A stretch of 31,638 nt of DNA from a virus: the IMG/VR virus record IMGVR_UViG_3300042879_001323, positions 1 to 31,638 of that record; one strand, written 5' to 3'. Made by a program: the position numbers and the translations under genes. The notes beneath the pieces were generated by a model, which saw nothing but the letters and a program-made list of their open reading frames with translations, had not been told where the DNA came from and did not search any database. How positions within the stretch are numbered: position 1 is the stretch's first letter; each line of letters opens with the position of its first letter. Shown here piece after piece: positions 1 through 31,638 of the stretch.

Positions 1-1038
1 ATATTCGCAGGTGGATTCGCTTTAGGCGTTAAAAAACATTTTGATATTTTAGCACACTTTGAAATGAAACCTGGAGTTTATAAAAAAACTTTTCAAGCTA
101 ATTTTCCAGATGTGGAATATTATGAAGGAGAAGAAAATTGGCCTAAAGATAAATTTAAAAATAAAGTAGATTTTGTTTATTGTAATCCTCCATGTGCTCC
201 TTGGTCTAATTTAGGATCAACTCAAAAAGGTGCGATGGCTTGGAAAGATGACCCTAGAATAGCTTGTTGGAGAAATGCTTTTAGTTTATTAAAAGACTTA
301 AAACCTAAAGCTATTGTACTTGAATCAGTTCCTAGAGTTTATAGTAAGAATGGTGGGTATGAAATGATTCAACAATTAACTAAAGAAGCTAATGACTTAG
401 GTTATTATACAACTCATTTATTAATTGACGGTGGTTATACAGGATTAAATCATAGTCGTAAAAGATTTTTCTTTATAGCAACTAAATATCATTTAAGTAT
501 TAAACCATTAAACTTTTCTCCATTACCAACAACTGGAGAAGTTCTTAAAAATTTTAAACTAGAACATAAAAAAGATATAGGACACTTAATGAAGTTAGGA
601 AAAAGTGAAATTCCTTATTTAAAATATTGTAAACAAGGAGAGAGTTTAAGAGTAACGTGGGAAAGATATAATCCTCCAGAAACTTGGAAACGTGGAGGAA
701 TGAGAAATGGAGTTAAGGGTAGACCTCAATTTATGAAATGGAGATTAAAAAGTGACGAACATATACCAGTTATAGCTGGAGGTTTTTATATACATCCAAC
801 TGAAGATAGATTATTTGGACATAAAGAATTAGCTTATATGGCTGGTTATCCTCATGATTATATATGGGAAGGACCAGCTTCTACGATAGGTTCACAAATT
901 GCGAGAAGTGTTATGCCACCTGTAGCGGAATATGTAGCAAGGATAATTAAAAATAGTATAGAAGATAAAAAAGAAAATAAAGAAATACATCAAGTGGTTG
1001 ATTTTAGAAAACCGCCTGAACAAGAAAGATTATTATGA
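1..1038 (+). CDS. C5-cytosine DNA methyltransferase homologue (5' end outside window)
   Basis: The frame is open from base 1, and the residues before the first ATG (64) read IFAGGFALGVKKHF, which matches motif I of C5 methyltransferases, so the gene starts upstream and the ATG at 64 is internal. The catalytic PPC motif (NPPCAPWSNLG) is near visible residue 62-72. A variant motif VI, ESVPR instead of ENV, is near 108. A motif VIII-like SRKRFFFIA is near 152, and the C-terminal GSQIARSVMPPVAEYVA resembles motifs IX/X (normally GNAVPP). The family transfers methyl from S-adenosylmethionine to C5 of cytosine in DNA. The intact Cys argues for activity; the altered ENV and GNAV motifs argue for divergence. 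It overlaps the next gene by 4 bp and heads a nucleotide-modification block. Confidence 0.85.
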   Translation: MFAGGFALGVKKHFDILAHFEMKPGVYKKTFQANFPDVEYYEGEENWPKDKFKNKVDFVYCNPPCAPWSNLGSTQKGAMAWKDDPRIACWRNAFSLLKDLKPKAIVLESVPRVYSKNGGYEMIQQLTKEANDLGYYTTHLLIDGGYTGLNHSRKRFFFIATKYHLSIKPLNFSPLPTTGEVLKNFKLEHKKDIGHLMKLGKSEIPYLKYCKQGESLRVTWERYNPPETWKRGGMRNGVKGRPQFMKWRLKSDEHIPVIAGGFYIHPTEDRLFGHKELAYMAGYPHDYIWEGPASTIGSQIARSVMPPVAEYVARIIKNSIEDKKENKEIHQVVDFRKPPEQERLL

Positions 1039-1454
1039 CAGATATATTAAAAGACATAGATAATTTTCATAAAAAATATGGCTTTGAAAAAAATGAAAAA
1101 GTTGATATACCTAATAATAGTGAACTTATTAATTTTAGAACTGCTTTTTTAATGGAAGAATTAGCTGAATATACTAATGCTATAACTAAAAAAGATGCAG
1201 CTGGAGCTTTAGATGCTTTAGTTGACATAGTTTATATAGCTTTAGGAACAGCTTGGTTATTTAACTTACCATTTGAAAAAGCATGGAACGAAGTTCAAAA
1301 AGCTAATATGAGTAAGATTAGGGCTAAAGATAAAACAGGAAAACGTGGAACTAAATTTGATGTTATAAAACCTAAAGACTGGAAAGCTCCTAATATAGAA
1401 AAAATTATAGAAGAAGAAAGAGAAATAAATGAAAATTTTAGTAACAGGATTTAA
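1035..1454 (+). CDS. MazG/PRA-PH-type nucleotide pyrophosphohydrolase
   Basis: This 139-residue protein has the all-alpha NTP pyrophosphatase signature: an EELAEY motif near residue 41 and a DALVDIVY motif near 60-67, the acidic EExxE...ExxD pattern that binds metal in MazG and phosphoribosyl-ATP pyrophosphohydrolase relatives. Such enzymes split a (d)NTP to NMP and pyrophosphate. T4 gp56, the dCTPase/dUTPase that removes unmodified dCTP, has an all-alpha fold of this kind, and the neighbours here (cytosine methyltransferase homologue, dCMP hydroxymethylase-like enzyme) make a dCTPase role attractive. Substrate cannot be read from sequence; ppGpp or dUTP remain possible. It overlaps the genes on both sides. 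Confidence 0.8.
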   Translation: MTDILKDIDNFHKKYGFEKNEKVDIPNNSELINFRTAFLMEELAEYTNAITKKDAAGALDALVDIVYIALGTAWLFNLPFEKAWNEVQKANMSKIRAKDKTGKRGTKFDVIKPKDWKAPNIEKIIEEEREINENFSNRI

Positions 1455-2454
1455 TGCATTATCAATTGGAACTGCTCGTAGTCCATTAAACATTGCAACT
1501 TCTGCCAGAATACTTCCTACTGTCCTAAAAGAATTAGGACACGATGTAACTCATAAAGCAATTATCCCGGGAGAAGATGTGTCAATGTATGATAAAGTAT
1601 TCGTATTTGTATTTGGTCCTAATAGTTTATCAGCAAGATATTGGTACGGTGCAGCTTACACTATAATTAAAAGACCCGATGCTATTATTTCAATAGATGA
1701 TTGGCAAACTAAAGATTCAGTTCAAGGATTTGGAACGTTTAGTAGAGGACATTGGAGAATATGGAAGAAAGTAAGTCAAGCTGGAAATCCAGTTGGTAAA
1801 GTTTATTGGGACGAAGCACAACCTTATAAAAAAGAAATAGAAGATTTAGTTGATACATTTGCATTTGAAAAATGGCCACATACTTTATTAGTACCTGCTT
1901 ATGATGGTGGTAATTATGACGAATTAGGAATGAAAGCAAATAAAATTATTAATTGGGATCCTACTCCTTATACAGATACTTATTTAAATCATACTGACAA
2001 TGATACTTTATTTTCAAAAGAAAATAGTGAAAGAGAAAAAGCATGGATACTTGCAAGTTTAGTAAGTAAAAATAGCTGGTTTACTAAACAAGTATTTAAT
2101 TGGAATGTTAAAAGATTTGGAAATGTAAAAGAAAAACAAGTACGTTTAAAAGAACATGAGTTATTTGAAGAATATAAAAAAGTATGGGGAATGATTAGTC
2201 CTCCACATTATCACACTATGAGAGGAAGTGGTTGGTGGAGAGTAAGATATAAAATAGCAAACGATGCGGGTAATATTATATATGCACATCCAGAAGAAGC
2301 TAAAATTTTAGGATTAAATATTGATTTAAAGATTATAGAAAACGGTAGTAATGATGAATTAAAAGAATTAATAAGTAGCCAATCTTATATATTAAGTAAA
2401 AAGTTTTGGACGAAAGAAAGGACTAAAGAATTTTTTAAATGCTTGCTAGGATAA
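1429..2454 (+). CDS. GT-B-like glycosyltransferase, possible DNA (hydroxymethylcytosine) glycosyltransferase
   Basis: I recognise this by layout rather than a strong motif. The N-terminus (MKILVTGFNALS...) looks like the first Rossmann strand and helix of a GT-B enzyme. A YDKVFVFVFGPNSLSARYW stretch (54-72) and an acidic ISIDDW (87-92) occupy places comparable to the first domain of T4 beta-glucosyltransferase, whose catalytic Asp100 follows a similar strand. The C-terminal part has GSGWWRVRY (266-274) followed by a strand and helices, comparable to the donor-binding half. At 341 residues it is close to the 351 of T4 BGT. It sits between the MazG-like and kinase genes, overlapping both, beside the dCMP hydroxymethylase-like gene. 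Another acceptor (lipid, protein) cannot be excluded, and the family call needs a structure comparison. Confidence 0.5.
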   Translation: MKILVTGFNALSIGTARSPLNIATSARILPTVLKELGHDVTHKAIIPGEDVSMYDKVFVFVFGPNSLSARYWYGAAYTIIKRPDAIISIDDWQTKDSVQGFGTFSRGHWRIWKKVSQAGNPVGKVYWDEAQPYKKEIEDLVDTFAFEKWPHTLLVPAYDGGNYDELGMKANKIINWDPTPYTDTYLNHTDNDTLFSKENSEREKAWILASLVSKNSWFTKQVFNWNVKRFGNVKEKQVRLKEHELFEEYKKVWGMISPPHYHTMRGSGWWRVRYKIANDAGNIIYAHPEEAKILGLNIDLKIIENGSNDELKELISSQSYILSKKFWTKERTKEFFKCLLG

Positions 2455-3014
2455 TAATATTAGAAGGACCTGATGGAGTTGGAAAAACTACATTAGCTAA
2501 AAAATTTAAGGAGTTATATCCTGATTCTTATTATATTCATTTAAGAGTACACAATAATATGAAATTGTGGCATACAGCAGCTGCAAGACTTGCAGTTAAA
2601 ATGAAAGAAAAAGGTAAATTAGTTATTATAGATAGACATTGGCCATCTGAACAATGCTATTCTTATATTTATAGAGATGGACCTTCTTATGATGCATATA
2701 ATATTTGGAGATATTTAAATCGTGAAGGAGCTATTTACGTTTGGTGTATACCTGATGATATTAAAAAAGTAAAAGAAAATCATAATATAAATAAAAAAAT
2801 TAGACATGAAGAATATAATGATATTGACAAAGTTATTGATATGTATTTAAATTGTTGGGAAGATAAACATCCTAAAGAAAATAGTTTTTTATCTTTATTA
2901 TGTCCTTTAAAAAATCGTAAAGATTTTGTTCGTTACGATATGTTTAAAGAAGGTCATGACTTAAATAGAGTTGTAGAAAAAATAGAAGAAGCAGCTTTTG
3001 TAAATAATATATGA
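2439..3014 (+). CDS. Deoxynucleoside monophosphate kinase (thymidylate kinase-like)
   Basis: This 191-residue P-loop kinase has the Walker A motif GPDGVGKTT at residues 10-18 and a second conserved DR motif (IIDRHWPSE, Asp65-Arg66), as in thymidylate and phage dNMP kinases. Enzymes of this group move phosphate from ATP to a dNMP. Placement directly before a dCMP hydroxymethylase-like gene suggests that it may phosphorylate a modified dCMP, as gene 1 kinase does in T4, but substrate specificity is inference. The ATG at 2439 overlaps the end of the glycosyltransferase by 16 bp, and the stop overlaps the next ATG by 4 bp, so translation is probably coupled. Confidence 0.82.
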   Translation: MLARIIILEGPDGVGKTTLAKKFKELYPDSYYIHLRVHNNMKLWHTAAARLAVKMKEKGKLVIIDRHWPSEQCYSYIYRDGPSYDAYNIWRYLNREGAIYVWCIPDDIKKVKENHNINKKIRHEEYNDIDKVIDMYLNCWEDKHPKENSFLSLLCPLKNRKDFVRYDMFKEGHDLNRVVEKIEEAAFVNNI

Positions 3015-3844
3015 ATCAATTAGATCAAGAATATAAAAATTTTATAGTTGAAATTATAAGAGGACCTGATTACGAATGTGCTCCTCGTCAATTAAAAATA
3101 TATGAAAAATTAAATCATACATTTGAAGTAAATATGGATTTACCAATAATGACGATTAGAGAAAGAAATTTAAATTATCGTTTTATGTTTGGTGAAGCAG
3201 CATGGATATTAGATGGTAGAAATGATCTTTCAACTATTTCTAAATATATGAAAAATATTAAAAGATTTAGTGATGACGGTGTAACTTTCTTTGGAGCATA
3301 TGGTCCTAAGATAATAACTCAAATAAGCTATATTGTAGATACACTTAAAAAAGATAGAGATTCAAGACAAGCTGTACTTACTATATGGAGAGAGAATCCT
3401 AGATCAAGTAAAGATATTCCTTGTACTGTAGCTATGCAATTTTTTTTAAGACCTAGAGGAGATCAATTATATTTACATTGTATTACTACAATGAGAAGTA
3501 ATGACTTATGGTTAGGTCTTCCTTACGATAGTTTTAATTTTAGTGCAATTAGTTTTGTGATTGCTTGTTATTTAAATAATTTAGGAATTGAATGTAAACT
3601 AGGAAGATTATATATAAATGCTGGAAGTCGTCATTTATACGAAACTAATTTAAAAGATGCTCATCTTATAAGAGCAGCACTTCAAAATTATGAATGTGAT
3701 TTTTCTTTTAATGATTTAATTGAAAAATATAAATTAAATCCAATGAGAATAGTGGAAACTTTATATCAAGCTGCCGATATTACTATCGGTAAAGAAGATG
3801 GACTTACACTTCCTGATAAGTTACAAATAATTAAAAATGGATAA
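3011..3844 (+). CDS. dCMP hydroxymethylase-like enzyme of the thymidylate synthase fold
   Basis: The thymidylate synthase core is clear: SRQ (118-120), catalytic Cys138 in IPCT, MRSNDLWLGLP (161-171), and a C-terminal HLY (208-210) in place of the usual HxY. The diagnostic position is Asp173 in LGLPYD. Thymidylate synthases that use dUMP have Asn here (LGLPFN); T4 dCMP hydroxymethylase has Asp, which selects the cytosine ring. PCT instead of PCH also fits the hydroxymethylase side. Predicted reaction: dCMP plus methylene-tetrahydrofolate to 5-hydroxymethyl-dCMP; a phage dCMP C5-methylase of the same fold is the main alternative. It lies between a dNMP kinase and a dCMP deaminase. At 277 residues it is near the family's usual size. 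Confidence 0.8.
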   Translation: MNQLDQEYKNFIVEIIRGPDYECAPRQLKIYEKLNHTFEVNMDLPIMTIRERNLNYRFMFGEAAWILDGRNDLSTISKYMKNIKRFSDDGVTFFGAYGPKIITQISYIVDTLKKDRDSRQAVLTIWRENPRSSKDIPCTVAMQFFLRPRGDQLYLHCITTMRSNDLWLGLPYDSFNFSAISFVIACYLNNLGIECKLGRLYINAGSRHLYETNLKDAHLIRAALQNYECDFSFNDLIEKYKLNPMRIVETLYQAADITIGKEDGLTLPDKLQIIKNG

Positions 3845-4319
3845 TTATAGAATTCCAAAAGATTGGTATTTTTTAAAAATGGCCAATCTAGTTTCTGAAA
3901 GAGGAACGTGTGCGAGAAGAAAAGTAGGTTGTGTTTTAATAAACGAAAGAGGACATGTTTTAGCAACAGGCTATAATGGAGGACCTGCTCATACTGAACA
4001 TTGTATAGATATACCTTGTCCTGGTGCTAATTTAAAATCAGGCGAAGGTTTAGATATTTGTAAAGCTATTCACGCTGAACAAAATGCGTTACTTCAATGT
4101 AGAAATGTATATGAAATTAAATTTGTATATACAACTCTTAGTCCTTGTATTCATTGCGTTAAACTTCTATTAAATACTTCAGCAGAGGGAATAATAACTT
4201 TTGAAAAATATGTTGACTTTGATACAGTTGGAAAATTTTGGATGGATAATGGCGGAAAATCTTGGACATATATTAACAAAGAAATTATATTAGGAAAATG
4301 TTCAAGTTCTCTGAATTAG
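3837..4319 (+). CDS. Deoxycytidylate (dCMP) deaminase
   Basis: Zinc-dependent cytidine/deoxycytidylate deaminase family. HAE (79-81) supplies one zinc ligand and the catalytic Glu; PCIHC (103-107, Cys104 and Cys107) supplies the other two. The N-terminal part, with CARRKVGCVLI and ATGYNGGP, is typical of dCMP deaminases, including phage ones. The reaction converts dCMP to dUMP, feeding thymidylate synthesis. No conventional thymidylate synthase is visible here, so that enzyme is either the host's, a ThyX elsewhere in the phage, or unnecessary. The gene overlaps its neighbours by 8 bp upstream and 22 bp downstream. At 160 residues it is full length. Confidence 0.92.
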   Translation: MDNYRIPKDWYFLKMANLVSERGTCARRKVGCVLINERGHVLATGYNGGPAHTEHCIDIPCPGANLKSGEGLDICKAIHAEQNALLQCRNVYEIKFVYTTLSPCIHCVKLLLNTSAEGIITFEKYVDFDTVGKFWMDNGGKSWTYINKEIILGKCSSSLN

Positions 4320-6139
4320 AAAAATCAAGTATCATAGCAATTGATACAGAAACACATGATCCTAATCTTAAATCTTTAGGACCAGGTGGTTTTAGAAAAG
4401 ATGGTAAATTAGTAGGTATATCTATAGCCACGGATAGTGGTTATAATGAATATTTTCCAATAGGACACGAAGGCGGTGGAAATCTTAATAATGATCAAGT
4501 TGTTGATTTTATTGATAAATTGCTTAAATTAAATAAAAAGCTTGTATTTGCTAATGCTTTATATGACATGGAATGGCTAAATTCACACGATTCAAGACTG
4601 GCCTTTACTAAGTACCATTCTATATACGATATAATGGCTATAGAGCATTTATTAGACGAAAACAAGCTAAAATACTCACTTGAATCTTTAAGTCAATACT
4701 ATTTAAAAAAATCTAAATATGAAGCTGAATTACAACAAGCTATACAATTTAACTTTGGTAAGAAAGCTAAAGTTAAAGATAATTTATGGAAGTTACATGC
4801 CAATAGTGTAAGAGAATATGCTAAAGAAGATGCTTTACTTACACTTCAAATATTTCAAAAACAATTACCTAGAATTAAGACTGAAGATGTAGAAAGTATA
4901 GTTAATATTGAAATGAGATTAATACCGTGTCTATTTGAAATAAGAAAACGTGGGGTAAGAATTGATCTTAAAAAAGCTGAACAACTTTATAATCAATTAG
5001 AAAAAAAACAATTCGTGCTTCAAGATCAGCTAAATAGATCAGGAGGACATGACGTAAATGTTTGGGCTAATGCGTCATTAAAAGAAGCATATGATAAAAA
5101 TAAAATTAAATATAATTTTACGGAAAAAGGAACTGCATCTTTCACTCAAGATTGGCTTGAGCAGCAAAATGATGGAATATCTAAAACAATTTTAGATATT
5201 AGAAAGTTGGATAAAATTAGAAATACTTTTATAAAGAATATGATACTAGAAAAAGCAGTTGGTGGTCGTATTCATTGTCAATTTAATTCTATGGGAACTG
5301 TTACAGGTAGATTTAGCTCTAGTAATCCTAATCTACAGCAAGTACCTGCAAGAGACCCTGAACTTGGACCGTTGATCAGAAGTTTGTTTATTCCAGAAGA
5401 AAGTCAAGATTGGTATTGTGCTGATTACTCTCAACAAGAACCTAGAGTGTTAGTACATTACGCTGTAATTAAAAATATGGAATCAGCGAAGAAAATACAA
5501 GAAGAATTTATTAATAATAATGATACAGATTTTCATGAAATGGTTGCTAAAATGGCTAGTATAGAAAGAAAACAAGCTAAGACTATTAATTTAGGATTAT
5601 TCTATGGAATGGGTAATAAGAAATTAGCAAGAGAATTGGGACTAGATGATGATTCAGCTTATGAATTATTTAATAAATATCATAGTAGAGTACCTTTTGT
5701 AAAAGAATTATCTAAACAAGTAGCACATGTTGCAAGTACAAGAGGATATATTAAAACTTTATTAGGACGTAAAAGAAGATTTGATAAATGGGAACCTAAA
5801 GATAGTTTTCAAAGTATGGCTTATTCTAAAATAGAAGCTATGGAAAGATATCCTGATACTGAATTAAAAAGAGCTTATACTCATACAGCTTTAAATGCTT
5901 TAATACAAGGTTCATCTGCCGATATTACTAAAGCAGCAATGCTTAAAATATATGAATCAGGTCTTATGAGTGAAATAGATATTAAATTAACAATACACGA
6001 TGAACTTGATTTTTCCGTTGATAAATCAAAACAAAAATGTTTTGAAGAAGCTATACAGATAATGAAAAACTGTGTAGATATTAAAGTGCCTCTTAAAATA
6101 GATATTGAGAAAGGAGATAGTTGGGGCACTGCTAAATAA
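4298..6139 (+). CDS. polA: Family A DNA polymerase with 3'-5' exonuclease, Leu at the 762-equivalent site
   Basis: This 613-residue replicative polymerase has a DnaQ-like proofreading domain (Exo I DTETH 16-20; Exo II FANALYD 84-90; Exo III YAKED 174-178). The polymerase domain follows: motif A DYSQQEPR (376-383), motif B RKQAKTINLGLFYG (424-437) and motif C HDE (567-569). All catalytic carboxylates are present. There is no 5'-3' exonuclease domain, as is usual in phage PolA. The residue equivalent to E. coli Phe762 is Leu432 (N-L-G), a variant that viral ecologists have linked to slower or temperate-type replication. No helicase or primase is in the window. It overlaps the deaminase by 22 bp, and its stop abuts the next ATG. 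Confidence 0.95.
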   Translation: MFKFSELEKSSIIAIDTETHDPNLKSLGPGGFRKDGKLVGISIATDSGYNEYFPIGHEGGGNLNNDQVVDFIDKLLKLNKKLVFANALYDMEWLNSHDSRLAFTKYHSIYDIMAIEHLLDENKLKYSLESLSQYYLKKSKYEAELQQAIQFNFGKKAKVKDNLWKLHANSVREYAKEDALLTLQIFQKQLPRIKTEDVESIVNIEMRLIPCLFEIRKRGVRIDLKKAEQLYNQLEKKQFVLQDQLNRSGGHDVNVWANASLKEAYDKNKIKYNFTEKGTASFTQDWLEQQNDGISKTILDIRKLDKIRNTFIKNMILEKAVGGRIHCQFNSMGTVTGRFSSSNPNLQQVPARDPELGPLIRSLFIPEESQDWYCADYSQQEPRVLVHYAVIKNMESAKKIQEEFINNNDTDFHEMVAKMASIERKQAKTINLGLFYGMGNKKLARELGLDDDSAYELFNKYHSRVPFVKELSKQVAHVASTRGYIKTLLGRKRRFDKWEPKDSFQSMAYSKIEAMERYPDTELKRAYTHTALNALIQGSSADITKAAMLKIYESGLMSEIDIKLTIHDELDFSVDKSKQKCFEEAIQIMKNCVDIKVPLKIDIEKGDSWGTAK

Positions 6140-7401
6140 TGAACATAGGATTTTTAGGATTAGGAAAACTAGGATTACCAGTAGCTCTTGCAATAGAAAA
6201 TAAAGGACATAAAGTTTGTGGAACTGATATTAGTCCAATTACATTAAAAGGAATAAGAACAAAAACCCTCAATTATAGAGAAGAAGGTGCACAAGAACTA
6301 CTAAATAAATCTAATATTCAAATAAAAAATATAAGCGATATGGTCAAAGATTGTGATATAATCTTTGTCCCAATTCAAACTCCTCATGAAGAAAAGTACG
6401 AAGGTATTACAAGAATACCTAAAGAAAGAGCTGATTTTAATTACGAACATTTAAGAAATGGATTAAGAAACCTAGCTTTAGAAGCAATGGTTCATAGAAA
6501 AGAAATTGTAGTTATTATAATTTCAACAGTTCTCCCAGGTACAATTCGTAGAGAGATAATGCCTGTGCTAAATAATTATATTAAACTTTGTTACAATCCA
6601 TTTTTTATAGCAATGGGTACTACTATTAATGATTTTTTAAATAGTGAAATTATATTATTTGGAGTTGAAGATGAAGAAGCTGCTAAAAAAGCTGAAGAAT
6701 TTTATAAAACTATAAATAACAGTCCTTTCTTTAAAACAACATTAGAAAATGCTGAATTAATAAAAGTAGTTTATAATACTTTTATTTCAACTAAAATTTC
6801 TATGATTAATACTGTAATGGAAACATGTCATTATCTTCCTAATACAAATATAGATGAAGTATCTAAAGCTCTATCACTTTGTACAACTAGAATTATAAGT
6901 AATAAATATTTACAAGGTGGAATGGGAGATGGTGGTGGTTGTCATCCTAGAGATAATATAGCTCTATCATATCTTGCTAATAAATTGAATTTATCATTTA
7001 ATTGGTACGATATGATTATGAAACAACGTGAACATCAAACAGATTGGCTTGTTGATTTAATTATGAAAAATAGAAATGATTTAGATATAAATGTATTAGG
7101 TAAATCTTTTAAACCCGAAACTAATTTAACTTTAGGAAGTCCTTCAATACTTCTTAAAAATCTTATAGAAGAAAGAGGACCTATTGTTAATATTTGGGAT
7201 CCTTATGTAGATGGTAAAGTTGAAGAACATGTAAAACGTTATGAGTGGAATAATAAACCTCAATTATTTTTTATTGGAACTAAACACGATGCTTTTCATC
7301 ATTTTTATTTTTATCCAGGTTCTATAGTCATTGATCCATTTAGGTATTTAAAAGTTAAAGACGATGTTAAATATATACCAATAGGAATATGCAACCAATA
7401 G
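6139..7401 (+). CDS. UDP-glucose/GDP-mannose dehydrogenase family protein, divergent active site
   Basis: The N-terminal NAD-binding GxGxxG is GLGKLG (7-12). IFVPIQTP (75-82) and STVLPGT (129-135) follow, then the ELIKVVYN helix with Lys209 and Asn213. The catalytic Cys268 lies in GGGCHPRD (265-272), and GKSFKPET marks the C-terminal domain. Family members oxidise a UDP-hexose twice with two NAD+ to the uronic acid. The usual NPEFLxEG motif is NPFFIAMG here (153-160), so both active-site glutamates are missing while Cys, Lys, Asn and Asp remain. Chemistry or substrate may therefore differ. It starts at the polymerase stop and overlaps the NAD synthetase gene by 13 bp, which suggests linked function. 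Confidence 0.85.
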   Translation: MNIGFLGLGKLGLPVALAIENKGHKVCGTDISPITLKGIRTKTLNYREEGAQELLNKSNIQIKNISDMVKDCDIIFVPIQTPHEEKYEGITRIPKERADFNYEHLRNGLRNLALEAMVHRKEIVVIIISTVLPGTIRREIMPVLNNYIKLCYNPFFIAMGTTINDFLNSEIILFGVEDEEAAKKAEEFYKTINNSPFFKTTLENAELIKVVYNTFISTKISMINTVMETCHYLPNTNIDEVSKALSLCTTRIISNKYLQGGMGDGGGCHPRDNIALSYLANKLNLSFNWYDMIMKQREHQTDWLVDLIMKNRNDLDINVLGKSFKPETNLTLGSPSILLKNLIEERGPIVNIWDPYVDGKVEEHVKRYEWNNKPQLFFIGTKHDAFHHFYFYPGSIVIDPFRYLKVKDDVKYIPIGICNQ

Positions 7402-8159
7402 ATAGAATAGAAAATATAAAAAATTGGATTTTTAATTATGTAACTGAAATGCCTAATCCAGCTAATTGTTTAGTTGTAGGTATATCAGGAGGAATTGATT
7501 CATCTGTAGTAAGTACAATATCAGCAATGACTGGACTTAAAACTTTAGTTGTGTGTATGCCAATACATCAAAGACCAGAACAACATGATTTATCTATTGC
7601 TCATAAAAATTGGCTTACTAATAAATTTAAAAATGCATACGGGGTTGATGTTGATTTAACTTATGTATTTAATGCTTTTGAAAATAGTTTAACTGATTTA
7701 AAATTTACATCTCAATTAGGTCTAGCTAATTCAAGAGCCAGATTAAGAATGATGTGTTTATATCAAATAGCAGCTTCATGTAATGGAATAGTGGTAGGAA
7801 CTGGAAATAAAGTAGAAGATTTTGGTGTAGGATTCTTTACTAAATATGGAGATGGTGGAGTTGATATATCTCCAATTGGTGATTGTTTAAAAACAGATGT
7901 ATGGAAAATGGGTAAAGAATTAAAAATATTAGATGAAATAATTATGGCAGATCCAACAGATGGATTATGGTCAGATGGTAGAACAGATGTTGATCAATTA
8001 GGAATGAGTTATAAAGAATTAGAAATAGCTATGCAAGATCCTTCTGATAAAAACTACACTAAATATTTAGAACTTAGAATTAAGAATTTACATAAGATGA
8101 AGTCAATCCCTGTATGTAAATTTGATGGAAAAACTACTTTGGAAACAAATAAGAAATAA
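7389..8159 (+). CDS. nadE: NAD synthetase (ammonia-type)
   Basis: PP-loop ATP pyrophosphatase with SGGIDSS at residues 33-39, NSRARLRM (114-121, matching the NxxARxRM signature) and GFFTKYGDGGVDISPIGD (148-165). A PTDGLWSDGRTD segment resembles the P-loop 2 region of NadE. The enzyme adenylates and amidates nicotinic acid adenine dinucleotide to make NAD+. The N-terminal glutaminase domain of longer NadE proteins is absent, so free ammonia is the expected donor. Coupling to the upstream dehydrogenase (13 bp overlap) could mean cofactor supply. NAD+ restoration against host NAD-depleting defences is an alternative. The last 38 bp overlap the nuclease gene. Confidence 0.9.
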   Translation: MQPIDRIENIKNWIFNYVTEMPNPANCLVVGISGGIDSSVVSTISAMTGLKTLVVCMPIHQRPEQHDLSIAHKNWLTNKFKNAYGVDVDLTYVFNAFENSLTDLKFTSQLGLANSRARLRMMCLYQIAASCNGIVVGTGNKVEDFGVGFFTKYGDGGVDISPIGDCLKTDVWKMGKELKILDEIIMADPTDGLWSDGRTDVDQLGMSYKELEIAMQDPSDKNYTKYLELRIKNLHKMKSIPVCKFDGKTTLETNKK

Positions 8160-8514
8160 ATTAAATAATTTTTTTATTCAACGTATTGAAACGCAAATAG
8201 AACGTGGAATCCCTGACGTTCATTATTGTGTTAACGGTGTATCAGGTTGGATTGAGGGTAAATATCTTAAAACACCTAAAAGAGATAATACAAAAGTTAA
8301 ATTAAAAATAACTGTTGAACAATTAGCTTGGCATAGAGCTTATAGTATATATGGTGGTAAAGTTTTTATTTTAGTTAAAAAAGATAGAGAAGTTTATTTA
8401 TTTGCTGGTAAAGATGGAAATGATTTAGCAATAGGATTATCTAAAGAAGAATTTGAAAAACGTGCACTTGCGAAAGATTGGAACACAATAAAGATAATAT
8501 TGTCGCAAAAATAA
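8122..8514 (+). CDS. VRR-NUC-like nuclease of the PD-(D/E)xK superfamily
   Basis: A 130-residue protein with the core pattern GIPDV (29-33) then GWIEGKY (43-48), giving Asp32, Glu45 and Lys47 as the PD...ExK triad, followed by a helix with AWHRAY where VRR-NUC proteins have their conserved Q.xxx.hx element. Such small phage nucleases act as structure-specific endonucleases or junction resolvases. The ATG at 8122 lies inside nadE in another frame; an adjacent ATG at 8125 is an equal candidate. No substrate can be assigned. It closes the dense replication/nucleotide operon, and is followed by the first real intergenic gap. Confidence 0.7.
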   Translation: MMEKLLWKQIRNKLNNFFIQRIETQIERGIPDVHYCVNGVSGWIEGKYLKTPKRDNTKVKLKITVEQLAWHRAYSIYGGKVFILVKKDREVYLFAGKDGNDLAIGLSKEEFEKRALAKDWNTIKIILSQK

Positions 8515-8538
8515 TTTTTATATAATAAATTAAGAATA

Positions 8539-8584
8539 GAGATAAATACTCTAATAATTAACCAATTGTGTGGGTATTTATCTC
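8539..8584 (+). promoter_or_regulatory. 11-bp inverted repeat in leader of DUF2786 gene
   Basis: GAGATAAATAC (8539-8549) is the exact reverse complement of GTATTTATCTC (8574-8584), with a 24-nt loop. The right arm ends 6 nt before the GAAAGG ribosome binding site of the gene at 8602. There is no T-run after the stem, so it is not a classic terminator. It could be an mRNA stem, an RNA processing site or a protein operator. A similar stem followed by the same CTCGTNAACA...GAAAGG string occurs before 10918. Confidence 0.5.
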
Positions 8585-8601
8585 GTAACAGAAAGGTAGA
8601 A

Positions 8602-9342
8602 ATGTCAAAAGAAGATATAATAAAAAAAATACAAAAGCTTTTGGCAGTATCTAAAGACAAAGGCGCTTCTGAAAACGAAGCGATGATGGCTGCAGATATG
8701 GCTCAAAAACTTTTACAAGCTCATAATCTTTCTCTAGGTGAGATTAAGAATAATGAGAATGTAGAACCAATTAATAAGGAATCTTTTGAAGTTGAACGTG
8801 ACGTATGGAGAGGTTGGATACGAAACGCAACTGCAAAACTTTATTATTGTACTACTTATAGTTCATTTAAATTAGATGAATTATATAGAAGGGTTAAAGT
8901 TACAGTTTTTGTTGGCCGAGAATCAAATCGAATTGTAGCTAAACATATGTCAGATTATTTTATTGAGACAGTAGAACGTTTAGCTGATAAAGAATTTGAG
9001 AAAGTTCCTGGCAATAGAAGCGAAGTAAATAGAATGAAACATGCTTTTAAACAAGGTTGTGCTAGTCGTTTATCACAAAGATTAAGAGATAAATATGCAG
9101 AATCAAATAAACCAGTAGAATATACTGGAATTAATAACCCTGATAATTTACCTTTATCTTATAAAAATGAAGAAAAAGCAGTGGTGGAATGGTTAGAAAA
9201 TCAAGGAATAAAATTAGTATCAAAATCAACTAGATTTAGTGTTCGAGATAGAGTAGCTTTCGGTCGTGGCTCAGAAAAAGCCAACGATATTGGACTAAAT
9301 ACTCAGGTAAATGCTAATGCTAGAGGATATATCTCAAATTAA
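8602..9342 (+). CDS. DUF2786-domain protein
   Basis: Residues 1-45 (IIKKIQKLLAVS..GASENEAMMAADMAQKLLQAHNLSL) carry the DUF2786 signature, a short helical domain common in phage and plasmid proteins. The remainder contains WRGWIRNATAKLYYCT and a C-terminal RVAFGRGSEKANDIGLN resembling the domain that often follows DUF2786. Function is unknown in the family; nucleic-acid association is often guessed. I chose the ATG at 8602 because GAAAGGTAG precedes it by 2-10 bases; an upstream start at 8566 would run through the hairpin arm. Its end overlaps the peptidase gene by 32 bp. Confidence 0.72.
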   Translation: MSKEDIIKKIQKLLAVSKDKGASENEAMMAADMAQKLLQAHNLSLGEIKNNENVEPINKESFEVERDVWRGWIRNATAKLYYCTTYSSFKLDELYRRVKVTVFVGRESNRIVAKHMSDYFIETVERLADKEFEKVPGNRSEVNRMKHAFKQGCASRLSQRLRDKYAESNKPVEYTGINNPDNLPLSYKNEEKAVVEWLENQGIKLVSKSTRFSVRDRVAFGRGSEKANDIGLNTQVNANARGYISN

Positions 9343-9637
9343 AGTAGGTTATTTTACGGTGGACGTAAAATTTACGTCCACTGAAGACTATGGAGAATTT
9401 GATCACGAAACTAAAAAAATTACAATTTCAAATTCAATTTCTGATTTAGAAAAATTTAATACATTACTTCACGAATGTTTTCACGCAATTCTCTTTGAAA
9501 GAGGATTAAGTGCAGATGGAGGATTTTTATTTGATAAAGAAAAGGAAGAAGAATTATTAGTTAATCAATTAACTAATGGTTTTATTACATTATTACAAGA
9601 TAATCCAAAAATAAAAAAATTAATTTCGGGCTGTTAA
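9311..9637 (+). CDS. Small HExxH zinc metallopeptidase-like protein (ImmA/IrrE type)
   Basis: The 108-residue protein has LLHECFHAI (52-60), a HExxH zinc motif with His54, Glu55 and His58. An EE pair after a helix (KEKEEELLVNQL) could supply the third ligand. Short phage proteins of this kind resemble ImmA/IrrE peptidases, which cleave repressors; no helix-turn-helix domain or repressor partner is visible here. Starts at 9311 or 9317 are both inside the DUF2786 frame, suggesting translational coupling. A perfect 23-nt palindrome lies within codons 17-24. Confidence 0.65.
   Translation: MLMLEDISQIKVGYFTVDVKFTSTEDYGEFDHETKKITISNSISDLEKFNTLLHECFHAILFERGLSADGGFLFDKEKEEELLVNQLTNGFITLLQDNPKIKKLISGC
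9359..9381. repeat. Perfect 23-nt palindrome inside the metallopeptidase gene
   Basis: GTGGACGTAAA (9359-9369) and TTTACGTCCAC (9371-9381) are exact reverse complements around one central A. It codes for VDVKFTST. Eleven-base arms with a single-base centre are unlikely by chance in this AT-rich DNA, and the arms are richer in G+C than their surroundings. It may be a dimeric-protein site or an mRNA hairpin. Confidence 0.7.
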
Positions 9638-9662
9638 TTTCAAAATTAATACTTATAGTGTT

Positions 9663-9962
9663 ATGCATATGTTTGATATTAAAGATGAAATAGATAAGTT
9701 ATTAAATGAATTTCATTCATCACCTACTCGTAATTATTGGGTAGAAATAAGTTACTATGAAAAGAAAAATCCAAATAAGATACTTACACTAGAGTTTGCA
9801 CAATTTGATAACGATCCTTTTTTTCCTAGAACTTACAGAATGTTTAATTTTTTAAAAGCTAAAATGAAAGATTTTGAGTTTATTGATTTAGAAGTTATAC
9901 CTTATCTAAAAGAAATTCCTAAGTACGTAGAAAATTTTCAAACTGAATTTACTATACATTAG
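9663..9962 (+). CDS. Hypothetical protein, 99 aa
   Basis: I do not recognise this protein. It is mixed alpha/beta by composition, rich in aromatic residues (RNYWVEISYYE; PFFPRTYRMFNF), with no signal peptide or membrane segment. It follows a 25-bp gap with no clear Shine-Dalgarno; in-frame ATGs at 9663 and 9669 both fit. The sequence is one clean open frame with codon use like its neighbours, so it is probably real. Confidence 0.55.
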   Translation: MHMFDIKDEIDKLLNEFHSSPTRNYWVEISYYEKKNPNKILTLEFAQFDNDPFFPRTYRMFNFLKAKMKDFEFIDLEVIPYLKEIPKYVENFQTEFTIH

Positions 9963-10006
9963 TTGTATACTTAAAAATCTAAAAATTTAAAATAATAATA
10001 AATTAT

Positions 10007-10600
10007 ATGAAAAAAAGCTCATTTAAAGCTCTTTATTCACACGGTTTAATATATATCCATATACTACTATGGCTGACTATTTTTATTTATTTAAATTTTT
10101 CAGCAACTTTAAAAGAACCCGTCTTTAAGTATAATAACAATAGAGAATTTATTGTTGAACTTCAAAGATGTATAGATTATCATCATCAATATATTCCTAA
10201 AAATCAAAGAATACCTGATGAAATGATAATAGCTCAGGCGATAGTAGAAAGTGATTATGGTACAAGTCGATTTGCTATAGAAGCAAATAATCTTTTTGGA
10301 ATTAGAACATATAAGAAAGAAGAAAAACAATTAAAACCACTTCGTAAACCTAATGCCAATTTTGGCGTAAGAGTATTTAAAAGTAAATGCGATAGTGTAA
10401 GATTTTATATGATCATGATGAATAATCATCATGCTTATCAATCATTTAGAGCTTTACGAGATAATGGAGTCAAAGAACCGTTGATCCTTATTACCAAATT
10501 ATATAATTTTAGTGAGAACAAGATGTATTATTATTTATTAAGAGAAGTTATTATTAATTTAAGAAAGGATAATAATGAAAGTAAAAATAATAAAACGTGA
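10007..10600 (+). CDS. Membrane-anchored glucosaminidase endolysin (Bax/FlgJ-like)
   Basis: Residues 13-32 form one hydrophobic segment (LIYIHILLWLTIFIYLNF) after a basic N-terminus, a signal anchor with no obvious cleavage site. The rest matches the Bax/FlgJ N-acetylglucosaminidase fold: PDEMIIAQAIVESDYGTSRFA (70-90) holds the catalytic Glu81, and NNLFGIR (94-100) is the conserved substrate-cleft motif. Such enzymes cut the glycan strands of peptidoglycan. Signal-anchor-release endolysins reach the periplasm through Sec and wait tethered to the membrane, which fits this layout. Short single-span proteins at 12494 and 12586 are candidate holin-type partners. It overlaps the next gene by 26 bp. 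Confidence 0.8.
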   Translation: MKKSSFKALYSHGLIYIHILLWLTIFIYLNFSATLKEPVFKYNNNREFIVELQRCIDYHHQYIPKNQRIPDEMIIAQAIVESDYGTSRFAIEANNLFGIRTYKKEEKQLKPLRKPNANFGVRVFKSKCDSVRFYMIMMNNHHAYQSFRALRDNGVKEPLILITKLYNFSENKMYYYLLREVIINLRKDNNESKNNKT

Positions 10601-10841
10601 TCAATTAATAGAAGCAAATGAAATTGCTTTAAAAAATAATTGGCCAAGACATTTTAAAGAACATAATTTTGATGAATTTCATGAAGATCAAGATTGGCCT
10701 ATTCTTTTTTATGCTAAAATCAGAGATCATAGAACAAGAGTTCTATTTGAACATGATAATGGCGAATTATATCAATTAGATGTGGATAATAATATTTTTA
10801 ATAATTTAGGAGAAAGAGAAGAAAATATTGTATTAAATTGA
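10575..10841 (+). CDS. Hypothetical protein, 88 aa
   Basis: Unrecognised soluble protein. The start at 10575 is inside the endolysin gene and is preceded by AAGGATAATA, an adequate ribosome binding site. The middle is rich in acidic residues and tryptophan (HFKEHNFDEFHEDQDWPILFY), and the C-terminus looks like beta strands (RVLFEHDNGELYQLDVD). Coupling to the endolysin does not establish a lysis role. Confidence 0.55.
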   Translation: MKVKIIKRDQLIEANEIALKNNWPRHFKEHNFDEFHEDQDWPILFYAKIRDHRTRVLFEHDNGELYQLDVDNNIFNNLGEREENIVLN

Positions 10842-10865
10842 TAAGTATTAATTTAAATTAAAATT

Positions 10866-10896
10866 GAGAGAAAAATCGCCACCCGGTTTTTCTCTC
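10866..10896 (+). promoter_or_regulatory. 10-bp stem-loop before the DUF3846-like gene
   Basis: GAGAGAAAAA (10866-10875) pairs perfectly with TTTTTCTCTC (10887-10896), with the GC-rich loop TCGCCACCCGG. The stem stands 21 nt before the ATG at 10918 and is followed by CGTTAACATAGAAAGGAAG, which contains the ribosome binding site. Right arm and spacer resemble the element at 8574-8600. It could terminate upstream transcription, but the T-run is inside the stem rather than after it. Confidence 0.5.
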
Positions 10897-10917
10897 GTTA
10901 ACATAGAAAGGAAGAAT

Positions 10918-11253
10918 ATGAGTAAAACTTATAAACATATCTTTATATGGTCGTCAGGTTTAAATATCGAAACTGATTTAAAAAGACCTATCGAAGAATT
11001 AGAGCATCTTCAAGGAGTAGTTAGTGGTTTAATAGAACAATCTCAAGGAAGATATGATGGTAAAAATTATACGATGTGGGTTAACGAAGAAGGTCTTTTA
11101 CATAATTTACCAGTAAATCAAAAAGCTACGAAGGCATATCAGGATTATTGGTTTTGGTACGAAAATGAAAATCCAGGAACGATTGATCGTACTCGTGTAG
11201 AACAAACTCATATAGTTGGAAATGTAGTTTTAATAGATGAGCAAGGAGAATAA
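10918..11253 (+). CDS. DUF3846-like protein
   Basis: The pattern LEHLQGVVSGLIEQ, then MWVNEEGLLHNLPVNQKAT, then HIVGNVVLIDEQ follows the DUF3846 arrangement (LQ..VGG.I, vNEEG...lp.N..AT, GN..l). This small domain is common in phages and plasmids and has no known function. The ATG at 10918 has AGAAAGGAAG just upstream and is preferred over a TTG at 10864, which would read through the hairpin. The protein is 111 residues. Its end overlaps the next start by 17 bp. Confidence 0.65.
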   Translation: MSKTYKHIFIWSSGLNIETDLKRPIEELEHLQGVVSGLIEQSQGRYDGKNYTMWVNEEGLLHNLPVNQKATKAYQDYWFWYENENPGTIDRTRVEQTHIVGNVVLIDEQGE

Positions 11254-11512
11254 ATCTGATTATTTCATAGGGGTGGGTAGTACAATTAATACAATTCGTT
11301 TTATTGGTCCTTTTGAAAGATTAGTTTCAGCAAAAAAATTTTATCATCAAAACGAAAAAGACCCTGCTTTTAATCCTCATAAAGAGATAGTTCAAATTTA
11401 TAAAGTTATTACACCTCAAAAGTTTTTAGAAGAATCACAAAAATTATTTGATATGTATTTCGCAAGACGAAATGTTATTGATTTTTTAAATTACAAGAAA
11501 AAAAAGAAATGA
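11237..11512 (+). CDS. Hypothetical protein, 91 aa, lysine-rich tail
   Basis: Unrecognised. The N-terminal half looks alpha/beta (YFIGVGSTINTIRFIGPFERLVSAKKFYHQ) and resembles small phage proteins of unknown role; the C-terminus ends in six Lys/Tyr residues. The start ATGAGCAAGGAG is inside the preceding gene, and the stop TGA overlaps the next ATG, so it belongs to a coupled micro-gene chain. Confidence 0.55.
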   Translation: MSKENKSDYFIGVGSTINTIRFIGPFERLVSAKKFYHQNEKDPAFNPHKEIVQIYKVITPQKFLEESQKLFDMYFARRNVIDFLNYKKKKK

Positions 11513-11664
11513 AATTTATTACTGTAGATAAACTGAACGAATTAATTAATAGTAATAAAATAAGACAGAAAGATAGAGAATATTTTGATGATCTATACCA
11601 TTATAGATTTTATTTAAAAGAAATTGTAATGGACTGGCTTATAAAAAAGAAAGAAAATGATTAG
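11509..11664 (+). CDS. Hypothetical micro-protein, 51 aa
   Basis: ATGA overlap with the upstream stop. The protein begins MKFITVDKLNELINSNKIR and is predicted mainly helical, with a charged tail KKKEND. No membrane segment. I keep it because start and stop couple exactly to both neighbours and the frame fills otherwise unexplained sequence. Function unknown. Confidence 0.5.
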   Translation: MKFITVDKLNELINSNKIRQKDREYFDDLYHYRFYLKEIVMDWLIKKKEND

Positions 11665-11833
11665 TTTAAATACATTATCGACTATATACAATCGTTGGGG
11701 AGATAGAGAAGAATTACATCCTCTTGCTTCTGCCGATGCGGAATTATGGCGTAATGATTTAACCGAGGATCAAGTAGATTGGTTAAAACGTTTTATTTTA
11801 TTATGGAATAAAACAAAAAAGAAAGAAAGATAA
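11657..11833 (+). CDS. Hypothetical micro-protein, 58 aa, tryptophan-rich
   Basis: The ATG at 11657 overlaps the upstream stop by 8 bp, and its TAA (11831-11833) shares its last A with the next ATG. Four Trp residues in 58 (YNRWGD, ELWRND, VDWLKR, LLWNKT) and a helical amphipathic C-terminal half suggest a small folded protein. I do not recognise it. Confidence 0.5.
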   Translation: MISLNTLSTIYNRWGDREELHPLASADAELWRNDLTEDQVDWLKRFILLWNKTKKKER

Positions 11834-12099
11834 TGAAAAATATAAAAGTAAAGGTTGAAGTAATAGTTCCAACGACTTTTGAGTTAGAAATAACTGACAA
11901 AAAACTTTGGAAAGAAAGAAAAGATGAGTTCTTTTCTTCATGTAATAGTGAAAAAGATATGGGAGCTTATATTCAAACTGATTATTGTGAAGAAGATTAC
12001 GGTGTTAAAATCATAGATGAAACTATTGAAGAAGATCATTTGAATAGAGATTTTGGAAATATAATACAAACATGGGACGAAAATGGAAAAGCCAGATAA
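11833..12099 (+). CDS. Hypothetical acidic protein, 88 aa
   Basis: Begins with a beta-strand-like NIKVKVEVIVPTTFELEIT, then an acidic section with SEKDMGAYIQTDYCEEDYG. It resembles small phage proteins of the type seen near DUF3846 genes but I cannot name a family. TAATG overlap with the upstream gene and 17-bp overlap with the downstream one. Confidence 0.55.
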   Translation: MKNIKVKVEVIVPTTFELEITDKKLWKERKDEFFSSCNSEKDMGAYIQTDYCEEDYGVKIIDETIEEDHLNRDFGNIIQTWDENGKAR

Positions 12100-12274
12100 T
12101 TGGAAATTATATCATAAAACTAAAGATGAATTAAAAATTGCTTTAGAAAATCATTTAAAGTCGATTGATTTAGTTTTTGTCTACGATAACACAAATAACG
12201 ATGGTGACTATGAAGCTCATATGGAATCTTTATGTGTCTCTGAAATGCATAAAATATTAAGGACTTATGAATAA
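12083..12274 (+). CDS. Hypothetical protein, 63 aa
   Basis: Unrecognised soluble protein, MEKPDNWKLYHKTKDELK at the start and an acidic middle (VYDNTNNDGDYEAHME). It starts inside the upstream gene and its last 8 bp overlap the next start. The tight coupling on both sides is the main support. Confidence 0.48.
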   Translation: MEKPDNWKLYHKTKDELKIALENHLKSIDLVFVYDNTNNDGDYEAHMESLCVSEMHKILRTYE

Positions 12275-12497
12275 AAATAAATATATGTTAATCTACTGGT
12301 GGGGTTATAATAACAATAGTAATGATAATAAACCTTTTGTAGAGTGGATCGATAAAAATGCTGAAGAATACTTTACAGAAAATAATGGGTTTGACATCGA
12401 TGATATTGAAGATATAAAAGAATTATCTCCAGGAGATGATCACGAAATATGGGGTGCTGCTAGTACTTCTAAATTAACGATATATTGTTACGCATGA
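12267..12497 (+). CDS. Hypothetical protein, 76 aa
   Basis: Unrecognised. Aromatic-rich start (YMLIYWWGYNNNSND) followed by an acidic segment (DIDDIEDIKELSPGDDHE) and a beta-like C-terminus. It overlaps the previous gene by 8 bp and the next by 4 bp. Confidence 0.5.
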   Translation: MNKNKYMLIYWWGYNNNSNDNKPFVEWIDKNAEEYFTENNGFDIDDIEDIKELSPGDDHEIWGAASTSKLTIYCYA

Positions 12498-12589
12498 TTT
12501 GGTTTATATTAGGTACAATTTTTGGAATTTGGATCGGTTGGAAATACGAACATGTTGTAAATGATATTATAGAAAGTTATTTTAAATGA
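12494..12589 (+). CDS. Single-span membrane micro-protein, 31 aa
   Basis: ATGA overlap with the upstream stop. Residues 2-16 (IWFILGTIFGIWIGW) form one hydrophobic span with a GxxxG-like spacing, then a short charged tail KYEHVVNDIIESYFK. Tiny single-span phage proteins can be holins or holin regulators; this one follows the endolysin by about 1.9 kb in the same transcription direction. That role is speculation. Confidence 0.5.
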   Translation: MIWFILGTIFGIWIGWKYEHVVNDIIESYFK

Positions 12590-12675
12590 TTGAATTATTA
12601 AGAGAATTATATGCATATGAAATTATATTTATATTCCTATTAGGTTATTTACTTGTTTTATTTATGACTAAATAA
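12586..12675 (+). CDS. Single-span membrane micro-protein, 29 aa
   Basis: The ATG overlaps the previous stop by 4 bp. A charged helix MIELLREL precedes a strong hydrophobic span (IIFIFLLGYLLVLFM, about residues 13-27). Together with the 31-residue protein before it, it forms a coupled pair of membrane peptides. No family recognised; a holin/antiholin pair is one possibility. Confidence 0.45.
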   Translation: MIELLRELYAYEIIFIFLLGYLLVLFMTK

Positions 12676-12693
12676 AAATATTTTATAATCGTT

Positions 12694-12867
12694 ATGAATT
12701 ACGAATATAAATGGGTACACGAATATAATATAAAAAAATTTAAAAATAAAATTATACCACTAAAAGCTATTCCGTTTATGTGTAATCATATGCCTGTAGT
12801 TCATAAAGGTAAATATAAAGGTTGTATAGGAATAGTAGGTCTAATTCTTTGTATAGTTAAAAAATGA
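12694..12867 (+). CDS. Hypothetical basic protein, 57 aa, hydrophobic C-terminus
   Basis: Basic N-terminal part (YNIKKFKNKIIPLKAI), then CNHMPVVHKGKYKGC, and a C-terminal hydrophobic stretch (IGIVGLILCIV) before two lysines, as in a tail-anchored peptide. It ends in ATGA overlap with the next gene. No clear ribosome binding site; moderate support only. Confidence 0.42.
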   Translation: MNYEYKWVHEYNIKKFKNKIIPLKAIPFMCNHMPVVHKGKYKGCIGIVGLILCIVKK

Positions 12868-13397
12868 ATATCTTTTATTTAGACGAAAATCCTAAGAAAT
12901 GCGCAGAGTATCATTGCGATAAACACGTAGTTAAGATGATTATCGAATATGCGCAATTACTCTCTACAGCCCACCGGCTTTGTGATGGAATAGAGAGCCG
13001 TGGATCAAGCAAGTCGGGTAAGAGACAAGTAAGAGTATGGAAGCTTGACGATTCACGTGAAAATAGCCTGTATTTAGCGAGTCATATCAATCACCCAAGT
13101 AATATATGGACACGCTCTAGTGTAGAGAATTATCAATGGTTATGGCAGTTATGGTATAATCTATGTAAAGAGTACGAAGAAAGATATAGCAAAACTCATG
13201 CGTCATGGATCAAATTAGCTACTCATTTATCTATTCCACCTCATAATATTCCAGAGATAAGAGCAACTCCTATACCACTTTGTATGCCTGACGAATATAA
13301 GCACAAAAATCCAATTACAGCTTATAAGACTTTTTACATTAAAGAAAAAATTAAGTTCGCAACGTGGAAAAACGGCGTTCCTCATTGGTTTAAATAG
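12864..13397 (+). CDS. Conserved phage protein of unknown function, 177 aa
   Basis: The sequence has a conserved look I associate with an unnamed phage family seen in marine genomes: MNIFYLDENPKKCAEYHCDKHVVKMI.EYAQ at the start, then SRENSLYLASHINHPSNIWTRSS, and a C-terminal YKHKNPITAYKTFYI..K..FATWK. The His/Cys/Asp cluster near residues 13-20 and the recurring Trp/His residues hint at an enzyme or nucleic-acid binder. No catalytic signature that I can name. It has a somewhat higher G+C than nearby genes. Confidence 0.65.
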   Translation: MNIFYLDENPKKCAEYHCDKHVVKMIIEYAQLLSTAHRLCDGIESRGSSKSGKRQVRVWKLDDSRENSLYLASHINHPSNIWTRSSVENYQWLWQLWYNLCKEYEERYSKTHASWIKLATHLSIPPHNIPEIRATPIPLCMPDEYKHKNPITAYKTFYIKEKIKFATWKNGVPHWFK

Positions 13398-13436
13398 CTA
13401 TTTACATTACATATAAAATGTGGTATGCCAATCTAA

Positions 13437-13667
13437 ATGATTGTGCGCTATCAATTCAGACGAGGAGGATATTACGCCTCGGGACAATGTGAATGTGATA
13501 GTTTAGAACAAGCAGAAGAATTGTTGTGGAAAATTCCACTTAAACATTTCGACTGGAAATATATGGATAAGTTAATTAGTGAAACATCTAATTATCTTAC
13601 CATTGAGGAGATAAAGAATAGTGGAGACAAAACTACTAAATCTTTTGAACAAAAAGAGAGCACTTGA
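13437..13667 (+). CDS. Hypothetical protein, 76 aa
   Basis: Unrecognised; N-terminal RYQFRRGGYYASGQCECDSLEQAEELLWKIP suggests a small alpha/beta domain. It starts with ATG at 13437 without a good ribosome binding site, after a 39-bp gap that holds no evident signal. Its 3' end overlaps the GTG-start frame below by 47 bp in another frame. Confidence 0.45.
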   Translation: MIVRYQFRRGGYYASGQCECDSLEQAEELLWKIPLKHFDWKYMDKLISETSNYLTIEEIKNSGDKTTKSFEQKEST

Positions 13668-13794
13668 AGCAAAATGGGCAAGTGAATTTTTAGCTCATTA
13701 TCAAGTAACTCTAGGTATGATTCATCTTTCTAAAGAGATTAAGAGTATCGAACAAGAGATGGTAAACACTCAAGAAGAATTAGTTAAGGAGTAA
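13621..13794 (+). CDS. Hypothetical helical micro-protein, 57 aa (GTG start)
   Basis: A GTG at 13621, 10 nt after GAGGAG (13605-13610), opens a frame of 57 codons. The product is almost wholly helical and charged (NKKRALEAKWASEFL; HLSKEIKSIEQEMVNTQEELVKE), a likely coiled coil. Because it uses GTG it is easy to miss. Small coiled-coil proteins often sit before fibre genes; function unknown. Confidence 0.5.
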   Translation: METKLLNLLNKKRALEAKWASEFLAHYQVTLGMIHLSKEIKSIEQEMVNTQEELVKE

Positions 13795-13838
13795 TTCTTA
13801 ACTGTACAAGTGTATTGATCAAATATACCATATAAACT

Positions 13839-14009
13839 ATGGCTAAAATACCACTTACACGTCTTAATAATGCACCCGAAGAATATGCTTCTGTTGATTT
13901 TAATCAACTCATTGAAGACTTATTAGATATTATTAAAATTTTAAACTCTACCTATCCTAAAGATATTCAAGATTTAGAAGATAGAAAAACTTGGTTTTTC
14001 ATGAGATGA
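13839..14009 (+). CDS. Small protein before fibre-like gene, 56 aa
   Basis: The ATG at 13839 opens MAKIPLTRLNNAPEEYASVDFNQ, then a helical middle (LIEDLLDIIKILNSTYP), ending with TWFFMR. Its stop TGA (14007-14009) overlaps the next gene's ATG in an ATGA junction, so it is coupled to the virion protein. It is probably a small virion-associated or fibre-assembly protein, by position only. Confidence 0.5.
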   Translation: MAKIPLTRLNNAPEEYASVDFNQLIEDLLDIIKILNSTYPKDIQDLEDRKTWFFMR

Positions 14010-15241
14010 GTTGCGATAATGTAAATTCAGGACCTAATAATCCTACTTATATTGCTATAGGTGGTAATAATACAGATGCGTTTGGAAGATTAAGAGTTTC
14101 TAATCCTTTAACTATTTTTGACAGTAAGAGTATCATGTCTCAGAATAGTTTATTTGATCCATCAACCGCAAATGGTGGAAGTGTTACTTATACAGCTAAT
14201 AAATCTACAGTTAATTTAAATGTAACAGAGGCAGTGGGATCTAAAACAATAAGACAATCTAAAAGAGTGATGTCTTATCAGCCGGGTAAATCATTACTTA
14301 TTTTTAATACTTTTGTAATGAATACTTTAACAGCCAATCTAAAACAAAAAGTTGGAATGTTCGATGCTAATAATGGAATATTTTTTACAGCAGATGGAAC
14401 TACACTTAAAATAGTCAGACGAACTTATACATCGGGAGTTTCTGTTGATACTGAAATATCACAATCATCTTGGAATGGTGATAAATTAGATGGAACTGGC
14501 GCAAGTGGATTTACACTAGATCCAGCAACATCTAATATATTATTTATAGATATAGAATGGTTAGGAGTAGGTTCTGTTAGAGTAGGTTTCGTTATTAATG
14601 GACAGTTGATCACGGCTCATACTTTTTATAATGCGAATAGTTTAACAACTGTTTATATGCAAACGGCAAATCTACCTATTCGTTATGAAATTGAAAGAGC
14701 TGGAACGTTAACAGCTGGAACTTATACATTACAACAAATATGTTCTTCGTGTATTTCTGAGGGTGGTTATTCTCCACAGGGAGAAGAACAAATGATTAGT
14801 ACAGCAACTGTGAGTGCTGGTGTAAATTTAGCTACAGCAAATACTTATTATAATATTGCAACGATTAGAATCAAAACAGCAAGACCCTATGCTGTTATAG
14901 TTCCATCAGGAGTAGATGTTTTAAACATATCAAATGGAGATTTTGAATGGGGATTATTTGTTAATGCTACACCATCTTCTGCCTTTTCATACTCAAGTTT
15001 TAGTGATAATGTTGAATATGATTTAACTACAGTTGATTTAACTGCAACAGGAACTAGAATTGCTGGTGGTTATTTAGGCGGTAAAACTGCGCCATTTACT
15101 TTAGGTGGTGATTTTATAGCTTTTGCAAATCAACTTGGACAAACTATTGCAGGCGTGTCAGATACTTTAACATTAGGTGTAAGACCTGGAACTGCTAATG
15201 GAGATGTATCAGGTTTATTAAAATGGTATGATTTAACATAA
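14006..15241 (+). CDS. Virion structural protein, fibre/spike-like
   Basis: The protein of 411 residues is rich in Ser, Thr, Asn and Gly with few Lys, typical of beta-rich virion surface proteins. A conserved-looking DAFGRLRVSNPLTIFDSK lies near residues 24-41. The middle reads as a jelly-roll-like domain (IDIEWLGVGSVRVGFVINGQ..AHTF), and the C-terminal third is repetitive in T/A/G. I prefer the ATG at 14006 (ATGA overlap) over a TTG at 13991. It is probably exposed on the particle, perhaps as a receptor-binding or head-fibre component. No signal peptide. Confidence 0.68.
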   Translation: MSCDNVNSGPNNPTYIAIGGNNTDAFGRLRVSNPLTIFDSKSIMSQNSLFDPSTANGGSVTYTANKSTVNLNVTEAVGSKTIRQSKRVMSYQPGKSLLIFNTFVMNTLTANLKQKVGMFDANNGIFFTADGTTLKIVRRTYTSGVSVDTEISQSSWNGDKLDGTGASGFTLDPATSNILFIDIEWLGVGSVRVGFVINGQLITAHTFYNANSLTTVYMQTANLPIRYEIERAGTLTAGTYTLQQICSSCISEGGYSPQGEEQMISTATVSAGVNLATANTYYNIATIRIKTARPYAVIVPSGVDVLNISNGDFEWGLFVNATPSSAFSYSSFSDNVEYDLTTVDLTATGTRIAGGYLGGKTAPFTLGGDFIAFANQLGQTIAGVSDTLTLGVRPGTANGDVSGLLKWYDLT

Positions 15242-15570
15242 TGGCAAATATATATAAAAATGCATTTTATGATCCAGCGAATGCGAATGTAATTAGCATT
15301 TATACTACGCCAAGTGATAGTAGAGCTATTATACAAAACATTCAGGTTGTAAACGAAACTGGGAGCAGAACTGTTCAGTTCTTTGTAACTGACGCAAGTG
15401 CCAATACGACTTATATCGTGGCTCATGGATCAATAACTGGACCTACGACTTGTAATTTTGCAAAAGGACCTATTATTCTTGAAGAGAATGATATACTTAA
15501 AGCTCAAGTGAGTTCTACAAGTAACATATCTGCAATCATATCTTTACTTGAAATAAATAGGAACGAATAA
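15241..15570 (+). CDS. Virion-associated small beta protein, 109 aa
   Basis: Its ATG shares one base with the upstream stop. The sequence (YTTPSDSRAIIQNIQVVNETGSRTVQFFVTDAS..TYIVAHGSI) reads as a beta sandwich, ending in ILKAQVSSTSNISAIISLLEI. Small proteins of this type accompany fibre or spike genes in marine phages. Binding to the preceding protein is inference. The transcription unit appears to end after it, since a new promoter follows. Confidence 0.6.
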   Translation: MANIYKNAFYDPANANVISIYTTPSDSRAIIQNIQVVNETGSRTVQFFVTDASANTTYIVAHGSITGPTTCNFAKGPIILEENDILKAQVSSTSNISAIISLLEINRNE

Positions 15571-15577
15571 AGATACT

Positions 15578-15606
15578 TGTAATTCCTTAATAAAAACTAA
15601 TATAAT
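15578..15606 (+). promoter_or_regulatory. Sigma70-like promoter, TTGTAA-17-TATAAT
   Basis: TTGTAA at 15578-15583 and a consensus TATAAT at 15601-15606 are separated by 17 bp. Transcription would start near 15613 and read the 23-residue membrane peptide. The spacing and -10 match are exact, which is notable even in AT-rich DNA. Confidence 0.55.
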
Positions 15607-15638
15607 AAGTAAATATTAAATAATTTAAGGATTTTCCA

Positions 15639-15710
15639 TTGATTTACTTTTTTCGTGAATTTATATACCTAGGATTGATTATATTGCTATTATTTCTTAT
15701 TGCTCTCTAA
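15639..15710 (+). CDS. 23-residue membrane micropeptide (TTG start), copy 1
   Basis: A TTG at 15639, with TAAGG 8 nt upstream, opens 23 codons. The peptide starts MIYFFRE and continues as one hydrophobic span ending LLLFLIAL. It is the same length as the peptide at 19060 and identical at 14 of 23 positions by my alignment, including MIYFFR and the LLFLI core. Two independent occurrences of the same peptide are the evidence that it is translated. Function unknown; small phage membrane peptides may be holins, toxin-like or modulators of host membrane proteins. Confidence 0.55.
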   Translation: MIYFFREFIYLGLIILLLFLIAL

Positions 15711-15773
15711 TTGTGAGTTTTACTATAGTGGAATTTTAAAAATAATTTTATAAAATATTTTTTTAGAAAAATA

Positions 15774-15930
15774 GCCAATACCAATACCTTTTCACTACTA
15801 TCAGCGAATACCAATGATTCTAGTGGTATTGGCACACTTTTTAGAGCCAATACCGCCAATACCTTTCCTTTAATACCAATGATTCTAGTCATTGAACTTA
15901 CATATGCAGCCAATACCTTCCCGAGGCTGC
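15774..15930. repeat. Cluster of GCCAATACC repeats with an inverted copy and an 18-bp direct repeat
   Basis: GCCAATACC occurs at 15774, 15846, 15855 and 15909, with the variants CCAATACC (15781) and GCGAATACC (15804) and an inverted copy GGTATTGGC at 15825-15833. AATACCAATGATTCTAGT is repeated exactly at 15807-15824 and 15872-15889. The cluster ends in a small hairpin, GCAGCC (15906-15911) with GGCTGC (15925-15930). It is noticeably richer in G+C than its flanks and follows an AT-rich stretch. Iteron-type replication origin or a regulator-binding array are the leading readings. Confidence 0.75.
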
Positions 15931-16006
15931 TCGCAAGGCTAATTTTGAAATGTTAATATTATATTTAATATTTCTCTATAGTAGAAATGATAATTAGGAT
16001 ATTTTA

Positions 16007-16035
16007 TTGTTTTAGTATATTATCGGTTGTATAAT
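16007..16035 (+). promoter_or_regulatory. Sigma70-like promoter, TTGTTT-17-TATAAT
   Basis: TTGTTT (16007-16012) and TATAAT (16030-16035) are 17 bp apart, upstream of the gene at 16075, whose ribosome binding site AGAAAGGTAG lies close by. With the hairpin at 16480 this defines a short single-gene unit. Confidence 0.6.
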
Positions 16036-16074
16036 ATATTCGTAATTAAACAATAAATAGAAAGGTAGAAAGCT

Positions 16075-16431
16075 ATGCTTAATGTAGCACAAAAGCCAAA
16101 GATAACGCCAAAAACTGAAACTAAACCAGTTGTGGCTAAACCTAAAGCTAGAAAAGTTATGGACCCTAAAGATTTTAAGGGTACATATAAATACGACAGA
16201 GATGCTAAGATACAAGTTGTTGTAGCTAAGAACCCTAAAAGAGAAGGTTCTGCTGGTTACAAAAGATTTGGTCTATATAAAACAGGTATGTCTATCAGAG
16301 ATTTCTTACAAGCAGGTGGTAAGACAATCGATTTAGATTGGGATAGAGAAAGAGGTTTTATAGCAACTGAAGATAAAGATAAGGCAACTTCTGCAGCTAA
16401 ATCTCAGAAATCAACTTATACTTTAAAATAG
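16075..16431 (+). CDS. Conserved basic phage protein, 118 aa, own promoter and terminator
   Basis: The N-terminus is low complexity, rich in Lys, Pro and Thr (residues 5-35), followed by a compact domain: YKYDRDAKIQVVVAKNPKREGSAGYKRFGLY, then GMSIRDFLQAGGKTIDLDWDRERGFIA. The protein is strongly basic. The NPKREGSAG..RF core looks conserved in phages I have seen, but no function is known to me; nucleic-acid binding is plausible. It has a consensus promoter, a strong ribosome binding site (AGAAAGGTAG) and a downstream hairpin terminator, so it may be expressed independently of the structural genes. Confidence 0.65.
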   Translation: MLNVAQKPKITPKTETKPVVAKPKARKVMDPKDFKGTYKYDRDAKIQVVVAKNPKREGSAGYKRFGLYKTGMSIRDFLQAGGKTIDLDWDRERGFIATEDKDKATSAAKSQKSTYTLK

Positions 16432-16479
16432 TTGTATTATATTGATATTTTATTAATTAAATTAATAAAGTAGTCATTT

Positions 16480-16513
16480 GATAGGCGAGTTAATTTTTAG
16501 ATACTCGCCTATC
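16480..16513 (+). terminator. Hairpin terminator, 11-bp stem
   Basis: GATAGGCGAGT (16480-16490) pairs exactly with ACTCGCCTATC (16503-16513) around a 12-nt loop and is followed by TTTAATTTAA. It lies 48 bp after the stop at 16431. The T-run is interrupted, so termination strength is uncertain. Confidence 0.7.
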
Positions 16514-16541
16514 TTTAATTTAAACAAAAAGTGAGAAATAT

Positions 16542-16838
16542 ATGTCAGAAGAAAAAAAATATGCAGATTTTCCATCTTATTTATCTGATAAAATAATGAG
16601 AGGAGTTGCTTTTATTTATAATTTTAATATGAAAAATGATAACGATTTACAAAAATTAAATGATGGTGTTAAACTTAGATTGGAATTTTTAGAAGAAAAA
16701 GAAGGTTACACTCGTAAAGAACTTAGGTACATATTGCTTTTATTAGCTCTTCCAGAAGTTGATGAAATATTAAGAAAATCAGATATATTGGAAAAAGCTT
16801 TTGCTGAATTTACAATTAAAAGATATAATATCCATTAA
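16542..16838 (+). CDS. Hypothetical helical protein, 98 aa
   Basis: Unrecognised soluble protein that is nearly all helix by composition (KLNDGVKLRLEFLEEKEGY; ILLLLALPEVDEILRK). The ATG at 16542 comes 28 nt after the hairpin, with only a weak GTGAGAA upstream. It is probably transcribed by readthrough or its own unseen promoter. Confidence 0.5.
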   Translation: MSEEKKYADFPSYLSDKIMRGVAFIYNFNMKNDNDLQKLNDGVKLRLEFLEEKEGYTRKELRYILLLLALPEVDEILRKSDILEKAFAEFTIKRYNIH

Positions 16839-16849
16839 TTAATATTTTA

Positions 16850-16877
16850 TTGTATTTAGTTAAAAATTTTTTATTAT
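16850..16877 (+). promoter_or_regulatory. Possible sigma70-like promoter, TTGTAT-16-TATTAT
   Basis: TTGTAT (16850-16855) and TATTAT (16872-16877) lie in the 68-bp gap before the gene at 16907. In DNA this AT-rich such a match has a real chance of being accidental. Confidence 0.35.
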
Positions 16878-16906
16878 TTTAAAATTAAAAGAAAGCGAGA
16901 AAAAAT

Positions 16907-17152
16907 ATGACTATGATAACTTTTAATAATCAAGAAGAAAGAATGAACTTTCAGATTATTATGTGCTTACAAATGCTTAAATCAGAAGTAGAAACTGGTC
17001 ACATTATGTGTAGTCCAAGTAAAGGTTCTACTGTTAGAACTTTAGCAAGATATTTTCCAGGTCTTAAAAGAACTAAAAAAGGTGCTTACAAACAATTAGT
17101 AGATGCTGGTATTTATAAACAATTAGAAGAAAACAATGTTAATAATACTTAG
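16907..17152 (+). CDS. Hypothetical protein, 81 aa
   Basis: Unrecognised; the stretch TVRTLARYFPGLKRTKKGAYKQLVDAGIYKQLEE looks like a small helical, DNA-binding-like domain. The N-terminus MTMITFNNQEERMNFQIIM is helical. An internal ATG sits at 16913. Its end overlaps the next micro-gene by 17 bp. Confidence 0.5.
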   Translation: MTMITFNNQEERMNFQIIMCLQMLKSEVETGHIMCSPSKGSTVRTLARYFPGLKRTKKGAYKQLVDAGIYKQLEENNVNNT

Positions 17153-17279
17153 TGGATTAATAATTACAGGAATTCTTATTGCTTTTTCTCTCTCTCGTGG
17201 CAATAGAGAATATAGTAATTGGCGTAATGAACAGTTACGCCAATCTATTATAAGGAGTAAAAAATATGACAGAAGCTAA
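17136..17279 (+). CDS. Membrane micro-protein, 47 aa
   Basis: Starts inside the upstream gene. The N-terminal 18 residues (LIILSGLIITGILIAFSL) are one membrane span, followed by a basic polar tail (SRGNREYSNWRNEQLRQ). It overlaps the next gene by 14 bp and contains the hairpin at 17218-17244. The topology would place the basic tail in the cytoplasm. Role unknown. Confidence 0.5.
   Translation: MLIILSGLIITGILIAFSLSRGNREYSNWRNEQLRQSIIRSKKYDRS
17218..17244 (+). promoter_or_regulatory. 10-bp stem-loop before ribosome binding site of next gene
   Basis: ATTGGCGTAA (17218-17227) pairs with TTACGCCAAT (17235-17244) around TGAACAG. The AAGGAG for the gene at 17266 begins 8 nt later. The stem is within the membrane micro-gene's coding sequence, so it may couple or gate translation of the next gene. 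Confidence 0.5.
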
Positions 17280-17436
17280 AATTTGTTGTATTTGCGGAGA
17301 AAAATTTATTGGTTGGGGTAATAACCCTTATCCAGTAAAAAAAGAAGGTGAATGCTGTAAACCTTGCGATGACAATGTGGTCGTGCCTGCAAGAATTGAT
17401 TATATTTATGGAGATAAAAAAAATGAGCTTAACTAA
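17266..17436 (+). CDS. Cysteine-rich zinc-ribbon-like micro-protein, 56 aa
   Basis: Two cysteine pairs, CCICGEKF (7-14) and CCKPCD (30-35), make a plausible zinc knuckle. AAGGAG at the expected distance supports the start. The remainder is short and polar (ARIDYIYGDKKNELN). Such tiny zinc proteins are common among phage early genes as host-protein inhibitors or single-strand binders; this is not shown here. Confidence 0.55.
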   Translation: MTEAKICCICGEKFIGWGNNPYPVKKEGECCKPCDDNVVVPARIDYIYGDKKNELN

Positions 17437-17605
17437 ACAACATTTTGAAGATTTAGCACAAGTAATTGGAGATACTGATACTTATGAAGAATTAGTTTTT
17501 CAATTAAAAGGTTTTTGTAAAAGATATAATACCAATTTTAATGTAGTTAAATTTAATAACTACATCATTAAAATTAAAAATTTAAAAGAGGTTAAAAATG
17601 CCTGA
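17423..17605 (+). CDS. Hypothetical protein, 60 aa
   Basis: I take ATG 17423 (after GGAGATAAAA) rather than the earlier in-frame ATG at 17348, which would run through the zinc-protein gene. Product: MSLTKQHFEDLAQVIG..., helical N-terminus then beta-like FNVVKFNNYIIKI. Unrecognised, although the LTKQHFEDLA opening is of a kind I have seen in other phage small proteins. Confidence 0.52.
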   Translation: MSLTKQHFEDLAQVIGDTDTYEELVFQLKGFCKRYNTNFNVVKFNNYIIKIKNLKEVKNA

Positions 17606-17780
17606 AACTATTAATTTTAAAGATTTTATTGAGGAAATATATAAAAAACCATACGATCAAGTTCCTATAGAAGAAATTAAAAGACATGCAAGAGAAGTCT
17701 TTTGTTTTGGTTTTTCTAAAGAAGATTTAAGTGATGATGGTTCTGATTTAGAAAAAATAAAAGACATAATGAGTAGTTAA
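17598..17780 (+). CDS. Hypothetical acidic protein, 60 aa
   Basis: Helical and acidic (FIEEIYKKPYDQVPIEEIKRHAREVF, then DLSDDGSDLEKIKD). It overlaps the previous gene by 8 bp with AAGAGG upstream. Unrecognised. Confidence 0.5.
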   Translation: MPETINFKDFIEEIYKKPYDQVPIEEIKRHAREVFCFGFSKEDLSDDGSDLEKIKDIMSS

Positions 17781-17848
17781 TATTGTATTAGATTGTATTT
17801 TTATTCTTATACTAAAATTATAAACTAAATATAAAAAGGAGAGAAACT

Positions 17849-18094
17849 ATGAAAATGAAGTTAGCTTATAATATAGGTCTATATCGTGGTCATGCAATAG
17901 ATAAAACTATTGATGGCTATGTTATCTTTGAAGATGATAAAGTTGTATACTATACTGAAACTAATATGGACGATGTAGCTATTCGTTATCGTGCTATGGA
18001 GGTTATAGATAGAATGCATCGTGAAAGACGTAAAGAAATTGACGCAAGTATTCAACGTGTAGACGCACAGGTATATAGACATGACAACTACTAA
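17849..18094 (+). CDS. Hypothetical protein, 81 aa
   Basis: Strong ribosome binding site (AAAAAGGAGAG). The beta-like N-terminus IGLYRGHAIDKTIDGYVIFEDDKVVYYTETN leads into a basic helix (YRAMEVIDRMHRERRKEID). It probably has its own promoter in the 68-bp gap (TTGTAT and TATACT elements occur, spacing not ideal). No family recognised. It overlaps the next gene by 14 bp. Confidence 0.52.
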   Translation: MKMKLAYNIGLYRGHAIDKTIDGYVIFEDDKVVYYTETNMDDVAIRYRAMEVIDRMHRERRKEIDASIQRVDAQVYRHDNY

Positions 18095-18353
18095 TTTTTG
18101 GAAAATAGCTATCTATTCTATTGATAGAGTAGAAGGAGGACAAGAAGAAGGTGGCTGGTATTTTACTGCAGGAGAGAGAGTAAAAGAAGGTAAAACTTTG
18201 TTTAAAGATCCTAGAAAAGCTAATCGTGCTTGTGCTTTATTTAATAAATTGTATGGTAAAAAAATAACTTCTTGTAACCAAGGTCTTGAAGCAAATTACT
18301 ATTATAGAGGAACACCAGAGTATTTCCCTAAATACCCACCTTCATATTCTTAA
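18081..18353 (+). CDS. Hypothetical protein, 90 aa
   Basis: Unrecognised soluble protein with many Gly and aromatic residues (GGQEEGGWYFTAGERV; ANYYYRGTPEYFPKYPP). A helix RKANRACALFNKLYG is in the middle. It overlaps the upstream gene by 14 bp and is followed by the small terminase after 36 bp. Confidence 0.5.
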   Translation: MTTTNFWKIAIYSIDRVEGGQEEGGWYFTAGERVKEGKTLFKDPRKANRACALFNKLYGKKITSCNQGLEANYYYRGTPEYFPKYPPSYS

Positions 18354-18389
18354 TAGACAATAAAAAATTAATCGCTATATTGGATAAAT

Positions 18390-18998
18390 ATGGCGATAAG
18401 TTTAGACCTAATCAATCAAACAAACGAAGCTACTTTATCGGATCTTGAAAAAAAGTTCTGTGAGGGTATAGCAGCAGGAAAAGGTAAGAGAGAAGCGGCT
18501 ATTGAAGCAGGATATAGTCCTACATCAGCACACGTACAAGCTGCACGCAACTTAAAGAAAGATAAAATTATACAGTATATTGACCGACTGCGCACGGACG
18601 TGAGGCGCTTGACGAATGAATCTGTGTCAAAAGAGGTTGAAAGACTTGACTTGTTGATCAAGGATGCTTTAAAAGATAGTCAATACTCCGCAGCAGTCAA
18701 TGCGATAAGGTTAAAAGCTCAGCTACTAGGGTTCTTGGTTGAGAAGAAAGAAATTAAAACAAATAGTCTTGACGCAATGAACGAAGAAGAATTGACTCAG
18801 TACTTGACCCAAATCCGCGTGGATCACGGGTTGTTGATTGATGATGCAGGCGCCATGATGCTAGGTGATAAGGTTGATGATATTGAGCCGCAACAACAAG
18901 CCGCAACCGTCCTTACGGATCCGCAGGGATCCTTGACACAAGTGCACCGAACGGATCATCAGGGATCCGAATTATTAAAAAAAATAGCAATTGATTAA
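18390..18998 (+). CDS. terS: Terminase small subunit
   Basis: Residues 17-65 (LSDLEKKFCEGIAAGKGKREAAIEAGYSPTSAHVQAARNLKKDKIIQYI) match the Terminase_2 DNA-binding domain: an opening helix, a helix-turn-helix around AAIEAGYS, and a coiled-coil linker afterwards. TerS recognises the packaging site on phage DNA and activates the large subunit. The N-terminal ten residues are not conserved. The last 50 residues are polar with a TDPQGS/TDHQGS repeat coded by GC-richer DNA. Large terminase is 2.7 kb downstream, which is a looser arrangement than usual. Gene composition is higher in G+C than its neighbours. Confidence 0.85.
   Translation: MAISLDLINQTNEATLSDLEKKFCEGIAAGKGKREAAIEAGYSPTSAHVQAARNLKKDKIIQYIDRLRTDVRRLTNESVSKEVERLDLLIKDALKDSQYSAAVNAIRLKAQLLGFLVEKKEIKTNSLDAMNEEELTQYLTQIRVDHGLLIDDAGAMMLGDKVDDIEPQQQAATVLTDPQGSLTQVHRTDHQGSELLKKIAID
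18915..18968. repeat. 18-bp imperfect direct repeat with GGATCC core in terS 3' end
   Basis: ACGGATCCGCAGGGATCC (18915-18932) and ACGGATCATCAGGGATCC (18951-18968) differ at two positions and encode TDPQGS and TDHQGS. They stand out as GC-rich in an AT-rich genome, and phages often carry their packaging start in or near terS. Confidence 0.6.
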
Positions 18999-19059
18999 TT
19001 ATTAAGTATTAAATTGATCGAATAAGAATAATTAATTATTAATTAAACTAATTATTAAA

Positions 19060-19131
19060 ATGATATATTTCTTTAGGCATATTATAAGCATAGCTTTTAT
19101 TATATTTCTATTATTTCTTATAAGTGTTTAA
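19060..19131 (+). CDS. 23-residue membrane micropeptide, copy 2
   Basis: An ATG at 19060 opens MIYFFRH... and ends FLLFLISV, 23 residues, one hydrophobic span after a short aromatic/basic start. It matches the peptide at 15639 at 14 of 23 positions, with identical length and the same MIYFFR opening. I see no Shine-Dalgarno for this copy. The peptide's conservation within one genome suggests function, but none can be assigned. Confidence 0.5.
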   Translation: MIYFFRHIISIAFIIFLLFLISV

Positions 19132-19303
19132 ATACTACTTATAGGCGAATAGAACAAAAGTAGTACAATGTTAAAGCATTTTTATCTCCTTAATAGTGTT
19201 TTTATTGTTCTAATTTGTAATTACATATATATAAATAAATCAATCTATTAATTTATATCTAATAATAATTATTAGAGTTAATAGATCAGAAAGAGAGAAA
19301 AAA
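19132..19303. other. 172-bp gap with inverted repeats
   Basis: TACTACTT (19133-19140) pairs with AAGTAGTA (19158-19165), and TAGAACAA (19150-19157) with TTGTTCTA (19205-19212); the two stems would compete. No gene or clear promoter recognised. An untranslated leader or a small RNA is possible. Confidence 0.4.
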
Positions 19304-19699
19304 ATGAAAGTAGAAAAAAAATCAATCGTAGAAAATAAAGTTGCATTATCTTTAAGAGAGAAATCAACTAAAAAAATTCTCTTCAGATTGGTAAATACAA
19401 AGAGAGCAAAATCAAAAGCATTTTCCATTTACGAAAATGCAAAATTCTCAACAACTATCGATAAAGCTTTCAATAGTCAATATCGTAAAGTGGATATCGA
19501 TTATGATACTACTAGCAACAATAGATTTAAAAAATGTAATTTATTAGTTGATGATAGTTTATTTTTAGATGTTAAGAAAAAATCTTTGTACTTAGATTTA
19601 TTAAACTCAAATAAAGAGTTTATTAAAAATAACAAAGTATCACCTGAGATTATCGACAATCAAAAATACTTCGAAAATCTTATCAGCAATTTAAAATAA
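19304..19699 (+). CDS. Hypothetical basic protein, 131 aa
   Basis: A lysine-rich protein (VEKKSIVENKVALSLREKSTKKILFRLVNTKRAKSKAF) with a helical C-terminal part. No motif recognised. AGAAAGAGAG is 7 nt before the ATG. It has long untranslated flanks and a strong terminator downstream, so like the gene at 16075 it appears to be an isolated single-gene unit. Confidence 0.6.
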   Translation: MKVEKKSIVENKVALSLREKSTKKILFRLVNTKRAKSKAFSIYENAKFSTTIDKAFNSQYRKVDIDYDTTSNNRFKKCNLLVDDSLFLDVKKKSLYLDLLNSNKEFIKNNKVSPEIIDNQKYFENLISNLK

Positions 19700-19710
19700 A
19701 TAATTAAAAT

Positions 19711-19747
19711 AAAAGCGGCAGGGAAATAAATCTCTGCCGCTTTTTTT
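19711..19747 (+). terminator. Strong rho-independent terminator
   Basis: AAAAGCGGCAG (19711-19721) pairs with CTGCCGCTTTT (19734-19744) around a 12-nt loop and is followed by TTT, giving seven T in all. It lies 12 bp after the stop at 19699. This is the best terminator in the window. Confidence 0.88.
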
Positions 19748-19989
19748 ATGCTTGCGGCAAATGATACACGGCTCTTCAGCCTAAATTCAAGAATTAAATA
19801 AAAAGAAAAAATAAATCTAGGATCAGTGATCTATAAAAATCGTATTAAGTTTAAATGAAAATAATTCTATAAAGTTTAAAATCTTTTTGGCGGATTACTA
19901 GATAAAGACTAAGTAAAAGATGATGAATAACCGGTATCCATATAAAAATTTTGTATAAAAATTTTTTGTAAAAAGATACTATCTGTTCA
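19748..19989. other. 242-bp gap before conserved gene; tandem AT repeat
   Basis: Holds no gene that I can support. TATAAAAATTTT occurs twice in tandem (19941-19952 and 19954-19965) 25 bp before the ATG at 19990, with possible -10 elements. A GCGGCAAATGATACACGGCT stretch at about 19755 is GC-richer; I could not fit it to a tRNA. Confidence 0.45.
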
Positions 19990-20628
19990 ATGTCGTATTT
20001 AAATGCTAGTATCCCGCCAATTTATTGTCAAATAAGGAGGGAATATCTATATGATCTCAAACACAATAAAGGAGAAACTGAAGACTGTGTGGTCTTTGGT
20101 ATTGCAAGCATACCAGGTAGGGCTGTACTATTTCATACGTTACTTACAAATGGTGCAATCTTTTGGCGACTACCTATCTCTGCTTTTATTCAAAAAGGAT
20201 TTGAATGCAGCAGAGTTCCGAATCAAAATCTCGTTGATCTTGAATTATGGAATTCATTTAGCTATTATCCTAGTATTAATAGCTTTGATTTTTTAATTGG
20301 ACAAAAATGTAAATATCTTGGGGTAGATAAAAAATTTTATGCTGGTGAATATTTATTTACGATTGACTGGGCTCATCCAGAGCCTAATATTATCGATACT
20401 GAGCATAGTGAAATACCCCAAGAACATAAGTGCGGACATCTTTTGGCACTTGATAACGGTAATTATGCTATTCAGCCTAATAATCGTATTCTTTGGAACG
20501 TGCCTAGCTTTACTACTTCAACACATTGGCCTGACTATAAAGTTCAAACTTCTTACTGGAATGTCGAAAATAAAGATTTTATATCTGAAGATAGCGACAA
20601 GATGTTCTACGAAATAAATAAAAAATAA
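19990..20628 (+). CDS. Conserved phage protein of unknown function, 212 aa
   Basis: The opening SYLNASIPPIYCQIRREYLYD and the sections AVLFHTLLTNGAIFWRLPISAFI, DFLIGQKCKYL, and CGHLLALDNGNYAIQPNNRILWNVPSFT look like a conserved phage family that I have seen upstream of terminases in marine phages, but I know no function. It is a mixed alpha/beta soluble protein with no signal sequence. The start has no Shine-Dalgarno. Other-frame open stretches within it are shadows. Confidence 0.68.
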   Translation: MSYLNASIPPIYCQIRREYLYDLKHNKGETEDCVVFGIASIPGRAVLFHTLLTNGAIFWRLPISAFIQKGFECSRVPNQNLVDLELWNSFSYYPSINSFDFLIGQKCKYLGVDKKFYAGEYLFTIDWAHPEPNIIDTEHSEIPQEHKCGHLLALDNGNYAIQPNNRILWNVPSFTTSTHWPDYKVQTSYWNVENKDFISEDSDKMFYEINKK

Positions 20629-20692
20629 TTTTCTTTTCTTTTATAAATTTATTTGTATAGTGACTGTCTCAAACCATAACAACGAGGCTACT

Positions 20693-20866
20693 ATGGCTAA
20701 AAAGAAAAAATCTTTCGAGAGTATAGTCGAAAGCATAAGAGACAAACAAGCTGAAATAGATGATCTTCTGAACGATTTAGAAGATAAATATAACTCTGAT
20801 ACTGATTCAGGATCCAATGATCAAGACGATTTTGACTCAGACGATGATGATTCTGACGAAGAATAA
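20693..20866 (+). CDS. Small protein with acidic disordered tail, 57 aa
   Basis: I chose ATG 20693 (AACGAGG upstream) over a GTG at 20660. The N-terminus MAKKKKSFESIVESIRDK is basic and helical, then DLEDKY leads into a tail of almost only Asp, Ser and Glu. Such two-faced peptides can be nucleic-acid mimics or assembly helpers. Function unknown. Confidence 0.55.
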   Translation: MAKKKKSFESIVESIRDKQAEIDDLLNDLEDKYNSDTDSGSNDQDDFDSDDDDSDEE

Positions 20867-20881
20867 ATAAACTTTTTTGTT

Positions 20882-20909
20882 TACCCTAGAGTTTATAAGC
20901 TCTAGGGTA
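20882..20909 (+). promoter_or_regulatory. 10-bp stem-loop directly before the GT2 gene start
   Basis: TACCCTAGAG (20882-20891) pairs with CTCTAGGGTA (20900-20909); the ATG at 20915 follows after 5 nt and has no other ribosome binding site. A T-run precedes rather than follows the stem, so it fits translational control better than termination. Confidence 0.55.
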
Positions 20910-20914
20910 TACGA

Positions 20915-21769
20915 ATGATCAACATTACAATATTACTTCCTACACGCAAGCGAGTAGAAACTTTAAAAAAATCGATAGAGTCATTAATTAAAACTTCTAA
21001 ACACCCCGATAAGCTACAATTTCTATTTGCTGTAGACGATGATGATATTGATACTATAAATTTTTTAAAGTCAACATCGTATCCTAATCAAGGCGTACTT
21101 ACTTTTAAACCTATGGGATATGAGAACATTCATAAATATAATAATACTTTAGCTCTTTATGCTCATGGTAAATGGTTAATGTTCTTTAACGATGATGCGA
21201 TAATGACTACTCAAAATTGGGATACTAAAATAATGGACCGTGGATCCAATTTTCGTGTGTTACGTGTAAGAGAACAAACATCACATCCTTATGCGATATT
21301 TCCAATCTTTCCTAGAGATTGGTTTATGCTCCTAGATCATATTAGTCTACATGGTCAAAATGATGCGTGGATCAGCGAGATAGCTTATAGTTTAGATATT
21401 ATGAGAGATATAGATATAGATATAATACACGATAGAGCTGACATTACTGGTAATAATAATGATGAAACTTTTAAAGCAAGAAAATATAACGAGGGAAATC
21501 CTAACGACCCTAATGATCTTCATAGTGAACGTATGCAAAATTTAAAAATAAAAGATATACAAAAAATAGCATGGTACCTAGGAAAAATAGGTCAAAAATC
21601 AGAAGCATGGGAATTAGTATTAGCTAAAAAAAGAGATCCCTTTATAAAATTAAAAGAATTGTTTAATATATATAATCAAAAAGGTGCGATAGGAGCAGGA
21701 CAACAAAATGCTAGAACAGACAGTAAAACAGAAGTTGAACGAAGCAATCACACTTTATCAGAAAACTAA
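20915..21769 (+). CDS. GT2-like (GT-A fold) glycosyltransferase
   Basis: Nucleotide-sugar transferase pattern: ITILLPTRKRVETLKKSIESL (4-24), FLFAVDDDD (37-44), ANG-type donor site replaced by NNTLALYAHGKW (76-87), and MFFNDDAIMTTQNWD (89-103) with a DxD-like Asp93-Asp94. The C-terminal 60 residues are polar. It transfers a sugar from a nucleotide donor; acceptor unknown: DNA base, virion protein or host surface. It overlaps the large terminase by 62 bp, an unusual partner. It could act on hydroxymethylcytosine together with the enzyme at 1429, but nothing here proves it. Confidence 0.75.
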   Translation: MINITILLPTRKRVETLKKSIESLIKTSKHPDKLQFLFAVDDDDIDTINFLKSTSYPNQGVLTFKPMGYENIHKYNNTLALYAHGKWLMFFNDDAIMTTQNWDTKIMDRGSNFRVLRVREQTSHPYAIFPIFPRDWFMLLDHISLHGQNDAWISEIAYSLDIMRDIDIDIIHDRADITGNNNDETFKARKYNEGNPNDPNDLHSERMQNLKIKDIQKIAWYLGKIGQKSEAWELVLAKKRDPFIKLKELFNIYNQKGAIGAGQQNARTDSKTEVERSNHTLSEN

Positions 21770-23210
21770 AGATAAACGTGCGCTTGAAGCTATAGAATTT
21801 TTTAAAAATCTTTTAACAACTAATGTATCTCGTAAAAATTTATTATCATATGCTAAACATATGTACCCGGGATACAAGGATCCTGCGCATATACAACTTA
21901 TTGCTAAAAATTTAGAATTATTAGAAGCGGGAGAAATTAAAAGACTTGCGGTCTTTATGCCACCACGACATGGAAAATCTATGTTATGTAGTGAGTTCTT
22001 TCCCGCATGGTATCTTGGAAATAATCCAAACGAATTTATTATACAAGCGACTTATGCTCAAGAGTTAGCAGATGACTTTGGTCGTAAAGTAAGAAACCAA
22101 GTTCAATCGCCGGATTTTAATAAAGTATTTCCACAAGTAGGATTACGTTCTGACTCTACAAGTGCAAAACGTTTTCATACGATGCAGGGTGGAACTTATA
22201 GTGCAGTCGGTGCTGGAGGAGCAATTACAGGTCGAGGTGCGCATTTATTAATTATAGATGACCCTATAAAAGGAAGAGAGGATGCGGAGTCAGAAGTTCA
22301 ACGTAGAAATTTAATTGATTGGTATAAATCAGTTGCATATACACGATTACAACCTGGTGGTAAAATAATATTAATTCAAACACGATGGCATCAAGACGAT
22401 TTAGCAGGTTTCATTTTACAAGATTCACAAGAGAAGTGGAAAGTTCTTGATCTACCGGCCATTGATGCTGATGGTAATGCATTATGGCCAGAAGCTTATT
22501 CTATAGAAGATTTAGAAAAAATAAAAAATACAGTAGGTCAACGAGTATGGCAATCTCTTTATCAACAACAACCTTCAAATGAAGAAGGTTCTATTATTAA
22601 AAGAGATTGGTGGAATATATATAACGAAAAAAAAATTCCAGTATTAAGTTATGTGCTTCAATCTTATGACACTGCTTTTAGTACATCATCAACCGCTGAC
22701 TTTAGTGCATGTACCACATGGGGAGTTTTTACAGCACGAGATCAAGAAAATAAACCTTATGCTGCATGTATATTATTAGACGCATGGAAAGAAAGATTAG
22801 AATATCCAGATTTAAGAAAACGTGCACAAGAGAGTTATAGAGAATGGATGCCCGATGGAGTGCTCATTGAAAAACGAGCCTCAGGTCAATCTTTAATACA
22901 AGATATGAGAAGATCAGGTGTTCCTGTTATTACATTTTCTCCTGAACGAGATAAAGTTTCAAGAACACACGGAGTTGCAAGTATGTTTGAAGGAGGATTA
23001 GTCTTTACACTTGATAAAGAATGGACTAAAGACGTAATAGAGGAATCTGCTCAATTTCCTTACGGAAAACATGATGACGTACATGATACTTGTGTACAAG
23101 CTCTTATGCGAATACGAGAAGGATTTTTGGTAGTACATCCAGATGACCCTGAAGAAGATTATGACGAAAAAGTTACAAAATACAGGAAACACAAACGTTA
23201 TTACTCTTAA
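21708..23210 (+). CDS. terL: Terminase large subunit
   Basis: The ATPase domain has Walker A PPRHGKS (85-91), Walker B LLIIDD (180-185) and coupling motif QTRWH (224-228). The RNase H-like nuclease follows, with SYDTAFS (first Asp321), EKRASGQSLIQD and KHDDVHDT. It pumps phage DNA into the prohead and cuts it. It starts within the GT2 gene; AGGAG lies about 13 nt upstream of the ATG. At 500 residues it is full length. Small terminase lies at 18390 and the portal at 25958. Confidence 0.97.
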   Translation: MLEQTVKQKLNEAITLYQKTKDKRALEAIEFFKNLLTTNVSRKNLLSYAKHMYPGYKDPAHIQLIAKNLELLEAGEIKRLAVFMPPRHGKSMLCSEFFPAWYLGNNPNEFIIQATYAQELADDFGRKVRNQVQSPDFNKVFPQVGLRSDSTSAKRFHTMQGGTYSAVGAGGAITGRGAHLLIIDDPIKGREDAESEVQRRNLIDWYKSVAYTRLQPGGKIILIQTRWHQDDLAGFILQDSQEKWKVLDLPAIDADGNALWPEAYSIEDLEKIKNTVGQRVWQSLYQQQPSNEEGSIIKRDWWNIYNEKKIPVLSYVLQSYDTAFSTSSTADFSACTTWGVFTARDQENKPYAACILLDAWKERLEYPDLRKRAQESYREWMPDGVLIEKRASGQSLIQDMRRSGVPVITFSPERDKVSRTHGVASMFEGGLVFTLDKEWTKDVIEESAQFPYGKHDDVHDTCVQALMRIREGFLVVHPDDPEEDYDEKVTKYRKHKRYYS

Positions 23211-23496
23211 CGTTTTTAATAGAAAGCCATCATCACGAGTATTAGCTCGTCATGAGAATGATAAAGTTATAGATTGTTTACACAGTGCTGCTATAGCTAT
23301 TACAGATAGAATGGATCTAAAAGGATACGCTTTAGTAGCATGGGATAAGAAAGGAACTCCTTGTATATCTTACTATGCAGATCACCCTGAAAACCCTATA
23401 TCTGATATGATGATTCCTAGCTTTACACAAACTTGTTTTCAAGGTATAGTTTCACAAAGATTATCGAAACCGGAGGATTTAGATGGCGAAGAATAA
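23161..23496 (+). CDS. Conserved small phage protein after terL, 111 aa
   Basis: Sequence SSRVLARHENDKVIDCLHSAAIAITDRMDLKGYALVAWDKKGTPCISYYADHPENPISDMMIPSFTQTCFQG suggests a compact alpha/beta protein. In marine phages a protein of this kind often follows terL; I know no function. ATG 23161 lies inside terL in another frame; 23143 is an in-frame alternative giving 117 residues. Confidence 0.6.
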   Translation: MTKKLQNTGNTNVITLNVFNRKPSSRVLARHENDKVIDCLHSAAIAITDRMDLKGYALVAWDKKGTPCISYYADHPENPISDMMIPSFTQTCFQGIVSQRLSKPEDLDGEE

Positions 23497-23722
23497 TAAA
23501 CAATATGGAATAGAAGATGTAAAAGCTTCTAATAAAAGATTTTATGAAAAGTTTCCAAGTGCTAAAGAAGATGCTGCTATGCTTAAAAGAGCAATGCAAG
23601 ATAATGGAAATGATATTGTAAAACAAGTAGATCAAGAAAAAGTTGATCGTGAAAATTTTATGCAAGGTTTAATTGGAATCAAACCACAAGGGATCATCAT
23701 TAAAGAAGCTGATGATGATTAA
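23483..23722 (+). CDS. Hypothetical protein, 79 aa
   Basis: Strong GGAGG 7 nt before the start. Product MAKNNKQYGIEDVKASNKRFYEKFPSAKEDAAMLKRAMQDNG..., helical and charged, ending IIKEADDD. Unrecognised; probably a small structural or assembly protein by position. Confidence 0.58.
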   Translation: MAKNNKQYGIEDVKASNKRFYEKFPSAKEDAAMLKRAMQDNGNDIVKQVDQEKVDRENFMQGLIGIKPQGIIIKEADDD

Positions 23723-23813
23723 AAAAATAAGTACCAAAAAATTAGAAAAAGGTTTAATGCCTTCTAAGTCTAATATGAAGAAAAAAAATGGTAAAAAAAA
23801 CTCCAACTGTTGA
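23712..23813 (+). CDS. Basic micro-protein, 33 aa
   Basis: ATG 23712 (or 23715) overlaps the upstream end; frame reads MMIKKISTKKLEKGLMPSKS then NMKKKNGKKNSNC. Thirteen of 33 residues are Lys. It overlaps the next gene by 26 bp. Its K-rich character matches the peptides at 24290 and 24369. Translation is not certain. Confidence 0.4.
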   Translation: MMIKKISTKKLEKGLMPSKSNMKKKNGKKNSNC

Positions 23814-24006
23814 TTTAATAGACGAAGGTATAGCACTTCAAGGTGATTACTATTTAACTCCAGAAGAAAAAGATTACATTGAGAAAGAACAACAAAAAAA
23901 TAAAGGTAAAGACCTTTACTTTAATCCTGATATTAAATATATAGGAAGCATTGAATCATTTGACGAAAATGGTTTTAAAAAAGGTCAAGATAGATCAAGA
24001 GGTTAA
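23788..24006 (+). CDS. Hypothetical protein, 72 aa
   Basis: Soluble, charged protein (VKKTPTVDLIDEGIALQGDYYLTPEEKDYIEKEQQ) that ends with KKGQDRSRG. Unrecognised. It has 2-bp spacing to the next gene. Confidence 0.5.
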   Translation: MVKKTPTVDLIDEGIALQGDYYLTPEEKDYIEKEQQKNKGKDLYFNPDIKYIGSIESFDENGFKKGQDRSRG

Positions 24007-24008
24007 TT

Positions 24009-24293
24009 ATGGCAAAAACAACTAAAGAAGTTACTAAAGATATTTTAGATGTAGAATTTGAAAATATATCAAAATCAAAATTATTTGATGATGAAGGATA
24101 TATGGAAGATCAAGATTCATCAAGAGAAGATGATATGGAAGATGATATGGAAGAAGATTCAGATGTTGCTGAAGTAGTTCCAATTTCTAAAGAAAAATCT
24201 CCATTAGAAAAAGATGTATACCCTCAAGGTCGTAGAGAAAGATTCCAAAATAAAGATAAACCAAATCCTTACGATAAGAGTAAAAAAGTATGA
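24009..24293 (+). CDS. Hypothetical acidic protein, 94 aa
   Basis: Acidic low-complexity centre (SSREDDMEDDMEEDSDVAEVV), then a basic tail (GRRERFQNKDKPNPYDKSKKV). AAGAGG precedes the ATG. Disordered; could be a scaffold-type or nucleic-acid mimic protein. Its end overlaps the next start by 4 bp. Confidence 0.52.
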   Translation: MAKTTKEVTKDILDVEFENISKSKLFDDEGYMEDQDSSREDDMEDDMEEDSDVAEVVPISKEKSPLEKDVYPQGRRERFQNKDKPNPYDKSKKV

Positions 24294-24385
24294 AGATGTC
24301 AGCGGGTTCAGGTTCAGGTTTAGGTCGTTTACAAAAGTCTATGAATATTAAAAAGCCAAAAAAGAAAAATGGCAAAAAAAAGTAA
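24290..24385 (+). CDS. Basic micro-protein, 31 aa, Gly/Ser-rich start
   Basis: ATGA overlap with the previous gene. MKMSAGSGSGLGRLQKSMNI then a run of Lys/Pro/Asn ending in KKK. It overlaps the next ATG by 17 bp. Translational coupling on both sides is the chief support. Confidence 0.48.
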   Translation: MKMSAGSGSGLGRLQKSMNIKKPKKKNGKKK

Positions 24386-24503
24386 TCCATACGGAACTGG
24401 TTTATTTTTTAAAAGGACTAAAAAGAAAAGACCTGGAAGACATTCTAAAAGACCAAATAAATCTGTGAGTAAAAAAAAATATAACGGACAAGGTAGAATA
24501 TGA
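24369..24503 (+). CDS. Conserved basic micro-protein, 44 aa
   Basis: MAKKSNPYGTGLFFKRTKKKRPGRHSKRPNKSVSKKKYNGQGRI resembles a small marine-phage protein with a KRPGRHSKRPNK core that I have seen several times. Strongly basic; DNA binding or head-interior location is likely, unproven. Confidence 0.6.
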   Translation: MAKKSNPYGTGLFFKRTKKKRPGRHSKRPNKSVSKKKYNGQGRI

Positions 24504-24784
24504 GAAAAGAAAATCCAATTAAGACTTCTGTAAAATCTGGAAATTTTAGACCTACTAAATCTGGTGCTGGTATGACACGTAAAGGTGTTATGGCATATAG
24601 ACGAGCTAATCCAGGTTCTAAATTATCAACAGCAGTTACAGAAAAAAATCCTAGTGGTAAAAGAGCTTCAAGAAGAAAATCTTATTGTGCGAGATCAGCT
24701 GGTCAAATGAAAATGTTTCCTAAAGCAGCAAAAGATCCTAATAGTAGATTAAGACAAGCTAGAAGAAGATGGAGATGTCGTTAA
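24500..24784 (+). CDS. Conserved Arg/Lys-rich protein, 94 aa
   Basis: The segment KSGAGMTRKGVMAYRRANPGSKLSTAVTEKNPSGKRASRRKSYCARSAGQMKMFPKAAKDPNSRLRQARRRWRC matches a family common in marine phages, which I believe is catalogued as a DUF6321-type protein; the number is from memory. It is very basic and probably binds nucleic acid or packs with DNA in the head. It directly precedes the SET-domain gene. Confidence 0.72.
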   Translation: MRKENPIKTSVKSGNFRPTKSGAGMTRKGVMAYRRANPGSKLSTAVTEKNPSGKRASRRKSYCARSAGQMKMFPKAAKDPNSRLRQARRRWRCR

Positions 24785-24791
24785 TCGTATT

Positions 24792-25169
24792 ATGTTTTTA
24801 ATTGATACTTACTTGGATAAAAGTAAAATAGAAGGTGTAGGAGTTTTTTCAAAAGAGAATGTAAAGAAAGGTGAAAAAATAAAAGAAGTAAGACCTGAAT
24901 TTGAAATAGAATTTGATAAAGAAAATTTACCTAGAATGCCTTTAGCTCTTGCAAGACTTATTGATAACTATGCTTATGAAAGAGAAAAAGGATCTAAAAT
25001 TGTAGTTTTAGGAATTGATCACGAAAAATATATAAATCATAGTGATGAGCCAAGTGTTAATGATGATGGAATTGCTTTAAAAGATATAAATATAGGAGAT
25101 GAAATTACAATAGACTACAGAGATTTTGATGATAGTATTGATAAATGGTTTATTCCAAATCAAAAATAA
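24792..25169 (+). CDS. SET-domain protein (putative lysine methyltransferase)
   Basis: The 125-residue protein has the SET core: EGVGVFSKENVKKGEKI (14-30), YINHSDEPSVN (80-90, matching the NHSCxPN motif), and IGDEITIDY (101-109, the pseudoknot GEEITxDY). Such enzymes use S-adenosylmethionine to methylate lysine in proteins. The canonical NHSC cysteine is Asp here, and no post-SET cysteines follow, as in many bacterial and phage SET proteins. It sits between small Lys/Arg-rich protein genes, which are obvious possible substrates. It has no ribosome binding site of note. Confidence 0.8.
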   Translation: MFLIDTYLDKSKIEGVGVFSKENVKKGEKIKEVRPEFEIEFDKENLPRMPLALARLIDNYAYEREKGSKIVVLGIDHEKYINHSDEPSVNDDGIALKDINIGDEITIDYRDFDDSIDKWFIPNQK

Positions 25170-25232
25170 ATTGTATATATTATTTAAGAATAGGTATTTG
25201 TGTTCTATTAGGGGCCTGTAAATGTCAAAAAA

Positions 25233-25250
25233 AATAACTATATAGTTATT
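25233..25250. promoter_or_regulatory. 18-bp perfect palindrome in leader of a small gene
   Basis: AATAACTATATAGTTATT reads identically on both strands and lies 18 bp before the ATG at 25269. It could be an operator. It is AT-only apart from one C/G pair, so chance is possible. Confidence 0.4.
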
Positions 25251-25268
25251 AACAATAGGAGAATAATT

Positions 25269-25394
25269 ATGTTTAACCCTTTAGATTATTTAGATTATAG
25301 TAAAGTTAAGAGCTTCTGGACTGACTATAATCAGAAAGTTCAAAAGTTCTGGAAAGATTCTTTTGAAGATTACAAAGCAAACTTCTCAAAATAA
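25269..25394 (+). CDS. Trp/Phe-rich micro-protein, 41 aa, single-gene unit
   Basis: A good ATAGGAGAATAATT ribosome binding site precedes an ATG, and the frame encodes MFNPLDYLDYSKVKSFWTDYNQKVQKFW and a charged tail. Amphipathic helix character, no membrane span. The unit has a 99-bp leader after the SET gene and a strong terminator 19 bp downstream, so it is probably transcribed as a separate message. Resemblance to phasin-like helices is only superficial. Confidence 0.6.
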   Translation: MFNPLDYLDYSKVKSFWTDYNQKVQKFWKDSFEDYKANFSK

Positions 25395-25412
25395 GATCCT
25401 TTTTGATTGTTT

Positions 25413-25446
25413 AATCACTGGAATAATTAGCTTTATTCCAGTGATT
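25413..25446 (+). terminator. Rho-independent terminator, 13-bp stem
   Basis: AATCACTGGAATA (25413-25425) pairs exactly with TATTCCAGTGATT (25434-25446) around an 8-nt loop and is followed by TTTTGTTTT. It ends the 41-residue gene. Confidence 0.85.
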
Positions 25447-25502
25447 TTTTGTTTTATACTATACGATAGATGTATAGGGTATGAACCCGGAGGTATTAAA
25501 CA

Positions 25503-25655
25503 ATGAAAAAAACAAAAACACAAAATAAAATTTCTAAAGTTATGAAAGAATATAAAAAGGGAGAACTTAACATTGGAAAATCAAAGAAAAAAGTTAAATC
25601 AAAAAAACAAGCTATAGCAATTGCTTTATCAGAAGCAAGAAAAGGAAAAAAATAA
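25503..25655 (+). CDS. DUF6496-type small basic protein, 50 aa
   Basis: SKVMKEYKKGELNIGKSKKK then VKSKKQAIAIALSEARKG matches the short DUF6496 domain (K.VMxEFKxGxL...VxxxxQAIAIALSEA) known in phages and bacteria, function unknown. A strong GGAGG (25489-25493) lies 9 nt before the ATG, with a possible TTGTTT-18-TATAGG promoter at 25449-25478. Its stop overlaps the next start by 1 bp. Confidence 0.75.
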   Translation: MKKTKTQNKISKVMKEYKKGELNIGKSKKKVKSKKQAIAIALSEARKGKK

Positions 25656-25768
25656 TGAAAAAAAAGAAAAATAAAAAATCTTTTCCAGATATGTCAGGTG
25701 ACGGTAAAGTTACTAAAAAAGATATTTTAATGGCAAGAGGTGTAATTAAAAAAGGAAAGAAAAAGTAA
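25655..25768 (+). CDS. EF-hand-like micro-protein, 37 aa
   Basis: The segment DMSGDGKVTKKD (12-23) has the D-x-[DNS]-x-D-G spacing of a calcium-binding loop, followed by ILMARGVI, a helix. The rest is lysine (MKKKKNKK start, KKGKKK end). Similar tiny loop proteins precede portals in marine phages. It shares an A with the upstream stop and the downstream ATG. Confidence 0.6.
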   Translation: MKKKKNKKSFPDMSGDGKVTKKDILMARGVIKKGKKK

Positions 25769-25956
25769 TGCCATTGGCAAGACCTAACTTTCCACAACAA
25801 ACTAGTAAACCCATGAAAAAAAAACAAGGACTATACGCAAATATAAATAGAAGAAAAAAATTAGGAATTAGTAGACCTAAATCTAAATCTACTATATCTG
25901 CTAAAGCATATGCAAATATGAAAGCAGGATTTCCTAAACGTAAAAAGAAAAAATAA
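25768..25956 (+). CDS. Conserved basic protein before portal, 62 aa
   Basis: Sequence MPLARPNFPQQTSKPMKKKQ then GLYANINRRKKLGISRPKSKSTIS, KAYANMKAGFPKRKKKK. The GLYANI....G.SRPK core resembles a small phage family of unknown role. Very basic; could lie inside the head or bind DNA. It is followed by the portal start after 1 bp. Confidence 0.62.
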   Translation: MPLARPNFPQQTSKPMKKKQGLYANINRRKKLGISRPKSKSTISAKAYANMKAGFPKRKKKK

Positions 25957-25957
25957 T

Positions 25958-28267
25958 ATGGCACTTGAAGTTGAACTAGATAAAAAGAAACTGCAATATA
26001 CCGATGATGAAGGTAAGAAGATTACTGTCGACATCAATGAAGATGAAACTGATAAAGCTGAAGAAGCTTTTGAAAGTGATCATTATGAAAATCTTGCAGA
26101 AACTTTAGATAGTTTTCAAGTTTCAAGAATTGGAAAACAATTAATTACAGCTTATGAAGATGATAAATCTTCAAGAAAAGAATGGGAAGACCAATACTCT
26201 AAAGGTCTAAAGATGTTAGGTGTAATTGTTGAAGATAGAAACGATCCATTTCCGGGAGCTTCTGGAGTACATCACCCATTGCTTGCAGAAGCTGCTACAC
26301 AATTTCAAGCTAGAGCTATCGCAGAGTTATTCCCTGCTGGTGGGCCCGTGAAAACCCAAATCATTGGTAAGATTACTGATAAAAAAATAGAACAAGCTTC
26401 ACGAGTTGAAGATTTTATGAATTATCAACTTACTACACAAATACCTGATTACTTTAATGAATTAGATCAAATGTTATTTTATTTATCATTATCTGGTTCA
26501 GCATTTAAAAAAATATATTTTGATGATACATTAGATAGAATTTGTGCAAAATTTGTACCAGCAGAAGATTTTGTAATTGCATATCAAAATACAGATTTAC
26601 AAACTGCTGAAAGATATACACAAGTAATGAAATTATCTGTAAATGAAATTAGAAGATACCAAGTTGTAGGATTTTATAGAGATGTTGCTTTATCTAAAAC
26701 ACAAGGCGATTTAAATACAGACGATCAAATTCAAGCAACACTTCAAAGATTAGAAGGTATGTCTCCATCATCTGCTGATAGATTACATACTATTTTAGAA
26801 ATGCACGTAGATTTAGATTTAGGAGAAGATAAAAATGGAATTGCATTACCATATATTGTTACAATTGATTATGATATGCAAATTGTATTATCAATTAGAC
26901 GTAACTGGAAAGAAGAAGATCAATTAAAACGTAAAAGAACTTATTTTATTCATTATAAATATTTACCAGGTTTAGGTTTTTATGGATTTGGTTTAATACA
27001 AATGATCGGCGGTCTACAGCATGCGAGCACTGGAGCTTTAAGAGCTTTACTTGACTCAGCAGCATTTGCAAATTTAAATGGTGGATTCAGAGCTAAGGGA
27101 GCAAGAATTGAAGGTGGAGATTTAACTATATCTCCAGGAGAGTGGGTAGAAGTAGAAGCTTATGGAGATGATTTAAGAAAATCATTTATTCCACTTCCAT
27201 TTAAAGAACCTTCTCCTACTTTACTTCAACTTTTAGGAGTAATGACAGAATCAGGTAGACGTTTTGCTTCAATCGCTGATGCAATGGTAGGTCAATCTGC
27301 AGGATCGGGTCCAGTAGGAACTACTATTGCTCTTATAGAACAGGGTTCTAAAGTATTTTCTGCTATACATAAACGATTGCATCAAGCTCAAGGTAGAGAA
27401 TTTAAATTAATTTATGAAATAAATGGAGAATATTTAGATGATGAGTATCCATATGAAACAATTGGTGAGAAAAAAATCATTAGAAGAAAAGATTTTGATC
27501 AAGCAATTGATGTTGTACCAGTATCTGATCCTAATATTTCATCTTCTGCTCAAAGAATTGCTTTAGCACAGACTGGACTTCAATTAGCACAACAAGCTCC
27601 ACAGATTATTGATGTAAAACAAGCTTATAAAAGATTTTTACAATCGTTAAATGTACCTGATTATGAGAATTTATTAATAGATGATAAAGAAACTCCTCGT
27701 AGAGATCCAGTTTCTGAGAACATGGCACTCTTAAATGGTAAACCTATTCAAGTTTTTGAAGAACAAGACCATCAAGCTCATCTTATTGTGCATCAACAAT
27801 TCATAAATGATCCTAGATTTGGTGGAACACCTGAAGCGAAACAAGCTTTATATGGTCAAATGTTAGCACATATGGGTCAACACATGGCATTTTTATATCA
27901 ACAACAAATGCAAGCTCAAGTTCAAGAAGGAATTCCAGTATCAAGTGGTCAATTTAATCAAGAATTTTTAGATAAAGAAACTAAACCACTTCCAATTGAG
28001 CAAGAAAATAGAATTGCAGCTGCAGCAGCTCAAGCGGCACAAAATTTAATGGGTAGTATGCCGCCAAGTCCAGAGCAACAACAGATGCAAATGGATATGC
28101 AAGAGAAAATGGCTAATCTTCAAATGAAAAAAGAAGAATTAGGTATTCGTAAAGCAAGATTTGAAGAAGGTGTTAAAACTAATGAGAGACAACAAGCTAG
28201 AAAAGATGCTGAAGTGAAAGCTAAGATAGTGGAGGCAGCTTCTCGAATTGCAAAACGTGATAAGTAA
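25958..28267 (+). CDS. Portal protein
   Basis: 769 residues. The part near residues 85-120 (DPFPGASGVHHPLLAEAATQFQARAIAELFPAGGPVKTQIIG) is characteristic of large podovirus-type portals in marine phages. A long central section (FVPAEDFVIAY, RRNWKEEDQLKRKRTYFIHYKYLPGLGFYGFGLIQMIGGLQ) contains the clip/stem region. The C-terminal quarter is Gln- and Met-rich helical (residues about 640-769), like the barrel/tube region. It forms the dodecameric ring through which DNA passes and docks the terminase. It follows the small basic genes and precedes the GroES-like and scaffold genes. Confidence 0.92.
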   Translation: MALEVELDKKKLQYTDDEGKKITVDINEDETDKAEEAFESDHYENLAETLDSFQVSRIGKQLITAYEDDKSSRKEWEDQYSKGLKMLGVIVEDRNDPFPGASGVHHPLLAEAATQFQARAIAELFPAGGPVKTQIIGKITDKKIEQASRVEDFMNYQLTTQIPDYFNELDQMLFYLSLSGSAFKKIYFDDTLDRICAKFVPAEDFVIAYQNTDLQTAERYTQVMKLSVNEIRRYQVVGFYRDVALSKTQGDLNTDDQIQATLQRLEGMSPSSADRLHTILEMHVDLDLGEDKNGIALPYIVTIDYDMQIVLSIRRNWKEEDQLKRKRTYFIHYKYLPGLGFYGFGLIQMIGGLQHASTGALRALLDSAAFANLNGGFRAKGARIEGGDLTISPGEWVEVEAYGDDLRKSFIPLPFKEPSPTLLQLLGVMTESGRRFASIADAMVGQSAGSGPVGTTIALIEQGSKVFSAIHKRLHQAQGREFKLIYEINGEYLDDEYPYETIGEKKIIRRKDFDQAIDVVPVSDPNISSSAQRIALAQTGLQLAQQAPQIIDVKQAYKRFLQSLNVPDYENLLIDDKETPRRDPVSENMALLNGKPIQVFEEQDHQAHLIVHQQFINDPRFGGTPEAKQALYGQMLAHMGQHMAFLYQQQMQAQVQEGIPVSSGQFNQEFLDKETKPLPIEQENRIAAAAAQAAQNLMGSMPPSPEQQQMQMDMQEKMANLQMKKEELGIRKARFEEGVKTNERQQARKDAEVKAKIVEAASRIAKRDK

Positions 28268-28268
28268 T

Positions 28269-28472
28269 ATGGCTATTAAGGCTGAAGAAATAAGACAAGC
28301 TAAAAAGTTTTTAGAAAATAAAAAAATATCAATAAGTTTAGTTAAACCAAAACAATTTGTATTAGCATCTAAAAAATTAAATGCATCATTTGATGATGCT
28401 CTTAATAAACTGAAAGAAATGGTAAATGGAAAAACTACTACAAGCGATCAAGAACCAAATAAAAAAGCATAA
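28269..28472 (+). CDS. Hypothetical protein, 67 aa
   Basis: The ATG at 28269 follows the portal stop by 1 bp; an upstream TTG at 28248 would overlap the portal. MAIKAEEIRQAKKFLENKKI then a helical C-terminus. It is possibly a structural helper protein by place. Overlaps the next gene by 47 bp. Confidence 0.5.
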   Translation: MAIKAEEIRQAKKFLENKKISISLVKPKQFVLASKKLNASFDDALNKLKEMVNGKTTTSDQEPNKKA

Positions 28473-28629
28473 AGAAGAATTAGGTAATAATTTGTTGTCA
28501 AAAGGTGTAGATAACATAGAGGAGTTTAAACGAAACTATGGCTACGGTCAAGGTTTAGATAAATCTCTACAAATTATTAATGAGATAATTGAAAAATATA
28601 AAAAAGGAGAAATAGAAGATGATGAGTAA
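28426..28629 (+). CDS. Hypothetical helical protein, 67 aa
   Basis: Starts inside the previous gene in another frame. MEKLLQAIKNQIKKHKEELG... then YGQGLDKSLQIINEIIEKYKKG: two charged helices, ending acidic. Unrecognised. It overlaps the GroES-like gene by 11 bp. Confidence 0.5.
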   Translation: MEKLLQAIKNQIKKHKEELGNNLLSKGVDNIEEFKRNYGYGQGLDKSLQIINEIIEKYKKGEIEDDE

Positions 28630-28987
28630 TGAAGCATGGGCTACAGAAGATGACGTACCTACACCTACAAAAGTTCCACAACCAGTTGGATATAGAATTT
28701 TAATAAGACCAAAAGGACCTGTATCTAAAACAAAAGGTGGTATTTATTTACCAGATAAAAATAAAGATACACAAGCTTATTTAAATAGTGTAGGTCAAGT
28801 AATAGCAATGGGACCTGAATGTTATAGTGATAGAAAAGCACCTTGGTGTAAAGTAGGAGATTGGGTTTTATTTGGTCGTTATGCAGGTGCACGCATATCT
28901 GTACAAAATGTCAAAATGGTGATAGTAAATGATGATGAGATCATTGCTTCACTCGAAAGTTCTGAAGTAGTATCTCAGCAAATATAA
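28619..28987 (+). CDS. GroES-like co-chaperonin
   Basis: The 122-residue protein has the Cpn10 core: GYRILIRPKGP (24-34), KTKGGIYLPD (37-46, the mobile-loop site that docks on GroEL), VGQVIAMGPECY (58-69), and KVGDWVLFGRYAGARI (78-93). AAAAAGGAG is 12 nt upstream. Phage GroES homologues (T4 gp31 type) help the host GroEL fold the major capsid protein; placing next to the scaffold and capsid genes fits. The roughly 20-residue N-terminal extension is not part of the fold. Confidence 0.85.
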   Translation: MMSNEAWATEDDVPTPTKVPQPVGYRILIRPKGPVSKTKGGIYLPDKNKDTQAYLNSVGQVIAMGPECYSDRKAPWCKVGDWVLFGRYAGARISVQNVKMVIVNDDEIIASLESSEVVSQQI

Positions 28988-29032
28988 ACATACGTTATTG
29001 AGTTAAGAATAACGCCAACATAGGAGATAACT

Positions 29033-29983
29033 ATGCCTAACGAAGAAGAAATAAAGAAAGAGATTGAAGTGAAGTTAGATGAACCTACTTCTGAAAAAGA
29101 AATAGAAGTTCCTCAAAATCCACTTGAAGCTCTAATGAACGACTACAGAGAAGAAACTGTAGAACAAAAAGCAGAAGAAAAAATAGATCAGCCTAAAATT
29201 CAAGAAAAAGCTGAAACTAAATCAAACGTTCCGCCTTATTCAGATGAACTTCCTTATTCAGAGAAGGTTCGTAAGCGAATTCAAAAAGAAGTTGCTAAAC
29301 GAGCTGAAGCTGAACAGCGAATTGCTGAATTAGAAGATAGATTAGCTAATATGGAGAAAAAAACTCTTGACTTAGCAAGTAAATCTTTATCTAGTCAATA
29401 TTCGCAAGTTTCTCAAAAGCTGAAACAAGCTATTGAAGAAGGAAATACTGATGAACAAATTAAGTTATATGAAAATATGGCTGATATTCGTAATCAGATG
29501 AATAAGACGCAAGAATATGCTTCTGATATACCTAAAAAGACTGATACTAAAAAAACAGTACCGCCTTTAGCATCAGATTGGGTTAAAGAAAACAGCACTT
29601 GGTTCAATAAACCTGGCTATCGTAAAGAAACAGCTATGGCATATGGAATTGATGCTGAATTAACTGAAGAAGGTTGGGATGTAAATGATCCAGAATATTA
29701 TAATGAGATGACTAGAAGATTAAAAGCTTCTAATTTACCTTATTTTAGTAAATCTGAAGAAAGTGCTTCTCAAACTGACAAAAATGTGGTACAAAAAGCT
29801 AACAGAGTGCAATCTCCTGTTGCTGGAGTTTCTCGTAAAAAAGGAATTGACAGTAACCGAGTTAAGCTTACTTCTGAGGATTTAGATACTGCTAAAAAAT
29901 TCGGTATCGACATCAATGATGAAGCGGCACTAAAACGTTTTGCTAAAGAAGTAAAAAGCTTTAGTGATACAGGACAACTATAG
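29033..29983 (+). CDS. Scaffold protein
   Basis: 316 residues, highly charged, with a strong coiled coil near 84-145 (VRKRIQKEVAKRAEAEQRIAELEDRLANM, then KLKQAIEEG.TDEQIKLYENMADIRNQM). The N-terminus is Glu/Lys-rich and the C-terminus is basic-helical (EAALKRFAKEVK), as in many scaffolds where that end binds coat protein. A strong GGAGAT precedes the ATG. It guides coat assembly and leaves the prohead before DNA entry. Location between portal and coat genes is the classic one. Confidence 0.85.
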   Translation: MPNEEEIKKEIEVKLDEPTSEKEIEVPQNPLEALMNDYREETVEQKAEEKIDQPKIQEKAETKSNVPPYSDELPYSEKVRKRIQKEVAKRAEAEQRIAELEDRLANMEKKTLDLASKSLSSQYSQVSQKLKQAIEEGNTDEQIKLYENMADIRNQMNKTQEYASDIPKKTDTKKTVPPLASDWVKENSTWFNKPGYRKETAMAYGIDAELTEEGWDVNDPEYYNEMTRRLKASNLPYFSKSEESASQTDKNVVQKANRVQSPVAGVSRKKGIDSNRVKLTSEDLDTAKKFGIDINDEAALKRFAKEVKSFSDTGQL

Positions 29984-29992
29984 GAGCCTGAC

Positions 29993-30445
29993 ATGAAGAA
30001 TAATAAAATAAAAAATGAAACTAGAGTTGAGAAATCGACTGTAGCTTCAAAGTGGCGCCCAACTAACTTATTGGAGGCACCTGAACCAAGACCTGGTTTC
30101 AAACAGAGATGGATTGCAACGATGGTTTTAGGACAGGAAACACCGACAAATGTCGCTAAACGTATGCGAGAAGGTTGGCAACCTAGGGACATTAAAACAG
30201 TTCCTGATGCTAACAAGTATGCTACGATTGAACATGGCAAATTTGCTGGTTATATAGGTATGGAAGGAATGGTACTCTGTGAAATGCCAGAACATATGGT
30301 AAATGAACGTAATGAATATTACGCCAGAATGACTGAAAACTTAATGCGATCAGTTGAGATGGATATTCACAAAGTAGAACAACCTGGAAATCCTATAAGC
30401 CGTTCTTATAAGACCGAAGTTACGAGGGGCGGTTTTAAAGAGTAA
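29993..30445 (+). CDS. Conserved head-region protein, 150 aa
   Basis: The segment WRPTNLLEAPEPRPGFKQRWIATMVLGQETPTNVAKRMREGWQPRD (21-66) is well conserved in marine phages as I recall, next to scaffold and coat genes; function unknown. Strong AGGAGCC upstream. C-terminal half is helical (EYYARMTENLMRSVEMDI). Probably a minor head or assembly protein. Confidence 0.68.
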   Translation: MKNNKIKNETRVEKSTVASKWRPTNLLEAPEPRPGFKQRWIATMVLGQETPTNVAKRMREGWQPRDIKTVPDANKYATIEHGKFAGYIGMEGMVLCEMPEHMVNERNEYYARMTENLMRSVEMDIHKVEQPGNPISRSYKTEVTRGGFKE

Positions 30446-30469
30446 TAATTTATAACAAGGAGTTATAAA

Positions 30470-31036
30470 ATGGCTAATACTGATGCTCCTAATGGGTTTG
30501 TACCCCTTAGGCATTTAACTGGCGGTGTTGTACGACCTCAGGCCTATCCAATAGCTAATGCTTATTCAACTTCACTATTTTCTGGTGATTTAGTAACATT
30601 ACTATCTGATGGAACTGTAGGTATTGGAACAAATACATCGAACGCACTAGGTGTGTTCTATGGTGTTCAATACATCGACAGAGCAAGTGGAGATGTAAAA
30701 TTCTCCAAAGTTTGGACAGCTTCAACTGCAATCAAAGCTAATACAGCTGCGACTGCTTACGTGTATGATGATCCAAACATAACATATGAAGTCCAGGGTT
30801 CTGGTACATTTGCAAACGCTAACGTAGGCGAAACTTGCAATGTATTATTTACTACTGGTGAAACAACTTTTGGTGGATCTCAACAAGAAGCTAATTTATC
30901 ATCTTTGGGCACAACTGCTCAAGTTTTGAGAATATTACGACTTGTAGATGCGCCAGATAATGAAGTTGGAGCGGATGCTAAATTAGAAGTGGTTATTAAT
31001 AATCACTTATACGGCACACGTTCTAGCGGTATTTAA
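30470..31036 (+). CDS. Head decoration-like protein, 188 aa
   Basis: ACAAGGAG before the ATG. MANTDAPNGFVPLRHLTGGVVRPQAYPIANAYSTSLFSGDLV then a beta-rich, Ser/Thr/Ala-rich body resembles decoration or stabilisation proteins commonly found just before the major capsid gene. Function by position and composition only. Confidence 0.65.
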   Translation: MANTDAPNGFVPLRHLTGGVVRPQAYPIANAYSTSLFSGDLVTLLSDGTVGIGTNTSNALGVFYGVQYIDRASGDVKFSKVWTASTAIKANTAATAYVYDDPNITYEVQGSGTFANANVGETCNVLFTTGETTFGGSQQEANLSSLGTTAQVLRILRLVDAPDNEVGADAKLEVVINNHLYGTRSSGI

Positions 31037-31053
31037 TCAAAGGAGATTAACAT

Positions 31054-31638
31054 ATGGCACTAAATAGGGCGCTGTTTACCAAGCAGCTTAATCTTGGTTT
31101 AAATACCGTGTTTGCTATGGAGTATGATAGATACCCAGAACAATGGAGAGATATTTACTCTATTGAGCAATCAATGAAAGCTTTTGAAGAAGATGTACAA
31201 ATGATCGGCTTCGGAGCTGCACCAACTAAAGCTGAAGGTGCTGCAATATCTTACGATAGTGGAAAAGAGGGTTACACTGCGAGATATGTACATGAAACTA
31301 TTGCTTTGGCGTTCTCAATAACTGAGGAAGCTGAAGAAGATGGTCTGTACGGATCTTTAGGTGCTAAGTATGCTCGTGCACTAGCAAGATCAATGCAACA
31401 TACTAAAGAAATCAAAGGTGCAAACATCCTTAACAATGCAACTACTTCTTCAGTAGGTGGCGATGGCAAGACTTTACTTGCTACAGATCACCCACTAGGC
31501 GGTGGAGGAATAGCTTCTAACAAATTATCGACAGCTGCGGATTTATCAGAAACTTCTCTTGAAAGTTTATTGATTCAAATCTCAACTGCGGTTGATGATA
31601 GAAGTATTCCAATAGCATTGACTGGACAAAAACTAATC
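31054..31638 (+). CDS. Major capsid protein (3' end outside window)
   Basis: Strong AAAGGAGATTAACAT ribosome binding site. The 195 visible codons begin MALNRALFTKQLNLGLNTVF and continue with KYARALARSMQHTKEIKGANILNNA then LLATDHPLGGGGIASNKLSTAADLSETSLESLLIQI, a pattern I associate with HK97-fold coat proteins of marine phages. It assembles the icosahedral head. No stop codon before the window end. Confidence 0.88.
   Translation, partial: MALNRALFTKQLNLGLNTVFAMEYDRYPEQWRDIYSIEQSMKAFEEDVQMIGFGAAPTKAEGAAISYDSGKEGYTARYVHETIALAFSITEEAEEDGLYGSLGAKYARALARSMQHTKEIKGANILNNATTSSVGGDGKTLLATDHPLGGGGIASNKLSTAADLSETSLESLLIQISTAVDDRSIPIALTGQKLI

Follow-up and report, generated by a model that had tools for sequence, protein, structure and literature searches.

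A candidate cytosine-hypermodification operon in a virus, with a predicted glycosyltransferase closest in fold to T4 BGT and adjoining sugar-donor genes

The DNA of RB69 and other Mosigvirus phages contains arabinosyl-cytosine (PMC6024577, PMC13390438), and thymidylate synthase (TS)-family members of RB69 relatives make 5-hydroxy-dCMP, so that the sugars are linked without a CH2 group (PMC13390438). Shewanella phage Thanatos has a pentose linked directly to cytosine (PMC12838424), and in Bacillus phage SP-15 a phage-encoded UDP-glucose 6-dehydrogenase (UGDH) has been linked with glucuronate on hypermodified DNA (PMC5977210). SP-15 is the only relevant case that we found in the literature on phage DNA with galactofuranose, UGDH or NAD synthetase. 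Here we describe a stretch of DNA of 31,638 nucleotides from an uncultured phage (IMG/VR record IMGVR_UViG_3300042879_001323; hereafter the window), which begins with a nucleotide operon that includes both a UGDH and an NAD synthetase homologue.

Ten genes form an overlapping operon on the + strand (positions 1-8514 of the window), in the order C5-cytosine methyltransferase (MTase), MazG, transferase, deoxynucleoside monophosphate (dNMP) kinase, TS homologue, dCMP deaminase, family A DNA polymerase (PolA), UGDH, NAD synthetase (NadE) and nuclease. The first nine had been listed in a preliminary description, and all are in place on the strand given, with consecutive overlaps of 1-26 b; profile matches also bear out the families assigned to them. 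Two points of that description had been guesses, 'GT-B-like' for the transferase and the nucleotide on which the TS homologue would act, and both are examined below. The tenth gene (8122-8514, +; PHROG_2165, 5.6e-27) overlaps NadE by 38 b and encodes a VRR-type nuclease homologue; a gene of this type directly follows PolA in a sister clade (the UXS clade, see below), and it is probably a backbone rather than a pathway gene. The operon order is not due to chance, because it recurs in 26 viral contigs, in which the glycosyltransferase (GT) is 52–100% identical to that of the window. UGDH and NadE are both present in all of the 26 contigs that span the region, the exception to this count being the 52% relative, whose stretch stops before it. 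Selection on every operon gene is purifying, with dN/dS values of 0.04-0.23 in comparisons with three close relatives. The polymerase (4298-6139, +; PF00476, 8.8e-74), which has a 3'-5' exonuclease, is 40–44% identical to those of phages HTVC027P, HTVC023P, 023Pt_psg01 and DSL-LC04; the three of these same-backbone phages that were inspected do not have the block, and the position of PolA is the anchor of the insertion.

The block had been proposed to act on cytosine rather than thymine, and the TS homologue (3011-3844, +; PF00303, 3e-19) agrees with this. Its nearest solved structure is the CMP hydroxymethylase MilA (2.4e-18, versus 4.5e-9 for thymidylate synthases), and D173 occupies the position of the dUMP-selecting Asn177 of TS, where T4 gp42 likewise has Asp, as do all 30 of the 30 TS partners of this GT examined. 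C138, E62, D165 and Y210, the equivalents of the catalytic Cys, Glu58, Asp169 (folate) and Tyr209, are all retained, Trp80 is replaced (F86), and the tested residues match those of T4 gp42. The enzyme thereby looks dCMP-type and not dUMP-type, and is a predicted dCMP 5-hydroxymethylase; activity on dUMP had been named as evidence against the proposal, and on the sequence side the residues point to dCMP. It would be improbable that the TS homologue instead yields another dCMP derivative (5-methyl-dCMP or 5-hydroxy-dCMP), with any sugar attached differently, as in the direct ethers of the RB69 and Thanatos type (PMC13390438, PMC12838424). A Gualtarvirus member of the same GT family does have an RB69-like donor cluster alongside an RB69-type TS. 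However, RB69 ORF048c (a 5-hydroxy-dCMP synthase homologue) and Morganella Rgz1 have E58F, D169N and Y209F in common, a signature of the RB69-type 5-hydroxy-dCMP synthase that was defined in this analysis and, to our knowledge, is not published as a rule; residue comparison shows it to be absent from the window homologue, which keeps the T4-type residues at all three positions, and its reading as a 5-hydroxy-dCMP synthase was rejected. A methylase, moreover, would leave the GT with no hydroxyl acceptor.

The transferase (1429-2454, +) matches PHROG_14998 (function unknown; 2e-24) and has no Pfam match. A sequence search of the PDB gave no match and the fold search alone was informative: the AF2 model (pLDDT 90.6) has a two-domain GT-B fold closer to beta-glucosyltransferase (BGT) than to other GTs, and T4 BGT (1bgt, 1qkj and 1nzd) takes ranks 1-3 of the PDB fold matches (E 3.7e-6 to 5.7e-5), with the likeness at the level of the fold (TM 0.51-0.58). 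The model thus upholds the 'GT-B-like' call in the structural comparison proposed with it, and supports assignment of the product to the GT-B DNA glycosyltransferases, with T4 BGT as its closest counterpart. Two invariant residues, D91 and R273, align with D100 and R269 of T4 BGT in a weak profile match (E 0.007, one pair) and are candidate counterparts of these residues, which we take to be catalytic and a UDP contact respectively. Members of the family are almost all from viruses and go together with TS or TET; in bacterial genomes only four loci of this GT were found, each beside TS and/or UDP-galactopyranose mutase (UGM). It is conceivable that there is no hypermodification, the block serving general nucleotide metabolism together with a defence-evasion 5mC methylase while the target of the 1429 protein is not DNA. 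Many phages have genes for dCMP deaminase, MazG, a kinase and a TS-family enzyme, and 907 records match the TS homologue. The invariant Asp at the specificity site, the resemblance to BGT and the viral, TS- or TET-tied distribution of the GT all speak against this, and we consider it very unlikely.

The C5-MTase homologue (1-1038, +; PF00145, 5.9e-31), the first seven codons of which lie beyond the window edge (the near-identical record L002 begins MKALGAY), retains the PPC motif and has ESV in place of ENV, and PF00145 occurs in 34 of 50 GT-bearing records; an MTase would be unexpected in a phage whose C5 positions are all taken, and its presence counts against the hypermodification reading. 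The MazG-type NTP pyrophosphatase (1035-1454, +; MazG/PRA-PH, 2.3e-12; PHROG_671, 4.6e-29) weakly matches DR2231 MazG-like structures and is a putative dCTPase with the role of T4 gp56. The dNMP kinase (2439-3014, +; PHROG_761, thymidylate kinase, 2.7e-15) has a thymidylate kinase/YorR fold, with a profile match to YorR (2.7e-12) and an AF2 model (pLDDT 90.1) whose Foldseek matches are YorR and dTMP kinases; T4 gp1 is absent among the matches listed and was rejected as its specific relative. It is presumed to be an hm-dCMP kinase. The dCMP deaminase is encoded at 3837-4319 (+; PF00383, 3.1e-19; PHROG_174, 2.7e-31).

From families, residues, fold and context we infer a pathway in which MazG would remove dCTP, the TS homologue would transfer a hydroxymethyl group from methylene-tetrahydrofolate onto dCMP, the kinase and host enzymes would convert the product to hm-dCTP, the phage PolA would incorporate this into DNA, and the GT-B enzyme would place a sugar on the hydroxymethyl group. 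The donor would most likely be an NDP-sugar from UDP-glucuronate: either this compound unchanged, or UDP-xylose formed by a decarboxylase of the host or the phage. That the phage DNA carries 5-hydroxymethylcytosine (hmC) plus a sugar is, on the sequence evidence, highly probable; that the sugar derives from the UGDH product has somewhat less than an even chance. As a compromise between the two, we hold with reasonable confidence that the whole block is a cytosine-hypermodification operon working like that of T4.

Relatives of the GT suggest how donors may vary. Among the 50 GT-bearing records TS is present in 38 and a TET/JBP dioxygenase in seven, and as none of these seven has TS, the two partners are best read as alternative sources of hmC; TET and donor labels follow the GT clades, and these counts are thus not independent. 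No Tet_JBP dioxygenase is found among the window-clade records, which are fragments, and a TET route was rejected for that clade. Donor genes adjoining the GT in relatives encode UGM (12/50), GalE-like epimerase, UXS (UDP-glucuronate decarboxylase), UGDH and arabinose-5-phosphate isomerase. TET/JBP–GalE–GT–UGM cassettes are present in four records (L105, L129, L131 and L136), and C48C1 has one without an adjacent GalE. The UXS proteins match human UXS1 at 7.5e-90 and 8.2e-93, and the clade with these genes, sister to the UGDH-containing window clade on the GT tree (SH-aLRT 99), has UXS inside the same operon and no UGDH; a more distant relative (L110) has the GT with both UGDH and UXS. No UXS (PF01370) is present in the whole window, the record being a fragment. 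An extra epimerase in L017 was rejected as a UXS (it matches GalE-like proteins best and has no TSEVYG motif), and the like-sized epimerases of G013 and G022 were left out of the UXS count along with it. We tentatively propose that PHROG_14998 is a DNA glycosyltransferase family with exchangeable donor modules for galactofuranose (UGM), xylose (UXS), arabinose (arabinose-5-phosphate isomerase) and the UGDH product, and that the window-clade cytosine sugar comes from UDP-glucuronate on hmC.

The UGDH (6139-7401, +; TIGR03026, 7.8e-58; PDB UGDH, 2.1e-27) scores barely above the TIGR03026 cut-off (196 versus 190 bits) and has three domains, the C-terminal UDP-binding domain falling slightly below the Pfam cut-off. 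Its active-site Cys, Lys, Asn and Asp are retained and two conserved Glu are lost, NP[FY]FIAMGT replacing NPEFLxEG (18 loci); we take this Glu pair to be human E161 and E165, and because it is missing we are unsure of the product. The NH3-dependent NadE homologue (7389-8159, +; TIGR00552, 161 bits, cut-off 64; PDB NadE, 3.4e-33) has the SGG.DS loop, NxxARxRM and GFFTKYGDGG, with a one-residue insertion, GTGNKxED. Since these motifs look canonical, amidation of a uronate, in which a UGDH without catalytic Glu and a carboxylate-amidating NadE homologue would give glucuronamide on hmC, is kept only as a sub-case of very low probability.

UGDH and NadE are a travelling pair. They lie together also in HTVC008M, Bellamy (with one gene between) and Sf-FS3, which are phages without hmC genes and without any TS, and in a 642 kb phage, the neighbours being glycosyl-, carbamoyl- or methyltransferases. 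Among 62 NadE relatives outside the lineage, UGDH lies within 80 b in 19, at loci without a TS match or this GT, and is absent from the 5 kb flanks of 43, whose usual upstream neighbour has no Pfam match; an obligate role as DNA-sugar helper was consequently rejected as a general rule, and NadE is a helper at most. A second enzyme could be a rival user of the UGDH product, a GT-A, GT2-like glycosyltransferase whose gene overlaps TerL (20915-21769, +; PHROG_14945, 1.2e-10; PF00535, 0.0025, below cut-off). Its only named-phage relative lies in the HTVC008M UGDH–NadE cluster (3.6e-14), and it is present in all four window-clade records covering the place and absent from all three of the UXS clade, such that between the two clades it and UGDH–NadE are present or absent together. 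These distributions make it quite possible, though we would not bet on it, that the 1429 enzyme places host UDP-glucose (or UDP-galactose) sugar on hmC, while UGDH, NadE and the GT-A enzyme form a separate glycan pathway (for a virion protein, the host surface or a second sugar) and are chance neighbours of the polymerase. Yet in all relatives that were examined the UGDH gene is part of the nucleotide operon, where it comes straight after PolA or overlaps it, and both the donor genes adjoining the GT elsewhere and the UXS arrangements described above favour a donor role. The earlier proposal is thus supported in part: its cytosine block and GT-B enzyme hold up, and a contribution of UGDH and NadE to the sugar on DNA is no more than a possibility, with the sister-clade UXS and L110 for it and the pair in non-hmC phages, the second GT and the lost Glu against it. 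An oxidised sugar on DNA is likewise only plausible: UGDH fits a glucuronate/xylose route, but if the link holds, the same UXS arrangements make a pentose as likely as a uronic acid.

Function is now testable for a glycosyltransferase family listed as unknown and present in aquatic, actinobacterial and T4-like phages, and unusual DNA sugars, including galactofuranose and xylose, can be predicted gene by gene in these phages. Because of the donor genes, this prediction can be examined in phages already isolated, such as Aeromonas phage 50AhydR13PP and Erwinia phage FBB1, with no need to culture the phage of the window; if true, the modified bases would protect against restriction and CRISPR in a new way.

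Compared with T4 (gp42, gp56, gp1 and alpha/beta-GT), the window shares dCMP hydroxymethylase residues, an NTP pyrophosphatase, a dNMP kinase, a GT-B enzyme closest to BGT and a dCMP deaminase, but has a MazG-type enzyme for gp56, a TMK/YorR-fold kinase, PolA for PolB, a C5-MTase and the added UGDH–NadE, and its GT has a common fold and almost no common sequence with T4 BGT. RB69/Mosigvirus share the cytosine target and phage-encoded donor genes, but form 5-hydroxy-dC through the TS variant noted above, whereas the window homologue is T4-type and its donor genes differ. Thanatos is comparable in its cytosine-linked pentose, with a dCMP deaminase, dCTP pyrophosphatase, TS homologue and phage UDP-xylose enzyme, and differs in activation of xylose by a pyrophosphorylase, direct linkage and different genes (PMC12838424). 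SP-15 shares a phage-encoded UGDH, although with canonical NPEFLAEG, a thymine-derived base and other transferases. The HTVC008M cluster shares the UGDH–NadE pair and a relative of the GT-A enzyme, in a genome without TS and with a carbamoyl- and a methyltransferase, the GT-B relative being absent in the stretch searched. The TET/JBP–GalE–GT–UGM cassettes share the GT family and an hmC-making enzyme, in their case a dioxygenase that would make hmC in the polymer, with a predicted galactofuranose donor.

The window, 31,638 b long, is a fragment from IMG/VR whose first 8.5 kb contain ten plus-strand genes that overlap from neighbor to neighbor throughout. The gene families named for this region in the preliminary description are borne out by family searches; the C5-methyltransferase gene is truncated by the window edge, with 7 codons missing. 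Scanning viral contigs with the GT-B-like glycosyltransferase (GT) encoded at 1429–2454 (+; PHROG_14998) shows a gene order common to 26 loci (GT identity 52–100%), and genes for homologues of UDP-glucose dehydrogenase (UGDH; 6139–7401) and NAD+ synthetase (NadE; 7389–8159) are present in every stretch of the window clade extending beyond PolA. Each block gene has a dN/dS of 0.04–0.23 against three close relatives; with more distant relatives the ratios say less, dS being close to saturation. In one related record (L057, 9129–10182) the C5-methyltransferase gene is interrupted by stop codons (one TGA, one TAA), and may therefore be dispensable, or the sequence faulty.

The closest relatives of the PolA and TerL proteins are in Pelagibacter phages HTVC027P and HTVC023P, phage 023Pt_psg01 and DSL-LC04 (58–62 kb genomes). 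In 023Pt_psg01, HTVC027P and DSL-LC04 the helicase gene is followed by polA with at most a few small genes between, and inspection of this stretch in the three genomes found no modification genes; PurM follows PolA in 023Pt_psg01 and HTVC027P. In the window, helicase and PolA are separated by a methyltransferase–MazG–GT–kinase–TS–deaminase run, and UGDH–NadE lies 3' of PolA, such that the block is two additions, one either side of the polymerase gene. A SAR11-like host is only a guess from the backbone resemblance to Pelagibacter phages. Elsewhere the window encodes a small SET-domain protein (24792–25169; PF00856, 1.6e-8), uncommon for a phage, a GroES-like co-chaperonin (28619–28987; PF00166, 1.4e-15) with portal on one side and head genes on the other, and a PHROG_624 protein (12864–13397; 8e-53) with a weak pyrimidine dimer DNA glycosylase match just under the cut-off (PF03013, 2.1e-4).

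The thymidylate synthase (TS) homologue at 3011–3844 was previously described as dCMP hydroxymethylase-like, and its residues agree, being of the gp42 type. Its top solved relative is the CMP 5-hydroxymethylase MilA (2.4e-18), ahead of thymidylate synthases (4.5e-9), and the position of the dUMP-selecting Asn177 is occupied by Asp in all 30 GT-accompanying TS-family proteins of the set compared, including that of the window, as in T4 gp42. Positions Glu58, Asp169 and Tyr209 are E, D and Y both here and in gp42. Asp169 of thymidylate synthase contacts folate, and its retention predicts that methylene-tetrahydrofolate should be used; hydroxymethylation is expected since Trp80 is replaced. In contrast, the homologues of RB69 (ORF048c; L147, 7498–8214) and Morganella phage Rgz1 (L028, 12087–12788) share F, N and F at the three positions. 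In RB69 relatives a TS-family enzyme makes 5-hydroxy-dCMP, to which arabinose is linked directly (PMC13390438). The E58F/D169N/Y209F signature may mark 5-hydroxy-dCMP synthases.

Sequence searches with the 1429 protein found no match in Pfam, NCBIfam or PDB sequences. Relatives were collected by iterated search, and a structure predicted from 46 sequences (pLDDT 90.6, pTM 0.88) was compared with the PDB using Foldseek. The proposed GT-B-like character holds for this model, with T4 beta-glucosyltransferase (BGT) the best fold match at ranks 1–3 (E 3.7e-6, 2.3e-5 and 5.7e-5; probability 1.00) and T4 alpha-glucosyltransferase further down the list; the predicted fold is thus BGT-like. D91 and R273, invariant across the family, fall on BGT Asp100 and Arg269 in a profile alignment, a match that is weak alone (E 0.007). 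A scan on one short pattern through 84,980 genomes of bacteria and archaea found only four GT loci, on three MAG contigs, each adjoined by TS and/or UDP-galactopyranose mutase (UGM) genes; on that pattern the family looks essentially viral, in contrast to cell-surface transferases. A 186 kb contig recorded under a Hyphomicrobiales MAG (NVXB01000001.1) carries identical GT–UGM stretches close to its two ends (L230, L231); it may be a terminally redundant phage genome, or the repeat may stem from an assembly overlap.

The company of the GT was counted over 50 GT-bearing virus records, which are fragments, so that absences are soft. TS is present in 38, and a TET/JBP dioxygenase, which would make hydroxymethylcytosine (hmC) in the polymer, in seven, none of which has a TS; all seven contain UGM (12 of 50 overall), most often arranged as TET – GalE-like epimerase – GT – UGM. 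Among named phages, Aeromonas 50AhydR13PP and Erwinia FBB1 have UGM–GT, C48C1 has TET–GT–UGM, DSL-LC01 has GT–UGM plus MazG with TS, deaminase and PolA, and Gualtarvirus Rgz1 has arabinose-5-phosphate isomerase – GT – nucleotidyltransferase, a layout shared by PSTRCR_121. In the window clade the sugar gene is UGDH. The sister of this clade on the GT tree (SH-aLRT 99; ~51% GT identity) has a UDP-glucuronate decarboxylase (UXS) with a TSEVYG motif (7.5e-90 to human UXS1), and UGDH was not found in its fragment records; L110 has both (UXS 8.2e-93). As TET and donor labels track clades, few independent events are represented. The UXS clade also has a class I SAM methyltransferase (Methyltransf_23; cluster c23, L091 5908–6576 and relatives) between helicase and C5-methyltransferase, which could be a sugar methylase.

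For the sugar, the economical reading is that UGDH would feed the GT via UDP-glucuronate, used directly or as UDP-xylose from a host enzyme. We hesitate over this for three reasons. First, UGDH–NadE pairs occur in phages lacking any TS (HTVC008M, Sf-FS3, and Bellamy with one gene between); the pair is also in a 642 kb phage, where a strongly scoring TS gene is far off. Second, a GT-A (GT2-like) transferase, at 20915–21769 and overlapping TerL, tracks the window clade; it is present in all four related records of that clade covering the place and absent from all three UXS-clade records that do so, and its sole named-phage relative is in the HTVC008M UGDH–NadE cluster. Third, NP[FY]FIAMGT stands in the window-clade UGDH in place of the ordinary NPEFLxEG, so that this enzyme lacks two Glu residues, one of them assigned a role in the second catalytic step of the human enzyme, and its product may thus be other than plain UDP-glucuronate. 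Cys, Lys, Asn and Asp are retained; in HTVC008M and Bellamy the motif is NPYLIAxG. NadE retains NAD-synthetase motifs, and UGDH adjoins it in 19 of 62 relatives outside the lineage and is missing from the flanks in the other 43; we therefore treat NadE as a NAD supplier or as having a separate function, with amidation of the sugar only a far case. Its subfamily, with a one-residue insertion (GTGNKxED; window 7389–8159, L151–L229), is common in viral contigs (at least 541 relatives).

Of the cytosine hypermodification with an oxidized sugar proposed earlier, hmC bearing a sugar is supported by families, residues, predicted fold and context, and we regard it as highly probable in the DNA of this phage; derivation of that sugar from the UGDH product is only plausible, and we lean slightly against it. 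The wider finding, from sequence comparison, is a putative viral DNA glycosyltransferase family with exchangeable donor genes, the part most worth testing, and testable on phages already isolated.

The block would work much as hmC glucosylation does in T4, with a gp42-type TS homologue and a GT of predicted BGT-like fold. Galactofuranose was not found described for phage DNA in the literature searched, which covered few subscription papers. SP-15, with a UGDH gene of its own, is a precedent for phage DNA bearing a uronate (PMC5977210); its UGDH has the ordinary motif. RB69 and Thanatos, with a pentose on cytosine, are precedents for a pentose (PMC6024577, PMC12838424).
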